A DNA stretch of 64,000 bases from Nitrosomonas supralitoralis (GTDB lineage: Bacteria > Pseudomonadota > Gammaproteobacteria > Burkholderiales > Nitrosomonadaceae). A program made the position numbers and the translations under genes. The first letter of the stretch is position 1, and every line of letters begins with the position of its first letter. Under the pieces are notes generated by a model that was given only the letters and a program-made list of their open reading frames with translations, made no database searches and was not told the DNA's origin. The stretch spans positions 1-64,000 of the forward strand of contig NZ_PXXU01000008.1 of the NCBI RefSeq assembly GCF_003011925.2, written 5' to 3'. Positions 1 to 64,000 of this stretch are shown here, one piece after another.

Positions 1-256
1 TATTAGATAGTCTTTTATATCGTAGACTCGGACGAGAGCCGAAATTTTCTAAAAGTCTGTTGGGTAATGCAGGGAGAGATTCGATCTGTTTTGCAAGCAA
101 TAACGCGATCTTTCAAATTGTTATGAAAAATTCCTGGGTTATCCATGCGGATAATTTTTTGAGCATATCATGGTTTATAGTAAACTCTCGTTTCACTTGT
201 AAAAATTAATATTTTTCAAAAATTAATCAGACTCTATTATTTATTTAGGATTGTTC

Positions 257-1474
257 ATGAATACCGAAGATTTTCGTCCCGAAAAAGAAGTAAAAGTTTT
301 TTATCCACCGCAACGGGTTCTGATGGGACCCGGACCATCAGATACGCACCCACGTGTGTTGAATGCCATGGCCCGTCCAACCCTGGGACATCTGGATCCC
401 GTTTTTACCGAAATGATGGAAGAAATCAAAGGCCTGATGCGGTATGCCTTCCAAACCAAGAACCGCATGACATTCCCGGTTTCGGGGCCTGGATCTGTCG
501 GTATGGAGATGTGTTTTGTCAATATGATTGAGCCGGGTGACAAGGTGATTGTTTGCAGCAATGGGGTATTTGGCGGTCGTATGATCGAGAATGTCGAGCG
601 TCATGGTGGTGTTGCTGTGGCGGTGCATGACAAATGGGGAGAACCGGTCGATCCGCAGAAAGTTGAAGATGCGCTGAAAAAAAATCCCGATACCAAGATT
701 ATCGCGTTTGTGCATGCGGAAACCTCGACCGGCGCTTCATCGGATGCCAAAACGCTGTGCGAGCTCGCGCACAAGCATAATTGCATGACCATTGTTGATA
801 CTGTTACATCGCTGGGTGGAACGCCGATCAAGGTTGATGAATGGGGGATTGATGCGATCTATTCCGGTAGTCAGAAATGTTTATCCTGTCCTCCGGGTCT
901 GTCTCCGGTAAGTTTCTCTGATCGTGTGACGGAGCTGGTTAAAAATCGCAAAACTAAAGTACATAGCTGGTTCATGGATATCGGTCTGCTGTTGAATTAC
1001 TGGGGATCGGCTGCGCGTACTTATCACCATACTGCGCCGACCAATGCATTATATGCATTACATGAATCTTTGCTGATGTTGGCGGAAGAAGGTTTGGAGC
1101 ATTCCTGGGCGCGCCATCGCAATAATTACGAGGCACTCAAAGACGGTTTTGCGACATTGGGAATGAACTATGTGGTGGCAGAGCAATATCGTCTGCCGCA
1201 ATTAAACTCCGTTTTTGTACCTGCGGGTGTGGATGAAAAAGAGGTGCGTCGCCGTCTGTTGGCTGAATATAGCCTTGAAATTGGCGCTGGATTAGGTGAC
1301 TTTGCTGGAAAAGTTTGGCGTTTCGGATTGATGGGTACGTCCAGCCGGATAGATAAGGTGATTTTCTGTCTGACTGCGCTTGAAGCGGTTTTATCCGATA
1401 TGGGAATGAAAGTAGAGCGTGGCGCTGCTGCATCTGCGGCGCATAAGAGCTATGCTGCAAATCCAATGCTCTAA
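257..1474 (+). CDS. Class V aminotransferase (serine/alanine-glyoxylate type)
   Basis: A PLP-dependent enzyme of about 405 residues that moves an amino group from serine or alanine to glyoxylate in the cytoplasm. Visible features are the N-terminal GPGPSD loop typical of the family (about residue 25), the cofactor aspartate in IVDTVTSLGG (about 181) and the PLP lysine in SGSQKCLSCPPG (about 207). Length is normal. I start at the ATG at 257 because TAGGA lies 6 bases upstream; an in-frame TTG at 251 would add only two residues. A terminator hairpin follows. The family includes serine-glyoxylate, alanine-glyoxylate and serine-pyruvate aminotransferases, and the sequence alone does not settle the amino donor. 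Confidence 0.9.
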   Translation: MNTEDFRPEKEVKVFYPPQRVLMGPGPSDTHPRVLNAMARPTLGHLDPVFTEMMEEIKGLMRYAFQTKNRMTFPVSGPGSVGMEMCFVNMIEPGDKVIVCSNGVFGGRMIENVERHGGVAVAVHDKWGEPVDPQKVEDALKKNPDTKIIAFVHAETSTGASSDAKTLCELAHKHNCMTIVDTVTSLGGTPIKVDEWGIDAIYSGSQKCLSCPPGLSPVSFSDRVTELVKNRKTKVHSWFMDIGLLLNYWGSAARTYHHTAPTNALYALHESLLMLAEEGLEHSWARHRNNYEALKDGFATLGMNYVVAEQYRLPQLNSVFVPAGVDEKEVRRRLLAEYSLEIGAGLGDFAGKVWRFGLMGTSSRIDKVIFCLTALEAVLSDMGMKVERGAAASAAHKSYAANPML

Positions 1475-1508
1475 GACTATACTCCGTTAGTTGCAATAGA
1501 TAATTTGA

Positions 1509-1552
1509 AACCACTTTCTTGTCGGGTGCGATGGGGAAGTGGTTCATTTTTT
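1509..1552 (+). terminator. Rho-independent terminator after the aminotransferase gene
   Basis: An 8-bp perfect inverted repeat, AACCACTT at 1509-1516 and AAGTGGTT at 1537-1544, is followed by a run of six T at 1547-1552. It lies about 35 bases after the aminotransferase stop and before the next gene. The 20-base loop is long, so this is probable rather than certain. Confidence 0.6.
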
Positions 1553-1578
1553 AATCTAGCACGGATGATCCGGTCATT

Positions 1579-2574
1579 ATGGATTTGAGCTTTCCTCTAT
1601 CGATAACAGTAGCAGCGCCGTTGTTATCATTTTTATTGTCATTTTTCTCCATTTTATGGTTGATTACAGTCAAAAATGACTTGTTTTTAGATCAACCCAA
1701 TGAACGTTCGCTTCATCGTGTGCCCGTTTCACGCATTGGTGGTTTGGGCTTGTTGTTCGGTGTGATTGCAACCTGGTTGTGTTACTCAATTACGATACCT
1801 GATTCGGTATTAATCGGAATCGGATCGTTGATGGTAATATCATTGGCTGATGATGTGTGGCGAGCACCGATTTGGTGCCGCTTAATGGTTCAAACAGTGG
1901 TTGCCGTCTGGTTCTCCATGTCGTTATTGTTGGATGTTTATGGTTGGGGGTTTGTGGCTGGTACGGTTGTAGCGATTATCTGGATGTCGAATCTTTATAA
2001 TTTTATGGATGGCTCCGATGGGCTTGCGGGTGGAATGGCCGTGATTGGGTTCGGAGTCTATGGTTGGCTTGCCTACGTGGCAGGAGCAAATGACTTTGCT
2101 GTGATAAATTTTTCAATAACTGCAGCGGCAATGGCTTTTTTAATGCACAATTTTTATCCGGCGCGCATTTTTATGGGTGATGTGGGATCGATTCCTCTTG
2201 GATATCTGGCGGCAGCTTTAGGCGTGTTGGGGTGGCTTTATCATTTGTGGTCAATGTGGATACCTGTACTCGTCTTCTTCCCCTTTATCGCAGATGCAAC
2301 CGTTACACTGATAAAGCGATTATTACAAGGAAAAAAAATCTGGCGGGCGCATCGGGAGCACTATTATCAACGCATAGTGCAAAGTGGTTTTGGACATCGG
2401 AATACTGCGTTAGCGATTTACGGACTGATGCTGGCAACCGGCGCAAGTGCGGTATGGACCAATGAGCAAGATATGGCGATACAAATCCGGGTTGTGATGG
2501 TTTGGGGAAGTATATATTTAGTATTAATGGGTGTTTCTGATTGGAATCACGGAACTCATTCCGATCAAGGATAA
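1579..2574 (+). CDS. WecA/WbpL-type polyprenyl-phosphate sugar-1-phosphate transferase
   Basis: An integral membrane protein of 331 residues in the MraY/WecA glycosyltransferase family. It should transfer an N-acetyl-hexosamine-1-phosphate from a UDP-sugar to undecaprenyl phosphate, the first lipid-linked step of O-antigen or exopolysaccharide synthesis. Family motifs are in order: the DD pair in LADDVWR (91-92), NFMDGSDGLAGG (141-152), FMGDVGS, and the basic cytosolic loop HREHYYQR near residue 255. About ten hydrophobic segments are visible. It sits 5 bases before a WbpM-like dehydratase, the pairing known for WbpL-WbpM in Pseudomonas, so its substrate is probably a 6-deoxy-HexNAc or GlcNAc nucleotide. 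The exact sugar is inferred. Confidence 0.88.
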   Translation: MDLSFPLSITVAAPLLSFLLSFFSILWLITVKNDLFLDQPNERSLHRVPVSRIGGLGLLFGVIATWLCYSITIPDSVLIGIGSLMVISLADDVWRAPIWCRLMVQTVVAVWFSMSLLLDVYGWGFVAGTVVAIIWMSNLYNFMDGSDGLAGGMAVIGFGVYGWLAYVAGANDFAVINFSITAAAMAFLMHNFYPARIFMGDVGSIPLGYLAAALGVLGWLYHLWSMWIPVLVFFPFIADATVTLIKRLLQGKKIWRAHREHYYQRIVQSGFGHRNTALAIYGLMLATGASAVWTNEQDMAIQIRVVMVWGSIYLVLMGVSDWNHGTHSDQG

Positions 2575-2579
2575 GATAA

Positions 2580-4457
2580 ATGTTTGCCAACCAATATGGA
2601 ATTCGTACTTTTATCGCTTTTACCCACGACTTTCTTGCAGTCGCGGTCTCTTGGTGGCTGGCGTATTTGTGCCGTTTCAATTTTGAAATTCCGGCTTTGT
2701 CGGTAATATTTTTACTGCAAACCATGCCTTGGATTGTACTGATCCAAGGCAGTTTTTTTTTGTGGTTGGGGCTTTATCGAGGCTTGTGGCGTTATGCCAG
2801 TTTGCCTGATTTAAAAAGAATTGTTGTGGCGGTGGTTGCCGGCTCAGTGGCGGTTACCTTGATATTGTGGTTATGTGGTATGTTGGTCAATGTCCCTGGG
2901 GCAGTGATTCTGTTAGCTCCATTGTTATTGCTGTTGATTATGGGCGGTAGCCGCTTGATGTATCGTGCATGGAAAGAGCGTCGTCTGTACAGTCTGGAAA
3001 ATTATGAAGCAAAGTTGGTTTTGATTCTGGGTGCCGGTAGCACAGCCGTTAATCTGGTGAAGGCCTTGACAGGAAGTCGGGAGTGGCATGTTGTAGGTAT
3101 GCTGGATGATGATCCTCGTAAAATAGGTACGCACTTACAAGGTGTACGTGTACATGGGACGATCAATGAACTACCGCAATGGGTGCTGAAGCTGAATGTT
3201 GGACATGTGATTATCGCTATACCCTCTGTTTCTCGCCGAATACACCGTCAGGCATTGGAGATGTGTTCGGAAATCGGTGTGAAAGCAATGACGGTACCGT
3301 CATATACGGATTTGATAAGTGGCAAAACGACTGTGTCACAGATTCGTGAAATCCAGTTGGATGATCTGCTAGGCAGAGCTCCCGTGATTTTGGACGATGA
3401 CGGTTTACATGGATTGCTGACAGAAAAAGTGATTCTGGTGACAGGAGCCGGTGGTTCGATCGGTTCTGAACTATGCCGGCAGCTTACTGCATTCTGCCCT
3501 GAACGTATTGTTTTTGTAGAGTTAAGTGAGTTCTTGCTCTACACCATTCAAGAAGAATTTATGGCTCGTTTCCCGACAATGAAAATGTCGTTTGTAATCG
3601 GTGATATCAAAGATCATGCGCGGATGACTCAATTATTCATGCAATATAATCCGGCAGTGGTTTTTCATGCGGCTGCGTATAAGCATGTGCCACTGATGGA
3701 GCAAGAAAATGCGTGCCAGGCTATTTTGAATAATGTATTGGGTACTTACGTGCTGGCTCAGGTGGCGATTGATTTTGCGGTGGAAAAATTTGTATTGATT
3801 TCCACCGATAAGGCGGTCAATCCTGTGAGCGTCATGGGAGCCAGCAAGCGCCTGGCAGAAATGGTGTGCCAAGCCTTACAGCAATCTATTTCAAAGAATG
3901 TAGACTCTGATCAGAGTCGCCATACCTGTTTTGTTATGGTGCGGTTTGGCAATGTTCTGGGTAGTACCGGCAGTGTTATTCCAAAATTCCGTGAACAGAT
4001 TGCTAAAGGTGGTCCGATCACCATTACTCATCCAGAAATGACGCGCTATTTCATGTCCATTCCTGAGGCTGCGCAACTGGTTCTACAGGCCGGGCTGATG
4101 GGCGGTACGCAAGGTGGTGGAGAAATATTTGTGCTGGATATGGGAGATCCGGTAAAAATTGTTGATCTGGCCAATGATTTGATCCATTTGTCCGGATTGG
4201 GAGAAGGCGATATTCGTATTGTATTTACGGGATTGCGCCTGGGTGAAAAGATACATGAGGAGTTATTGGCAGCGAGTGAAAGTACGCTCCCGACACCGCA
4301 TCAAAAATTACGCATTGCACAGGCATGCGAGATAGATGATCTGTGGTTGTCGGAATTGACGACCTGGCTGGATGAAGTGACTGTATTAAGCGACCAGGAA
4401 GTCCGGAATCAACTGATTAAATGGGTTCCAGAATATACCAATAAGGCAATGGAATAA
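2580..4457 (+). CDS. WbpM/PglF/CapD-type UDP-sugar 4,6-dehydratase (membrane-anchored)
   Basis: A 625-residue nucleotide-sugar dehydratase, full length for the WbpM class. Four N-terminal membrane segments (to about 125) are followed by a first Rossmann-like region (ILGAGSTAVNLV, near 155) and the catalytic SDR domain starting at VTGAGGSIGSE (near 286). The usual YxxxK pair is replaced by MxxxK (Met419, Lys423) after STDKAVNP, a hallmark of the PglF/WbpM dehydratases. It probably converts UDP-GlcNAc to the 4-keto-6-deoxy intermediate used for QuiNAc, FucNAc or bacillosamine-type sugars. The start is supported by AGGA a few bases upstream and coupling to the preceding transferase. Confidence 0.9.
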   Translation: MFANQYGIRTFIAFTHDFLAVAVSWWLAYLCRFNFEIPALSVIFLLQTMPWIVLIQGSFFLWLGLYRGLWRYASLPDLKRIVVAVVAGSVAVTLILWLCGMLVNVPGAVILLAPLLLLLIMGGSRLMYRAWKERRLYSLENYEAKLVLILGAGSTAVNLVKALTGSREWHVVGMLDDDPRKIGTHLQGVRVHGTINELPQWVLKLNVGHVIIAIPSVSRRIHRQALEMCSEIGVKAMTVPSYTDLISGKTTVSQIREIQLDDLLGRAPVILDDDGLHGLLTEKVILVTGAGGSIGSELCRQLTAFCPERIVFVELSEFLLYTIQEEFMARFPTMKMSFVIGDIKDHARMTQLFMQYNPAVVFHAAAYKHVPLMEQENACQAILNNVLGTYVLAQVAIDFAVEKFVLISTDKAVNPVSVMGASKRLAEMVCQALQQSISKNVDSDQSRHTCFVMVRFGNVLGSTGSVIPKFREQIAKGGPITITHPEMTRYFMSIPEAAQLVLQAGLMGGTQGGGEIFVLDMGDPVKIVDLANDLIHLSGLGEGDIRIVFTGLRLGEKIHEELLAASESTLPTPHQKLRIAQACEIDDLWLSELTTWLDEVTVLSDQEVRNQLIKWVPEYTNKAME

Positions 4458-4469
4458 GATAAATGGATG

Positions 4470-6182
4470 CTAATGACTGATTATACGTTTCTCTTGCGTT
4501 AATTGAGAATGGCCGAAGCTTTTTAAGTTTTCTGTAATACATCCATGTTCCAGAACGACAATTCGATCGATCCGTTTTAATTGTGGAATCTGTTGATTGA
4601 AAATCAATGTGGTACGATTTTGCATCAATCTTTCCAAAGGAGAAAGCAGGTTTGCGGAATCGGAATCTTGCGTTGCAAATACTTCATCCAGAATTAATAT
4701 CGGAGCATTTTTAACAAGTGCCCGTGCGATTGCAAGTTGCATAATTTGCTTCTGACTGATTTCATTGCCATTCTTGGTAATTAGAGTTTGTAATCCCTCA
4801 GGCATTTTCCGGATAAATTCCATAGCATAAGAAGCATGGGCAGCAGCAGTAATTTTCGCTTCATTGGCGCATCGCATTGCACCGTAAGCGATGTTGCCCG
4901 CAATGCTTTCGTCGAGCAAAAAGGTGTCGGCCGTCACTAGGGCAATATTGGCATATATATGATTTAACTTGATTTGGCTGAGCGGATATTCGTCCAGTAA
5001 TATTCTGCCGCTAGCGGGTTGTCGCAATCTGAGTATCATATCAATGAATGCATTTTTTTCCACATCAGTATAACCGGTGAAAACAATGATCTCAGATGGC
5101 CTAATCGTCAAGCTAATATGATTCAGGATCGGTTTTATTTGGATAGGGTCATTGAAGCGCACTTGCTCAAATACCAATTTGCCACGAAAGTGCTGAATAC
5201 TGATAGTGCCTATATCCTGTTCTGGGGTCAAATCAAGAAACGAGAAAATGGTTTCTATCATTTCCTGGTTATGTTCAAATTGTCTGGGAATGCCTGCTAT
5301 GCGCAGAATCGGGAAAATCAGGAGTACTGCAATTGCTATTAAGGCACCTGCTTCGGATAGGCTCAGTGCACCATTTATAACCTGTAATGCCATAATGTAA
5401 GTAGCAGCAGTTAGTATCAGTGCGGTGATAAGTTGGCCTGAAGAAATAGCGATGGCTCTGATTTTTTCAGGTTGCATTTCGGCGTGAAATAGATTCTCGG
5501 AGATGTTACCGAGGCGTTGACGTTCGTCAGCCTGCCCGTCATCCAGTCTGATTTTTCGGTAATGCTTGACTGACTGTGTAAGTTGGTCGGTCAGATTTCT
5601 CAAGTGCAATGAGTTAGTTTGATTAGTTTTGTTGAAATGACTGCGGATCATTTCATGCATTAATATGGTGAATGCTGCTACTAGCAGCAATAGCAACGAG
5701 AATTCCTGGCTGAGATAGAGCGTGCAGATCAATAATCCAATGATCGAAAGAGAATCTTGTACTAACAGAGCAAGGTGACGAACTGTGACATGGGAGATCT
5801 TGTTGATATTATTAATTAACAGGTCAATTTGATTGCTGTGATTAAGATGAGTGTAAGAATCAACTGGCAATGACAGAAGTTGGTCAAAAAAATCCATACG
5901 CAAATCAGTCTCCAGTTTTCCACTGATCGCGCTGACAAAATAAATACTGATGTAGCCAAACATCCAACGTACGACAAATAATGTAACGATTGCCAGTGAG
6001 GTCTGTTGTATCAATGATGGATCCTTCAGAAGGAACGCACTTGCTAGCATTTGTTCAACCAGTATGGGTAGAAAAGCCATGCTTGCGGCCAGGATCAACA
6101 TGGCAAATAATACGCGCAAGAGTAATTTCCAATAAGGTACAAGCTTTTTGAGTAAGCGGAGGTAGAGTTGAGAAAGGATCAT
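4470..6182 (-). CDS. ABC exporter half-transporter with degraded nucleotide-binding motifs
   Basis: A 570-residue MsbA-like architecture: six-helix membrane domain (about 20-300) then a nucleotide-binding domain (335-560). The fold is plain but most ATP motifs are altered. Walker A reads GYTDVEKN (370-377) instead of GxxGxGKS/T; the A-loop tyrosine position carries Asp (about 345); the Q-loop Gln is Ala (418); the signature LSGGQ is ISQKQ (475-479); the switch His is Gln (530). Walker B ILILDE (495-500) and the D-loop Asp remain. The reading frame is intact, so this is not a simple pseudogene. It is convergent with the dehydratase gene and divergent from rmlA, so export of a glycan or lipid-linked intermediate is a reasonable guess. 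Normal ATPase activity is doubtful. Confidence 0.8.
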   Translation of the reverse strand: MILSQLYLRLLKKLVPYWKLLLRVLFAMLILAASMAFLPILVEQMLASAFLLKDPSLIQQTSLAIVTLFVVRWMFGYISIYFVSAISGKLETDLRMDFFDQLLSLPVDSYTHLNHSNQIDLLINNINKISHVTVRHLALLVQDSLSIIGLLICTLYLSQEFSLLLLLVAAFTILMHEMIRSHFNKTNQTNSLHLRNLTDQLTQSVKHYRKIRLDDGQADERQRLGNISENLFHAEMQPEKIRAIAISSGQLITALILTAATYIMALQVINGALSLSEAGALIAIAVLLIFPILRIAGIPRQFEHNQEMIETIFSFLDLTPEQDIGTISIQHFRGKLVFEQVRFNDPIQIKPILNHISLTIRPSEIIVFTGYTDVEKNAFIDMILRLRQPASGRILLDEYPLSQIKLNHIYANIALVTADTFLLDESIAGNIAYGAMRCANEAKITAAAHASYAMEFIRKMPEGLQTLITKNGNEISQKQIMQLAIARALVKNAPILILDEVFATQDSDSANLLSPLERLMQNRTTLIFNQQIPQLKRIDRIVVLEHGCITENLKSFGHSQLTQEKRIISH

Positions 6183-6334
6183 AATGTGTAATTCTACATC
6201 AACATACTGTGATTACTGCATCGTGTAATTTTCTGGAATAAAAACCAGATATAGTACAATCACCATTCCTTTCTAATGAGCGAGCACGGATGGAGACGAA
6301 CATTAATAAGTTTGAGAACATCACGATGTTATGA

Positions 6335-7267
6335 ATGCCAATATTAAATATTACTGATAGAAAAAAAGACTTTTCAAGAGATGTCATTCCTCGACGCAAA
6401 GGAATCGTACTTGCGGGTGGCTCCGGGACACGGCTTTATCCGGTTACGCAGACGGTATCCAAGCAGTTGTTGCCGGTATTCGATAAGCCCATGATTTATT
6501 ATCCGCTTAGCACATTGATGCTGGCAGGTATTCGAGAAATTCTGGTAATTTCAACGCCGCGTGACGTTGGCAATTATCAGCAATTATTGCGTGACGGAAG
6601 TCAATGGGGATTGAGTATTACCTATGCAGAACAACCTTCACCCGATGGCCTGGCGCAAGCCTTCCTGATTGGCGAATCGTTCATAGGTAATGATTGCTCA
6701 GCGCTGGTATTGGGCGATAATATTTTTTATGGGCATGATTTTCATCATTTGCTCTTGAGCGCGATGCAGCGTATCAAAGGGGCCAGTGTTTTCGCCTATC
6801 ACGTGAACGATCCGGAACGTTATGGCGTGGTCGAATTTGATGCGACGGGCAAGGTAGTGAATCTGGAAGAAAAGCCCAAAGACCCTAAATCACCATATGC
6901 GGTAACAGGACTCTATTTTTATGATCAGAATGTGGTTGATTACGCCAAAAGCCTGAAACCTTCCAGTCGCAACGAGCTGGAAATTACCGATTTGAATCGC
7001 ATATATCTTGATCATTCCGCGCTTAATGTTGAGATTATGAGACGCGGTTATGCCTGGCTGGATACAGGTACGCATGAGTCCTTGCTTGATGCAAGTCAGT
7101 TTGTTGCCACGATCGAACGTCGGCAGGGATTGAAAATTGCCTGTCCGGAGGAAATCGCATTCTTGCGCGGTTGGATAAGTGCGATGGAATTGGAAGCGCT
7201 GGCAACGCCGTTGGCAAAGAATTGCTATGGTCAGTACCTGTTGCATGTGTTGAAACGTGAATTTTGA
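6335..7267 (+). CDS. rmlA: Glucose-1-phosphate thymidylyltransferase
   Basis: RmlA (RfbA) makes dTDP-glucose from glucose-1-phosphate and dTTP, the first step to dTDP-L-rhamnose. The nucleotide-binding signature [11 protein letters not shown] lies near residue 29-39, followed by [16 protein letters not shown], and the family motifs LGDNIFYG and [12 protein letters not shown] are present. The product is 310 residues, with an N-terminal tail of about 20 residues before the conserved RKGIVLAGG that most RmlA proteins lack. No in-frame ATG lies closer to the conserved region and no clear ribosome binding site supports the far start, so the true start is uncertain. It is followed by rmlC after 16 bases; rmlB and rmlD are not in this window. 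Confidence 0.93.
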
Positions 7268-7283
7268 CTGAGGCGTATATTGG

Positions 7284-7829
7284 ATGAAATCGACCCCACT
7301 TACAATTCCGGATGTTCTGCTGATTGAGCCCAAGGTTTTCGGCGATGAACGCGGATTTTTCTTTGAGAGTTTTAACCAACGCAGTTTTGAATCGGTTGCG
7401 GGAAAATCAGTGCAATTTGTGCAAAGCAATCATTCGCGCTCTGCGCGTAATGTTCTGCGTGGCTTGCATTATCAAATTAAGCAAGCGCAGGGGAAACTCG
7501 CGCGTGTGATAGTCGGGGAAGTATTCGATGTGGCCGTGGATCTTCGCCGATCTTCACCAACATTCGGAAAATGGGTGGGTGGAATACTGAGCGCTGAGAA
7601 CAAGAATCAATTATGGATTCCACCGGGATTTGCGCATGGCTTCGTAGTATTGTCCGAGTACGCCGAGTTTTTGTACAACACCACTGATTACTGGGCACCC
7701 GAACATGAGCGCTGTATTGTTTGGAATGATCCAACTTTGGCTATTAACTGGCCGATTACCGAATTACCGGTGTTGTCCGACAAAGATGCGGGTGGTGTTT
7801 GGTTCGACTCGGCTGAGGTCTATGATTAA
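7284..7829 (+). CDS. rmlC: dTDP-4-dehydrorhamnose 3,5-epimerase
   Basis: RmlC (RfbC), 181 residues, a cupin-fold epimerase acting on dTDP-4-keto-6-deoxyglucose in rhamnose synthesis. Recognisable parts are PKVFGDERGFFFESFN at the N-terminus, the catalytic-His stretch RNVLRGLHYQ, the DVAVDLRRSSPTFGKW segment and WIPPGFAHGF. Length is normal. It is 16 bases downstream of rmlA and co-oriented, clearly one unit. Together they point to rhamnose in the surface polysaccharide made by the neighbouring genes. Confidence 0.95.
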   Translation: MKSTPLTIPDVLLIEPKVFGDERGFFFESFNQRSFESVAGKSVQFVQSNHSRSARNVLRGLHYQIKQAQGKLARVIVGEVFDVAVDLRRSSPTFGKWVGGILSAENKNQLWIPPGFAHGFVVLSEYAEFLYNTTDYWAPEHERCIVWNDPTLAINWPITELPVLSDKDAGGVWFDSAEVYD

Positions 7830-7880
7830 CTGGCAATTTTTAACATCTAAATTGCGAGCTTAATCGAATTTCTCTGAACT

Positions 7881-9242
7881 ATGGTCAAACAAAAAACCAT
7901 TTACTCGTGCACTGAGTGTGGTGGACAAATCCTAAAATGGCAGGGTCAATGTCCCCATTGTCAAGCCTGGAATACTTTGGTGGAAACGCTCGCAGAGCAA
8001 GTTGTGTCGCGTTTCAGCCCCGTATCGGAAATCGGTCAAGTACAAAACTTAAGTACTATTGAGGCTCGAGAAGTTCCGCGCTATCCGACCGGTATCCAAG
8101 AACTGGATCGGGTGCTGGGAGGCGGATTGGTGCATGGCGGCGTGGTGCTGTTGGGTGGAGATCCAGGGATCGGTAAATCGACTTTGTTGCTGCAAGCATT
8201 ATCTTTTATGTCGATGCAGTATCCGGTGTTGTATGTCAGTGGTGAAGAATCCGCACAGCAAGTGGCAATGCGTGCTAAAAGACTGGCATTGAATGTGCAA
8301 TCTGTAGATTTGTATGCGGAAATTCAATTGGAGAAAATCCAGGCCGTACTGTCTGAATGCAAACCGTCGGTGGCGGTTATCGATTCGATCCAGACTATCT
8401 ATTCCGAGGTGCTGCAATCCGCACCAGGATCGGTTGCACAAGTACGTGAATGCGCAGCGCAATTGACCCGTTTGGCCAAATCGAGTGGTACCTGCATTAT
8501 TTTGGTGGGCCATGTCACCAAAGAAGGTGCTTTGGCTGGCCCGCGTGTGCTGGAGCATATGGTCGACACGGTGTTGTATTTCGAAGGCGAGATGCATTCC
8601 AGTTTTCGCTTGGTTCGCGCGTTCAAAAATCGTTTTGGTGCGGTTAATGAGCTTGGTGTTTTTGCGATGAGCGAGAAGGGGTTGCTCGAAGTGAAGAATC
8701 CATCGGCCTTGTTTCTTTCACATCATGACAAGCAAGTGCCGGGATCATGCATTATGGTTACGCAAGAAGGTACGCGTCCGCTATTGGTTGAAATTCAAGC
8801 TCTGGTCGATGAAGCACGCTCACCTAATCCGCGACGACTCTGTGTCGGATTAGAACAAAACAGGCTGGCGATGTTGTTGGCGGTGTTGCATCGTCATGCA
8901 GGCATTCCTTGTTATGATCAGGATGTTTTTGTCAATGCCGTAGGCGGCGTGAAAATTACTGAACCAGGTGCGGATCTTGCAGTAATGTTGGCAGTGGTTT
9001 CGTCTCTAAAAAATAAACCAATAGCGGAAAAGATGATTGTGATTGGCGAGATTGGATTGGCAGGAGAAATACGCCCGGTGCAGCGTGGGCAAGAACGTCT
9101 CAAGGAGGCCGCGAAGCTTGGCTTTAATCAAGCTATTATTCCAATGGCCAATAAACCCAAGCAGATCATAGCAGGCATTAACGTCATTGCCGTTGGCAGA
9201 ATTGGAGAGGCCGTTGCGCAGATGTATTCAGATAATTTGTAA
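7881..9242 (+). CDS. radA: DNA repair protein RadA (Sms)
   Basis: A 453-residue RecA-like ATPase that helps process recombination intermediates by driving branch migration. The N-terminal zinc finger has two CxxC pairs (CTEC and CPHC, residues 11-29), Walker A is GGDPGIGKST (about 92-101), the RadA-specific KNRFG motif is in RAFKNRFGAVNE, and the C-terminal third is Lon-protease-like (PGADLAVMLAVVSSL, GEIGLAGEIRPV). All core elements are intact and length is typical. It is an ordinary housekeeping gene 50 bases after rmlC and probably not functionally linked to it. Confidence 0.97.
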   Translation: MVKQKTIYSCTECGGQILKWQGQCPHCQAWNTLVETLAEQVVSRFSPVSEIGQVQNLSTIEAREVPRYPTGIQELDRVLGGGLVHGGVVLLGGDPGIGKSTLLLQALSFMSMQYPVLYVSGEESAQQVAMRAKRLALNVQSVDLYAEIQLEKIQAVLSECKPSVAVIDSIQTIYSEVLQSAPGSVAQVRECAAQLTRLAKSSGTCIILVGHVTKEGALAGPRVLEHMVDTVLYFEGEMHSSFRLVRAFKNRFGAVNELGVFAMSEKGLLEVKNPSALFLSHHDKQVPGSCIMVTQEGTRPLLVEIQALVDEARSPNPRRLCVGLEQNRLAMLLAVLHRHAGIPCYDQDVFVNAVGGVKITEPGADLAVMLAVVSSLKNKPIAEKMIVIGEIGLAGEIRPVQRGQERLKEAAKLGFNQAIIPMANKPKQIIAGINVIAVGRIGEAVAQMYSDNL

Positions 9243-9279
9243 GTTATTGAATGATAATTACAGATAAAAAATATGCCAA

Positions 9280-10111
9280 TCAGTGCTTACCTCCTGCAGA
9301 AAAAATGAGCGGGCTGTCCCAGGTATGTGGAGAAAAAGCTTCAGCCAGAGTAATTAGAATGGGTATGGTCACCAGCGCGGTAATTCGCTGAATTGAGTTG
9401 AAATATTGATGAAGCAATAATATTGCGATAAAAATTGTCACAAAAACGCAAGTACTGCCAGCATAACTACGAACAAACCTTTCCTTTGTAAAATTCGCAT
9501 AGGTAGTATTTTCTTTGCAAATCTTATGCCTGTTGGTTTGACAAGGCCATCTCTCACGCCATTGGCAATAATTGTAATCATAATTAACGGTAGCATATCG
9601 TGACTTTCGAGGTAAACTAATAATGAAATGAGTGCTAAATAACTGGCGATGAACTTTGTATAAAGCTAAATAGATGTAACTGGCCTATCTTCTGTTCTAT
9701 CAAACGAACGAAACATTACTGAAAGTGGCCTAATTTTATCCCTTAAAGGTGCTGCAAAGAATGTCAAAAATATGAGTGCACGCAATATCCATGGAAAATG
9801 TTGCTGCGCTATATGTGTTCAATCGTTGATGACAATGCCATTGGAAGAAAGAAAAATACGAAATGATTTGTCTTTCGTGTGTAGTCAATTTTAAGATTTC
9901 GATATATTACCAATAATCCGTTTATATAATGACTTGAAGATAGTAATGCGTAAGTGAAAGCGTGATGCAACCAATATTCTAGGGGGATACTCGTGCGACT
10001 CTGGAAAATAAAATTGCATTTTCTCCTGTGAGTATTCGTTTTTCCTGTATGCAAAAGATTATAAATGGCCAGTCGACATGGGGCTCCACGCAAAAACAGA
10101 GCTGCCACCAA
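9280..10111 (-). pseudogene. Broken membrane diacylglycerol/polyprenol-kinase or cytidylyltransferase-like gene
   Basis: No intact frame exists, but the minus strand reads as a membrane protein in at least three pieces. The first is open from 10111 to 9809. A second frame, from about 9800, has segments resembling LRALIFLTFFAAPLRDKIRP, then an in-frame TAG at 9668-9666, then ANGVRDGLVKPTGIRF. A third frame, from about 9510, ends FVRSYAGSTCVF ... LAEAFSPHTWDSPLIF with TGA at 9282-9280. The order and style match the phosphatidate cytidylyltransferase / diacylglycerol-polyprenol kinase superfamily C-terminus, recognised by eye only. Two or more frameshifts plus a stop make it non-functional as read. 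It borders the ceramidase and ceramide-type genes, which suggests a lost lipid-headgroup step. Confidence 0.5.
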
Positions 10112-10289
10112 TAATTGTTGTGTGATATAGGTCCGTTGTGATTAATTCATGTATTTCTGTTGATTAAAAACTCACAGCTTATATGGATAAAGAAGGCCTT
10201 GAGTCATTAAAATTTGTGTTGGTTTTTAACAATGTCGCGGCAGCGCAGGTAATTTCTCGCTGGTTTGATAAGGAATTCAGAATGATGCC

Positions 10290-11093
10290 ATGTTTTTTCG
10301 GATGAACATGCGGCGACATCTTTGGTTGATATGCGGACTATCAGTTGTGATCTTTATAATAGCTATGCTGCTCCCGTCCGTTCCACAGCCGGTCGAATAT
10401 CACGACTTTGCCGATCAGCGTAGCTTCCTTGGTATTCCTAATTTCAACGATGTAATATCCAACTTGGCTTTTTTGCTCAGTGGCGGCGCTGGTCTGATGT
10501 TCCTTTGGCGAGTTCAGAAAACTCCAACGCAAACCGCATTTTATAACCTCAAAGAAAGTCTGCCATACTGGGTGCTGTTTTTAAGCGTAACTTTGGTCGC
10601 ATTTGGTTCCATTTATTACCACTGGGCGCCGGATATCGATCGTTTGTTGTGGGATCGGGTACCCATTGTCATTGCCATTGCCGCGCTTCTGTCCGCGACG
10701 CTGATCGAGCGGATAAGCCCAGTCATAGGCTTTAAGGCATTACCTGTATTGGTGGTTTTGGCGATGATGAGTGTATTGTATTGGTATTGGACCGAACAGC
10801 AAGGCATTGGCAACCTGAACTTTTATATCGTTATGCAATATTATTCGATCCTGTTGATAGTCTGGATCTGCTCGCGCTTCCAATCGCGCTACAGCTTTGG
10901 CAATGATGTCCATCAGGTTATGGTGTTGTACGCGGTTGCGAAAGTGGCAGAGTTTTTGGATCGACCGATATTTGCCTGGACAGATGGCTGGATTAGCGGG
11001 CATACGCTAAAACACCTGATTGCTGCGTATGCCGCTTACCGGATTGTGCAGATATTGCGTAAGAGATTTTATTTTGATGGGGTTGTGCTATGA
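10290..11093 (+). CDS. Alkaline ceramidase-family (CREST) membrane protein
   Basis: A 267-residue protein with about seven hydrophobic segments. It has the polar pattern of the alkaline ceramidase/PAQR/Per1 (CREST) hydrolases: NFNDVISNLAF after the first helix, GSIYYHWAPD with His111, WDR (Asp122), and HTLKH (His238, His242) in the last helix, the presumed zinc ligands. Known members cut the amide bond of ceramides, and the yeast enzymes can also run in reverse and acylate the long-chain base. It lies directly upstream of a serine palmitoyltransferase-type cluster, which supports a sphingolipid role. The start is not decided: ATGs at 10290, 10302 and 10308 are all possible. Whether it degrades or makes ceramide is inference. 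Confidence 0.75.
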   Translation: MFFRMNMRRHLWLICGLSVVIFIIAMLLPSVPQPVEYHDFADQRSFLGIPNFNDVISNLAFLLSGGAGLMFLWRVQKTPTQTAFYNLKESLPYWVLFLSVTLVAFGSIYYHWAPDIDRLLWDRVPIVIAIAALLSATLIERISPVIGFKALPVLVVLAMMSVLYWYWTEQQGIGNLNFYIVMQYYSILLIVWICSRFQSRYSFGNDVHQVMVLYAVAKVAEFLDRPIFAWTDGWISGHTLKHLIAAYAAYRIVQILRKRFYFDGVVL

Positions 11094-11269
11094 ATTCCTT
11101 CCCTAAAGAATATCGTGACGTTCCAGACTAAGGTTTTGTATATCAGTTGCAGAAAGAGGAGAATGAATGTTCGAGGCATCAATGTCGACTCTGAAAAAGG
11201 ATCGATCAAAAAATCGATAGAACCAAATTGTAAATCGATCAGCGTTCTCATAGCTCTATTTGAACAAAT

Positions 11270-11291
11270 GTTGTATTGGTACAACACCAAT
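11270..11291. promoter_or_regulatory. Overlapping palindromes, candidate operator
   Basis: Two perfect dyads overlap: GTTGTA-TTGG-TACAAC at 11270-11285 and ATTGGT-ACAAC-ACCAAT at 11275-11291. They end 12 bases before a TTGACA box, a position suited to a regulator of the acyl-AMP ligase/ceramide genes. Size and symmetry resemble TetR- or GntR-type operators, but no regulator gene lies nearby and the binding protein is unknown. Confidence 0.4.
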
Positions 11292-11302
11292 CTAATATTG
11301 CC

Positions 11303-11329
11303 TTGACAGTAAAAAGCACCTTATATAAG
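11303..11329 (+). promoter_or_regulatory. Candidate sigma-70 promoter for the lipid operon
   Basis: A perfect -35 box TTGACA (11303-11308) and a TATAAG -10 box (11324-11329) are separated by 15 bases, shorter than the preferred 17. It lies about 190 bases before the acyl-AMP ligase start and just after the palindromes at 11270-11291. Low to moderate support. Confidence 0.35.
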
Positions 11330-11516
11330 CTTCTGAGTGGTCAAATATGACACACTTATATTTGTTAAGCAATGTCAGCGGTAGGCGTTTAAATGAAAAT
11401 TTCCAGCCAGAAAAATATGTATTATTTAAAATTGAATATAAAAATTGGCACGCTCAACCGAGTTTCTTGCAAAAAAAAAGAAAAATGACAAGTACAATTA
11501 CTTCGAGGGGAAGATC

Positions 11517-13340
11517 TTGAGTTCGACAATAACCAAGTTGAACGCTCCGCTAACGCAAGCGTTTGATTTTCAGCCTTCAAGCGAATTGCATCTAACACCG
11601 ACACCGACACTCAATACGCTAATTCAGCAGTTAGCTGGTTTTGATACACTAACAAGCGCTTTAGAATATGCAGCGAAGGGGATAACGGGGTATAATTTTT
11701 ATGACGCGAAGGGAAATGTACGTTCAGTTTTGCCATACAAGACACTTAGGCAGAACGCTCGTATTTTAGCTCAACGTATATCTGGCTTTGATTTGCCCGG
11801 TGGTAGCCGGGTTGCAATCATCGCTGATACCTCCCCGGAATTTGTTGAATTGTTTTTTGCGTGCCGCTATGCCGGGTTAGTTCCATTTGCAATGCCAGTT
11901 CCAGTTAATCTTGGAAGCCATGCAATATATGTACAGCAATTGAGAGGTATGCTTGAAAGTAGTCAGGCGAGTATTGCGCTAGCTAATATTGATTACATTA
12001 ATTTTCTTGAAGAAGCCGTAACGGGTGTTGCCAGCATACGGTGGGCAGGGACGCCAGGAAAATTGAGTGAGCTTCCTGTCAGTGATGTTGTGTTGCAACC
12101 TAATGATCCTGATGAGACTGCATATTTACAATTCACATCGGGCAGTACTCGTACCCCGCGGGGTGTGGTTATAACCGAGCGCGCCTTGATGTGTAATTTG
12201 CAAGGGATCGTGCGTAACGGTTTGGAAATTAAACCTGATGATCGTTCTGCATCCTGGCTGCCGTTTTATCATGATATGGGATTGGTTGGGCTGGTTCTGG
12301 CTCCAATGGTTACGCAGATTTCAGTTGATTATTTAGCGACGAGGGATTTTGCAATTCGTCCTTTACAGTGGTTGCGCTTAATCAGTCGGAATCGCTGTAC
12401 GATTGCATTCAGTCAACCATTTGGCCTTAAGCTATGTACTCTTCGTGTACGGGAATCTGATCTTAATGAATTAGACTTAAGTTGTTGGCGAGCGGCTGGT
12501 ATTGGCGCAGAAATGATTCGCCCTGAAACTTTAAGAAACTTCTCCGAAAAATTTGCATCGGCAGGTTTCGATGAAAGTGCCTTTTTGCCATGCTATGGAC
12601 TTGCAGAATCGACACTTGCTGTTACATTTTCAAAAATTAATCAGGGATGTAATAGTCTGAAAGTGGATAGTAAGACGCTGATTGATAAGAAATTGGCTGT
12701 AAGGCTGCAAGCTGATGGTAGGAAGCAGAATGAATTTGTAAATTGTGGACGTCCACTGCCTGGGCATATCGTTAAGATAGTTGATGAGGATGGCCATCAA
12801 CTATCTGAAATGATGGTTGGCAGTGTGCTGGTGAAAGGTGATAGCGTAATGACTGGCTATTACAATAATCCGGAAGAAACGAGCAAAGCACTTAGGCCTG
12901 GAAATTGGCTGGATACCGGTGATATTGGTTTTCTGTTTGAAGGTGATTTGTTTATAACTGGACGTCGCACCGATGTGATTATCGTTAACGGTCGCAATAT
13001 TCGAGCGCAAGATATCGAAGAGTTGGCTGAGCAGCAACCAGAAGTTAGATCACGAGAGGCATCTGCTTTCGGAGTCAATGGTGAAGATGGTACAACGACG
13101 ATTGTGCTGGTAATTGAATGTAGGCTTACCTCTACACCAGAGCGTCAGTCATTGGTTACCAGATTGCAACAGCTTGTTTATATGGCATTTGGAGTCAATT
13201 GTGTGGTTGAGCTTGTGCCACCACATACTCTGCCAAGAACTTCGTCTGGTAAGCTTTCGCGTTTTGCGGCTAGACAAGGGTATATTCAAAGAACGAAATT
13301 GGTAGATCAATTATCTTTTGTAGAGTCTGGTGACAGATAA
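11517..13340 (+). CDS. Fatty acyl-AMP ligase (FAAL/acyl-ACP synthetase type)
   Basis: An adenylate-forming enzyme of 607 residues that activates a fatty acid as acyl-AMP, probably for loading onto the acyl carrier protein encoded two genes downstream. Motifs are the ATP loop FTSGSTRTPRGV (about 206-217), SWLPFYHDMGL typical of FadD32-like FAALs, YGLAEST, LDTGDIGFLFEGDLFITGR and a C-terminal PRTSSGKLSR. I chose the TTG start at 11517 because GAGGGG (11505-11510) lies 6 bases upstream. A farther TTG at 11445 would add 24 lysine-rich residues with no ribosome binding site. Six bases separate it from the reductase gene. In sphingolipid clusters such an enzyme supplies the acyl donor; that role here is inferred from context. 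Confidence 0.88.
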   Translation: MSSTITKLNAPLTQAFDFQPSSELHLTPTPTLNTLIQQLAGFDTLTSALEYAAKGITGYNFYDAKGNVRSVLPYKTLRQNARILAQRISGFDLPGGSRVAIIADTSPEFVELFFACRYAGLVPFAMPVPVNLGSHAIYVQQLRGMLESSQASIALANIDYINFLEEAVTGVASIRWAGTPGKLSELPVSDVVLQPNDPDETAYLQFTSGSTRTPRGVVITERALMCNLQGIVRNGLEIKPDDRSASWLPFYHDMGLVGLVLAPMVTQISVDYLATRDFAIRPLQWLRLISRNRCTIAFSQPFGLKLCTLRVRESDLNELDLSCWRAAGIGAEMIRPETLRNFSEKFASAGFDESAFLPCYGLAESTLAVTFSKINQGCNSLKVDSKTLIDKKLAVRLQADGRKQNEFVNCGRPLPGHIVKIVDEDGHQLSEMMVGSVLVKGDSVMTGYYNNPEETSKALRPGNWLDTGDIGFLFEGDLFITGRRTDVIIVNGRNIRAQDIEELAEQQPEVRSREASAFGVNGEDGTTTIVLVIECRLTSTPERQSLVTRLQQLVYMAFGVNCVVELVPPHTLPRTSSGKLSRFAARQGYIQRTKLVDQLSFVESGDR

Positions 13341-13345
13341 AAGAA

Positions 13346-14260
13346 ATGCAAAAATTAGTAGCTGTAACAGGTGCTACTGGTTTTATTGGCAGCGTACTCA
13401 TTCAAAGGCTAATTCTGGATGGCTGGATAGTTCGTGCACTTACTCGAACTATCCGCTTCTCAGATACTGAATCTCTTCAGTGGATCCAAGGTGATTTAGA
13501 AAACTTAAGTGCATTACATCGCCTTGTGGATGGTGTGGCATATGTAGTCCATTGTGCTGCAACAGTAAGAGGAAGTTCTTTTCAAGAATTTGAGCGCACC
13601 AACATTACAGGCACAGAAAATATCTTGTGCGTCCTTGCTAAACAAAAACATTTTCCACGTTTTCTACTTATTTCTTCCTTAGCCGCACGTCAGCCAGAGT
13701 TATCTTGGTATGCTCAAAGCAAGTATTTGTCAGAACAGAAACTGATTGAATTCTCAGATCAACTGCAATGGGCAATCTTTCGCCCTACAGCGGTATATGG
13801 TCCGGGTGACAAGGAAATGAAGCCGCTTTTTCAATCCATGTATCGTGGATTTTTTCCAGTTGTTGGAGAAAATCAAAATCGGTTTGGACTAATACATGTA
13901 TATGATCTGGTCGCGGCTATTCATGTCTGGCTTAATTCTGAAAGAATAATCAATGGCGTATTTGAACTCGATGACGGTACTCCAGAAGGATATAGTTATC
14001 AGAGTCTTAGGGTAATAGCTCAGCAAGTATGGAAGCGCCCGGTGCATTTTATTGCGATTCCAAATTTGCTTATTCGGTGTATTGCATTGACAAATCTATG
14101 GCTTGGTCGCTTCTTTAGATATTCACCCATGCTGACTCCAGGAAAAGTTAATGAATTACAGCATGAAGACTGGGTGTGCAATAATACCCCCTTAATTAAT
14201 GCCTTACCAGAATGGCGTCCGAGAATTCGTTTACAAGATGTATTATCTGAAGTAATCTAA
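13346..14260 (+). CDS. NAD(P)-dependent epimerase/reductase, candidate ceramide reductase (CerR-like)
   Basis: A 304-residue extended short-chain dehydrogenase. It has the Rossmann loop GATGFIG (9-15), a conserved HCAATVRG (69-76) and the catalytic YxxxK pair Tyr122/Lys126 in WYAQSKYLSEQ. The fold covers sugar epimerases, 3-beta-HSD-like steroid enzymes and the bacterial ceramide reductase CerR, which reduces 3-keto-ceramide. Its place between an acyl-AMP ligase and an ACP-serine palmitoyltransferase pair makes the CerR-like role the best guess. Sequence motifs alone show only an NAD(P)-dependent enzyme acting on a hydroxyl or keto group. Confidence 0.75.
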   Translation: MQKLVAVTGATGFIGSVLIQRLILDGWIVRALTRTIRFSDTESLQWIQGDLENLSALHRLVDGVAYVVHCAATVRGSSFQEFERTNITGTENILCVLAKQKHFPRFLLISSLAARQPELSWYAQSKYLSEQKLIEFSDQLQWAIFRPTAVYGPGDKEMKPLFQSMYRGFFPVVGENQNRFGLIHVYDLVAAIHVWLNSERIINGVFELDDGTPEGYSYQSLRVIAQQVWKRPVHFIAIPNLLIRCIALTNLWLGRFFRYSPMLTPGKVNELQHEDWVCNNTPLINALPEWRPRIRLQDVLSEVI

Positions 14261-14289
14261 CTTCAAAATTAACTAAGCTGAAATAACCT

Positions 14290-14547
14290 ATGACTGAAAG
14301 TAATTATGATGAGATCATGCAGTTGCTCTGTGACCGCCTTAGAGATTTGGCCAGTACCGATGTCTTAATCACCCCAGAAACAAACCTGATCAACCAATTA
14401 TCGATTGATTCCATTAAATTACTCAATCTGATTATGGAAATTGAAGATACTTTTGATATTTCAATTCCTATAAATGCATTGACAGATGTTCAAACAGTTG
14501 GTGAATTAGTTGACTTGGTGCATAAAATTAAAACGACATCATCATAA
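14290..14547 (+). CDS. Acyl carrier protein
   Basis: An 85-residue carrier protein. The phosphopantetheine serine is Ser41 in SIDSIKLLNL, followed by the acidic helix IMEIEDTFDI typical of ACPs. It is not the housekeeping ACP: the usual DSLDTVEL context is replaced. It overlaps the next gene by one base (TAATG), so the two are translationally coupled. A dedicated ACP next to serine palmitoyltransferase is a known arrangement in bacterial sphingolipid clusters, where it carries the acyl chain for condensation with serine. The particular acyl chain is not known. Confidence 0.92.
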   Translation: MTESNYDEIMQLLCDRLRDLASTDVLITPETNLINQLSIDSIKLLNLIMEIEDTFDISIPINALTDVQTVGELVDLVHKIKTTSS

Positions 14548-15740
14548 TGAATTTACTTGAGAAGTTAGATGCTGCTGCAGCAGCAAGAAAAGCACTTTTA
14601 CCTAATGGAATTGGTGCTTTCGGTATTCCAATCGAAGAGGTTTTTTCTGCTACTGAGGCCAGAATTGGAGATCGCCGCGTACTTCTGATGGGCACAAATA
14701 ATTACCTGGGATTAACTTTTGATCCTGAATGCATTCGTGCGGCGCACGAGGCGATTGATAAAGAAGGAACAGGTACCACAGGTTCACGGATGGCGAATGG
14801 CAGTTATTTTGGCCACCGGGCATTAGAGAGAGAATTTGCCGATTTTTATCAATGTAGCTCGGGTATTGTTTTTACAACGGGCTATCAAGCGAACTTAGGT
14901 ACCATCTCTGGTCTAGTGGGTCCGGGTGATACGGTTCTAATTGATGGTGATTCTCACGCAAGTATTTTCGATGGTTGTATTCTCAGTGGCGCGGATATTA
15001 TTCGTTTCAAACATAATGACATGGTCGACATGGAGAAACGGTTGCGCCGTCTGGGTGATAGTGCTGAAACTACGCTAATTATTGCTGAAGGCATCTATAG
15101 TATGCTTGGAGATCAGGCGCCCTTGTCCGATATCGTACAATTGAAAAATAAGTATGGTGGCATATTACTGCTTGATGAGGCTCACTCGCTTGGCGTTCTA
15201 GGTAAAACAGGTCAAGGTCTTGTTGAAGCAACGGGCTTGTTAGATGAGGTTGATTTTATTACTGGAACTTTTAGTAAAAGCTTATGCAGTATTGGCGGGT
15301 TTTGTGTAAGTAATCACCCGCAGCTCGAACAATTACGGTATGTCAGCCATCCCTATATTTTTACTGCATCTCCATCACCGGCAACAATTGCCTCAACTCG
15401 GGCCGCCTTGGAATTGCTTAGAAAAGGAACTCATTTGCGCGACAAATTATGGAGCAATTGTCAGCAACTCTATTCACAGCTTAAAGAAATTGGCTATCAG
15501 CTAGGTCCGGATCCTGGTCCAGTCATTGCTGCTGTTGTTGAAACGCCACAACAAGCGCTGTTACTCTGGCAACAGTTACTCGAGCATAATATTTATGTAA
15601 ATCTGATTTTGCCGCCAGCAGCACCCGAAGGTAAATCGCTCGTGCGTTGCAGCGTGAATGCTGCGCATACAGCGGAACAAATTGGATATGTAGGTGATAC
15701 TTTTGCTAAGTTGTATAAAATGATAAACGTATCATCATGA
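14547..15740 (+). CDS. spt: Serine palmitoyltransferase-type alpha-oxoamine synthase
   Basis: A 397-residue PLP enzyme of the alpha-oxoamine synthase family. It condenses an acyl thioester with an amino acid; for serine the product is 3-ketosphinganine. The PLP lysine is Lys244 in GTFSKSL, the Asp/His pair is in LLDEAHSLG (210, 213), and the stacking His137 is in DGDSHASI. Over KBL or BioF, several stretches match the remembered Sphingomonas serine palmitoyltransferase: NNYLGLTFDP, PYIFTASPSPA, the late YVNLILPPAAPEG and RCSVNAAHT. It lacks a membrane anchor, like other bacterial SPTs. It is coupled to the ACP gene and downstream of acyl ligase and reductase genes, which supports ceramide synthesis over biotin or threonine metabolism. 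Confidence 0.87.
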   Translation: MNLLEKLDAAAAARKALLPNGIGAFGIPIEEVFSATEARIGDRRVLLMGTNNYLGLTFDPECIRAAHEAIDKEGTGTTGSRMANGSYFGHRALEREFADFYQCSSGIVFTTGYQANLGTISGLVGPGDTVLIDGDSHASIFDGCILSGADIIRFKHNDMVDMEKRLRRLGDSAETTLIIAEGIYSMLGDQAPLSDIVQLKNKYGGILLLDEAHSLGVLGKTGQGLVEATGLLDEVDFITGTFSKSLCSIGGFCVSNHPQLEQLRYVSHPYIFTASPSPATIASTRAALELLRKGTHLRDKLWSNCQQLYSQLKEIGYQLGPDPGPVIAAVVETPQQALLLWQQLLEHNIYVNLILPPAAPEGKSLVRCSVNAAHTAEQIGYVGDTFAKLYKMINVSS

Positions 15741-15878
15741 ATAGATTTCTGTTTTGATGGGAATTTGGGAATTGACGTGTCTGCCAGTTTTGTTGAAAAA
15801 TAACATCTTATAAACAAACTCTTTGTCCTGGATCGTACATTGGACTGTGTATACTTAATTCTTACATGAGGTCTCACG

Positions 15879-16529
15879 ATGAAAATAATGCAAGGGTTGG
15901 CCTTAACATTATTTTCCTTACTTTTGCATAGTTATACTCTGGCGACAAGTATTGTGTACGATGGATTTAACTGTCTGAATGCAGTTGATGCCAATGATCC
16001 CACCCCTGGCATTACTCGAGTACAAAGTAAATTTGAGGTCATAGAAATTGTCGGAGAAGGAATATATCGTTTAAGCCTAACAGGCGGCATCCCCCGTTTT
16101 GTTAATAACAATCAGAATGTGTGTATTGATGGTGCAACGGCAATTGGATACTCGGGAATTCCTGATGTAGACGGATTTCCGCGTCCGCTGGAATCCATCG
16201 ATGCCACAGCCTATTTCAATGGACAGGAATTGGTGATTGTCATCAGTTCAATGTATACAGACCTGAGCGCAACAAGAAGTAATCCCTTTTTGCCTTTTGC
16301 TACGAGCAAAATATTTGCCATAACAAACACGCTCATCTTGGAGTTTAATTCTGATTCTGCTTCGTTTAAGTTGAAGAAAATTATAAGTAACCGTGGATTC
16401 ACGCAGACTAAAGAATCAAGAAACTTAATACCGTTTCTGGAGACAATTCTGCCATCATTTAATGAGACGCCACAGGACAAACCCAGGATACTTACTCCGG
16501 CGTCTAATATAGACTTCTCGTTGCAGTAA
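15879..16529 (+). CDS. Unknown exported protein
   Basis: I do not recognise the family. The 216-residue product starts with a plausible signal peptide (MKIMQGLALTLFSLLLHSYTLA, cleavage near residue 23). A beta-rich domain follows, with two cysteines that could pair (about residues 30 and 87), and a low-complexity tail ending NIDFSLQ. It begins 138 bases after the serine palmitoyltransferase gene in the same direction, and AUG with GAGGTC upstream supports the start. Whether it belongs to the lipid operon is open; the gap is large enough for its own promoter. Confidence 0.65.
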   Translation: MKIMQGLALTLFSLLLHSYTLATSIVYDGFNCLNAVDANDPTPGITRVQSKFEVIEIVGEGIYRLSLTGGIPRFVNNNQNVCIDGATAIGYSGIPDVDGFPRPLESIDATAYFNGQELVIVISSMYTDLSATRSNPFLPFATSKIFAITNTLILEFNSDSASFKLKKIISNRGFTQTKESRNLIPFLETILPSFNETPQDKPRILTPASNIDFSLQ

Positions 16530-16720
16530 ATAATCGCACAATTGCCTAGGCACGAAAGAACAGTGAAACGGTTATGAAAAGATGCCGAGTCATCATTCAA
16601 TACTGGCAGTGTGTGGATCGCAAGGCTTCAAAACAAATTTATTCTTAATTCATCGATTTTATTTCCTCTACATGATCAATTGACTTACGTTTGCCGTTAT
16701 GGAAATAAAAGCGTTCATTC

Positions 16721-18055
16721 TTACAGCAACTGATTAGCCAAATTCGCAAGGTCAGATCGCTCGCCTTTTTCCAGTCGTACATGCGCATAAATTTCATGAT
16801 GTCTGATTTTATCGATTAAATAGGATAATCCATTACTCTGGGAATCTAGATAAGGAGTATCGATTTGGTAAATATCGCCGGTAAAGACGATCTTGGTGTT
16901 TTCACCTGCACGCGTGATGATTGTTTTGACTTCGTGTGGCGTGAGATTCTGTGCTTCATCCACAATAAAAAAAACATTTGAAATACTGCGTCCGCGGATA
17001 TAAGCGAGTGGAGTGATTTTTAGTTTTTCTTGATCAACGGCATCTGTAATCTGTTTATATTCCCTGTCTTTTTCAGTAAAAAGACTTTTTATGAATTTAA
17101 GATTGTCCCACAGCGGCTCCATATAAGGATTTAGTTTTGAAATGATGTCGCCTGGCAAAAAACCAATATCTTTATTGCTTAAAGGCACAATCGGGCGCGC
17201 CAAGTAAATCTGTTTGAAATGTCTTTTCTGGTCGAGTGCGCCGGCGAGTGCGAGTAATGTTTTTCCTGTTCCAGCAACACCCTGTAAGGTAACGAGTTGG
17301 ATATTCGGATTTGTAATTGCATGCAAAGCAAATACTTGCTCGGCATTTCTGGGTTTAATTCCAAAGGCGGATTCTTTTTCAATACGTTCAATTCTTTGTG
17401 ATACCGGATTATAAAATACCAATACAGAAGCTCGACTATTTTTAAGGATAAAATAATGATTGGGTATGGGATTCTGTATCCCTATTTCTGCAGGCATACA
17501 AAAATTCTGGGTATAAATGCTGTCAATAATCTCTTTTGTCAATCCCTCGATCACAGTTTTTCCGGTATATAAAGAATCAAGATCCTTGATCTTTCCGGTT
17601 TCAAAATCTTCTGCTGGAATGTTCAGGGATTTTGCCTTGAGGCGTAAATTGATATCCTTGGATACCAAGATTATTTTTCTTCCCGGATATGTATGACTCA
17701 GTGAAATTACTGCATTTAGAATGCGATGATCCGCTGTGTCCTCTCCAAATACTTCTGTGGCATCCAGTCCGATGATCTTTTCTTGCATGCATACCCTGAA
17801 ATGACCATGATTTGTCTGATCAATGGGTATCCAGTTTTGCAGCGAATGATTTGACGACAATCTGTCCATGATTCGTATGAATTCTCTTGCCTCAAAGTTC
17901 TTGATGTCATTGCCTTTCTTAAAATGATCAAGTTCTTCCAGTACGGTAATCGGAATGGCTACATCATTGTCTTCAAAGCTGTAAATTGCGCTGTGGTTAT
18001 ATAAGATGACCGAAGTATCCAGGACAAATATTTTCTTTGTTTGCATTCTTGGCAT
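16721..18055 (-). CDS. PIN-domain/PhoH-family ATPase (YlaK-like)
   Basis: A 444-residue fusion of an N-terminal PIN ribonuclease-like domain (FVLDTSVILYN at 10-20, later acidic residues near 95-110) with a C-terminal PhoH ATPase. The ATPase part has Walker A GVAGTGKTLLALA, the PhoH motif IYLARPIVPLSN and Walker B FFIVDEAQNLT. Such PIN-PhoH proteins are thought to be RNA helicase-nucleases; the cellular role in Gram-negatives is poorly defined. Length and domain order are standard. It is monocistronic as seen here. An in-frame ATG three codons in (18046) is an alternative start. Confidence 0.92.
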   Translation of the reverse strand: MPRMQTKKIFVLDTSVILYNHSAIYSFEDNDVAIPITVLEELDHFKKGNDIKNFEAREFIRIMDRLSSNHSLQNWIPIDQTNHGHFRVCMQEKIIGLDATEVFGEDTADHRILNAVISLSHTYPGRKIILVSKDINLRLKAKSLNIPAEDFETGKIKDLDSLYTGKTVIEGLTKEIIDSIYTQNFCMPAEIGIQNPIPNHYFILKNSRASVLVFYNPVSQRIERIEKESAFGIKPRNAEQVFALHAITNPNIQLVTLQGVAGTGKTLLALAGALDQKRHFKQIYLARPIVPLSNKDIGFLPGDIISKLNPYMEPLWDNLKFIKSLFTEKDREYKQITDAVDQEKLKITPLAYIRGRSISNVFFIVDEAQNLTPHEVKTIITRAGENTKIVFTGDIYQIDTPYLDSQSNGLSYLIDKIRHHEIYAHVRLEKGERSDLANLANQLL

Positions 18056-19115
18056 GAGGAGCTGGAGTAATAAAAAACGAAACTGCTAATTATTAATTAT
18101 TGCTACAAGTTGAATTTATGAAACTTTGAAAAAACAAATGTACTCTGTTTTCAGTAAAGTTGCCACATCAGTTAGCAGTCGGTATTTAGAAACGGCGAAG
18201 TCAATGCTCGAATGGGTTTTGAGCTGGTATTAAGCTCAATCGTTTTTTTAGCTTCGATATCACGATTGCGAAAATAATCTCCATCGCCTTAACCAACTTA
18301 TGTCGGTACCGCACGCTATTGCGGAAGGCCAGACATTGGGGAAAATTTGCCATCGATGTGGAACAACATTTCTAAGAGGCTATCCCGAGCACACCCGATA
18401 TTCCGGTCAATGGTATGCGCTATCATGAAACAAGTTCAAGAATCACCTTCGGTATAAAGGAAACAGATATTCTGAGGTTGACTTCAAACCCTCATCTGCA
18501 TGACAATAAGTTGCTGAAATTATGGTAGAAGCAATGACCAGTATCCAGGGCAAGTGTCAGCAACAAGTTGCTTGCCACCTTAAATTTTCCATCTCTACAA
18601 AACCGAAGCAACCGGCACTCATTGTAACCCGTCGAGCCGATCGTCTGATGGATTGCCACTGCAGTCTGAGGCTGGCGCAAGTCTGGGACGCAGAGTACTG
18701 GCAGCATGAAGCGGTCTGATAGATAAATGTGATCAAACAGTTGCGTATTTCGGATTTTGTTACAATCGAATGAGTGCAGAAAAATAGTACTGCGGTGCAT
18801 AGGCATTTTAAAACCTTTGGTACCGAAGAACTGATAGGTGAGATAAAATCGGATATGATCGGATTCGGTAAAAGATGCATCGTCTCTTGTTTATTGAATA
18901 TAATTTATCTTGCTTGTCAAAATCCTGCGAAGCAAAAAGAAAATCGTTGAGAACAGATTATATTTATGCTCTTTGAAGGTAGGAAACTTTTTCTTTCCAG
19001 AGCAGGATGGATGCTAAATTCGCGCTATCACTTCCTTATTATTTTTACAGAAGTACATCAAGAATTAAGTTCGCGACATTATTATTAAGCGCAGGATTAT
19101 TAGAGGAAAGGTGAT
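18056..19115. other. Gene-poor 1.06-kb stretch
   Basis: I see no credible coding gene. Short open frames on both strands at 18492-18880 lack ribosome binding sites and any familiar motif. The composition is mixed, with a more GC-balanced core at about 18290-18720 that could be a decayed gene, but I cannot name it. AT-rich sequence before 19116 probably contains the promoter of the SGNH hydrolase gene. Confidence 0.4.
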
Positions 19116-19679
19116 ATGCATTATCAGAATCTGCTTTGCATCGGAGATAGTCAAACTTTTGGTGCTCGGACTTATGGCTGTTACCCGCTGTACCTTGCTC
19201 AAATGCTTACACAACGAACGCCGTATCAATGGCGTACGATTAATCGAAGTGTTAATGGGTATACAGCCCGAGATTTATGGTTTTTGCTCAGTAATGATAT
19301 CGAAGTCATCAGCGATACTTATCAGGTATGCGTACTCATAGGTACAAACGACGTGGGGAATGAAACTCCGCTTGATCTTTTTGAAGAATATTACCGGCAA
19401 ATTGTTCGGACATTCTTAATCAAGAAATATAAGGCTGTTTTTTGTAGTGAAATTCCACCGATTTTTCCAGATGGCCATATTTTCTTCCGTAAAGAAGCAG
19501 TAGATCAGCGCAATCAATATAATGCCGCGATCAGGAAAATTTCAACCGAAAATAGAAAAACTCATTATGTGTCGATTGATGGATTAAGTCGTGACTGTTA
19601 TGTAGATTCCGTTCACTTCAATGAACAAGGGAATCGAGTTGTCGCTGAATTATTTGCCAAGGCTATTTTAGAGCGGTGA
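19116..19679 (+). CDS. SGNH/GDSL-family hydrolase
   Basis: A 187-residue esterase/acetylhydrolase fold. Block I is CIGDSQTFGA (Ser near residue 9), block III is LIGTNDVGN, and block V is DSVHFNEQG with the Asp-His pair near 165-168, so the catalytic set is complete. There is no signal peptide, so it is probably cytoplasmic. It overlaps the next gene, a UDP-GlcNAc 2-epimerase, by four bases (GTGA). The tight coupling suggests that it trims or transfers acyl groups on a nucleotide sugar or glycan intermediate. The substrate is unknown. Confidence 0.8.
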   Translation: MHYQNLLCIGDSQTFGARTYGCYPLYLAQMLTQRTPYQWRTINRSVNGYTARDLWFLLSNDIEVISDTYQVCVLIGTNDVGNETPLDLFEEYYRQIVRTFLIKKYKAVFCSEIPPIFPDGHIFFRKEAVDQRNQYNAAIRKISTENRKTHYVSIDGLSRDCYVDSVHFNEQGNRVVAELFAKAILER

Positions 19680-20734
19680 AGATCGGGATTGTAATTGGCA
19701 CTCGTCCCGAGGTCATGAAAAATTATTCCATTGTGAAAGCTTTGCGCGAAGCGAATGTGGATTTTGTCGTTCTGCATACTAACCAGCATCAGGATCCCCT
19801 GCTTCGAGAAGTGGTGTTTGCCAAAATGGGTTATGTGCCAGATTTTATTTACCCTAGATCTTATAGGATTGGCGCAGCGATTGATTGGGTATGCGAAATC
19901 ATTCGCTCGCAGCAAATTGACCTGGTCCTGGTGAATGGTGATACTGCAGCCTCAATTGTGGGTGCCGTAGCTGCTGTTTATTCGGATGTTGGGTTAGCTC
20001 ATGTCGAGGCTGGATTGCGTTCTTATGACAATCATATGTATGAAGAGCGTAACCGTATCATGGTCGATAGTGCAGCCCATTATTTGTTTACGTATACTGA
20101 GCGTCATACTGAATACTTAAAGAAGGTTCCGGATTTGCGCGGTCGAATTTTCAATGTCGGCAACACCACTGTAGATTTAATTCATGATTTTTCTGCCGAA
20201 TTGATTAAACCACGTTCCGATACCTACGCATACATTACTCTGCATCGTAAGGAATTTACCGACAGCCGCATAAGAATGGTTGACGTTTTTACAACGCTCA
20301 ACGGCTTGAGAGATGAATTTGATGCCATGATTTTTCCCATGCATCCACGGACACGGGACGCAATGAAAAGTTATGGACTCAGCTTTGATCTTTTGTCGCA
20401 GATAATAGTTATTGATCCGGTCGATCCATTTTTATCGCTTTCTTACGAAAAATTTGCGGCACTCATCATTACGGACAGTGGCTGCATTCAGGAAGAAGCC
20501 TATATTTTTGGTGTTCCATGTGTGACTGTTCGAAATAACACCGAGCGACCCGAAACTATTCAAGCTGGCGCCAATGTATTAACCGGCTTTTCCCCAGCCG
20601 TAATTCGGGACAAGATATGTTTGCAAAGAAGATTTGGCAACCAGCAATTCCCGCCCGTCTATGGGGAGTATGGAGTTGGTAATCGTATTGTTCAAGCATT
20701 GCGGAAATATTTTATAGATTGGAATGATTATTAA
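19676..20734 (+). CDS. UDP-N-acetylglucosamine 2-epimerase (non-hydrolysing, WecB-like)
   Basis: A 352-residue enzyme of the WecB family, which interconverts UDP-GlcNAc and UDP-ManNAc for surface polysaccharides. Motifs are GTRPEVMKNYSIV at the start, LVNGDTAASI, HVEAGLRSYDNHMYEERNR, the catalytic-His region HPRTRDAM and DSGCIQEEAYIFGVP with TERPETI. These match the family closely, though the usual PEE of the central motif is YEE here. It uses a GTG start at 19676 overlapping the SGNH stop codon. No ManNAc dehydrogenase is adjacent, so the fate of the ManNAc is unclear. Confidence 0.88.
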   Translation: MKIGIVIGTRPEVMKNYSIVKALREANVDFVVLHTNQHQDPLLREVVFAKMGYVPDFIYPRSYRIGAAIDWVCEIIRSQQIDLVLVNGDTAASIVGAVAAVYSDVGLAHVEAGLRSYDNHMYEERNRIMVDSAAHYLFTYTERHTEYLKKVPDLRGRIFNVGNTTVDLIHDFSAELIKPRSDTYAYITLHRKEFTDSRIRMVDVFTTLNGLRDEFDAMIFPMHPRTRDAMKSYGLSFDLLSQIIVIDPVDPFLSLSYEKFAALIITDSGCIQEEAYIFGVPCVTVRNNTERPETIQAGANVLTGFSPAVIRDKICLQRRFGNQQFPPVYGEYGVGNRIVQALRKYFIDWNDY

Positions 20735-20857
20735 TTGCTTGAGTAGATTTCTTTAATATTTACATAAGGCATCATTGCATCAACCAATAATATTTGGTGA
20801 GCAGTGTGCTGAGCAATACTAGTACCTAACTGTTAGTTTTCTGACCTGAAATTAAGA

Positions 20858-22741
20858 TTATGCACATTTATCTCGTAGCATATTGATTAATGTGTCATCG
20901 ATGGGAAAATCACTTTGATTTCCATGCATTGGATTAATGATTGTCAGGAACTCATGTGGCAGGCGAGTGCGGATTTCTACCCTTAGAGTATTAATAGGTT
21001 CCTTTATGCCATATTTTCTGGAAATCCAACCCAATGGCAAATGCTCGTTACCTCGATATAAGGAAAGTTTTCCGCCTTTCACGCTAATAAACCACGGTCC
21101 ATCTTCGCATGCTATGACGATTCCATCACTTGTCATTTCAACATGCGCATCAACATGCCAGTGCATTGCCAGGGTGTGTTCGTCCGTACCATCAAGTCGA
21201 TCCCATATCATCCACCCGAACTGGGGATCATAGATCAGCGCTCGCCAGTGCATAATTCCGATATCAGAGTAGCCATTATGGTTGGCTAGCAGTACTGTTT
21301 TGCCATTATAATTTTTTCTGTGCCATATTAGTTTTGCTGAATATGCGCGTAACCAGCCAAATGCGGTTTCCTTATTTTGCAAAGCCTGGTCAGTATTATC
21401 CACCACAATCGTGTTATGAGCTGATGTACCGCGAAAGTAGCGCCTGAAAAACATGTCTCTCCCATATAGATATGTGCCTGGGTCGACTAATAATGGTTTG
21501 TCGTCAAGATTCCAACAAACAGACAAGGCATCGGCATGTCCATGGCCGAATGTACTTGCCATGCCAAGCTTTCCATGACTGAATCGCATGTTGCCATGGT
21601 TTGCTGTGCCCAAAATTTGCGAATGCCCGGATACCGCAAAAATTTGAAGATGTTCGATGGGTAATTCGATTGCATGAGAACTGTCTTTCCATGATAGTCG
21701 GAGGTATGGTGACAATGCATATCCATCGTCGCTGTCACCCACTGCGGGCAAGTTATTAGGCGAGGAAGAAAACTTCTGTAAATAACTACTGCCACGAATC
21801 CAGGCCTGTTCGATATCATAGGAGGTGGCTTTGCCGTGATGTCTTAACAGACGAGTCACGAGCCCACAAAGATCAACAATCATCGCCAGATACTGGAATG
21901 ATTGTTCGCGATTTCCTCCGTCCTGTAGAATTTGAACCTGCGCTTCACGCTCCATATATTTTAAACCAGCAGTCAGCCATTCTTCCGCATCTGGCAGTTC
22001 TGGAAAGAGAACGCCGGCGTAAACGAGTCCAGCACATTCTCCAAGCGTATGATTCCCGGCAGAAGAAAAAAGACAAAGTCGTCTCCGGATAAAGTAGGCA
22101 TGGCTATGCACAAGAAACACCAATCCTTGCCAGACTTGCGAACTTAATGGGTGATTTCTCACCATATCGAATGCATGACAAATACTTATTAACCTAAGGC
22201 TGCATTCCATAGTGGAAATATAATTCACGCCGATTAGCCATGGATTCTGATTGATCCATGACAACATCAATTTTTCCATGTGCTGGATAACTGGGTACTT
22301 ACTGCTGTGATCCTTTATTTGGTTATAAATCAGGCCTAAAGTAACTAAATCTTGTAGCCGGGATCGCGCCCAAACAAGCTGAATATCCCCAATTGGATTG
22401 CCCGGTGCAAATGAGATTCGCGTAAAGAATTTTAGGGGCCAGTAGCGTCCGGTATCTGGCGCTTTATGCCAGCACAGATCGTGCGTGTCGATTGCAAGGT
22501 TGGCAGGATTGTGAACAACGCAAGCTTGTTTGTCATCTGACTTGATAAGATCGGATAGTTCAAGATCTTCGCAAAACCAAGCAAATTGAGGAAGGCAAGG
22601 TAGTTCGCTGCGACAAAACGTATAGTTTTGTGGATTGATTGTCTTTCTGAAGCGAAAGCCGTAGCCTGTGCATTGCCTGATCCACATCCCGGCAAGCGAT
22701 GCTCGTCTCCTGATACGGTATAGTGATTCACTGAGGTTCAT
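20858..22741 (-). CDS. Heparinase II/III-like (alginate-lyase fold) protein
   Basis: About 627 residues with the two-part heparinase II/III architecture. The first part is an N-terminal alpha-barrel region (to about 330, including the conserved SSAGNHTLGECAGLVYAG and GGNREQSFQYL). The second is a C-terminal beta-sandwich (FSHGKLGMASTFGHGHADAL, DPGTYLYG, FRGTSAHNTIVVD). The HGHAD and NTIVVD elements are typical of the family. There is no signal peptide, unlike secreted lyases, so it may act in the cytoplasm or as part of polymer synthesis. The ATG at 22741 gives a 14-base overlap with the upstream radical SAM gene; a GTG at 22774 is an alternative. It is common next to exopolysaccharide genes, and its substrate is unknown. 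Confidence 0.85.
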   Translation of the reverse strand: MNLSESLYRIRRRASLAGMWIRQCTGYGFRFRKTINPQNYTFCRSELPCLPQFAWFCEDLELSDLIKSDDKQACVVHNPANLAIDTHDLCWHKAPDTGRYWPLKFFTRISFAPGNPIGDIQLVWARSRLQDLVTLGLIYNQIKDHSSKYPVIQHMEKLMLSWINQNPWLIGVNYISTMECSLRLISICHAFDMVRNHPLSSQVWQGLVFLVHSHAYFIRRRLCLFSSAGNHTLGECAGLVYAGVLFPELPDAEEWLTAGLKYMEREAQVQILQDGGNREQSFQYLAMIVDLCGLVTRLLRHHGKATSYDIEQAWIRGSSYLQKFSSSPNNLPAVGDSDDGYALSPYLRLSWKDSSHAIELPIEHLQIFAVSGHSQILGTANHGNMRFSHGKLGMASTFGHGHADALSVCWNLDDKPLLVDPGTYLYGRDMFFRRYFRGTSAHNTIVVDNTDQALQNKETAFGWLRAYSAKLIWHRKNYNGKTVLLANHNGYSDIGIMHWRALIYDPQFGWMIWDRLDGTDEHTLAMHWHVDAHVEMTSDGIVIACEDGPWFISVKGGKLSLYRGNEHLPLGWISRKYGIKEPINTLRVEIRTRLPHEFLTIINPMHGNQSDFPIDDTLINMLRDKCA

Positions 22742-23933
22742 TTTCGGTTCGGTGTGCCATTTTAGGCAACTCACCCGGTTTGCGGATTTTTGCCGCGTTC
22801 ATAACCCACGCAGGATTACACACTTTTTTCCCAAGTATGGGTTTTACATCAGCTTCACCATAGATATCGTGATAATGTCGGTATAAGTAGTCACAAACAT
22901 TTACATAAGCGCACTTTTTGCAACTTTTAGTCTTAATTCTATCTTTGATTACATAGAATCGGCTGAGTCCGGCCGTACACACAGCTCTGAAACCGTATTT
23001 GGCGACAAAAGTAATATACGGTATTTTTAGAATACCGAGTAGCAGGCACAGCCAAGTGACTAAACTTCCTTTCCTGATCAGGAAACTAGTAAAATTGTCC
23101 CACTCGTCTGGATCAAATGTCATTTGATCCATGTTTGTCACATATTGCTCGTAACCTGGAAGAAAGCAGAACGGTATGTATCTTACGTTGAAATGTGGAA
23201 GTTTATCTTCGCACGATTTGATAGCCTTGATGATCTCCCTGCCTGCATCCGCGTAATTGACATACACGTCTTTGACAATATCAATATTCTTTGCCTGTAA
23301 TACTGGATTGAACATCACAAAATTGATGTTATCGACCTTTTTTTTAATGAGCAGTTGCATGATTTCAGTCAGATGCATGTAATTTGATTTACAAACAACC
23401 GTGTTGGTCCGGACCCTTAAATGAAATTCTCTGGCATGGTCAATAGCTTCCAGAATGTGATCAAAACTATGAGGTACTTTTGTCAGATCATCATGAGTAA
23501 TTGCATCATGGCCATGGATGCTGAACAAAATGTCATCAACGCCTGCAGCGACGAGGCTGGCAACGTAATTCCGTTTAGACAGCCTGATGCCGTTTGTAAT
23601 CAGGCAGACAATGGAAAAACCGAGCTCTTTTTTGGCATAACTAATCAGTTCGGGTAAATCCTTGCGCAGGGTCACTTCTCCGCCGGTAAACTCTATTTCT
23701 TGTATTCCAAGAATTTTGGCTTGTTTGAGCTGTGTTTTGGCTTGTTCGGTGGTCAGAGTATTTTCATTGGATTTCGTGATGACGGAATCATAGTAATAAC
23801 AAAAAGGGCATTTGGCATTGCATGCATAGCCCAAATTAATCTCTACTTTTTTGGTATGGTAAAGCACGGTTAGCGATTCCTCTGTTTTTTGAATTGGAAG
23901 TAATGGATTGAGTTGAATTGAAGAGTAGCGCAA
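22728..23933 (-). CDS. Radical SAM protein with C-terminal cysteine cluster
   Basis: A 401-residue radical SAM enzyme. The iron-sulfur cysteines are Cys38, Cys42 and Cys45 in CNAKCPFC, followed by EFTGGEVTLRKDLPEL, which binds the SAM methionine. The C-terminal part has a SPASM-like set of cysteines (CTAGLSRFY, SCKKCAYVNVCDYLY, KVCNP), suggesting auxiliary clusters. It overlaps the heparinase-like gene by 14 bases, so the two are coupled. Radical SAM proteins of this type are seen in polysaccharide clusters with unassigned chemistry. The TTG start at 23933 has no useful spacing to its AGGA; a GTG at 23867 with AGAGGA ten bases upstream is an alternative. Confidence 0.85.
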   Translation of the reverse strand: MRYSSIQLNPLLPIQKTEESLTVLYHTKKVEINLGYACNAKCPFCYYYDSVITKSNENTLTTEQAKTQLKQAKILGIQEIEFTGGEVTLRKDLPELISYAKKELGFSIVCLITNGIRLSKRNYVASLVAAGVDDILFSIHGHDAITHDDLTKVPHSFDHILEAIDHAREFHLRVRTNTVVCKSNYMHLTEIMQLLIKKKVDNINFVMFNPVLQAKNIDIVKDVYVNYADAGREIIKAIKSCEDKLPHFNVRYIPFCFLPGYEQYVTNMDQMTFDPDEWDNFTSFLIRKGSLVTWLCLLLGILKIPYITFVAKYGFRAVCTAGLSRFYVIKDRIKTKSCKKCAYVNVCDYLYRHYHDIYGEADVKPILGKKVCNPAWVMNAAKIRKPGELPKMAHRTENEPQ

Positions 23934-24211
23934 TCCTAGTCGCAGAGGCTTGGTAATTTTTATATCAGGTCACAAGCTTTTGCTTGAACCGGAATTTATT
24001 TTTATGCTGAGATTATATTCAATTCCCACCAATAAAAACTATCGTAATTGAGAGTTTCGATCATATCGGCAATATAACATCACACTTTATCTGAGCGGTA
24101 TGGGATAGAATAATTCTTAGAGATAAGATGAGTACGAATATGCTTGGACGTCCATAAAAATGATGGAAAAGCCCAAAACATCTTATGCAATTAATAACGG
24201 AAGTATTTTCT

Positions 24212-25186
24212 ATGGTCGCGTTAGTTCGGTGGGGTATATTAGGAGCGGGAAGAATGGCTGATCGCTTCGCAGTTGATCTCAGGAAGACTCCTGGTATAGA
24301 AGTTGTCGCCGTGGCTGCTCGATCAATTCAAAGAGCCGAAGCGTTCGCTGCAAAGCATAGCATTTCCCGTGCGTATGGATCATATGAATTATTAGCCAAA
24401 GATTCGGAGATTGACGTTATCTACGTTGGCACAACCCATAATTTTCACAAGAGCCATACGCTTCTGTGCCTGGAAAATGGAAAAAATGTGCTATGTGAAA
24501 AGCCGATGGCGCTCAACACGACAGAAGCGCGACAAATGATTGCTTGCGCAGGTGAGAAACGACTTTTCCTTATGGAGGCTATGTGGTCGAGATTTAATCC
24601 TGTCTATAGGCATGCGATGGCATGGGTTAATGACGGGTTGATCGGGGAGGTTCGGATGCTTAAAGCCGATCTCGGATTCAGGGCGCCGTGGGAGCCTGAC
24701 AGTAGATTATTTAACCCTGCTCTTGCTGGCGGCTCAATTCTGGATGTCGGTATTTATTCGATCGCTCTGGCATCAAATCTTTTTGGCTCTCAACCTTCTG
24801 AAATTCGAGCTCTGGCATTTATGGGTGAGACCGGTGTCGACGAGCAAGCAGGTATAATGCTGCAATATCCACGAGGGCAACTTGCTTTGCTTTCAAGCGC
24901 TATTCAAACGCGTACCCCACAAAACGCATTTATTATGGGCACAAAGGGAATGATTTGGGTGCCTATGTTTTGGCGTGCCCGTCTGGCCGTTCTTTGGCGT
25001 TCAAGAAAACTGCCGCGAATCACATGGGGAAGCGCGGGATACCAGCATGAGGCCGCGGAAGTCAGTCAGTGTATCCGAGAGGGAAAAATGGAAAGCGAAA
25101 CAGTTACTCTTGCTGAATCCTTGGCTTTGATGGAAACGATGGATCAGATAAGGGAAAAAATCGGCTTGAAATACCCTGGAGAATGA
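24212..25186 (+). CDS. Gfo/Idh/MocA-family oxidoreductase
   Basis: A 324-residue NAD(P)-dependent sugar or inositol dehydrogenase. The Rossmann motif is GILGAGRMADRF (about 8-19), with the family signature CEKPMALN in the middle and the C-terminal domain segment GGSILDVGIYSIALA. I prefer the ATG at 24212, which has GGAAG eight bases upstream, over an in-frame ATG at 24185 without one. It is monocistronic in the window but next to the glycan genes, so a nucleotide-sugar or free-sugar substrate is plausible. No specific substrate can be read from the sequence. Confidence 0.88.
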   Translation: MVALVRWGILGAGRMADRFAVDLRKTPGIEVVAVAARSIQRAEAFAAKHSISRAYGSYELLAKDSEIDVIYVGTTHNFHKSHTLLCLENGKNVLCEKPMALNTTEARQMIACAGEKRLFLMEAMWSRFNPVYRHAMAWVNDGLIGEVRMLKADLGFRAPWEPDSRLFNPALAGGSILDVGIYSIALASNLFGSQPSEIRALAFMGETGVDEQAGIMLQYPRGQLALLSSAIQTRTPQNAFIMGTKGMIWVPMFWRARLAVLWRSRKLPRITWGSAGYQHEAAEVSQCIREGKMESETVTLAESLALMETMDQIREKIGLKYPGE

Positions 25187-25943
25187 TTCGACTCAGTCGC
25201 TATCGGGATATATGAGCATGGGGGATTGTTATGGGAATCATCGCTAAATTTCGACAGCCATCGTTCCACCATCCAGAACTTGATCAATGATGCGCTCGCT
25301 TGAGTGAGAAAGACTGGATGCAAGTGGCATTGGAGCAACTCAGGCGCATGCAATCGCCGTATTTGAACTGGCTGGTAAAGCCGAGCGGACAAGCTTTGTC
25401 GTTGATATCGAGTCATTCCATGTGCATGAACGAATCGACTCGGCCACGATTCTGGCTGCGGTGCAGGAAAGTTGAAAGAAGGTCAAGGAAAAAGCGGTGC
25501 CGCGATCCAGCCGTAATTATTACATGCGCCGTTTGAGAACCAGACATTGCGCGAAGCGAGCGATTTTTACAAACTCGAGCGTGACTGGTCGAGTCGGCTT
25601 ATCGTTGGCGATTCCTTGCCGGTCATGAATTTGTTGCTGCAAAAGGAAGACATGGTCGAACAGGAGCGTCTCTCAATGGGCGAAATATCTCGTGACTACA
25701 CTATTCAGTAGAGTTCTAAGGAACAATAAATTAAGTGATTATTAATCAAAAAAATAATTCAATGTTCTTGTATTGATATTCGCGCCAGCAAAGCAGCCCT
25801 GCTGCTAGGTATGTTTTCGATAACTCGACAGGACGATGAGTAAAATCAAAATTCAAAAGCAATACTGGGAGTGTGACAGGTTGATCGGGACGGTAAATTG
25901 CAAATCGTTACCGAAATCATCTGATTGTTGAAAGGAGCACAAC
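25187..25943. other. Gene-free interval with methyltransferase debris
   Basis: Apart from the methyltransferase relic at about 25310-25711, nothing here codes. The 5' portion, 25195-25310, may also be decayed mobile DNA. The last 50 bases hold the Shine-Dalgarno sequence of ada (AAAGGAG at 25932-25938). Confidence 0.4.
25310..25711 (+). pseudogene. Relic of a site-specific DNA methyltransferase (N-terminal part)
   Basis: Broken frames carry sequence typical of the N-terminal region of large adenine-type DNA methyltransferases. The first piece reads AGKAERTSFVVDIESFHVHE then RIDSATILAAVQES and meets a stop near 25474. The second, in another frame from about 25515, reads FENQTLREASDFYKLERDW then SSRLIVGDSLPVMNLLLQKE, ending at TAG 25709-25711. 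In intact relatives the catalytic IDPPY motif follows just after this point; it is absent here. The gene is truncated and frameshifted. Recognition is from memory of the family, without a search. It sits between an oxidoreductase and ada and is probably debris of a horizontally acquired restriction-modification system. Confidence 0.6.
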
Positions 25944-27026
25944 ATGAACGCATTAGCGAAAAAGACACAACTCGCCGCCAAAACGGTCAATGATCCCCGC
26001 TGGGTTGCCGTCGTCGCGGGTGATATTAATGCTGACGGCAAGTTTTATTATGCAGTCACAACAACGGGGGTGTATTGTCGTCCTTCATGTGCTGCCCGTC
26101 CGGCTAAGCCTGAGAATATCAGGTTTTACACCACACGTGAAGAAGCTGAGGGCGCGGGCTTCATGGCCTGCAAACGCTGCCAGCCGGACAAGCCTCCTCG
26201 GGTCGAGCAATATGCGGCCAAAATCACGCAGGCATGTCGCATTATCGAAAGCTCTGAAGCAGCTTCAGGTCTGCAAAATCTAGCGATGCAGGTTGGCATG
26301 AGTATCTACCACTTTCATCGCATGTTCAAGCAAGTTGTCGGCCTAACACCAAGGCAGTATGCAGCAGCGCAGCGCGAGAAAAAGGTACGTGATGAACTTG
26401 CCCACGGCAGTGCAGTAACGGATGCCTTTTTCATTGCGGGCTACAGTTCTAATAGTCGTTTTTACGAAAAATCAAATCAGATTCTAGGCATGACGCCGAG
26501 TAGTTATAGCACGGGTGGCACGGATACCGAAATTCGCTTTGCTGTCGGCGAATGCTCCCTTGGATCGATATTAGTTGCTCAAAGCAGCCGAGGTATTTGT
26601 GCGATTTTCCTGGGTGGCGATCCCGATAAGTTGGTGCAAGATTTGCAGGATAGTTTTTCGCGTGCCAATCTTATCGGGTGTGATGCTGGTTTCGAAGAGC
26701 TTGTCGCGAAGGTGATTGGGTTTGTCGAGGCGCCGGGTATAGGCCTCGATTTGCCGCTGGATGTGCGTGGTACCGCGTTTCAACAGCGTGTATGGCAAGC
26801 TTTGCGCGAGATTCCAGTGGGAAAGACCGCAAGTTATACTGATATCGCTAAGTGTATCGGCGCACCGAGGGCAGTGCGGGCCGTGGCGCAGGCATGCGCG
26901 ATAAACAAACTGGCGGTCGCGATTCCGTGTCATCGAGTGGTGCGTAGCGACGGAGCACTCGCAGGCTACCGCTGGGGCGTAGAGCGTAAGCGTTCTCTTC
27001 TTGAGATAGAAGCACACATTAAATAA
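25944..27026 (+). CDS. ada: Ada: DNA alkylation-repair protein and transcriptional activator
   Basis: A full three-part Ada of 360 residues. The N-terminal zinc domain has Cys45, Cys49, Cys76 and Cys79 (TTGVYCRPSC and CKRCQPD); one of these accepts methyl groups from DNA phosphotriesters and turns the protein into an activator. An AraC-type helix-turn-helix follows (MSIYHFHRMFKQVVGLTPRQY, then the second helix pair ending ILGMTPSSY). The C-terminal methyltransferase has IPCHRVV with Cys329, the O6-methylguanine acceptor, then GALAGYRWG. All key cysteines are present. The start is supported by AAAGGAG. No alkA or alkB is next to it, so its targets other than itself lie elsewhere. Confidence 0.96.
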   Translation: MNALAKKTQLAAKTVNDPRWVAVVAGDINADGKFYYAVTTTGVYCRPSCAARPAKPENIRFYTTREEAEGAGFMACKRCQPDKPPRVEQYAAKITQACRIIESSEAASGLQNLAMQVGMSIYHFHRMFKQVVGLTPRQYAAAQREKKVRDELAHGSAVTDAFFIAGYSSNSRFYEKSNQILGMTPSSYSTGGTDTEIRFAVGECSLGSILVAQSSRGICAIFLGGDPDKLVQDLQDSFSRANLIGCDAGFEELVAKVIGFVEAPGIGLDLPLDVRGTAFQQRVWQALREIPVGKTASYTDIAKCIGAPRAVRAVAQACAINKLAVAIPCHRVVRSDGALAGYRWGVERKRSLLEIEAHIK

Positions 27027-27139
27027 TTGTCACTGATAGAATCATTGCTTTGCTTAATTCTGGAATGCAGATATAGCAAATACGATTGATATTTTTAATA
27101 GGTGAGCTGTACTCAAAGCGTTATTGTTGATTAGAATTG

Positions 27140-28141
27140 TTACTCTTTTAAATAGATTTGATCAAATGTGCCGCCATCGGAGAAGTGAGTTTTGTGGGTA
27201 GACTTCCAGTCGCCAAAAGCATCATCAATATCGAATAATTCTAATTTTGGAAACTTCGCTGCGTATTTCTTTGCTACTTTGGCATTAGTGGGCCTGAAGA
27301 AATGCTTGGCCGCGATTTCTTGCCCTTCTTCAGAATAGAGATATTGAAGATAGGATTCGGCGGCTTCTCGCGTTCCTTTCTTATCGACAACTTTGTCGAT
27401 TAATGTGACGGCTGGTTCAGCAAGAATACTCAGCGAAGGAACGACAATTTCAAATTTTTCTGTACCATATTTTTCAAGTACCTGAAAAGCTTCGTTTTCC
27501 CATGAGATCAAAACATCTCCGGTTTCACGTTCTACAAAAGTGGAGGTAGCGCCACGTGCGCTGGAATCCAACACGGGAACATTTCTATAGATATTGCTAA
27601 CGAAATCTTTTGCTTTATCTGCCCCGTAGTGTCGCTTGCCATATTCCCAGGCTGCCAGATAGTTCCATTGTGCTCCACCGGATGTTTTCGGATTTGGAGT
27701 AATGACCGCCACATCAGGCTGCGCCAGATCTGCCCAATCCTTTATTCCCTTGGGATTGCCTTTGCGGACCAAAAAAATGATGGTCGATGTATAGGGTGTG
27801 CTGTTATGAGCTAATCGTTTTTGCCAGTCTTCCGGCAGCAACTGGCTTGTTTCTGCGATTGCGCTGATATCATTGGCTAATGCCAGTGTTACAACATCGG
27901 CCTCCAATCCTTCAATTACTGAACGTGCTTGCTTACCGGAACCGCCGTGAGATTGTTTGATTGTAATCATTTCATTGGCTTTTTTCTGCCAGTGCCGAGC
28001 AAATGCTTTATTAAATTCCTGATATAACTCCCGAGTCGAGTCGTAAGAGACATTGAGTAATATTTTTTCCGCCAGTACGGTATTGCTAATGCATAAACCT
28101 ACTGTCAAGAAGCTCATGGTTAGCCATGTTTTAATGCTCAT
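27140..28141 (-). CDS. Sulfate/thiosulfate-binding periplasmic protein
   Basis: A 333-residue solute-binding protein of the Sbp/CysP family, exported by a signal peptide ([20 protein letters not shown], cleavage near TVLA-EK). Mature motifs are [37 protein letters not shown] and the sulfate-binding region [11 protein letters not shown] start at the ATG at 28141, where GGAGG lies seven bases upstream; an upstream extension to 28183 lacks this. No CysT, CysW or CysA partner lies in the window; ada and a small-peptide/yezD pair are the neighbours. It may serve a transporter encoded elsewhere. Confidence 0.92.
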
Positions 28142-28337
28142 GCGGGTTCCTCCAATTGGAGTAATTGGCTGCTTCTTTTGCAATCATTTTAGAGTAAAGG
28201 GTGCCTATTTCAAGCACTCGAGCTACATTTATTATGTCTCCTTTCTCTTCAGTAGAGGTCATATTTTTTGACGCCTCGGTAGGTTGGACAAAGGTACTCA
28301 GTGCCACGATGTGTAAAAAAAACCAAATAAATTTCAT
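28131..28337 (-). CDS. Small exported protein upstream of the sulfate-binding protein
   Basis: A 68-residue frame with an N-terminal signal-like stretch ([18 protein letters not shown], possible cleavage at TEA-SK) and a polar remainder. GGGGGA lies five bases before its ATG, and the frame overlaps the sulfate-binding protein start by 11 bases, the spacing of a translated, coupled gene. I know no family for it. Codon use is not distinctive, so it could also be a leader for the downstream gene. Confidence 0.45.
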
Positions 28338-28461
28338 TTTATTCCCCCGAATGAATTTTCCCTTGATACGGTTAAGTCATTAATTTCATTATTTCAGTAT
28401 TCGAGAATCCGGATCTGTGCTGTGTTGACTTGTAACATCCATATGATTTGAAAGAACGGGT

Positions 28462-28659
28462 CTATGATTTCGCAACATTGCTTTCATACTCTTTTTGATG
28501 GATACGGATTTTTTCACGAAGTTCTATTTGAACAACTTTATTGTCGTGAATAACTATTTCGACTGATCCATAATCAATGCTGGCTACTGCTCGGAGAATA
28601 TCCTGTGCAACTTTGGTATGGATAGGGTGATCCTCAGGTAAAGTTGACAATCGCTTCAT
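28462..28659 (-). CDS. YezD-family (DUF2292) small protein
   Basis: A 65-residue protein whose core, YGSVEIVIHDNKVVQIELREKIR (shown only for position: residues 30-52), matches the YezD/DUF2292 family. The family is widespread, is often beside sulfur-assimilation or sulfate-uptake genes, and has no assigned activity. Here it precedes the small exported peptide and the sulfate-binding protein on the same strand, 124 bases before the peptide gene, which fits that association. The short size and family match make the call fairly safe; function is unknown. Confidence 0.75.
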   Translation of the reverse strand: MKRLSTLPEDHPIHTKVAQDILRAVASIDYGSVEIVIHDNKVVQIELREKIRIHQKEYESNVAKS

Positions 28660-29047
28660 TATTTAAGAAATTTAATTTTCAGATGTGCAAATGTACTTGT
28701 ATTAGCTTATATATGGAACTAATAATTATTCATTTGCTTATTACGTTTATGCATATACGAATGCGATTGCGGTTGCGGCTTGTAGCTATAAGATGATCAA
28801 TATTAGAATATCTGACCGTAGAGCCATGCAACTATGCTAATGATTAAATGAATATAGTTTTTTAATTTAGTATGAGTGTACTATGAAAGCTTATATCCAT
28901 GTACTAGAATAATAGGAATAATCTCCTATAGTTTTAATGGAGTAATAAACCTAGAATGCAACTGTGTCAAGTTAGAATCAAATTAGGTTCATAAGACGGT
29001 TGGATATTTAAGGCATTTATTTTTTATTTACGCTATTTGAGATTCAA
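28660..29047. other. AT-rich intergenic region between divergent genes
   Basis: This 388-base region separates the leftward yezD-sulfate unit from the rightward PEP-CTERM gene and must hold both promoters. I see no clear box pair and no sigma-54 GG-N10-GC element of the kind sometimes found before PEP-CTERM genes. Confidence 0.4.
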
Positions 29048-29569
29048 ATGAGAAAGAGCTTTTTACTGAAGTTATTAGTAGCAGCTATTCTGATAGAAAG
29101 TGGAATTATACAAGCTGCACTTAAGCAAGCGCCACTTGATTGGCTTGGTCATGACACGGCCGAATTTGCCTTTTTTTCCAATGCGCTAGCTCAGGGCATC
29201 GAGCTTAATTACTTGATTAGCCTTGGCAGTAACGCAAATGCATTGGTAACCGCAGTATCTAATGATATGACAAGCATTCTTAATATCTATAGTCAAAAAA
29301 TAGAATTGTCTAATAATAAAGACAATTTCACTAATGACATTTCATCAGTTCCCGTCGTAATTGATGCCGCAGCGATAAGCGGTTCATTTAACTATCTGGC
29401 AACCGGAGATTATTATCAGCAAGTATCCCGTTCTGTGGTCGGTACTTTCGGTGGCGGCTACTTGTTATTCTCTAATGTAAATCGTGTGCCAGGGCCAGAA
29501 TCATATGCAATGCTACTGACAGGCCTTGGTTTGATTGGATTGTCCTTGCGTCGTCGGCAAACCATGTAG
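29048..29569 (+). CDS. PEP-CTERM sorting-domain exported protein
   Basis: A 173-residue secreted protein. It has a signal peptide (MRKSFLLKLLVAAILIESGI, cleavage near IQA) and a C-terminal sorting signal RVPGPESYAMLLTGLGLIGL followed by RRR, the PEP-CTERM pattern recognised by exosortase. The usual P-E-P is G-P-E-S here (VPGPES), a known tolerated variation. The middle is a serine/asparagine-rich domain without a family I recognise. Such proteins are linked to exopolysaccharide or floc formation. The exosortase and its EPS genes are not in the window. Confidence 0.85.
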   Translation: MRKSFLLKLLVAAILIESGIIQAALKQAPLDWLGHDTAEFAFFSNALAQGIELNYLISLGSNANALVTAVSNDMTSILNIYSQKIELSNNKDNFTNDISSVPVVIDAAAISGSFNYLATGDYYQQVSRSVVGTFGGGYLLFSNVNRVPGPESYAMLLTGLGLIGLSLRRRQTM

Positions 29570-29731
29570 CGCTATCTGCTTTTAATTAGGCTGTTTGTTT
29601 TTGAAAAAATCAGACTAAGTTTTCTTAGCAGTGAAGCAAATCTGAATCTTTTCTTGGATCAATAGAGATTCCATTTTTTCTCCCGATTGCAATGGATTGT
29701 TATGAATAGAAAGGTAAAGTCAATTTATTTT

Positions 29732-30728
<997 letters not shown>

Positions 30729-30826
30729 TCACGGTTTTTATGCTACATTGCAGTTCCGTATCAATAGTACCAGCCAATTTTACAGCTGCAACATGAACAT
30801 TTTTGCTTCTCTATTATTTAATACTC

Positions 30827-31726
30827 ATGCTTACCCAAGCTCAATCGCAGTTGCATACTATCCGTGATCTATTACGTTTCGCAGTCAGCCAATTCAACAA
30901 GACCGGTTTGCATTTTGGTCATGGATCGGCCAATGCGTATGATGAAGCGGCGTATCTTATTCTGAAAAGCTTATATTTGCCACTGGATCAACTGGAGTTG
31001 TTTCTGGACGCGCGTGTCACAACAGACGAATGCAAACACGTACTGGAAATAATCGAAAGACGTGTCAAAGAAAGAATTCCCGCAGCTTATCTGACGCATG
31101 AAGCCTGGCTCGGGGATTACAGCTTTTATGTCGATGAGCGCGTGATCATCCCGCGTTCTTTCATTGCCGAGTTACTTGGAAAACAACTAGCTCCATGGAT
31201 TAAAGCTCCGGAAGTTGTATCCACCGCACTCGACCTCTGCACCGGTTCCGGCTGTCTGGCGATTTTGATGGCGCATAGCTTTCCTAATGCAACGATTGAT
31301 GCTGTCGATATTTCGGTTCAGGCGCTTGCTGTGGCGCATAAAAATATACAGGATTACGGACTGGAAGATAAAATTGATTTGATTGAATCCAATCTGTTTT
31401 CTGTGTTACAGAAAAAGCGCTACGATCTGATTATCAGTAATCCCCCATATGTCAATGCTGAATCGATAGCACAATTACCGCAGGAGTATCGGCATGAACC
31501 GGAAAATGCGCTGGCAAGTGGTGAAGACGGGCTGGATGCAACTCGCCTTATTCTGCAACAAGCCGTTCGATATTTGACTGAAGAGGGAATTCTGGTGGTT
31601 GAAATCGGACATAACCGAGCAGCATTGGAACAGGCCTTTCCCGAATTGCCATTTACTTGGCTGGAAACCAGTGCCGGCGATGAATTTGTATTTTTGTTGC
31701 AGCGTGAACAGTTGCCGGATGCATAA
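30827..31726 (+). CDS. prmB: Ribosomal protein L3 N5-glutamine methyltransferase
   Basis: A 299-residue HemK-family methyltransferase. It has the SAM-binding LDLCTGSGCLAILMA near residue 134, the glutamine-binding NPPYVNAE near 208 and an N-terminal helical domain. The N-terminus (RFAVSQFNKTGLHFGHGSAN) matches PrmB rather than PrmC, which modifies release factors. I start at the ATG at 30827; the farther TTG at 30803 lacks support. It is divergent from tadA with about 140 bases between. Confidence 0.9.
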   Translation: MLTQAQSQLHTIRDLLRFAVSQFNKTGLHFGHGSANAYDEAAYLILKSLYLPLDQLELFLDARVTTDECKHVLEIIERRVKERIPAAYLTHEAWLGDYSFYVDERVIIPRSFIAELLGKQLAPWIKAPEVVSTALDLCTGSGCLAILMAHSFPNATIDAVDISVQALAVAHKNIQDYGLEDKIDLIESNLFSVLQKKRYDLIISNPPYVNAESIAQLPQEYRHEPENALASGEDGLDATRLILQQAVRYLTEEGILVVEIGHNRAALEQAFPELPFTWLETSAGDEFVFLLQREQLPDA

Positions 31727-32447
31727 TCGAAATTATACCATTTGGCAACTTCCCAAGCCACGGCAGATTGCGATTGAGTCAATGGGTTTCTTGCATCTTA
31801 CTTAGTATGATGATACGAGATATGCTCATGTTGAGAAGTTCAGATCTTTTATCGTGACTAAGTTGGAACGGTTAATACTGATGTAGTTGGGGATGGCCTG
31901 TATGTTTTGGAGATTCAATCTCGAAAACCAATCGCAACAATCATTCCCCGCGTACATAGTGGGTTTCACTTGAGGTGCCTGAGTAAAAAGTACGAATAAA
32001 ATTTTCATCTTGCGCGATAGATCGTTTCTGCAATACACAGAAAACATATGAGAGTTTAGCTGAGTTTTAACTGGGAACCATTGGAAGTCTGGCTCTGATT
32101 CAAATTTAGTTCCAAGCAATTTGGTTGAAGTAACTCGCTATTCTAAGTTTTATTAATTTCTAAACGCCATTTCGACCAGTAAAAATATGGGAATTTTAGT
32201 TCTTCTGATCGATATGAGCATGAAGATAAAAAATATTGTTGTTCTCTCTACAGACGCTTGTAATTTTCTCGAAGGTGATTAATCAGATTATCACGGGAAT
32301 TATGCATTCATTCTTTTGCAAATTTTTCTGGACAGGGCTATTGGATTCTGGTATTAAGAAGGTGGTTGTTTTGTTTTTGAATGACCGCGGAGCTGTTTCA
32401 CTTAACTCATATATCATCGATGTTTAATTTTATAGGAGATAACGAAC
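31727..32447. other. 720-base stretch without a recognisable gene
   Basis: Small open frames on both strands (for example 31826-32119 minus and 32236-32427 plus) have no ribosome binding site or family resemblance, and I leave them out. The end holds AGGAG at 32434-32438, the ribosome binding site of the small lipoprotein gene. Confidence 0.4.
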
Positions 32448-32570
32448 ATGAAATACTCTTTATTAATCGCTGCTATTCTCGCATTCTTTTTAGTCGGATG
32501 TGGTGATCCAAAACCTGGTCAATATCCACCAAGTCTCTATGATGGAAGTAAACAGGGGGACTCTCAGTAA
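32448..32570 (+). CDS. Very small lipoprotein (40 residues)
   Basis: The ATG at 32448 is preceded by AGGAG with nine bases of spacing. The product has a short hydrophobic signal (MKYSLLIAAILAFFLVG) and a lipobox LVGC with the lipidated cysteine at residue 18, then a 22-residue Pro/Gly-rich mature tail (GDPKPGQYPPSLYDG). It looks like one of the small entericidin-like or assembly-associated lipoproteins that automatic annotation often misses. The function is unknown. Confidence 0.65.
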   Translation: MKYSLLIAAILAFFLVGCGDPKPGQYPPSLYDGSKQGDSQ

Positions 32571-32716
32571 ATTTCCCAGCCGTGGATTTTTAGAACTTTG
32601 GAGAGTCTTTTTGAAATTGATGCAGGGGTAAGCTAATATTAATACCCTACAAGCTGTTTAGCTTCATCTTTTGATTAGATGATCATTAAAAACTGTAAAT
32701 ATTCTACTGCTTATAA

Positions 32717-32740
32717 GGCCCTGGTGAAAATTCCAGGGCC
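32717..32740. terminator. Hairpin, likely terminator
   Basis: GGCCCTGG (32717-32724) and CCAGGGCC (32733-32740) form a perfect 8-bp stem with an eight-base loop. There is no strong T run after it on either strand, so rho-independent termination is only probable. Confidence 0.5.
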
Positions 32741-32855
32741 GATATCTTAAATGATGGCGGAGTTGGATGTTGTAGAGTCGTTTGCTTACAGATTGCGTTT
32801 CTTGCGGTTGCAACACTTACTATTTTGATCAATTTCATAGAAGCTTCAGGATATA

Positions 32856-32875
32856 TACCGCCTCTTTGGGCGGTA
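32856..32875. terminator. Second hairpin near the GGDEF-EAL 3' end
   Basis: TACCGCC (32856-32862) and GGCGGTA (32869-32875) form a perfect 7-bp stem with a six-base loop. It lies 84 bases beyond the stop codon of the leftward GGDEF-EAL gene. No T run follows. Confidence 0.4.
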
Positions 32876-32958
32876 AGACATGATTCTTAAAGCTGAATAC
32901 CGTCTACTTGAGTCTATGGAATCAATGTGCTTAAAAACGATAGCAGACATAGTGCATT

Positions 32959-35199
32959 CTAATATATCTCTGCGGTGTGTTGAAGAAATGCTTCAAATTT
33001 TTCTGTAGTCAGGGGTTTGCTGAAAAGAAAGCCTTGCCCATAGTCGCAACCCATCGCCATTAAAAGTTGTTTCTGCGATTCTGTTTCTACGCCTTCAGCA
33101 ATGACCTTCATACCCAAGCGATGCGCCATTGTAATCACCGCTTCGCATAAGATTCTATCGTTAGATTTACTATCCAGATTAGAAATGAAGGATTGGTCTA
33201 TCTTGAGATAGTCAATGTCGAATTTCTTTAAATAAGAGAGCGACGAGTAACCTGTACCAAAATCATCAATGGCTACTTGCACACCCGCATCACGGAAACT
33301 TAATAATTGTTTTACCACTAATTCATGGGCATCTAGCAGCAGATTCTCAGTAATTTCAACGATAATACTTTGACCGTCTAATTTTTGCTCATGTAAATGA
33401 TTCACCCAATCGCTGATTCTGCTGATAAATTGTTTGGGTGATTTATTAATACTAATCTGAAAGTTACTATTGTAACTAGCCTGCCACGTCGCTACTTGAT
33501 TAACTGCCTGCTTGAATACCCAATCGCCAATATCAGAAATTAGACTGGTTTCTTCTGCAATGGAAATAAATTCTCCTGGATAGATAATACCCCGTTCTGG
33601 ATGTTGCCAGCGTATTAAAGCCTCGGCTTTATGGACCTTGCCAGTTTCCAATTTTATAATCGGTTGATACATTAAGAATAGTTGCTGCTCTTTTAATGCG
33701 TGGCGCAATTCATAAGCAATTCTTGAACGAAATTCTGTTGCTTTGCGCATATTTGAAGTGAAATAACTACAGCAATTACGCCCGTTATTTTTGGCGGTAT
33801 ACATGGCCTGGTCAGCGTTCTTCATTAGAATTTCCGCATTGCCGGCATCTTCTGGGAAAAATGTGACACCAATACTTGCGGTAACATAGGCTAATTTAGC
33901 ATTCAAATGAAATGGTTTAATCAATTCCATTAAAATTAACTGGATGATTCTTTCTGCGCTGTGCTGATCACTGATTCCATTCAGGATAATGGTGAATTCA
34001 TCACCGCCCAAACGCGCTACAGTATCGGTTTCACGCACACAACCATTAAGCCGCTTAGCGGCTTCAACCAACAGAGCATCGCCAACGCTGTGCCCAAATG
34101 AATCATTAACTTCCTTGAAGCGGTCGAGATCAATAAACAGCACTGCCAGCAGCACTCCTGCACGTGAAGCATTCTTAATGTCATGGCTCAGTCGATCATA
34201 AAACATATTACGGTTTGGTAAGCCGGTCAATGAATCATAATTAGCCTGCCGCCATATAATTTCGTCTGATTTTTTCTTATCAGTGATATTAGAAAAATGA
34301 ATAAGATAGTAGCTGATTGAAGCATTTTTACTGGGTATCGAAGTGATGTTTAACCACGCTGGATATTCTCGTCCGCACTTGTGCCTATTCCACACTTCGC
34401 CTTGCCAGTGTCCGGATTGTTTAACACTCAGCCAGATTTTTTGGAAAAAACTAGTGCTGTGTCTGATTGAGGTTACGATTGACACGGACTTGCCGATCAC
34501 CTCATCTGCGGTAAAACCGGTTATTTTATTCAGCGCCTTATTAATAGAGATGATGACCTTATTAACGTCGGCAATTATAATTGCCTCAGTGCTATTCTCG
34601 AAAACTTTACTGGAAAGATATAGCTGCTCGTTTGTTTTTTGTTGTTCTAATGCGATTCCAATAACGAACGATCCAATTTTTAGTAACTTACGGTGATATG
34701 CGCTGGGTAAGCGATGCTCAAAACTGGAAAGTGCAAACGAACCGATGCACTCGCCGCCCTTGCTGTGCACTGGTATTGACCAACAGGAAAGAATATTAAA
34801 ATCGACGGCTATTTCTCGGATTCTTTGCCAGCGAGGATCATCGAGGGTATTTTCTATAAACACTGCCTCTTGACGAAAAATTGCATTGCCACAGGAACCT
34901 GTTTCTGGGCCAGGACGTAAACCATTAAGCTGTGCGATACACTGGTCCGGAATGCTGGGTGCTGCATACACATTCATGCATTGCTTGTTCTTGTCCAGAA
35001 GCATGACTGATGCCACCGCATTGTCCAAGAGGTGCTCTATCAACAGGCAGATCTTTTCACAAATTTCTTTGTAATCATTACCCAATACTATCAACTCAAG
35101 AGTCTCCTGTTGGAACTGAAGAATCTTGCCTTGTTCAGAATTGGTGAGGTCAAAATAATCGGTTGCAGCAAAAATCTGTTGTGATATGTGCGTATTCAC
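32959..35199 (-). CDS. GAF-PAS-GGDEF-EAL cyclic-di-GMP signalling protein
   Basis: A 746-residue cytoplasmic protein. Domains in order: GAF (about 35-185), PAS (about 195-310), GGDEF (about 320-480, motif ARLGGDEFTII intact near 398) and EAL (about 500-740). The EAL part has EALIRW, ENLLLD, DDFGTGYSSLSYL and EGVET intact, so both synthesis and breakdown of cyclic-di-GMP look possible. There are no membrane segments, so signals reach it through the GAF and PAS domains. The start appears to be GTG with GGAGTG upstream. It may control the exopolysaccharide genes of this region, but no direct link is visible. Confidence 0.93.
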   Translation of the reverse strand: MNTHISQQIFAATDYFDLTNSEQGKILQFQQETLELIVLGNDYKEICEKICLLIEHLLDNAVASVMLLDKNKQCMNVYAAPSIPDQCIAQLNGLRPGPETGSCGNAIFRQEAVFIENTLDDPRWQRIREIAVDFNILSCWSIPVHSKGGECIGSFALSSFEHRLPSAYHRKLLKIGSFVIGIALEQQKTNEQLYLSSKVFENSTEAIIIADVNKVIISINKALNKITGFTADEVIGKSVSIVTSIRHSTSFFQKIWLSVKQSGHWQGEVWNRHKCGREYPAWLNITSIPSKNASISYYLIHFSNITDKKKSDEIIWRQANYDSLTGLPNRNMFYDRLSHDIKNASRAGVLLAVLFIDLDRFKEVNDSFGHSVGDALLVEAAKRLNGCVRETDTVARLGGDEFTIILNGISDQHSAERIIQLILMELIKPFHLNAKLAYVTASIGVTFFPEDAGNAEILMKNADQAMYTAKNNGRNCCSYFTSNMRKATEFRSRIAYELRHALKEQQLFLMYQPIIKLETGKVHKAEALIRWQHPERGIIYPGEFISIAEETSLISDIGDWVFKQAVNQVATWQASYNSNFQISINKSPKQFISRISDWVNHLHEQKLDGQSIIVEITENLLLDAHELVVKQLLSFRDAGVQVAIDDFGTGYSSLSYLKKFDIDYLKIDQSFISNLDSKSNDRILCEAVITMAHRLGMKVIAEGVETESQKQLLMAMGCDYGQGFLFSKPLTTEKFEAFLQHTAEIY

Positions 35200-35775
35200 A
35201 GAGTTATATTTTCACTCCTTATTTTTTGCTATGTGATAGTTTGTATGGATTATATGAGTTAAAAAATTTTAATGTGGAATAAGTTTAATTTTTAGATATA
35301 AGTGAGTGTAAATTATACGTAAATTAATCAGGCGCTCAAGGGCTATTGGTTGTTGTTTTGTTTCTTTAATTGTTAACCAATTGATTATATTAAATTATAT
35401 AAACTGTATCTTTTTTCCAACTCACGACATAGGTTATAGTAATTTCCAATAAAGTTTCTAGTCAGTTTCCGGTATGAAGATGATTCAAGAATATTTACAA
35501 AACTTGTGCGAGATGTTAGAGAATATTAAATAATATCATTCGGTTGAATGATTTAATCCGCGATTGACGGCGGAGAAGGAGGAGATGGTGTCGGTAACAA
35601 AAATTCATACAATAGATCAGAGGAATTCCTCGGTATAATTATTTATTATACTGTTTTTAAATACGATTATGTATGTTGAGGTAATGGTGTCTTAATTGTA
35701 AATTTGTATGACATGCTCAATTTATATTTATGAAGAAATATCAAATACTTGGATCTCGCGCTAATGGGAGGGTTG
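35200..35775. other. AT-rich region between divergent regulators
   Basis: About 570 bases without a credible gene separate the GGDEF-EAL gene and the Crp/Fnr-type regulator. A partial FNR-like half-site (TTGAT) occurs at about 35381, but no full dyad is seen. Confidence 0.35.
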
Positions 35776-36465
35776 ATGTCTTTGTCAGTTGAAAGTACTA
35801 ATTTCGAATCAATGGCTAGATTCTTCGAGAACAATTTTAATCAATTAAGAAGAGACTATCCTTCGATTCAGGAAGTTAATCTCCTCAATAAGGATTTTCT
35901 TTACCGCCAGGGCGAGTACTGTGGTTATATATTCTGGATAAAACGTGGCATCGTAAAGCTATCACATTTAACCGCACAAGGTAGCGAGATTACCATTGCT
36001 TTGCTTAAAAGCCGGGATGTAATTGGCGATTTGAGTTCTGATATTCAGACCAAGGAAGAAACAGCACAAGCATTGGGGGAGGTTAGCTGCTATCGTATGA
36101 CATTTAACGATTTTAAGGCATTGTTATCGCAGCAAACAATACTGGCATGGCAGATCTTTGAGGAAACTTATGCGCGTAAGCAAAAGATTGAACAGAAACT
36201 CAGGACTATTCTCACACAACCGGTAGAGATGTGTCTGGCAGCAGCCTTATTGGAATTGGCGGAGATGTTTGGCGTCCGATGCACGCATGGGTATGCATTG
36301 GAAATTCATTTAACCCAGCAGGATGTAGCAGATCTGATTGGTGCCAGTCGTTCGGTGGTTAGCACGATTCTGAACGATTTCAGAAGTCGTGGCATGCTCG
36401 AATACACACGTGACCAGATTTGCGTCAATGATGCTGCTTTGGCTGATTATTGTGAGGCAAAATAA
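35776..36465 (+). CDS. Crp/Fnr-family transcription regulator
   Basis: A 229-residue regulator with an N-terminal cyclic-nucleotide-type beta-barrel (about 20-130: RQGEYCGYIFWIKRGIVKLS, ALLKSRDVIGDL) and a C-terminal winged helix (QQDVADLIGASRSVVSTILNDF). There are no FNR-type iron-sulfur cysteines, so it is not an oxygen sensor of that kind; the ligand is unknown. I choose the ATG at 35776, which has GGAGG just upstream (spacing about 4). In-frame alternatives are an ATG at 35764 and a TTG at 35749. The next gene, a small membrane protein, is 114 bases on and may be a target. Confidence 0.88.
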   Translation: MSLSVESTNFESMARFFENNFNQLRRDYPSIQEVNLLNKDFLYRQGEYCGYIFWIKRGIVKLSHLTAQGSEITIALLKSRDVIGDLSSDIQTKEETAQALGEVSCYRMTFNDFKALLSQQTILAWQIFEETYARKQKIEQKLRTILTQPVEMCLAAALLELAEMFGVRCTHGYALEIHLTQQDVADLIGASRSVVSTILNDFRSRGMLEYTRDQICVNDAALADYCEAK

Positions 36466-36579
36466 TCAGGGAGGATAGATTGTGTTATATAGATAACAGA
36501 CGCTGGTGATAGCTTTGTATTAATGTATTTATATGGTAGTCATTGAGTTGCCATACATTAATTAATCAGGAGTGTTAAC

Positions 36580-36936
36580 ATGAAAGCTATTTCACCGCAT
36601 ATGCATGGTTATCTGGATTTTGTAACCGTCATTCTGTTTTTGCTGGCTCCAACCTTACTCGGTTTAGATCAGTTGCCAGCTTTTCTGGCATACGGTCTGG
36701 CCGTTGTTCATCTGATAGTGACATTGGCATCCGACTTTCCATTTGGTGTCATCAAAATTATTCCATTTACTGTTCATGGCTGGATTGAGCGCATTGTTGG
36801 TCCGACGTTAATTGTCGTGCCTTTTGTTTTAGGTTTTTCCAGCGATGAGACTGCACGGAATTTTTATATGGCAGTCGGTGTGGTAATTATAGTTATTGGG
36901 GTATTGACGGATTATAAGGGGCAAGCAAAGACTTAA
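36580..36936 (+). CDS. Small four-helix membrane protein (SPW-repeat-like)
   Basis: A 118-residue protein with four hydrophobic segments in two repeats. The first begins HMHGYLDFVTVILFLLAP and the second HGWIERIVGPTLIVVPF. The two halves are similar, as in SPW-repeat proteins, which this resembles without carrying an exact SPW motif. AGGAG lies eight bases before the ATG. It follows a Crp/Fnr-type regulator. No activity is known for the family. Confidence 0.65.
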   Translation: MKAISPHMHGYLDFVTVILFLLAPTLLGLDQLPAFLAYGLAVVHLIVTLASDFPFGVIKIIPFTVHGWIERIVGPTLIVVPFVLGFSSDETARNFYMAVGVVIIVIGVLTDYKGQAKT

Positions 36937-37033
36937 ATATTTTAGAAAATCAGGAAGTAATGATTTTGGATTTCTTGTACCGGATCACGCTAAAAACCTT
37001 AGGAAACAGACATTATAGCGTTTAGTTTTTAGC

Positions 37034-37062
37034 ATCATATTCAGCCATTGGCTGAATATGAT
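37034..37062. terminator. 13-bp hairpin between convergent genes
   Basis: ATCATATTCAGCC (37034-37046) and GGCTGAATATGAT (37050-37062) pair perfectly over 13 bp with a three-base loop. It sits between the convergent membrane-protein and lipoprotein genes and should stop transcription in both directions, although no long T run follows. Confidence 0.65.
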
Positions 37063-37073
37063 CAGTGCATTGT

Positions 37074-37409
37074 TTATTTGCTGCCGTCAATTTTTTCTTC
37101 TAATGTATCACCGGCTTCTTCAGCATTTTCTTCTAGCGTGTCGCCGACTTCTTCAATTTTTTCTGCAGTATTCTCGACGGCTTGATCTATTTCTTTGCCC
37201 GCTTGTTCAGCAGGTCCTTCGAAGGAACTTTCAATTTCATCCATTTTATCAGATGCTTCTTCAAGAACTTCATCAATGGTTTGTTTTCCACTATCAATGG
37301 ATTTATCGATTTCTTTACCTGCTTTCTCAGCAGTTCCTTCCTGTCCCGAGCAGCTTACTAACAATAAGGACAGAAAAACTATGAAAAGAGACAAAATTAT
37401 TTTGTTCAT
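37074..37409 (-). CDS. Small repetitive acidic lipoprotein
   Basis: A 111-residue lipoprotein with a signal peptide and lipobox LLVSC (Cys20). The mature part is a charged helical region with a duplicated unit: EGTAEKAGKEIDKSIDSG (24-41) and EGPAEQAGKEIDQAVENT (64-81), then EEAGDTLEE repeats. It resembles YtxH- or apolipoprotein-like stress proteins found near envelope genes. It is predicted to sit on a membrane as an extended amphipathic helix. Function is unknown. Confidence 0.8.
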   Translation of the reverse strand: MNKIILSLFIVFLSLLLVSCSGQEGTAEKAGKEIDKSIDSGKQTIDEVLEEASDKMDEIESSFEGPAEQAGKEIDQAVENTAEKIEEVGDTLEENAEEAGDTLEEKIDGSK

Positions 37410-38156
37410 GACGTACCTCGTTTACAAATGAATGGAGTGGCTTTTTGCAGCACCACTGAGAATATTTCTGAGTAATAGCGTAAATTCTTGTTGATTCAAT
37501 ATTCTAAATTATCTGGTTTATCCAGAGTTAATGCTAAAGAAATAAAGAACATTACTCAAGACATGGGTATGGTAACACTCATCACTCTTTTCAACAAATT
37601 TACCCGGCTTATAATAGTCAAGTAAAATCAAATAGATTTCCTCTGAGTTCTGCTGGAATCTTGTATGCAGAAGGTAAGATGCCACTTATTGGATTAATAA
37701 TATAACAAAGCTCATTAAGTGCGGACTTAATGTTTGTGCTACAGCTGTGTTGCGCTTTGTTTGAAAACAGTCGCAAGTTTGTAAGAGCACGCTCCATCTA
37801 CTGTTTTATCAGCAGATGCTCGCTTATCGAGTTAACTTAAGGTGCTAAAATTTCGTCCCGAACTCAGTTGCTTTATACCTTGTGCGCTCTCGTCGTTTTT
37901 TGAATATTTCGTGTGCTTTTGGAATATGAATCATTCCACTGACCCAAAGACTATGAGGCTCAGAACGAAAGTCCGAAAGTCGAGCATTCTCCAGGCTACT
38001 CGCAATACCGCGCAAGCTGGGTATAGGGTCGAATGAAAACAAAGAATTTTAACGAAATTGATTGATTGTATTTTCTTCTTTGTGCAAAGCGAAACTATGA
38101 AAATGATTTAAAAAAATAAGTTTCCTGGTTTGATTTGATGGTTTTCCGTTGCAAGC
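37410..38156. other. 750-base stretch without a recognisable gene
   Basis: Both strands show 60-65-codon open frames at 37842-38042, without ribosome binding sites or known motifs. I see no tRNA or repeat. It may contain decayed DNA, but nothing identifiable. Confidence 0.35.
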
Positions 38157-38528
38157 TTAATGACATCGATAAACATTTCCGATATGCATGATTTCCTTAT
38201 CAGCTCCGGGAATTTCATATTTACCGGAATTGTTGGAGTGGATGACATGCACATTATTTCCTCCCAGTTTCTTCGCTTCATTGATCAAATTGCTCCTGGC
38301 TCTGATCAGTCGGTTGGTATAAGACGTAGTGTCTTCTTCGATTTCGCTTTCTTTTGAGGATCCTTTTACCTTTCCGAGAAATTCGCAGCCATCAGGGCCA
38401 AATTTTCCGACCGTGATGATAACTTTTTCACTTTCCTCAGGCTGTGCTGAAACCTCAACGCAGCCAATGACGATTGCGAACACCAATAATTGGATGATTA
38501 ATTTATATGATAGTTTTGGAAAACACAT
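38157..38528 (-). CDS. DUF4156-like exported protein
   Basis: A 123-residue protein with a signal (LIIQLLVFAIVIGC, either a lipobox ending at Cys23 or a cleaved signal ending near VSA). The C-terminal part, CEFLGKVKG then LINEAKKLGGNNVHV and GNVYRC, has the pattern of DUF4156 lipoproteins, including the paired cysteines. AGGAG lies six bases before the ATG. These proteins are envelope-associated with no assigned role. Confidence 0.6.
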   Translation of the reverse strand: MCFPKLSYKLIIQLLVFAIVIGCVEVSAQPEESEKVIITVGKFGPDGCEFLGKVKGSSKESEIEEDTTSYTNRLIRARSNLINEAKKLGGNNVHVIHSNNSGKYEIPGADKEIMHIGNVYRCH

Positions 38529-38739
38529 GAGTTACTCCTAATGCCTAATTGCATCACTAAATTCAAGATAGCATAAAAAAGCGCGATATTATCTGTCAAT
38601 ATTATCGGATCATGATGAAAATTTCAGAATTTTAGAAATCGATGCAGTGGAAAAAGGCTACTCCCGTTTCTTTTTAATTTAAAAATGGATAGATCTCAAA
38701 GCTTTATTGGATTTTAAGCAATTTACAGGAGGCGTGACG

Positions 38740-39312
38740 TTGGACATTATTATCTATATTTCTATGGCAGGAATGACTATTGTTTTTATCTACGGTGTCA
38801 TGCTCTATAACAGCTTAGTGGATATCAAACATTCAGTATCGCAAGCTTGGTCGAACATTGATATTCTTTTGAAACAGCGTCACGATGAACTTCCCAAACT
38901 GGTTGAAACTTGCAAGCAATATATGGGTTTTGAACAGGAAACACTCAAGCAGGTGATTGCGGCACGGTCCCAGGTGGCTACCGCACGGGAGTCGGGTAAT
39001 ATCGGTGCATTGGGTGCTGCGGAAAGTAGCTTGCGAATTGGATTGGGCAATCTTTTTGCCGTTGCAGAAGACTATCCGGAATTGAAAGCCAGTGAAAAAT
39101 TTCAACATTTGCAAGCGCGCATTACCGGGCTGGAAAACAGCATCGCAGATCGTCGTGAGTTCTATAATGAAGCGGTCAAAATTTATAATGTGCGGATTGA
39201 GCAATTTCCGGATATCATCGTCGCTCATTGGTTTAAATTCAAATCACGTGATTTGCTGGAATTCAGTGAGGCCGATAAACAGGATGTCAATATCGGTAAA
39301 TTGTTCGGTTAA
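38740..39312 (+). CDS. lemA: LemA-family membrane protein
   Basis: A 190-residue LemA protein with one N-terminal transmembrane helix (IIIYISMAGMTIVFIYGVML) followed by a coiled-coil cytosolic or periplasmic bundle (NSLVDIKHSVSQAWSNIDILLKQRHDELPKL, then the conserved YPELKASEKFQHL and ADRREFYNEAVKIYN). The TTG at 38740 has a perfect AGGAGG seven bases before it, so I prefer it to an in-frame TTG at 38707. The GIDE-domain gene starts 15 bases after the stop, a known neighbour pairing. The molecular role is not known. Confidence 0.92.
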   Translation: MDIIIYISMAGMTIVFIYGVMLYNSLVDIKHSVSQAWSNIDILLKQRHDELPKLVETCKQYMGFEQETLKQVIAARSQVATARESGNIGALGAAESSLRIGLGNLFAVAEDYPELKASEKFQHLQARITGLENSIADRREFYNEAVKIYNVRIEQFPDIIVAHWFKFKSRDLLEFSEADKQDVNIGKLFG

Positions 39313-39327
39313 TATATTATTTCCAGC

Positions 39328-40257
39328 ATGACACCCTTGCCAATAGAATTTACATCCGAAGAATTCCAATTTACGCTGAATGTCTCGATACTGGTGGCGT
39401 TGCTCAGTTTCTATTTCTTTGCTCGCAATTGGAAACGGTTGCGGATCATCGAGAATACGCCGACTGCTAAGCTACGTTCCGCACACCAGGGTTATATTGA
39501 ACTGGAGGGCAAAGGGCAATTGGTTGATGATCAACGCATATATGCGCCGCTATCAAATCATCCCTGCCTTTGGTATCGCAGCCAAATCGAACAGCAGGAA
39601 TCTTTTGTCGAAAATAACCGTACGCAAACTCGCTGGAACGTTGTGTACAAATCTACCAGCGATCACCGATTCAAACTAACAGATGGCGTAAACAGTTGTT
39701 ATGTGGACCCAAACGGTGCGGAAGTCAGTGGCGATGAAAAATTGGTATGGTACGGCAATACCGAATGGCCCGCTCGCACCCAAATATTGGAAAGTCAGTC
39801 GATCGTTCATGCGATGACCAACGGCTATCGCTACACTGAATGGTTGGTGTTGCCAGGTCAATCACTATATATATTGGGGCAATTCAGTACCTGGTCTGCT
39901 GCGACGCAAAAATCAGTTCGAGATGTAATGATCAATCTGATCAATGATTGGAAACAAGATCAACTGTCGCTACAGGAGCGATTCGATACCAATCAGGATG
40001 GTAATATTGATCAGGAAGAATGGGAGGCTGCACGTCAGGAAGCGAGGTCCGAAGCACAGCGAATTCACAATCAGCTCGCTTTAGAGCCGGATACCAATAT
40101 CATTGCTAAGTCGAATAATTCGGCACAGCCTTTTATTATTTCAGTATATCCTCAAGCGCTATTGGTGCGGAAATACCGCAATAATGCTTGTATCGCTTTG
40201 GCAGCATGCTTATTATCTATCTGCATAGCCGTATGGTTATGGCATGTGCACGAATAA
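39328..40257 (+). CDS. GIDE-domain membrane protein with an EF-hand loop
   Basis: A 309-residue protein with transmembrane segments at both ends (about 15-35 and 285-305) and a GIDE domain between (about 60-190: AHQGYIELEGKGQL, PLSNHPCLWYRS, DPNGAEVSG). GIDE domains occur in mitochondrial MAPL/MUL1 and in bacterial LemA partners. An EF-hand calcium loop, DTNQDGNIDQEEW (near residue 226), lies in the C-terminal part with all usual ligand positions. This addition is uncommon for the family as I know it. It is coupled with lemA and probably acts with it in the envelope. Confidence 0.78.
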   Translation: MTPLPIEFTSEEFQFTLNVSILVALLSFYFFARNWKRLRIIENTPTAKLRSAHQGYIELEGKGQLVDDQRIYAPLSNHPCLWYRSQIEQQESFVENNRTQTRWNVVYKSTSDHRFKLTDGVNSCYVDPNGAEVSGDEKLVWYGNTEWPARTQILESQSIVHAMTNGYRYTEWLVLPGQSLYILGQFSTWSAATQKSVRDVMINLINDWKQDQLSLQERFDTNQDGNIDQEEWEAARQEARSEAQRIHNQLALEPDTNIIAKSNNSAQPFIISVYPQALLVRKYRNNACIALAACLLSICIAVWLWHVHE

Positions 40258-40357
40258 CAATCCGAGATAAGCCCATTGAAACTTGCACATGATCATTTAG
40301 TTTCAGAATTCTTTCAATGAGATTCTATGTGATGCTCATCGGTCATTCTGAGAACTT

Positions 40358-41851
40358 TTAGCGCCAGAATAATTTGGATCGCGCCAGTCGTTGCCAAATT
40401 GCAGCGGGTAAATGAGCCCGTTGCGCAGCTGCAAATTCCAATACACCACTAAGTCGGCCAAGTGAGAAACCAAGCTTGACCGTTTTTCTCGGGAGCTTGT
40501 GGAGCAATTGCTGGCCGATAACCAGATCGTTGGTATATCCCAATTCATGCTGAAATGTCGATAAAGCGGCAATGAAATGATCAGCGCGTTTGTTGTAGAT
40601 CGGAGCGAAAGCATCCGCTATGTAACGCAACTTCTTGGCGGCAATGCGTGCCTTATGGCGCCGGCTGGAATCCAGTTTGACGAACCCATGGCAGCTCTTG
40701 CGCAGTTTCTGCCAGCGTTTATCGAGAACTGTCTTGGCCCATGTTTTTGTCTCCAGTTGTCGGGCATTAGTAGGTGCAGTAGATAAGAGGCTGCGGCCGA
40801 TATCAAGTATCAGTCGGGTAAATTCGGGCTTGCGCAATATCTCTTGCGATTGCTGGCGGGCAAGTGCGGCAGTGTCTTGCAATAAGGCGGATACTGTATC
40901 GTCAATGTTGACATCCTCCATGGGTGTTTCCAGAATCGACAGGATCTCCGGTAGAATTTCCTGCTGAAATACATCCCAATCTCGTGCTGTATTCAGTGCC
41001 TGCATCAACTGGCGCAGCGGCTGATCCCAATCGGGTATTGCCAGACCTAGTGATTCCGCCAATCGTGCACCAGTGTGCAAGCGGCGCAAGGCAACACGAA
41101 GCTGATGCAGGTATTCAGTGTCATGCGCATTCTCCAGAAAGCCTGGTACGTTGGCAGATAATTGCACCAGAGCAGCGTGCAGAATTGCATTCCAAGCTTC
41201 GCCAGCCGGCTGATTTTTTTCGATCATCGGGTGAATTGTCCTGATTGGAGCAGGAATCACTGCGCCGCTCAGAATGTAGCCACGTTCGGCTTTACTACGA
41301 GGCTCAATATGAAGTGGTACGTGTTCCAGCAATTGATTTGCCACATCGAAGAGAAACTCTGGCGTTCCTGATTTGAGTTCAATTTCCACTTCGCAAATGC
41401 TGCCGGAGATATCGCCGGCGTTGATTTTTCCGCTATCGAGAGCTACTTCGACTTGTGCTTGCTCGCTATCAATAAGCCAAGTGATACGTCGAAACTCGGT
41501 AGTAAATACCGGTGTGATGTGTTTGAGTTTGATGCCAGCGAGCAAATCCAAGGCTACTGGTGGCAATGCGGAGAAATCCGGATGTTTGCCGTCTATAACC
41601 GTTACTTCCCATTCCGGACGGCTTGTTAATGCACCAGCCGATTGTGATTCAGCTTTTAAGGTCTGAATCCATCGGTTATTAACATAGCGCAAGCGCAAAG
41701 CAATGCCACGTTGCATGAGATCAAATTTCGCGGTATCGAAATAAATGCTCAGCAATGGGTTCTGTTTCGCCGTAACTTTATTTAACAAGGGATGGCGTCG
41801 AAGCCGGGCCCGGTGACGCGAATGCAAGGCCAGTTTCAGTTCGATTTCCAT
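40358..41851 (-). CDS. CYTH-CHAD protein (inorganic triphosphatase type)
   Basis: A 497-residue two-domain protein. The N-terminal CYTH domain opens with the hallmark ExExK (MEIELKLAL) and has the basic and acidic strands that bind triphosphate. The C-terminal CHAD domain (about 210-495) is a helical bundle with many conserved His and Arg/Lys residues (LHQLRVALRRLHTGARL, RHKARIAAKKLRYIADAF), which binds polyphosphate. Similar E. coli YgiF hydrolyses tripolyphosphate. The gene follows ppk2 by 44 bases on the same strand, so the two probably form a polyphosphate unit. Confidence 0.92.
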   Translation of the reverse strand: MEIELKLALHSRHRARLRRHPLLNKVTAKQNPLLSIYFDTAKFDLMQRGIALRLRYVNNRWIQTLKAESQSAGALTSRPEWEVTVIDGKHPDFSALPPVALDLLAGIKLKHITPVFTTEFRRITWLIDSEQAQVEVALDSGKINAGDISGSICEVEIELKSGTPEFLFDVANQLLEHVPLHIEPRSKAERGYILSGAVIPAPIRTIHPMIEKNQPAGEAWNAILHAALVQLSANVPGFLENAHDTEYLHQLRVALRRLHTGARLAESLGLAIPDWDQPLRQLMQALNTARDWDVFQQEILPEILSILETPMEDVNIDDTVSALLQDTAALARQQSQEILRKPEFTRLILDIGRSLLSTAPTNARQLETKTWAKTVLDKRWQKLRKSCHGFVKLDSSRRHKARIAAKKLRYIADAFAPIYNKRADHFIAALSTFQHELGYTNDLVIGQQLLHKLPRKTVKLGFSLGRLSGVLEFAAAQRAHLPAAIWQRLARSKLFWR

Positions 41852-41895
41852 AACAGATTCCTTGTCTTGATTGCCATAAAGATGCTACAGCTGGA

Positions 41896-42714
41896 TTATT
41901 CAATCTTCAATGTATCAAAGTTGATGTGTGCAGGAGGCGGGGGCGTTTTCAACTTCATCTCCTCCAATGCTATGACAACGTGATCGGCGATGATCAAATT
42001 GCGAAACCATTTGTGGTTGGCTGGTACGATATGCCAGGGTGCAGACTCGATACTGGTGGCCGCCATCATGGTTTCGAATGCTTCAATATAGTTTCCCCAG
42101 AATTTTCGCTCTTCGAGATCTGCTTCACTGAATTTCCAGCGTTTCTGCGGATTGTTGATGCGCTCTTCCAATCGATTTTTCTGCTCATCTTTCGAAATAT
42201 GCAAAAAGAACTTCAATATCACCGTGCCACTTTCGGATAATAATTCCTCAAATTCCTTGATCTGATTAAACCGTTGCTTGATCACCTTGTCTGATAGCAA
42301 CCCATGCACTCGGGTAATCAACACGTCCTCGTAATGCGAACGATTGAAAATGCCAATCTGTCCTTTGGCAGGTGCTTTCTGATGCACGCGCCACAGAAAA
42401 TCATGACCAAGCTCTTCTGCAGAAGGTGTTTTGAACGTCACTACTTTGCATCCCTGCGGATTGACACCGGACATCACATGCTTGATCGTGCCATCCTTGC
42501 CGCTGGTATCCATTCCTTGCAATACAATCAGCAATGCCCGAGTGCTGTTGGCGTACAATCGTTCTTGCAGCTCGCTCAATTTGTCGATCAATTTTTTTGT
42601 AACCGCTTTGGATTTTTCCTTACCTTGCCTGTTTTTCTCGTAACTGCCCGTATCGTCAGGATCGCATTGTGATAATCTGATTTTGTTGCCAGGTTTTATT
42701 TGGTAGTTTTTCAT
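41896..42714 (-). CDS. ppk2: Polyphosphate kinase 2 family protein
   Basis: A 272-residue PPK2 enzyme that moves phosphate between polyphosphate and nucleotides. The Walker A motif is LQGMDTSGKDGTIKHV (near 66-81), the lid/Walker B part is FNRSHYEDVLITRVHG (near 123-138), and the arginine-rich segment RLEERINNPQKRWKFSE follows. The length fits single-domain class I or III PPK2s; which nucleotide is preferred cannot be read. It is first in a two-gene unit with the CYTH-CHAD protein. Confidence 0.93.
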   Translation of the reverse strand: MKNYQIKPGNKIRLSQCDPDDTGSYEKNRQGKEKSKAVTKKLIDKLSELQERLYANSTRALLIVLQGMDTSGKDGTIKHVMSGVNPQGCKVVTFKTPSAEELGHDFLWRVHQKAPAKGQIGIFNRSHYEDVLITRVHGLLSDKVIKQRFNQIKEFEELLSESGTVILKFFLHISKDEQKNRLEERINNPQKRWKFSEADLEERKFWGNYIEAFETMMAATSIESAPWHIVPANHKWFRNLIIADHVVIALEEMKLKTPPPPAHINFDTLKIE

Positions 42715-42789
42715 TTTAATTGATGAATTGCTTGAATCATGTTTTTATGAATGAAATTTCCTTCTTATTCATCTCGTCATCATCAGTTG

Positions 42790-43854
42790 TCAGGGTGTAA
42801 TAGCAACGGGCGAATTTGTTACTGGCATTTCATTTCCAGAATAAATTCCAATCCATGCAATGCCATCATTGCCGATAGTGCCTCGGAACATGCCTCTGGT
42901 GTTGAACCGCATCGAATAATGACCTTCTGCATTGAGAACGATCAGACCACCATCGCCGCCGATAGCGGCGATTTCTCTCAGCGCGTTATCGGCTGCTTCT
43001 GCGATGGGAGTGCGCAGTAAGTGAACCTGCGCTGCGGTGCTGAATGCAGCTGCAGTGCGAATGAACATTTCTCCGGTGCCGGTTGCGGATACCGCAACCG
43101 AACGGTTATCCGCATAGGTTCCGGCACCAATGATGGGGGAATCTCCAACACGTCCAAAACGTTTGTTGGTAAGACCGCCGGTTGATGTGCCGGCTGCAAG
43201 ATTGCCATAACGATCCAATGCGACAGCTCCGACCGTTCCACGTTTTTCGTCCTTGCCAGGTTGTGGTATGCCGAAATCGACATCATGATCAAGTAGCACG
43301 CGTTCTTCAGCAATCGCTTTTTGTAGTTGCTTCCAGCGGAATTCGGTATAAAAATAGGATGGATCGACAATTTCCAGCCCCTGTTCGGCCGCAAAGGTTT
43401 CGGCACCCTGGCCGATCAGCATGACATGCTCGCTTTGGGTCATCACCGCATGTGCGGCGCGAATCGGATTGCGAATTGTGGTGATAGCGGCAACGGCGCC
43501 TGCCATGCGTGTTGCACCATCCATGATCGATGCATCCAGTTCATTGCGTCCGGCATGGGTGAATACCGCACCTCTGCCCGCATTGAACAATGGTGAATCT
43601 TCCATCACTACAATTGCTGCGGACACAGCATCTATGCTGCTGCCGCCTGCCTTGAGTATGACATAACCCGCAGCTAGTGATTGTGCAAGCACTTGCGTAT
43701 ACGCTTGCTCGCGCTCCGCAGTCAGTTTGCTGCGCTCAATCGAGCCGGCACCACCGTGAATCACCAGGCGGATCGGCGGAGTGTCGGGCTGAGCCAAATT
43801 TGTTTGTAAAGTCATCAATAACAAAATCAGAATATAAAAGAGCGAGCGCATCAT
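42790..43854 (-). CDS. Isoaspartyl peptidase/L-asparaginase (Ntn-hydrolase), exported
   Basis: A 354-residue plant-type asparaginase precursor. It is made as one chain and cuts itself before Thr207 in RGTVGAVALD, which becomes the N-terminal nucleophile of the beta chain. Other family motifs are VIHGGAGSI at the start and TSTGGLTNKRFGRVGDSP after the cleavage site. A signal peptide (MMRSLFYILILLLMTLQTNLAQ) sends it to the periplasm, unlike E. coli IaaA, which is cytoplasmic. It should break isoaspartyl dipeptides or asparagine. Confidence 0.92.
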   Translation of the reverse strand: MMRSLFYILILLLMTLQTNLAQPDTPPIRLVIHGGAGSIERSKLTAEREQAYTQVLAQSLAAGYVILKAGGSSIDAVSAAIVVMEDSPLFNAGRGAVFTHAGRNELDASIMDGATRMAGAVAAITTIRNPIRAAHAVMTQSEHVMLIGQGAETFAAEQGLEIVDPSYFYTEFRWKQLQKAIAEERVLLDHDVDFGIPQPGKDEKRGTVGAVALDRYGNLAAGTSTGGLTNKRFGRVGDSPIIGAGTYADNRSVAVSATGTGEMFIRTAAAFSTAAQVHLLRTPIAEAADNALREIAAIGGDGGLIVLNAEGHYSMRFNTRGMFRGTIGNDGIAWIGIYSGNEMPVTNSPVAITP

Positions 43855-44163
43855 CGCGGTCTCTTCAAATTGATCGGTAAGTTTTATGCAGCTTGAATAT
43901 TGATGAAAATGTATTGAATCTTAGTCGAGCTGTCAAATGAAATACTGCAATTGATCGGAGCAAGCAGGCTTAGATTTGTCATTCGTTACCAAGCAGTGTA
44001 CGAAGATTCTCAATCAGATTTTTCCTTAGCGATAGTGTTTGTTTCACGCAATAGATAAAAAAGGGAGATTCCGCCAGTTATGCAGGTATGAGCCAAGGTG
44101 ATGAATAAGTTAGCTGAATTTTCTATGCCCTTATTCAGAAATTATAAAAAATATTGTGCCATT
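43855..44163. other. 309-base intergenic region
   Basis: No gene, hairpin or repeat stands out between the asparaginase gene and the LysM transpeptidase gene, both transcribed leftward. The promoter of the asparaginase gene should be here. Confidence 0.4.
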
Positions 44164-45342
44164 CTAACGAGTTTGTACTTCTTCTGTATTGGTCATTTCC
44201 ATGACAGCGGCGGCTGTTAATTGTCCTTCCATGTTACCGTCCCAGGTTGCATTGAATGGCAGTGTGTTTTGTACGCGTTTTGCGAGATCAAGGTAGGTTT
44301 GTAACGTCAACTCAGGCTGTGTGACTGGTGTCGCAATAGCACGTGGATTCTGAATGACCTCATCGAAGAGTACTGGGTTGATTTGAACCTGAGGTCGTGT
44401 GTCAAGTTTTGCTTTGGATGAAGAGCGTGCAGCAGTTAAAGAGTTTTTTAACAATATACTGTGATTACGCTTGTCGTCTTCCAAGACAGCGTAGCTCTGC
44501 AGATACAGCGTGTTATCGCGCCAACCAAGCATATGAGGCTGATTTACGACGCGAACCGGTGTGCCTATGGACACTTCGTTATAAATGAATGCGATATCTT
44601 CCGGATACATGCGTAGACAACCGTGGCTGCCGCGCAAGCCAACACTCGGTGGTTTGTCGGTACCATGAATGGCGTAACTTGGCCAAGCAAGTCTGAGCAC
44701 ATGAGCTCCCATTGGATTGTCGGGTCCCGGTGGAACGACGGCAGGGAGTGGATTGCCATTTTTGGCATATTCTTTCCGAATGGAAGGTGTTGGTATCCAA
44801 CTGGGATTTTCATTTTTGGCTGTGATCCGTGTCATACCTTCCGGAGTTTTCCACTCCACGCGTCCGATACCGACCGGATGCGTGATGACTCTTTGCGGAT
44901 CCCCACTTTTGGTTTTCGGAAAATAAAACAATCTCATTGCGGCGAGATTGATCACAATGCCTTCACGTGGGGCATCCGGCAAGACGAACTGGGTAGGGAT
45001 CACGATTTTTGTACCGGCTTTCGGTAGCCAGGGATCGACCTCGGGATTAGCACTGACGATTTCTTCATAACCCAAATTAAAACGCCGGGCGATGTCGGAA
45101 AGTGTGTCGTCCTTGTGGGCGGTAATGATTTGTAATTTACCCACCACATCTTCACGGGCAGAGTCGAAACTGTATTCATGGCTGGCGATCGGCATAGGCA
45201 ATGAACGAACTACTGGACTGACTAATTCTTTGGGTTGGGATAAAAATGATTGACAGCCGGTCAAAAAGAAAAGACTGCCGAGAAAGCCGTAGGTCAGAAT
45301 ATAATACAGCGATGGTGAAAGTGTTTTGGTTATACTGATCAT
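44164..45342 (-). CDS. LysM and YkuD L,D-transpeptidase lipoprotein
   Basis: A 392-residue envelope protein. A lipobox LTGC (Cys30 from this start) follows the signal, then a LysM domain (DTLSDIARRFNLGYEEIVSANPEVDPWLP), and then a YkuD transpeptidase domain with YAIHGTDKPPSVGLR and GSHGCLRMYPED, where Cys is the nucleophile. It is the ErfK/YbiS type that links peptidoglycan peptides or attaches Braun-type lipoproteins. The C-terminal 100 residues are not conserved in the family. I start at the ATG at 45342; GTG at 45351 is three codons upstream. Confidence 0.9.
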   Translation of the reverse strand: MISITKTLSPSLYYILTYGFLGSLFFLTGCQSFLSQPKELVSPVVRSLPMPIASHEYSFDSAREDVVGKLQIITAHKDDTLSDIARRFNLGYEEIVSANPEVDPWLPKAGTKIVIPTQFVLPDAPREGIVINLAAMRLFYFPKTKSGDPQRVITHPVGIGRVEWKTPEGMTRITAKNENPSWIPTPSIRKEYAKNGNPLPAVVPPGPDNPMGAHVLRLAWPSYAIHGTDKPPSVGLRGSHGCLRMYPEDIAFIYNEVSIGTPVRVVNQPHMLGWRDNTLYLQSYAVLEDDKRNHSILLKNSLTAARSSSKAKLDTRPQVQINPVLFDEVIQNPRAIATPVTQPELTLQTYLDLAKRVQNTLPFNATWDGNMEGQLTAAAVMEMTNTEEVQTR

Positions 45343-45716
45343 GAGGGTCACGAAACAATAGAGTCATCAATGGTACGCCAATTTACATGTTTTTTCTTCA
45401 TGGCTCAATAATTAGTGATCAATAGAATTCCATGGGTTAAGGGAACAGGCCAGTCTTGAAGACTAAAATATTTTCCGGATATTCGCAAACTACTAGCAAA
45501 GATAAGCGTATTGTTTTCGGCTGAATAACATAGAGAGCCACAGGAACTGCTATGAGTAGCGAGGTATAAACTCACGATATGACAGATTACCCAGCTTCTG
45601 ATTGCAAATGTTTCATACTTACCCACACTGATTTGACAGGATAACAAATGCATCAACAACCCGATTTATTTTTCAACGAAAATTCGGATATTAGCTAACA
45701 AACATCAGACAATTCT
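45343..45716. other. Intergenic region between divergent genes
   Basis: About 370 bases between the leftward transpeptidase and the rightward J-domain gene. An 84-codon leftward frame at 45405-45659 has no support from a ribosome binding site or motif. The promoters of both genes must lie here. Confidence 0.35.
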
Positions 45717-46811
45717 ATGCTTACACTTACATTAATAGCTCAGGATAATCAGCTATCGCCGGGTCAGCAGCGCTTTAACCAGATACTGGAACGCATAGAT
45801 AAATTGAAGATGCAACTGGTTGAGGTGCAGGCGATGTGTGATACACATCGCCCTGTATACCATCAGAGACTGTCACCCCTCCGTGAGCATCATAGGATAT
45901 GTGTACGTGAAATGATTTTTTTCCTGGATAAACGTTTGCAACGCAGGGGATTAACTGTCCAGCAAGAACGCACAGCCGAAATCATACTTTGCAATCTCAG
46001 TATGCAATTGATCGAACAAGGAGATGAGGAAATGAGAGTGCTGCATGATAAGCACAGCAGAGAAAGTTTGGCGCAGAAGGAGCAAGCCGCCATGATGGAC
46101 ATGCGTGACAAGATGGAAGACATGCTGGGCGAGCCCTTGGACGATGATGAGTCACTGGAAACCGCTCATGATGTGTTTAGAGCTGGTATGGAACGTTTGC
46201 GAGAAGTGGAAGCTGCTGAACAGGAAGCACGTCAACAGGCCCGGACTCGCAAAAAGAAGCCCAGTGCAGCTCAACTCCAGGCCAAAGCCGAGCAGGAAGC
46301 AGCAGAAACCACACTGCGCAAGGTTTTTCGTCAATTGGTCAGCGCCTTGCATCCTGATCGTGCCTGTGATTCTGATGAGCGTGACAGAAAAACTGTACTA
46401 ATGAGCGAAGCCAATGCCGCTTACGATCGCCGTGATCTAGTAGCCCTGCTGCAGATCCAACTGGGCGTTGCATTAACCAACCCTGCAACCATTGCAAAAA
46501 TGACCGAAGAAAAAATTACTTCCTTGACGCTATTACTCAAACAGCAAGCCCTGGAACTGGAAATTGAGCTGCATCATCAGCGTCACGATGCGCGCTATGA
46601 ATTTGGCCTGAAATCCTGTGAAAATTTGAGTGAAGCTAATCTTAATCGCAATCTCAGGGTGAGAGAATCGTCTCTCGAAAGAGATTTGATCAGGATGCAG
46701 CAGGATTTGCAACAGCTGACCGATGACAAGTACTTCAGGCGCTGGTTAAAAGATCAAAAACGGCTATCAGAGAAACCTCGCGTCGATGTTTTTGATGACT
46801 GGAGATATTGA
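45717..46811 (+). CDS. Coiled-coil protein with a J domain
   Basis: A 364-residue protein. A long charged helical N-terminal region (about 14-195, many Glu/Arg/Gln, likely coiled coil) leads into a J-domain with the HPD tripeptide at 212-214 (LVSALHPDRACDSDERDR, then MSEANAAYDRRDLVALL). A second helical stretch ends the chain. It has no Gly/Phe or zinc-finger region, so it is a class III co-chaperone for an Hsp70, probably DnaK. The partner and client are unknown. Confidence 0.8.
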   Translation: MLTLTLIAQDNQLSPGQQRFNQILERIDKLKMQLVEVQAMCDTHRPVYHQRLSPLREHHRICVREMIFFLDKRLQRRGLTVQQERTAEIILCNLSMQLIEQGDEEMRVLHDKHSRESLAQKEQAAMMDMRDKMEDMLGEPLDDDESLETAHDVFRAGMERLREVEAAEQEARQQARTRKKKPSAAQLQAKAEQEAAETTLRKVFRQLVSALHPDRACDSDERDRKTVLMSEANAAYDRRDLVALLQIQLGVALTNPATIAKMTEEKITSLTLLLKQQALELEIELHHQRHDARYEFGLKSCENLSEANLNRNLRVRESSLERDLIRMQQDLQQLTDDKYFRRWLKDQKRLSEKPRVDVFDDWRY

Positions 46812-46880
46812 TTAATACTGGGAAAATAAGACTCTGGGTAAGAGAAAGAGATGTTGCGAAAGATATAAAAAGAAAAAAAA

Positions 46881-46912
46881 CCCCAGAAAGATATTTGTCA
46901 TTCTGGGGTTTT
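46881..46912. terminator. Bidirectional rho-independent terminator
   Basis: CCCCAGAA (46881-46888) and TTCTGGGG (46901-46908) form a perfect 8-bp stem with a 12-base loop. A run of T follows on the plus strand (46909-46912) and eight A precede it (46873-46880), which become T on the minus strand. It ends both the J-domain gene and the convergent PEP-CTERM gene. Confidence 0.8.
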
Positions 46913-46925
46913 GCATCAATTTTAC

Positions 46926-47306
46926 TTAAACTATAACTATTTTGCGGCGATGTGCAATAAAACCTATTAGACCAAGACCAGCCAGCAACATAGCATAGGT
47001 CTCTGGTTCTGGAACGGCTGTAACATGAATTAAATCCGATTCGATAGCATCGATTCCACGTGCAAACACATCGAATTTGTAATCACCCACTGCCATGCCC
47101 GTAATTGAGACTTCGAACGTACGCGATGAACCTCCTGGCACGTCATTGCAGCCCAGCACATCGGTACAAGTGTAGGTGATGCTTAAACCATCACCAAAGA
47201 ATGTGCTGCCAAAGTTTAAATCAACCACCGAAGCAGCCAGGCTAATCTGAGCAGTTACGGCATCGACAAAGGCTTCGCTGGACAGACTTGTAAAGTTGTT
47301 GGTCAA
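46926..47306 (-). pseudogene. PEP-CTERM protein lacking its signal peptide (5'-truncated)
   Basis: The frame encodes a clear C-terminal PEP-CTERM signal (AVPEPETYAMLLAGLGLIGF then RRK) after a beta-rich extracellular-type region with two cysteines (TCTDVLGC). But there is no signal peptide. The best start is an unsupported TTG at 47306, and the open frame runs further upstream to a stop at about 47370, adding only residues such as NFSLKVEAILISTGGS. An exported PEP-CTERM protein needs a signal, so the 5' end has probably been lost or shifted. A terminator follows at 46881-46912. Confidence 0.6.
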
Positions 47307-47948
47307 CGAACCGCCTGTTGATATTAATATCGCTTCAACCTTTAGTGAAAAATTGACCTGACCTAAAAGTTATGCGTAAGGTAGGCAATTCTCCTTAATA
47401 GCTCTATATATTCTGCATAAGGAAAGATATTGCCAGTGGGAAATTGCATACAGAAATTATTTAGCTGTATAGCAAGAATTTAGAAAGCAAGTCTCTGACC
47501 TGTATACTATAGATTCATGGCAAGTCATTGCAGATCATGAATTTTAAGGAGCTGGAAAAATAATCATTAAGTGTTCATGTTGATGTATTACGCTGTGTAG
47601 GGTATCGAAATATTGGTATATAGTATTTGTGAAAGTATGTATGAGTGAAGTAATGGGATGGTTGAGGGTATATGATTTATGAGCCAGTAGCATAGAGTTT
47701 GTGGGGCAGGAGTTTCAATAGATCTATATTCAATTTGATATTATCATTGAAAGAATAGAGGCTTTAAATTGCAGATTTATTAATGTAAATGCCAAGGGTT
47801 TTTCGGTCCTTCTTACAGAGTACTGAAAACTGTATAGAGAGATTCCGTATTGATGAAGTCAAGCTATTGTGTTGGAATAAAACGGGATTTTTAATACTTG
47901 CATCAGGTTTGGGTATTTTAAAATTGCATGGTAATCGGGAGAATATTA
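47307..47948. other. 640-base stretch upstream of the DUF3467-like pair
   Basis: Apart from the possible leftover 5' coding of the truncated PEP-CTERM gene (to about 47370), I see no gene. The sequence is AT-rich and presumably contains the promoter of the next gene. Confidence 0.4.
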
Positions 47949-48278
47949 ATGGCTGAGCAGAATGACGTGCCGATCGAGAATAAAACGGAAACAACTGGAG
48001 GCCATGTTTTGCAAGTCAATGTCAGAATGCAACAGGGCGAGCATGCCGGTCAGCCGCTATATTCAAATTTTGTATCGGTTCAAGGGGGGCAGGGGATTGT
48101 TATTGTAGATTTTGGATTCCTTGATCCTCAGACCATGCATACATTGAATCGATTGGTGCGTGCGGGCGAGAAAATACCAGATACTGTTGGAGCAAGAATG
48201 TCGTGCCGGATCGCTCTCAGCGTTGAAGCTGCGCATAATTTAGCGCATCAGCTCAATCAATTGTTGCCAAAGAAATAG
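47949..48278 (+). CDS. DUF3467-like protein, first of a tandem pair
   Basis: A 109-residue soluble protein with LYSNFVSVQGGQGIVIVDFGFLDP (positions about 39-62) and a C-terminal helix IALSVEAAHNLAHQLNQLL. The Y-x-N-F ... V-D-F-G pattern recalls DUF3467, small proteins of unknown function. GGGAGA lies seven bases before the ATG at 47949; a further in-frame ATG at 47928 is less likely. The next gene is a paralogue with about half of its residues alike by eye. Confidence 0.65.
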   Translation: MAEQNDVPIENKTETTGGHVLQVNVRMQQGEHAGQPLYSNFVSVQGGQGIVIVDFGFLDPQTMHTLNRLVRAGEKIPDTVGARMSCRIALSVEAAHNLAHQLNQLLPKK

Positions 48279-48369
48279 CCGACATTTTCTAACCTTATGT
48301 TTAGATAATTTGATTTTAAGGGTTGATGTGCATTTTATGTAATTAATATTATTTAAGTGGGGGAAGCAT

Positions 48370-48840
48370 ATGGCTGATGAAACAGATAGTTTGACTCAGG
48401 ACAAAGCTGAAACAGTTCAACCAGCCACGAGGCAGGTTAGTATCAGGATGTTGCCGGGAGAACAGACGGGACAGCCACTGTATTCAAATTTCTCAGCCGT
48501 GAATGGCGGACAAGGCGTTGTGCTGATCGATTTCGGTTTTCTCGATCCGCAGAACTTGAATATTTTGAAACAAGCCACCAAATCGGGTGAAAAGCTACCT
48601 GATGCGATCAATGTGAAATTGTCCAGCAGGACGGCAATCAGTATTGATGCGGCTCATCATTTGTCTCAGCAGCTTAATCAGTTACTCAGTGCAAAGCCTC
48701 CCTCTGTTGTTGTGCAAAACCATCAAGACACGACCAGTTCAGAGATACAGGCTGATCCAGATCCGAAGAATGATAGCTTGGATACTCAGAAAAGTGATAA
48801 AGGCGGTTTTCGATTTCCCTGGTCGAAAAAAAACAGCTAA
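48370..48840 (+). CDS. DUF3467-like paralogue with an extended charged tail
   Basis: A 156-residue protein whose first 110 residues repeat the neighbour (QPLYSNFSAVNGGQGVVLID, FGFLDPQNLNILK, ISIDAAHHLSQQLNQLL). It adds a 45-residue acidic linker and a basic/aromatic end, GGFRFPWSKKNS. AGTGGGGGAAGC lies just before the ATG. The tail might dock a partner or membrane. No function is known. The tandem arrangement points to a local duplication followed by divergence. Confidence 0.65.
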   Translation: MADETDSLTQDKAETVQPATRQVSIRMLPGEQTGQPLYSNFSAVNGGQGVVLIDFGFLDPQNLNILKQATKSGEKLPDAINVKLSSRTAISIDAAHHLSQQLNQLLSAKPPSVVVQNHQDTTSSEIQADPDPKNDSLDTQKSDKGGFRFPWSKKNS

Positions 48841-49021
48841 TTTTCATTGCAGGACCATATTGCGATCCCCTGATTGCTCAATTTTTCCTGACCGACTGGG
48901 GGGATTCGAGATTGATTGGATTGTAGAATAGAGGTTGATTCTGTATCCGTCAGTCTAATGAATTTAGCGTTTCAATTCGTCAGACAGACGGATAAATCAA
49001 AGTTGAACAATACGATACTGC

Positions 49022-50044
49022 TTAGTCACTCTTTTTACGCAGTGGAATTTTCTTGAATAGTGGTACGAGAAATAATCCAAGCAGTGCGCCGATCAGCACC
49101 ATTCCGTAATTCTTCAGAGTGATGTTGGAAAACTCGGTCATTTCCAATGTGAGTAAATTATTTTCAGTTTTATCAGAGGATTTATTAGAAACTTTCGGCA
49201 AATCCTCAGCTTCATAGCGATCGGTTAAATTGTACGGTGTTAAGCCTGGGATGCTGGGAATATCTTCACCTCCCTTACCAACCACTAATTGCGCCTTCAT
49301 GCCTTTTTCCATGTGCTGAGATATGTCGCAGTGCACTAGGTAGGTGTCATCGGAGCCGGGTACGATAATCGTGCCGGATACGGTTCTGGGGCCGGTGACT
49401 TCCAGATGAAACATACCATACTTGTATAGGTATTTAGGTAAGCCGTGCATCATAAACTGGTGGCGGATATTATCTTCATTGATGAAGTGCCAAGTGACTT
49501 TCGAGCAGGGCTTCACATGCCACTGCTGCTGATCAAATGCAAAAGCGGTTCCCGGAAATTTTGCAGAATACTTTCTACCACCACGCACGGTAATCTCGAC
49601 TTCTTCCGAAATGCTTTGACAGCTACTGGGCAGTTTATCCAGATTCTGCCCCATGATCATAGTGCCTTCATGATCCATGATATGGTCATCGTGGTCCATG
49701 TGGTGATGGTGATGGAGATCGCCATGTTCCGTCGCCTGGGTATCGGTATCGTGAGTACTGTGATCAATGTCGTGTTCATGACCATGATCGGCGGCGACTC
49801 CATGCTCAGTTGCATGTTTTACTGCCGGGCCAGCCTCTTTGCTGATGGTATGGCCACTGTGGTCATGCTTATCCTGATTCATACTATGTCCACTATGATC
49901 ATGCTCATCTTGACTCATGTCGTGACCGCTATGGTCATGCTGATCGTGTTGTTCACTAGGATTGACTTGCTGTTGCGCAATTGCATGCGTATTGAAAGCC
50001 AGGATACCAGCGAGTAAGAAAGTAATTGCTGTAAATTTAGCCAT
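49022..50044 (-). CDS. Membrane-anchored cupredoxin with a His-rich N-terminus
   Basis: A 340-residue exported copper protein with a signal peptide at 1-23. A His/Asp/Met-rich segment (about 33-125) follows, with three 12-residue-spaced HDHSGH repeats (36, 48 and 60) and a HHHHHMDHDDH run, suited to copper storage or buffering. The cupredoxin domain (about 145-260) has the full type 1 ligands: His195 in RHQFMMHG, then Cys239, His244 and Met249 in HCDISQHMEKGM. A C-terminal helix (about 312-328) then KKIPLRKK anchors it to the membrane. It overlaps the multicopper oxidase gene by eight bases, so it is probably that enzyme's electron donor or copper partner. Confidence 0.88.
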   Translation of the reverse strand: MAKFTAITFLLAGILAFNTHAIAQQQVNPSEQHDQHDHSGHDMSQDEHDHSGHSMNQDKHDHSGHTISKEAGPAVKHATEHGVAADHGHEHDIDHSTHDTDTQATEHGDLHHHHHMDHDDHIMDHEGTMIMGQNLDKLPSSCQSISEEVEITVRGGRKYSAKFPGTAFAFDQQQWHVKPCSKVTWHFINEDNIRHQFMMHGLPKYLYKYGMFHLEVTGPRTVSGTIIVPGSDDTYLVHCDISQHMEKGMKAQLVVGKGGEDIPSIPGLTPYNLTDRYEAEDLPKVSNKSSDKTENNLLTLEMTEFSNITLKNYGMVLIGALLGLFLVPLFKKIPLRKKSD

Positions 50045-51752
50045 TATGGTTACTCCCTTTGGGGCTTTTTAGGCGAGAAATCGCGGATATAGTGCTTAGC
50101 TTGATTTGTCCCCACTTGGTGAAAATTAAATAGATCAAGAGTCCTGCCAGTAATCCGTAGAGCGCATTGAGCAATGCGGTTTGTGTCGCCGTGTCAAGCC
50201 CTGTTTGCCCGGCAGGTGATCCGAGGCTGGCCCATTCGTCGAGATCCTGCCAGACGGGTAACCTGCCTTCGTAATATTCCTTGGTGAAAAAATGACTCAG
50301 ATCAATACCAAAATGACTGGTCTTCGGCATTCCGTTCTCACCCAAATAAGAAGTGTAGACGATCGAGCTTATGCTGCCGCCTTCGGCCATACCATCCGTG
50401 GTAAATCCTTTTTCCCGGTGATCATGAATCAGCCAATCGCCTTCACCGTAGCTATGCTTGCCGTCATTGACGGTTTCCAATTTCAGATCAAGACGTTGCG
50501 CTGGAGCGATATCAAAGACGTCGCGCATGATCTGTGCCATCGGATTGTGTTCCACACCATCATAATGCGTAATCGTGGCATGATGACCGTGCGTATGTAC
50601 GGCTATCTGTTCCCCGCCGCTATTGAGCAAGCGCAGTTTTATTTTTTGATCTGGCTCGACAATGATGAGAGATTCCCTTAACGTATACGGGAATGACAGA
50701 CCGTTCAGAGTAAAATAATCTTCTTTTGATTCGGTAATTTTATAACGCCGGTTCATGTCGCGTGCAATGAGGCGGGGATCGTTATATTTCTTAATGATGT
50801 TACCCAATTCTTTGTCCATCGAGTGATAGTGCAGATCGTATTCTTGATCGAATTGCTCACGCACGGCAACGGAAGGATGACGGACATGGCCTCCACCGAT
50901 ATTTAAGGTTTGCAGCCAGTTGTTCGGTTTGTTCTCTTCCACGATAATCATCCCAGCCAGTCCCATCGCTAAATGGGTATGCGTTTGTACGTGGCAGTGG
51001 TAAAACATGGTGCCTGGTTGACGGGCCTGGAACTCGTAAATACGACGCTCGCCGGGCATCAGTTCTATTTCGCTGGTCTGTGGCACGCCATCCTGGCCAC
51101 CATGTTCGCCATGCGAAAAGGGATGGTCTACACCATGCAGGTGAATACTATGCGGAAAATAATGCGTGTTTTCCAATACGATTTGCACGATATCACCGAC
51201 TTCAACGCGAATGACCGGTGAAGGCAGTCTTAACAGCGGATTGGCACGTATACTCTCAAAATTCTCAGTCGACATGCCGCTGCCTTTAGGCGCAAATACC
51301 CATGCGCCAGGCTGTATGCCGGGAGCAATATCAAAGGTTGGAAGCACTCCGGGAAAATCAGGTGTTTTGCCGTTTAGCTCCATGATTTCCAGTTTAATGA
51401 TAATTCGGTCTGGATCACCGTCGCCGTCCAGATCATCGGTTTTAAGGATGGCATCGGGCGAGAGTCCCGTTTTCATCAAGGTGTCCATCGAGATATTATT
51501 GGTTCCTTTAACCGCCGCTACGATCCATGCAGGATTATCCGGACTGCAACCTGGAGACGCTTCAATTTTGACTCCTTCAATTTCCTGAGCTTCTCGCCAT
51601 GCGGCAGAAATGATTGGATCGCACATTGGTTCAGCAGTTAACGCAGCTGGATCAACTTTTACAGTTTCAGGTAGTTTCAAGGATGCCTGAGCAGTAGCAG
51701 TTGCAAGCATCATGCAGAAAGTTAATATGGCAAAAATAATATGGATAGGCAT
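50037..51752 (-). CDS. Membrane-anchored type C two-domain multicopper oxidase
   Basis: A 571-residue exported oxidase. A signal peptide (1-22) is followed by an N-terminal region of about 165 residues that is not part of the usual oxidase fold. It contains a calcium-type loop DLDGDGDPD (about 108-116). The first cupredoxin domain has HSIHLHG (His201, His204, His206) and YHCHVQTH...M (His252, Cys253, His254, His258, Met263), so it holds the type 1 copper and half of the trinuclear site. The second has HTHGHH (386-391) and IHDH (443-445), where Asp444 replaces Cys, so it has no type 1 copper. That is the type C layout reported for an N. europaea oxidase, here with an added C-terminal helix (about 535-552). 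Confidence 0.88.
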   Translation of the reverse strand: MPIHIIFAILTFCMMLATATAQASLKLPETVKVDPAALTAEPMCDPIISAAWREAQEIEGVKIEASPGCSPDNPAWIVAAVKGTNNISMDTLMKTGLSPDAILKTDDLDGDGDPDRIIIKLEIMELNGKTPDFPGVLPTFDIAPGIQPGAWVFAPKGSGMSTENFESIRANPLLRLPSPVIRVEVGDIVQIVLENTHYFPHSIHLHGVDHPFSHGEHGGQDGVPQTSEIELMPGERRIYEFQARQPGTMFYHCHVQTHTHLAMGLAGMIIVEENKPNNWLQTLNIGGGHVRHPSVAVREQFDQEYDLHYHSMDKELGNIIKKYNDPRLIARDMNRRYKITESKEDYFTLNGLSFPYTLRESLIIVEPDQKIKLRLLNSGGEQIAVHTHGHHATITHYDGVEHNPMAQIMRDVFDIAPAQRLDLKLETVNDGKHSYGEGDWLIHDHREKGFTTDGMAEGGSISSIVYTSYLGENGMPKTSHFGIDLSHFFTKEYYEGRLPVWQDLDEWASLGSPAGQTGLDTATQTALLNALYGLLAGLLIYLIFTKWGQIKLSTISAISRLKSPKGSNHNG

Positions 51753-52128
51753 ATATATCGCACCTTTAAATTTTATTTAGCATTAAAGAATAGGGTTGAT
51801 CGGATTATGCGATATTGAGTGATTGGTATCAGTTCTAATAATCAGGATCAATCCAATATGGTAGATCTGTAGATATAAATACTCAACTGCGCATCTGTAG
51901 GCAGGTAAAATAATGAGGAATATCTAATCTTCATCTATGCAATACTTCTACATTGTCCGTCAAACTATCGTCATGCATATTATACAGAACCCTATTATGC
52001 TTTTGTGGTTTTTCCATAATTGATGAACGTTAAACCTATAACTTATTGAGTAAATTGTTCGAGTGGCCATCTCTATTTTTTCGATATTGCTGAATCATGC
52101 TTGTTTTTTAACAACTATTAAGCCAGTC
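51753..52128. other. Divergent control region between copper operon and RND efflux genes
   Basis: About 375 bases with no gene. A loose inverted repeat pairs TTGATC near 51797 with GATCAA near 51852, too far apart to call an operator. I could not find a recognisable CueR or CopY type box by eye. Confidence 0.4.
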
Positions 52129-53274
52129 ATGAAGATGTGCGCTAATTTTTTTTACTATGGATTAGCATGCTTCATATTGACAGGTTGCGGAGGCAAGGAA
52201 TCAACTCAGACAGCAGTGGAAATGAATCCACCCATTGAGGTGACATTTATGGCCGCCGAACCGGTGAAAATGCCCATGAGCCTCGAAACAATCGCACAAA
52301 CTGAGGGCGCAAAAGAAATTGAAGTTCGTCCACGGGTCGGTGGCATTTTGCTCAAACGGCTGTATGACGAAGGTGCAGCGGTTGAAGCCGGTCAGCCATT
52401 GTTTTTAATTGATCCAGAGCCTTTTCAGAATGCCCTCAAGGAAGCCAATGCCTTGTTGCGCGAACAAAGTTTCCGCATGTTACGTGCCCAAAGTGATGAA
52501 AATCGCCAGCGGCAATTACTGGCGGAAAATTTTGTCAGTCAACGCGCCTATGATTTGGCCGCAGTGGACCTGGCAATAGAAGAAGCCGCCTTGCAGGCTG
52601 CAAAAATCCGTGTGCAACAGGCGCAACTTAATCTTTCTTATACCACTGTGAAGGCGCCTGTGAGCGGAGTGACTGGGCGTTCACAATTTTCCGAGGGGAC
52701 GTTGGTTTCAGCCAATAACAGCTTGCTGACCACATTGACTCAACTGTCACCGATATGGGTACGGTTTAGCTTTTCTGATAATGAAGTGGCCAGAATCGGT
52801 GGACATTTGAACGAAAAAAATGTGCACAGTGTGCGAATGATACTCCCAGGTGGCTCCGAGTATCAGCAGGATGGCAAGATTAATTTTGCCGCCAGTAAAA
52901 TTGACCCAATGCTAGGTACACAACAATTACGCGCCACTTTTGACAATACCGAGCAGAGGATATTGCCCGGTCAATTTGTGCGGGTGCGAGTTATCGCGGG
53001 TGAATTCAGAACTGTGTACATAGTTCCGCAGGTTGCAGTACTGGCTTCGGACTTGGGTCGGTACGTTTATGTCATCGACGAGCATAATGCTGTTATACAG
53101 CGTCCCGTTATCGCAGATGACTGGATCGGCAAGGATTGGATTATTCTGGACGGGTTAAATGCGGGGGATCGGGTGGTTGTGGATAATCTCATTAAATTGT
53201 CGCCTGGAAAAATTGTCGACCCTAAATTACGGGATGCGACCTCTTCATCACCTGTCAATGTGCCATCTTTATAA
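52129..53274 (+). CDS. RND efflux periplasmic adaptor (membrane fusion) lipoprotein
   Basis: A 381-residue AcrA/MexA-type adaptor. A short signal leads to a lipobox LTGC (Cys20 from this start), then a biotinyl-lipoyl half (EVRPRVGGILLKRLYDEGAAVEAGQPLFLIDPEPF), an alpha-hairpin, the second half (LSYTTVKAPVSGVTGR) and beta-barrel segments (LPGQFVRVRV). I start at the ATG at 52129; a GTG at 52063 would place the lipobox too deep. It is followed by the inner-membrane pump after 15 bases. No outer-membrane TolC-type gene is nearby. Confidence 0.92.
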   Translation: MKMCANFFYYGLACFILTGCGGKESTQTAVEMNPPIEVTFMAAEPVKMPMSLETIAQTEGAKEIEVRPRVGGILLKRLYDEGAAVEAGQPLFLIDPEPFQNALKEANALLREQSFRMLRAQSDENRQRQLLAENFVSQRAYDLAAVDLAIEEAALQAAKIRVQQAQLNLSYTTVKAPVSGVTGRSQFSEGTLVSANNSLLTTLTQLSPIWVRFSFSDNEVARIGGHLNEKNVHSVRMILPGGSEYQQDGKINFAASKIDPMLGTQQLRATFDNTEQRILPGQFVRVRVIAGEFRTVYIVPQVAVLASDLGRYVYVIDEHNAVIQRPVIADDWIGKDWIILDGLNAGDRVVVDNLIKLSPGKIVDPKLRDATSSSPVNVPSL

Positions 53275-53289
53275 TTAGCAATCTAACAT

Positions 53290-56200
53290 ATGGCTAGATT
53301 TTTTATTGAGCGGCCGATTTTTGCATCGGTTTTGTCGATCATTATTGTGCTTGCAGGATTGGCAGCGGCGATGCAATTGCCGGTTGAACAGTATCCAAGA
53401 ATTACTCCGCCGACGGTCATTGTAACCGCAAACTTTCCGGGAGCCAGTGCCGAAACGGTAATAAAAACAGTGGCTGCACCGATAGAAGAGAAGCTCAGTG
53501 CCATTGAAGGATTGCTATACTTTAATTCCAGTGCTGACTCGAGTGGGCGCCTGACGATTACTGTCACGTTTGAGATTGGCACTGATATAGATCGTGCTAC
53601 TTTCAATGTCAGCAATGAGGTGAATACTGCACTGGCCCGTTTACCCGATGAAGTCAGACGCACAGGGGTTACTATCCAAAAACGTACCAATGATCTGTTG
53701 TTGGTTTTTGCAGTGACTTCCCAGGATCCTCGACACACAGGGTTATTTCTAAGCAATTTTATTACCAATAATATTCTGGATGATTTAAGACGTGCGCCGG
53801 GTGTTGGTGAAGCCAGAATTTTTGGCGCTCAGGATTATTCTATGAGGATTTGGCTGCGGCCGGATCAAATGGCTCAACTGGGCATAACAACCAGTGATAT
53901 CGCAAGCGCCATCCGAACGCAAAATGCGCAGCCAGCAGTTGGAAAGATTGGGCAGGAACCGGCATTAGCCGATCAACAATTGGTTTATACCGTCACTGCA
54001 AAAGGCAGGTTATTAGAGCCGGAGCAATTTGAGAATATCATTCTGCGCTCGGATGGACCGCGCGGGGTGCTTTATCTTAAAGATGTCGCGCGGATTGAGT
54101 TGGGTGCACAAGACTATGCGACACGAACGTTATTGAATGGGCAACCTGGTTTGGGGATCGGTGTTTTTTTGCGTTCTGGAGCTAACGCACTTGATACGGC
54201 CGCAGCGGTTAAAGCCAGGATTGATGAGCTGAAGCATTATTTCCCTGAAGGAGTGCAGTACGTTGTTTCATATGATATCAGCTTGTTTGTAAAAGCCTCT
54301 ATCTGGGAAGTGGTAAAAACCCTGGGAGAAGCCATGTTGCTGGTTGTTCTGGTGGTTTATCTGTTTTTGCAAAGCTGGCGCGCCACGCTGATTCCCATTA
54401 TCGCCATTCCGATTTCCTTAATTGGCACGTTTGCCGGACTCTGGCTGTTGGGCTACTCGATTAATACCTTGACGCTCTTTGCGATGGTGCTGTCAATCGG
54501 CATTGTTGTTGATGATGCGATTGTTGTGCTGGAAAATATCGAGCGTTTAATGACGCAAGAGAAACTATCGCCAATCAATGCCGCGATCAAGGCAATGCAA
54601 CAGGTTTCCAATGCCGTGGTGGCGATGACCATGGTTTTAGTGGCCGTTTTTATTCCGGTTGCGTTCCTGGGTGGCATAGCCGGAGAGTTGTATCAACAGT
54701 TTGCGGTAACAGTGGCTGTGGCAGGTGTCATTTCCGGTATTGTGGCATTAACACTGACACCAACTTTGTGCGCGGTTTTACTTCGGCCCACGCATCGTCA
54801 ATCGGTTTTTTTTATCTGGTTCAATACACATTTCGAGCAACTGCGCAGATTTTATGTCGGCATGGTCAGTTTGAGTCTGCGTCACTCGATCAGATGCGTA
54901 CTGATCTTCGCCCTGGTGATTGTGGGACTGATTTATCTGGTCAAGCATATTCCGGAGAGTTTTGTTCCTCCGGAAGATCAAGGTTTCGTGATTGCGGCTG
55001 TGATTCTGCCCGACAGCGCGACGTTGGCAAGAACCGTCCAAACATCCAGTGCAATTGTTGCCGAGTTGAGCAAAGAGCCTGCCGTAATTTTTCAGTTTGC
55101 AGTAAATGGACTTGATTTTATTGGTGGCGGTAACAAGACCAATGTTTCAACGTTATTTCTGCGCTTGAAAGATTGGTCTGAACGCACAATCAGCGCGGAA
55201 GAAACGGTCAATAAGATATTTCAAATCGGGGCGCAGCAGCCGGATGGTCTGGCAATCGCCTTTAATCCACCGGCGATACGGGGATTGGGCAGTACTGGTG
55301 GGTTTGAGTTGTTTGTGCAGAGTCGTGCAAGCTCTGATGCTGCACAGTTGGCCATGGTAGTGAATGAATTTATGCAAACACTGAGAGAAGAGCCGCGGCT
55401 GGCTACGGTGAACTCTTTTTTGCGTTCGTCGGTACCGCAATATTTTGTCGAGGTGGATGAAGCTAAAGCCATTGCGCAAGGGGTTGCTATCTCGGATATT
55501 TATGACACGCTGCAAAGTACCATGGGGACATTCTATGTGAATGATTTTAATAACTTTGGCCGGACTTATCGTGTGCAATTGCAGGCTGAAGCCGCGTATC
55601 GCATGAAAGCGGAGGATTTGGGAAAAGTATATGTGCGCGCGGAATCCGGTTCGATGATCCCCCTTTCAGCCTTGAGCACAGTAAAACACACGATTGGTGC
55701 GGAGCAACTGGAGCGATTCAATGGTTTGTTGTCGGCAAAAATAATGGGGAGCGGTGCCCGCGGTGTCAGTTCCGGCGAGGCGATTGCGCTAGTTGAAAGC
55801 ATTGCGGCCAAAACCTTGCCGGAGGGGTATCAGATTGCCTGGACCGGCGCTGCATTTCAAGAAAAAAGACTGGGGTCGGCGGCAATCTTTGCTTTCAGTC
55901 TTGCGGTCGTGATGGTTTTCTTGATTCTGGCTGCGCAGTTTGAAACTTGGGCATTGCCCGTGGCAGTCATTATGGCGATTCCTTTTGCGATGTTGGGTGC
56001 ACTGCTTGCGATTCTGCTGCGCGGTATGCCCAACGATATTTATTTTCAAATCGGGATGGTGACTTTAATCGGATTGACAGCGAAGAATGCGATTCTTCTG
56101 GTTGAATTTGCCAGCCAGAGAATGAAGCAAGGCGTTGGTATTACACAGGCAGCGATACAATCAGCACAGTTGCGTTTTCGTCCGATCGTAATGACTTCAA

Positions 56201-56445
56201 TGGCATTTATATTAGGCGTAGTTCCTTTGGTCATCGCCACCGGCGCCGGTTCAGCAGCGCGGCAATCGATGGGAACCGGTGTTTTTGGCGGGATGATCAT
56301 GGCAACAACCATCGCAACTATTTTTGTGCCGTTGTTTTTTTCCTGGTTTGTGCGCAAAAGTGAACCCAGGTTGCCCGAGGCTCAAAAAAATATAATGCAC
56401 AAGCCGCTACAATCTGATAAAGCTGGCAGAGATTCTCAAGATTGA
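53290..56445 (+). CDS. RND efflux pump inner-membrane subunit (HAE-1, AcrB type)
   Basis: A 1051-residue proton-driven pump, the usual size. Hallmarks are MARFFIERPIFASVLSIII, the helix-4 FAMVLSIGIVVDDAIVVLEN with the two proton-relay aspartates, and the second-half GLTAKNAILLVEFA. Twelve transmembrane helices and two large periplasmic loops are visible. The sequence is of the hydrophobe/amphiphile type, which exports drugs, detergents or lipids, rather than the metal-exporting CusA type, in spite of the neighbouring copper operon. It pairs with the adaptor gene 15 bases upstream. Confidence 0.95.
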   Translation: MARFFIERPIFASVLSIIIVLAGLAAAMQLPVEQYPRITPPTVIVTANFPGASAETVIKTVAAPIEEKLSAIEGLLYFNSSADSSGRLTITVTFEIGTDIDRATFNVSNEVNTALARLPDEVRRTGVTIQKRTNDLLLVFAVTSQDPRHTGLFLSNFITNNILDDLRRAPGVGEARIFGAQDYSMRIWLRPDQMAQLGITTSDIASAIRTQNAQPAVGKIGQEPALADQQLVYTVTAKGRLLEPEQFENIILRSDGPRGVLYLKDVARIELGAQDYATRTLLNGQPGLGIGVFLRSGANALDTAAAVKARIDELKHYFPEGVQYVVSYDISLFVKASIWEVVKTLGEAMLLVVLVVYLFLQSWRATLIPIIAIPISLIGTFAGLWLLGYSINTLTLFAMVLSIGIVVDDAIVVLENIERLMTQEKLSPINAAIKAMQQVSNAVVAMTMVLVAVFIPVAFLGGIAGELYQQFAVTVAVAGVISGIVALTLTPTLCAVLLRPTHRQSVFFIWFNTHFEQLRRFYVGMVSLSLRHSIRCVLIFALVIVGLIYLVKHIPESFVPPEDQGFVIAAVILPDSATLARTVQTSSAIVAELSKEPAVIFQFAVNGLDFIGGGNKTNVSTLFLRLKDWSERTISAEETVNKIFQIGAQQPDGLAIAFNPPAIRGLGSTGGFELFVQSRASSDAAQLAMVVNEFMQTLREEPRLATVNSFLRSSVPQYFVEVDEAKAIAQGVAISDIYDTLQSTMGTFYVNDFNNFGRTYRVQLQAEAAYRMKAEDLGKVYVRAESGSMIPLSALSTVKHTIGAEQLERFNGLLSAKIMGSGARGVSSGEAIALVESIAAKTLPEGYQIAWTGAAFQEKRLGSAAIFAFSLAVVMVFLILAAQFETWALPVAVIMAIPFAMLGALLAILLRGMPNDIYFQIGMVTLIGLTAKNAILLVEFASQRMKQGVGITQAAIQSAQLRFRPIVMTSMAFILGVVPLVIATGAGSAARQSMGTGVFGGMIMATTIATIFVPLFFSWFVRKSEPRLPEAQKNIMHKPLQSDKAGRDSQD

Positions 56446-56762
56446 TTGATCTAAATCGCTGAGAAACCCTCTGCGTTGTCACCACGCTGTTAAGAACAGG
56501 CAACAATTTGTCAGATAGTACGAGTACCCTGAAGATCAAAGGCAACGTCGGAGATAGCGTGGTTGGGTCGATGGTGTTGTTCCAGCGTAGTTTTAAACGT
56601 TATCTGTCCAATCGTTGCGGTTGCTGGTTACCCATATCTGTAACGCCTGCTGCCGATGCATCATTCGTAACTGCAAGAATGCTTAATCCCTCATGTTTGT
56701 GGCTTGTTTTCGGACAGCTAACCTAGTGCAATGTAGGAGTTAATTCAGCTACAATCGCAGGC
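56446..56762. other. Gap between the pump gene and aroKB
   Basis: About 317 bases. A 72-codon open frame (56508-56726) has no ribosome binding site or recognisable family, and the expected outer-membrane channel gene is absent. The last part likely holds the aroKB promoter. Confidence 0.4.
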
Positions 56763-58460
56763 ATGAATTCGAGTAAATCAAAAGCATCTTCATTCATTCA
56801 AAAAAAACTGGGGCATACTAATGTAATTTTAGTGGGCATGATGGGTGCGGGGAAAACGACGATTGGTAAGGCTTTATCCAGTTTTCTAGGCAAAACTTTT
56901 ATCGACTCTGACCACGAAATTCAAGAACGCACCGGGGTGAAAATTCCAGTAATATTTGAAATCGAAGGGGAGGCTGGTTTTCGTAAACGTGAGTCAGAAG
57001 TATTGGCTGAATTGGTTGAGAAAAAAAATATCATTCTGGCGACGGGTGGAGGTGCAGTTCTGAATGATGAGAATCGCCAGTTGTTGCGGCGAAGTGGAAT
57101 TGTTATCTATTTACGGGCATCGGTAAATGATTTGTACCGACGTACTCGGCATGACAAAAACAGACCATTGCTGCAGACCCAGAATTTATATGCACGATTG
57201 AATGAACTCTATATGCAAAGAGATGCGCTTTATCGTGAATCAGCGCATGTCATCATTGATAGCGGCAAACAGGGGGTTCGTTTTTTAGTACAGAAACTGA
57301 TAAACAGATTAATATCTATAGATTTCAATACAATCATGCAAAACAATCGTGGAAGTACCATGCAGACCATTACAGTTGATTTTACCCCTTCATCAGAGAA
57401 GCGTAGTTATCCGATACATATTGGTTATGGAATTTTGCAACAAGTTGACTTGATCGTATCCTGCTTACCGCAAAAGCGGGTTGCTGTCGTTAGTAACACA
57501 ACCATAGCACCTCTTTACTTGAACAAGCTCCGTATAGCATTGGAGGAAAGGGGGGTTAGTTCTGTTCCGATTATTCTTCCAGATGGTGAAGCACACAAAA
57601 ACTGGGAAACTTTAAATTTAATTTTTGATGCGCTGCTGCAAAATCACTGCGAGCGGAATACTGCAATATTGGCACTGGGTGGGGGGGTGATTGGTGATCT
57701 GACCGGTTTTGCGGCCGCAACTTATTTGCGGGGCGTACCTTTTATTCAGATACCTACAACATTGTTGGCACAAGTAGACTCCTCAGTGGGTGGGAAAACC
57801 GGAATCAATCATCCATCCGGCAAGAATATGATCGGTGCTTTTTATCAACCACGTATGGTATTGGCTGACAGTGCAACGTTAAATACCTTACCGGATAGAG
57901 AGTTACGTGCAGGGCTTGCTGAGATTATTAAATACGGTTTAATCCGTGATCCCGCTTTCTTTGATTGGCTTGAACAAAATATGCATCGCCTACTTGCGCG
58001 TGATTCGGTCACACTAAATGAAGCTATTCAACGCAGTTGCGAAAACAAGGCGGAAATAGTAGCTGCAGATGAGAAGGAAAAAGGAATCAGAGCATTGCTT
58101 AATTTGGGTCATACCTTTGGTCATGCCATTGAAAATGGAATGGGATATGGTGTTTGGTTGCACGGCGAAGCTGTGGCAGCAGGAACGGTGATGGCAGCTG
58201 AGTTATCACGCCGCATGAAGCTAATTAGTGATGTTGATGTTCAGCGCATTCGCAAAATTCTTTTGCAGGCCGAATTGCCAGTTGTTGCACCTAAAATGCC
58301 TTTAGAAAAATATATGCAACTGATGACTCTGGATAAAAAAGTGGAAGCTGGAAAATCACGCTTCATTCTTCTTAATCGCATAGGTGAAGCGGTAATGAGA
58401 GCCGATATCGCGCCTGCAATATTAAATGAAACGATTCTGGCGTGTATGTCAGATGAATGA
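56763..58460 (+). CDS. aroKB: Shikimate kinase / 3-dehydroquinate synthase fusion
   Basis: One 565-residue frame holds two shikimate-pathway enzymes. Residues about 1-190 are shikimate kinase: [14 protein letters not shown] (Walker A, near 26), [19 protein letters not shown] and ATGGGAVL. Residues about 200-565 are 3-dehydroquinate synthase: [64 protein letters not shown] and [10 protein letters not shown]. The two are usually separate genes in this order. An in-frame ATG at 57360 with GGAAG five bases before it sits exactly where a separate AroB would start (MQTITVDF), so a free AroB may also be made. All catalytic motifs look intact. Confidence 0.9.
57351..57362 (+). promoter_or_regulatory. 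Internal ribosome binding site and start for AroB
   Basis: GGAAG (57351-57355) precedes an in-frame ATG (57360-57362) with a four-base gap. The ATG is codon 200 of the aroKB frame, and the protein from it begins MQTITVDF, like stand-alone AroB. It may allow separate translation of the synthase. Confidence 0.5.
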
Positions 58461-59574
58461 ACTTGCTGTTTATGCTGTGTCTTCTGAAAATTCTCGTGGG
58501 CGTGAGATACATGAGGAATTGCCAGGCGGACGCAGTGAATTTCAACGCGATCGGGATCGTATCATTCATTCGGCTGCTTTCCGTCGGCTGGAATATAAAA
58601 CCCAGGTATTTGTTAATCATGAAGGTGATTTATTCCGAACCCGTCTGACGCATAGCCTGGAAGTTGCACAGATAGGTCGCTCCATAGCAAGAAATCTAGG
58701 TTTGAACGAAGACCTGGTGGAGGCGATTACACTGGCGCATGATCTTGGACATACGCCTTTTGGTCACGCGGGTCAGGATGCATTGAACGATTGTATGCGG
58801 GATTATGGTGGTTTTGAACATAATCTGCAATCCCTGCGAGTTGTTGATGTGCTTGAAGAGCGTTATGCTGCGTTTGATGGATTGAATCTCTGTTATGAAA
58901 CCCGGGAGGGTATACTCAAACATGTTTCCAGAAGGAATGCGCAGAAACTGGGTGCTGTTGGTGAGCGTTTTTTACAGCGAAGAAGCCCTTCATTGGAAGC
59001 GCAACTTGCTAATCTAGCAGATGAAATTGCGTACAATAATCATGATGTGGATGATGGTCTGCGCTCGGGATTAATCACATTGAATCAATTGGAGAGTGTG
59101 GCAATTTTTTCGTGCCATCTAAAACAAGTCAAGGAAAAATATCCGCTACTATCTGAGCGCCGTATGGTTTATGAAACTATACGTGGGATGATCAATACAC
59201 TGGTAACTGACCTCATCCAACAAAGTACACGTAATATTAAAGAAGCAGAGGTTGATAACCTGGCTGCCGTGCATGTCGCAGCGCCACTCATTGGTTTTAG
59301 TCAGCAAATAAAAAAACAGCAGCAGGAATTGAAGAAATTTTTGCTAGATAACCTTTATCGGCATTTCCGCGTGGTACGTATGAGCAACAAGGCTCATCAT
59401 ACCATTGAGAGGCTATTTACCGCTTTTAGCTCGGAAATAAAATTGCTGCCCATTCAATATCAGGAAAAATTTGATCGAGAAGGCCATCAGGCAATTGCCG
59501 ATTATATTGCTGGAATGACCGATCGGTACGCCATCAAAGAATATCAGCGTTTATTTGCTATTGCCGAAAATTAG
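58453..59574 (+). CDS. dgt: Deoxyguanosinetriphosphate triphosphohydrolase-like protein
   Basis: A 373-residue HD-superfamily phosphohydrolase that removes triphosphate from dNTPs. The HD motif is complete: His in [12 protein letters not shown] in [15 protein letters not shown], and the late Asp in NNHDVDDGL. The N-terminal [24 protein letters not shown] is typical of the dGTPase group. It overlaps aroKB by eight bases (ATG at 58453, stop of aroKB at 58458-58460), so it is translationally coupled. An upstream in-frame ATG at 58426 is less likely. Confidence 0.93.
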
Positions 59575-59885
59575 GTTTGTGCCGATTAATTGCTGCCAAA
59601 ATTATTTTTATGCAAGTTTCTGGTTTTATTAATACTGATCTGGCGATATACGTAACGGTCGTTCGCTGGTAATATTGCTGACCGGTAAAAGCAGACACTT
59701 TAAATAGAGCCGTTGAAAAACTTTCTGCATTACTGCTGCGTTAAGATCGGATTCAAGATGCTCTTTTTGGGCGTAAACTATGTTTCTGTGCTTGATTTTC
59801 CTTGTGTCGACTTCTTGGAAGCATTTTTCAATGGCCTATTAGCGGAAACTGCCTGTTTAAAAAACAATGAGAGTTAGGTTTATTA
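59575..59885. other. Intergenic region with a MITE-like element
   Basis: About 310 bases between dgt and hemE. The centre is a 127-base element bounded by near-identical inverted ends (59709-59835). The rest shows no gene. Confidence 0.5.
59709..59835. mobile_element. MITE-like element with 12-bp terminal inverted repeats
   Basis: GCCGTTGAAAAA at 59709-59720 and TTTTTCAATGGC at 59824-59835 are inverted copies differing at one base (GCC[G/A]TTGAAAAA). The 103-base inside has no transposase but may keep the ends of an insertion sequence; read on the minus strand it gives a short helical fragment (IEKCFQEVDTRKIKHR). No second copy was spotted in this window and no target-site duplication is clear. 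Confidence 0.5.
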
Positions 59886-60959
59886 ATGACAACACTAAAG
59901 AATGATACGTTATTACGCGCATTACTGAAACAATCTGTTGAATATACACCCGTCTGGCTAATGCGTCAGGCAGGCAGGTATCTTGCTGAATATAATGCAA
60001 CAAGGGCACGTGCAGGAGATTTTCTTGCCTTATGTAAGAATCCTGGATTTGCAACGGAAGTCACCATGCAACCGCTTGCACGTTTTCCTCTGGATGCTGC
60101 CATTTTATTTTCAGATATTCTGACCATACCTGATGCTATGGGACTGGGATTGTATTTCGCTCATGGTGAAGGTCCGATGTTTGAGCGTCCGCTACGAGAA
60201 GAAAAAGAAATCCGGGCATTAAAGATTCCCGACCCAGATGCGGAATTACGCTATGTGATGGATGCGGTGTCGGAAATCCGTAAAGCCTTAGATAATCGAG
60301 TGCCTCTGATAGGTTTTTCCGGCAGTCCCTTTACGCTGGCCTGTTACATGGTGGAAGGGCGGGGTGGAACCGATTTTCGTGAGATCAAGACGATGCTGTA
60401 TCAGCGTCCCGAATTGTTGCATCACATTCTGGATGTGAATGCAAAGGCGGTGACTGCTTATCTGAATGCACAAATTGAATCGGGGGCACAGATAGCCATG
60501 ATTTTTGATACTTGGGGCGGGGCGCTTTCACATGCGGCTTATCAGGAATTTTCTTTGCGTTATATGCAACAAATTATTGCCGGATTAAAACGCGAACATG
60601 AAGGCGTGCGCATTCCGAATATCGTTTTTACCAAGGGTGGCGGATTGTGGCTGGAAGCCATTGCTGATATAGGTTGTGATGCCGTCGGTTTGGATTGGAC
60701 CATTGATATCGGAGAAGCACGTCGGCGGGTTGGCGATAAAGTTGCTTTGCAGGGGAATCTTGATCCTTCGGTGTTGTTTGCATCACCAGAAGTAATTAAT
60801 ATTGAAGTCGAGAAGATACTATTGAGTTATGGTGCCGGCAGTGGTCATGTCTTTAATTTGGGGCATGGGATTTCTCAGTTTACGCCACCGGAGAACGCAG
60901 CAGCCTTGGTAGAAGCGGTACACACGTTAAGTCGCAAATTTCACTTGGCTAATGCTTAA
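59886..60959 (+). CDS. hemE: Uroporphyrinogen decarboxylase
   Basis: A 357-residue HemE, which removes four carboxyl groups from uroporphyrinogen III in haem synthesis. The N-terminal signature [16 protein letters not shown] (about 22-37) carries the catalytic arginines, followed by [12 protein letters not shown] with the key Asp and [16 protein letters not shown]. The later QGNLDPSVL and [10 protein letters not shown] complete the pattern. The length is normal. Ammonia oxidisers need much haem for hydroxylamine oxidoreductase and cytochromes, so high expression is expected. Confidence 0.97.
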
Positions 60960-60994
60960 GTTATTGATTCGGGGTGTTGTCGCAGGAAAGGATT

Positions 60995-61684
60995 ATGCAT
61001 ATTTTGATTATTGAAGATGATTTGGCGATTGCAGCAAATCTTTATGATTTTCTGGAATCTAGAGGGCATACTGCCGATGCTGCCGCGAATGGGGTTGCAG
61101 GGTTGCACTTGGCTGTGACACAAAGATTTGATGCAATTTTACTTGACTTGGGGTTGCCGGGCATGAATGGTATGACATTGTGTCGAAAATTGCGCCAGGA
61201 ATCGCAGATTGATACACCTATTTTGATGCTGACAGCGCGTGATACGCTGGAAGATAAGCTGGCTGGTTTTGAGCAGGGAGCAGATGACTATCTCATTAAA
61301 CCATTTGCACTCAAAGAGGTAGAAGCACGCTTATTAGCACTGCATAAAAGGCATCTTGGGAAGGTTGCGAATCGCACATTGGAATTTGACAAGCTTTCTT
61401 TTGACCCTAAAACATTGTCTATTCGCTTTGAGAATAAGAATGTGAAGCTTCCACCTAAGTGTATACGCTTACTAGCGCTAATGATGAGTGAGCCGGGCAG
61501 GGTATTTAGCCGCGAGGAGCTCGAATTAGAAGCCTGGGAGGATGTTCAGGAAACCAGTGATACATTGCGCAGTCACATGCATATTTTACGGCGTGCTTTA
61601 ACCAAAGCAGGCGGTTACGATCCAATCGAAACGGTTCATGGGCTTGGTTATTGCCTGACATCTCGTGCTCAGATTTCCGAATGA
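60995..61684 (+). CDS. OmpR-family response regulator
   Basis: A 229-residue regulator. The receiver domain has IIEDD at the start, the phospho-acceptor Asp in AILLDLGLPGMNG (about 51) and Lys in DDYLIKPF. A winged-helix DNA-binding domain follows (FSREELELEAWEDVQETSDTLRSHMHILRRAL). I start at the ATG at 60995, with AGGAAAGG just upstream. It is followed by its kinase with a 20-base overlap. It is 35 bases after hemE and could be co-transcribed. The target genes are unknown. Confidence 0.93.
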   Translation: MHILIIEDDLAIAANLYDFLESRGHTADAAANGVAGLHLAVTQRFDAILLDLGLPGMNGMTLCRKLRQESQIDTPILMLTARDTLEDKLAGFEQGADDYLIKPFALKEVEARLLALHKRHLGKVANRTLEFDKLSFDPKTLSIRFENKNVKLPPKCIRLLALMMSEPGRVFSREELELEAWEDVQETSDTLRSHMHILRRALTKAGGYDPIETVHGLGYCLTSRAQISE

Positions 61685-62939
61685 ACATAGCCTGCGCTAT
61701 CGTGTCGCGGTAGCGCTGTCAACATTTAGCATTTTTATTGTCGGGACGTTGTGCATTATTCTATATTTCGTCTCTGATGATATCGAAGAGGCGCATATTG
61801 AACAAGTAATTGATATGGAAATGGATCATCTTGTTCAGCGTTATCAAATACATTTAGATTTTATTCCGCAAGTCGGCTCAAATCTGAAAAGCTATGTAAT
61901 TCACGATATGAATGACGAGTTGCAGATTCCTGCTTATTTGCGCGGATTTAATTCAGGCTATCATCAAGTATACTACGGTCTCGAAAATTACCATATTCGT
62001 GTACGTGAGTTAGATGGAGCAAAATTTCTTGTTGCTTATCGAATTGCGCTGCATCAGCAACGATTAAGCAAACTTAGACTGATTATCTTGATTTCATGGT
62101 TTATCGTTGTTGTCATTGCGTTTGTGGTAGGTTACCTGTTAGCTAGGGTACTGGTTAAGCAGGTCACTGATTTGGCTGATCGTGTCAGTCAGCTAGCAAC
62201 GGATGGGGCTCAAACCGGGTTATTGGCGCGACCGGATATGGATGAAGAAGTTGCGCAACTAGCTCATGCACTGGATGATTATCAGATTCGCATTAAGCGT
62301 ATGTTGCAACGAGAGCAGGAATTTACTGCCAATGTGAGTCATGAATTAAGAACTCCAATCACAACCATTTTAACCAGTTGTGAATTGTTGGTCGCAACAC
62401 CCGATGTACCAGCCAGAGCGCATTATCGAATAAAAATGATCGAAGCAGCCGCCACGCGCATGGGGGAGCAATTACAAGCGTTACTGTTTTTGGCTCGTGA
62501 ACAGGGGTTAGGAGTTACAGAACCTGTTGCCGTGGCTGAATGTGTTTTTGATGCAGTTGAACCGATATGCTCAGAAATTTATCGGAAGCAACTAAAATTT
62601 GAAGTGAACATTGCACCCTCAGTGACAATTATCGTTAATCGTCAGGCGCTCCATACTGCATTAATGAATCTGCTCCGGAATGCCGTACAGTACACTGAGA
62701 GTGGTTTTATCCGTGTTGAGTTTAACGATCGTCGATTATCAATTTCAGACTCAGGCATCGGAATAGAGCCTGCGTATTTGCCCTTACTCTATGAGCGTTT
62801 TTTTCGCGGTTCTGAACAAGGAGAGGGTTTGGGTATCGGACTTGCGATTGTCAAGCGAATCTGTAATTACTATAGCTGGGAAATAGAAGTGGTTAGTACA
62901 CCCGGCAAAGGTACCACGTTTCATATTATTTTTCCTTAA
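61665..62939 (+). CDS. Membrane sensor histidine kinase
   Basis: A 424-residue kinase with two transmembrane segments (about 15-37 and 145-168) and a periplasmic loop of about 105 residues between. A HAMP-like linker follows, then the phospho-acceptor His in FTANVSHELRTPITTI (about 228) and the ATPase boxes N (LMNLLRNAVQYTESG), G1 (ISDSGIGIE) and G2 (GEGLGIGLAIVKRI). The start is GTG at 61665, overlapping the regulator gene by 20 bases. The sensed signal is unknown. Confidence 0.93.
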   Translation: MLRFPNEHSLRYRVAVALSTFSIFIVGTLCIILYFVSDDIEEAHIEQVIDMEMDHLVQRYQIHLDFIPQVGSNLKSYVIHDMNDELQIPAYLRGFNSGYHQVYYGLENYHIRVRELDGAKFLVAYRIALHQQRLSKLRLIILISWFIVVVIAFVVGYLLARVLVKQVTDLADRVSQLATDGAQTGLLARPDMDEEVAQLAHALDDYQIRIKRMLQREQEFTANVSHELRTPITTILTSCELLVATPDVPARAHYRIKMIEAAATRMGEQLQALLFLAREQGLGVTEPVAVAECVFDAVEPICSEIYRKQLKFEVNIAPSVTIIVNRQALHTALMNLLRNAVQYTESGFIRVEFNDRRLSISDSGIGIEPAYLPLLYERFFRGSEQGEGLGIGLAIVKRICNYYSWEIEVVSTPGKGTTFHIIFP

Positions 62940-63242
62940 TAATTGGTTAGATAGTCCTATGCTATCTTCACGAATTATTCACATTTCCTGTGTTAACGTT
63001 TCCTGGTGAAGGACAGTTCAGTCACGGGTTTCAAGATCTAAGAAGAGTGTTTCTTATCGTCGCCTACATCAACTAGGTTGTTACGTTTCGTAGAATCTCG
63101 GCTAAAGAATTAAGTCCCTCCCAAAGCCATATGTCTTTGGGGTTATCTTTCTTATGCCGAATTTACGACACTTTCAAGGGTGTGTTGTGGTAAAAATTTT
63201 TAAATTTAAATGGTTTCTAATCGATAAATTAGGGAGTATTGC
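62940..63242. other. Intergenic region before the bicarbonate transporter gene
   Basis: About 300 bases with one hairpin (63120-63141) and an AT-rich end carrying AGGGAG before the sbtA-like start. No gene is visible. Confidence 0.4.
63120..63141. terminator. Hairpin between the kinase and sbtA-like genes
   Basis: CCCAAAG (63120-63126) and CTTTGGG (63135-63141) form a perfect 7-bp stem with an eight-base loop. It is 180 bases after the kinase stop and about 100 before the next start. A T-rich stretch follows loosely. It could be a terminator or a leader structure. Confidence 0.35.
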
Positions 63243-64000
63243 ATGGTAACTATACAACCAGTTGTTTTGTTTTTTGTATTCGGGGTTCTGGCAGGTGTAA
63301 TCAAATCTGACCTGAAAATACCTGAAGCTTTATACAAAAGTTTGAGTCTGTTTCTGTTGATCGCCATTGGTTTTAAAGGTGGTGTATCGATGGCTAAGTA
63401 CGAAATCATGGAGGTGCTGCCAATCGCTCTCTCTATGGTTGTTTTGGCGGCACTGATTCCACTGACAGCTTATCCGATACTGAGATTCGTCGGTAAATTC
63501 ACTCAGGCGGATGCGGGGGCGATTTCCGCGCATTACGGTTCGGTGAGTGCGGTAACGTTTGCCGTGGGGGTGGCTTTCTTGGCGGGCAAGGATGAACCTT
63601 CCGAAGGTTATATGGTGCTGATCATGGCGTTGATGGAGATTCCAGCATTGGTAACTGGTACGATTCTGGCGCGTGCAGGTGCTGGTGGAGAGAAAACTCA
63701 ATGGGGCAAATTAATGCACGAAATTCTGACTGGTACCAGTCTTTATTTATTGCTAGCAGGCGTGATTATTGGTTACTATGCCGGAGTAACGCAGAATGTA
63801 TCACCGCTGGATAAAATGTTCATGGATCTGTTTATGGGCGTGTTGGCCTTCTTCTTGCTGGAAATGGGCTTGCTGGCAGCATCGAGATTGAGAGCCGTTA
63901 TGGAAAAAGGTGTATTTTTAATTACATTTGGTATACTGTTTCCGCTAACAGCTGGATTCTTTGGTGCTTATTTAGGTTGGTTATTTGGCTTATCGGAAGG
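63243..64000 (+). CDS. SbtA-type sodium-dependent bicarbonate permease (partial, runs off the window)
   Basis: The frame opens at the ATG at 63243, with AGGGAG six bases upstream, and is still open at the last base. About 252 residues are seen. They form seven or more hydrophobic segments with the SbtA-like features GVIKSDLKIPEALYKSLS, IGFKGGV, HYGSVSAVTFAVG and MEIPALVTGTILA. SbtA takes up bicarbonate with sodium. In an autotroph it would feed carbon fixation. The nearby two-component system could control it. The C-terminal half, including any regulatory loop, lies beyond the window. Confidence 0.85.
   Translation, partial: MVTIQPVVLFFVFGVLAGVIKSDLKIPEALYKSLSLFLLIAIGFKGGVSMAKYEIMEVLPIALSMVVLAALIPLTAYPILRFVGKFTQADAGAISAHYGSVSAVTFAVGVAFLAGKDEPSEGYMVLIMALMEIPALVTGTILARAGAGGEKTQWGKLMHEILTGTSLYLLLAGVIIGYYAGVTQNVSPLDKMFMDLFMGVLAFFLLEMGLLAASRLRAVMEKGVFLITFGILFPLTAGFFGAYLGWLFGLSE

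Follow-up and report, generated by a model that had tools for sequence, protein, structure and literature searches.

The question raised by this locus is whether a run of genes near the start of a 64,000-nt stretch of the Nitrosomonas supralitoralis genome (the window) encodes ceramide synthesis, and which of the genes around it take part. The segment 11517-15740 is very probably a Nitrosomonas version of aasR-cerR-acpR-spt, the operon known to encode ceramide synthesis in proteobacteria, acting with a CerS and with probable head-group and transport steps. The genes and their families, their order, the fifth gene with its neighbours, and their conservation were read directly from the genomes compared.

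The four-gene cluster

Five open reading frames, at 10290-11093, 11517-13340, 13346-14260, 14290-14547 and 14547-15740, are all on the plus strand, and their coordinates and junctions bear out the head-to-tail arrangement of the last four that an earlier note on this DNA had described. The ligase and reductase genes are separated by 5 bases (a coordinate step of 6), the reductase and acyl carrier protein (ACP) genes by 29 bases, a gap absent from the earlier note, and the ACP and serine palmitoyltransferase (SPT) genes overlap by 1 base. The ligase start used in that note is a TTG at 11517, and the open frame reaches a TTG at 11445. No tRNA genes, and no Rfam families at gathering score, were found in the 64,000-nt window.

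The first gene, aasR (11517-13340), predicts a fatty acyl-AMP ligase/acyl-ACP synthetase that matches the fatty acyl-AMP ligase model NCBIfam NF006624 at 847 bits (cut-off 600, E 5.9e-255). As the SPT also matches a curated model, at E 2.9e-173, the gene calls are not due to chance. The cerR gene (13346-14260) predicts an SDR-type reductase of the NAD-dependent epimerase/dehydratase family with an 84-bit match to Pfam Epimerase; the NCBIfam search gave no model above its cut-off, and the role of 3-keto reductase is presumed from position and homology. The acpR gene (14290-14547), immediately 5′ of spt (14547-15740), predicts a dedicated ACP (Pfam PP-binding, 43.5 bits) with a DS motif at residue 40, in which we take Ser41 to be the phosphopantetheine site. 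All four genes of the aasR, cerR, acpR and spt set are thus present.

The same ligase-reductase-ACP-spt order is found in E. coli BL21(DE3), where the four genes, and yghO beside them, are named aasR, epi, acpR, spt and aca in passages of PMC9386255, and the products in corresponding positions are 46, 43, 44 and 54% identical to those of N. supralitoralis. BL21(DE3) has cerS (yghO) next to the four genes, one LptF/LptG pair next to spt and a canonical pair elsewhere; in N. supralitoralis a different contig carries cerS together with the sole LptF/LptG pair that was found.

The suggestion that such a pathway is undescribed in Nitrosomonas is rejected, because its prediction for N. eutropha is already in print, in portions of PMC9386255 and PMC11324152. 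The former lists aasR-epi-acpR-spt in N. eutropha C91 under consecutive locus tags (Neut_0458-0461) with an unlinked aca/cerS (Neut_1100), an arrangement of four genes and an unlinked fifth that is shared with N. supralitoralis. The latter adds head-group genes, and CC_1166-1168 and CC_1158 are said there to be missing in N. eutropha. N. eutropha is another species, and in strain Nm 57 (L045) the order of the four genes is the same, with identities of 71% (ligase), 51% (reductase), 56% (ACP) and 77% (SPT). Among the open-licence papers looked at by title and the start of the abstract, none reports measured sphingolipids in ammonia oxidisers.

Genes flanking the cluster

The gene at 10290-11093, 423 bases 5′ of the ligase gene, predicts a membrane protein of the CREST/ceramidase superfamily and had been included in the Caulobacter-type ceramide cluster first proposed. 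The ligase/CerR/ACP/SPT block of that proposal stands, on the SPT model, the tree and the BL21 gene order, but the ceramidase-like gene looks like a mere neighbour outside the pathway. A genuine role for it within the system, in turning over ceramide, is unlikely. Its product carries both motifs that sections of PMC3146951 describe for CREST hydrolases, SxxxH (SIYYH at 107) and HxxxH (HTLKH at 238), the superfamily is said there to have an N. eutropha member, and the gene lies next to the operon, in the same orientation, in 7 genomes, the source genome and six relatives. However, the match to Pfam Ceramidase (PF05875) is 28.9 bits, under the gathering cut-off of 32.5, and homologues occur in 106 of the 125 family genomes, with adjacency in only the 7 and with stops in some copies. 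The gene is also found in 59 of 289 sampled genomes of the order that lack an over-cut-off SPT, and the 2 genomes of the order outside the family that do have one are not among the hits. The likeness to the alkaline ceramidase branch of CREST (PMC3146951, in part) consists of the two motifs and the weak Pfam match, the differences being the sub-cut-off score and the absence of a link to SPT across genomes. Membership in the pathway was rejected on score, synteny and distribution.

Downstream of spt, a gene at 15879-16529 (plus strand) predicts a 216-aa protein, a candidate accessory only, with an N-terminal hydrophobic stretch resembling an export signal and no family in Pfam and NCBIfam searches. 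It was matched, in a few cases weakly, in 67/125 family genomes belonging to one genus of four, and is immediately 3′ of spt in 41 of the 67; it was not found in N. eutropha Nm 57. The predicted fold is of middling confidence (mean pLDDT 76.1, 17 sequences). It resembles avidins at a VIA-align Z of 8.9 (3.2 Å over 105 residues), near the tool's 'common' level, Foldseek gave no match with E < 0.001, and the avidin-like fold is a hint only.

Identity of the serine palmitoyltransferase

The spt product scores 576.1 bits against NF047599, the NCBI curated model for beta-proteobacterial SPT (cut-off 500), followed by the alpha SPT (435 bits), Bacteroidetes-type SPT (353), BioF (324), KBL (306), autoinducer-synthase (220) and ALAS (217) models. 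The profile search against KBL, BioF and HemA subfamilies that had been advised thus places the SPT model ahead, at 576 against 324 bits or less. The ten best sequences in the PDB are all SPTs, eight at 387-398 bits and two at 281.5, with the best KBL at 214 bits and a cysteate-C-fatty acyltransferase at 185. Each motif on which the original assignment was based was found where it had been placed, with DSHAS at 135, GTFSKS at 240 (containing Lys244), PYIFTAS at 269 and RCSVN at 367, and DEAHS is at 210. Those at 135, 210, 240 and 367 align to the solved SPTs 2x8u and 2jg2. Lys244 is presumably the PLP lysine.

The tree places 19 SPTs in a single clade with support of 100/100, the nearest row to the N. 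supralitoralis protein being that of N. ureae Nm13 (94% identity). E. coli BioF and KBL, a Bacillota sequence and a BioF-like paralogue encoded separately in the same genome all fall outside this clade. BioF and KBL are on long branches, and ALAS and CqsA are not among the rows, the comparison with these two being limited to model and PDB scores. The grouping with KBL, BioF or CqsA that the earlier note held would refute the assignment was accordingly not seen, in the tree for BioF and KBL and by score only for CqsA.

An SPT-like enzyme that uses alanine, glycine or cysteate, and so forms 1-deoxysphingoid or sulfonolipid-like bases, is very unlikely. Related synthases with other substrates exist, the cysteate-C-fatty acyltransferase among them, and sequence cannot give substrate choice with certainty, but bacterial SPTs match closely and the CerS, CerR and AcpR set co-occurs with head-group-type genes. 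Hardly credible is a synthase of BioF, KBL, ALAS or CqsA type in a block making some other acyl-derived product: the fold family is common to all and those models do match, but at clearly lower scores than the SPT models, solved SPTs lead the PDB ranking, the tree gives full support against BioF and KBL, and the paralogue is a separate gene. On model scores, PDB ranking and tree, the BioF/KBL reading was rejected.

The cerS locus, distribution and proposed pathway

The cerS candidate, for a predicted acyl-CoA N-acyltransferase, is the single match in the genome to BL21 YghO (G000:C175:88027-89136, E 6.4e-126, 50% identity), and is on contig C175, unlinked to aasR-cerR-acpR-spt; the Pfam search gave no family for its product. 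It is part of a tight run made up of cerS and genes for a MobA-like nucleotidyltransferase, LptF, LptG, a CDP-alcohol phosphatidyltransferase and a DAGK-domain protein. The five-gene ceramide set is shared with Caulobacter crescentus (CC_1165-CC_1162 and CC_1154, with CPG2 genes, in parts of PMC11324152; CpgB, PMC10331486; CpgD, PMC12275187), though in N. supralitoralis it is split over at least two places. The Pfam domains of the C175 run are of the kinds described for the Caulobacter kinase, CDP-alcohol transferase, nucleotidyltransferases and LptF/LptG, a tentative likeness by domain type. The kinase-like part has matches near spt in alpha loci, and shares one reading frame with a part that has its own gene beside the kinase in one alpha locus (L062). 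The kinase-like protein reads AGDG, whereas GGDG is described in PMC10331486. Among the loci compared, the CDP-alcohol protein matched only L062 and the MobA-like neighbour had no convincing match (best E 0.004). Plasmid pPNP1 of Pseudomonas sp. JS425 (L091) carries, much like C175, consecutive genes for a nucleotidyltransferase, LptF, LptG, an acylglycerol kinase and a hypothetical protein, with a ligase-epimerase-ACP-aminotransferase-fold enzyme series nearby. It differs in being one locus, with the kinase and hypothetical protein separate and the synthase annotated only as aminotransferase-fold.

An over-cut-off SPT is present in 119 of the 125 family genomes, and a CerS-like protein (120/125) and the kinase-like protein (122/125) are as widespread; outside the family, only 2 of 291 sampled genomes of the order have such an SPT. 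One genome of the same genus (G056, 91% complete) has no over-cut-off SPT, no CerS and no LptF/LptG.

All reactions, the product and its transport would follow those of Caulobacter. AasR would activate a long-chain fatty acid and load it onto AcpR, and SPT would form 3-oxo-sphinganine by condensing L-serine with the loaded AcpR. CerS would add an amide-linked acyl chain and CerR would reduce the 3-keto group, the order of these two steps being disputed in the literature. The ceramide would then probably be phosphorylated by the CpgB-like kinase and receive CPG/CPG2-like head groups of phosphoglycerate, and its transport towards the outer membrane would probably fall to the LptF/LptG proteins encoded next to cerS.

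A search of the genome found no LptF/LptG pair besides that on C175. Two LptF/LptG matches are present in 111/125 family genomes, and the C175 LptF is closer to the LptF of sphingolipid clusters than to the canonical LptF of E. coli or Neisseria. With a single pair of this type, LPS and sphingolipid may share it, or normal LPS export may be missing. We tentatively propose, as a possibility somewhat short of even, that canonical LPS-type LptF/LptG is absent from the ammonia oxidisers of this family, which would have just one pair, of the sphingolipid-cluster type, in the cerS operon. In a limited look at the literature, including portions of PMC11324152, no statement of a single pair in Nitrosomonas was found.

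What was already known is a genetic prediction, published for one species, to which the present analysis adds the family-wide count, the fifth gene and its surroundings, and the finding of just one LptF/LptG pair, within the cerS operon. Should the lipids indeed be produced, sphingolipids would be present in the membranes of nearly all ammonia-oxidising bacteria of soils, waters and treatment plants, even though spt is seldom found in the part of the order sampled outside the family. The single pair also makes LPS versus sphingolipid export clearly testable. If the proposal is true, one exporter would handle both phosphosphingolipid and LPS, or sphingolipid would replace LPS in the outer leaflet, and this would be family-wide in environmental bacteria, as against an LPS-free mutant.

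Composition of the four-gene block and identity of the SPT

The forward strand of the window carries four genes, aasR (11517-13340), cerR (13346-14260), acpR (14290-14547) and spt (14547-15740), that predict a fatty acyl-AMP ligase (847 bits against the fatty acyl-AMP ligase model, cut-off 600), an Epimerase-type SDR reductase, a small PP-binding carrier protein (ACP) and a serine palmitoyltransferase (SPT; 576.1 bits against the beta-proteobacterial SPT equivalog, cut-off 500). The reading frames of these genes and of the gene upstream were found where the earlier note had placed them, and its SPT motifs and Lys244 are in the positions it reported. The same four-gene order is present in E. 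coli BL21(DE3), where yghO, on the other strand, is followed by genes for a fatty acyl-AMP ligase, an NAD-dependent epimerase, an ACP and SPT (named aca, aasR, epi, acpR and spt in PMC9386255), with identities to the window of 46% (ligase), 43% (reductase), 44% (ACP) and 54% (SPT). Among 66 named loci found with SPT, some truncated at contig ends, the close-spaced order was seen across Nitrosomonas, Nitrosospira and Nitrosovibrio; in 9 of 13 alpha-proteobacterial loci, the ligase and reductase genes are several kb off on the opposite strand.

The 14547-15740 protein could in principle be a BioF or KBL enzyme, and this was ruled out by model scores, PDB ranking and a protein tree. Curated SPT models scored highest (beta 576, alpha 435 and Bacteroidetes-type 353 bits, versus 324 for BioF, 306 for KBL, 220 for autoinducer synthase and 217 for ALAS). 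Among PDB entries, the ten best distinct sequences all carry the name serine palmitoyltransferase; the top one scores 398 bits and the best KBL 214. In a tree of 23 hand-chosen proteins, 19 SPTs form one clade (support 100/100) that leaves E. coli BioF, E. coli KBL, a Bacillota sequence and the genome's own BioF-like paralogue outside on long branches; ALAS and CqsA are not among the rows, and separation from them therefore rests on scores. The SPT call of the earlier note is thus borne out against BioF and KBL, and its ceramide block is a correct reading of real genes, the answer being already known for the genus. Its remark that no such pathway is established in Nitrosomonas holds for the chemistry, among the matches listed from open-licence literature, but not beyond it, as a published prediction exists for N. 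eutropha: PMC9386255 names the four genes plus a cerS at a separate site, and PMC11324152 extends this with head-group genes.

The PhoH and RadA surroundings of the block are retained chiefly in the closest named loci. The region 16721-22774 includes a PhoH-PIN gene, a GDSL-lipase-like gene, a UDP-GlcNAc 2-epimerase gene and a gene for a 638 aa protein on the opposite strand; the later genes of this region could form part of a polysaccharide cluster. In two loci labelled as a Bacteroidetes bacterium (L031) and a Moraxellaceae bacterium (L039), SPT shares 91% and 78% identity with that of the window, which suggests mislabelled MAGs or mixed bins.

The cerS cluster on a second contig

A search of the same genome with BL21 YghO found one place, cerS (C175:88027-89136; 383 aa, 50% identity, E 6.4e-126). 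It overlaps by 4 bases a MobA-like nucleotidyltransferase gene, which overlaps the LptF-family gene by a further 4 bases. The run includes the LptF/LptG-family pair (L085:17952-19001 and L086:30-1088, both stretches of C175), followed by genes for a 410 aa protein with a CDP-alcohol phosphatidyltransferase domain and a 664 aa kinase-like protein whose N-terminal part is a DAGK catalytic domain (L086:2607-4601). In an alpha-proteobacterial locus, L062, counterparts of the 410 aa and 664 aa proteins adjoin spt as three distinct genes (373, 315 and 296 aa), whereas on C175 the ceramide-kinase-like and partner-like parts are joined in one frame. The joined gene is full length without a stop in 23 rows among the family matches listed, and in many relatives has one or more internal stops or gives two separate matches. 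On Pseudomonas sp. JS425 plasmid pPNP1, genes for a nucleotidyltransferase, LptF, LptG, an acylglycerol kinase and a hypothetical protein are consecutive, near those for a ligase, an epimerase, an ACP and an aminotransferase-fold enzyme. For Caulobacter, CC_1160 (CpgB) is described as a ceramide kinase (PMC10331486), CC_1161 as required alongside it for ceramide phosphoglycerate, and CC_1159 as carrying a CDP-alcohol-type domain. From the gene types of L062, the plasmid and Caulobacter, the last compared by descriptions, we read the C175 cluster as the putative head-group and export part of the ceramide pathway. Against this reading, no convincing counterpart of the nucleotidyltransferase was found in the compared loci (best E 0.004), and the CDP-alcohol protein matched only L062 among them.

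A PF03739 search of the genome returned two matches only, the pair beside cerS. Exactly two were found in 111 of the 125 family genomes, three in 8, four in 1, one in 1 and none in 4 (G007, G039, G056 and G119, which also have no CerS); of the extra matches, at least one (G095) represents a full-length gene at another site. The best-scoring gene was no more than 2.5 kb from cerS in 39 of 39 genomes scripted. The LptF protein is closer to its counterpart in the BL21 sphingolipid cluster (169 bits) than to canonical BL21 LptF (54 bits), and a tree of 10 rows groups it and that counterpart with L054 (97/98). In a plasmid collection that includes some whole chromosomes, eight records scored 135-161 bits (Pseudomonas, E. 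coli, Rahnella and Klebsiella, with surroundings viewed for one) and LptF of Neisseria, the one canonical beta-proteobacterial form compared, 61 bits; solved LptF structures, under different scoring, gave 67-87 bits. On these scores, tree and plasmid-collection matches, the only pair in the genome appears to be of the sphingolipid-cluster type. For LptG the distinction is less sharp (184 versus 147 bits), with canonical E. coli LptG inside its group, and the canonical pair of other beta families could be closer. In Caulobacter, LptF2/LptG2 are second versions according to PMC11324152.

Genes flanking the block

The forward-strand gene at 10290-11093, which the earlier note placed just upstream of the block as a ceramidase-family membrane protein gene, scores 28.9 bits against Pfam Ceramidase, below the 32.5 cut-off, and its product has the SxxxH and HxxxH motifs described for CREST proteins (PMC3146951). 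Of the 125 family genomes, 106 have a homologue, and it immediately precedes the operon in 7 (G000, the window's own genome, G089, G063, G091, G045, G090 and G085), as checked by script in 17 and by eye in 89, none of the latter adjacent, though neighbours split across contig ends could escape; in G060 the gene is on the other side, at a distance of 7 kb. The seven adjacent copies are also the seven with the best scores, so a single juxtaposition in one lineage is the simplest reading. The gene was found in 66 of 300 sampled order genomes (7/9 from the family and 59/291 others); the two genomes outside the family that have SPT are both absent from these hits. Since 59 of 289 order genomes without SPT, meaning under the cut-off of one beta model, carry it, the gene does not appear tied to ceramide synthesis. 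Its low Pfam score, adjacency in only seven genomes and presence without SPT led to its rejection as part of the pathway. Homologues in G043, G044, G064, G086, G116 and G024 have internal stops or split matches, so some family members may be able to do without the gene, unless these are assembly errors.

Directly after spt, the gene at 15879-16529 predicts a 216 aa protein of no known family with a hydrophobic N-terminus, invariant cysteines C32 and C82 and a beta-rich, weakly avidin-like predicted structure. Matches were found in 67 of the 125 family genomes, all in the window's genus, and in 41 of these the gene immediately follows spt. A role as a periplasmic sphingolipid carrier is improbable.

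Predicted pathway and its distribution

AasR would load AcpR, and acyl-AcpR would pass to SPT; Caulobacter AasR is reported to load AcpR, with SPT preferring acyl-AcpR as substrate (PMC9386255). CerS and CerR would finish dihydroceramide. PMC11087976 argues that acylation precedes reduction and that CerR is periplasmic, and others have proposed the opposite order, reduction before acylation. The window CerR has the nucleotide-binding GATGFIG at residues 9-15 and therefore, judged by eye, no obvious export signal. We infer all of these reactions for Nitrosomonas.

SPT exceeded the cut-off in 119 of all 125 family genomes. The six others (G006, G017, G028, G039, G056 and G119) are less than 90% complete except G056 (91%), and in G017 a contig start truncates a 374-bit match. 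CerS-like proteins were found in 120 of 125; of the 99 genomes with completeness of 90% or more and contamination of no more than 5%, 98 have one, the exception being G056. The kinase-like protein was matched in 122. In the order sample, 11 of 300 passed the SPT cut-off: all 9 family members, plus G222 (560 bits) and G261 (555 bits) among the 291 genomes from outside the family. These two belong to one genus of another family, two other sampled members of which fall below the cut-off, and either transfer or old retention is possible. Four results may be new: the count across the family, the lone LptF/LptG pair of sphingolipid type, the kinase gene with its two parts joined, and the gene for the 216 aa protein after spt. 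With 119/125 and 9/9 in the family versus 2/291 outside, the predicted ceramide pathway is therefore characteristic of the family and rare among the other members of the order that were sampled.
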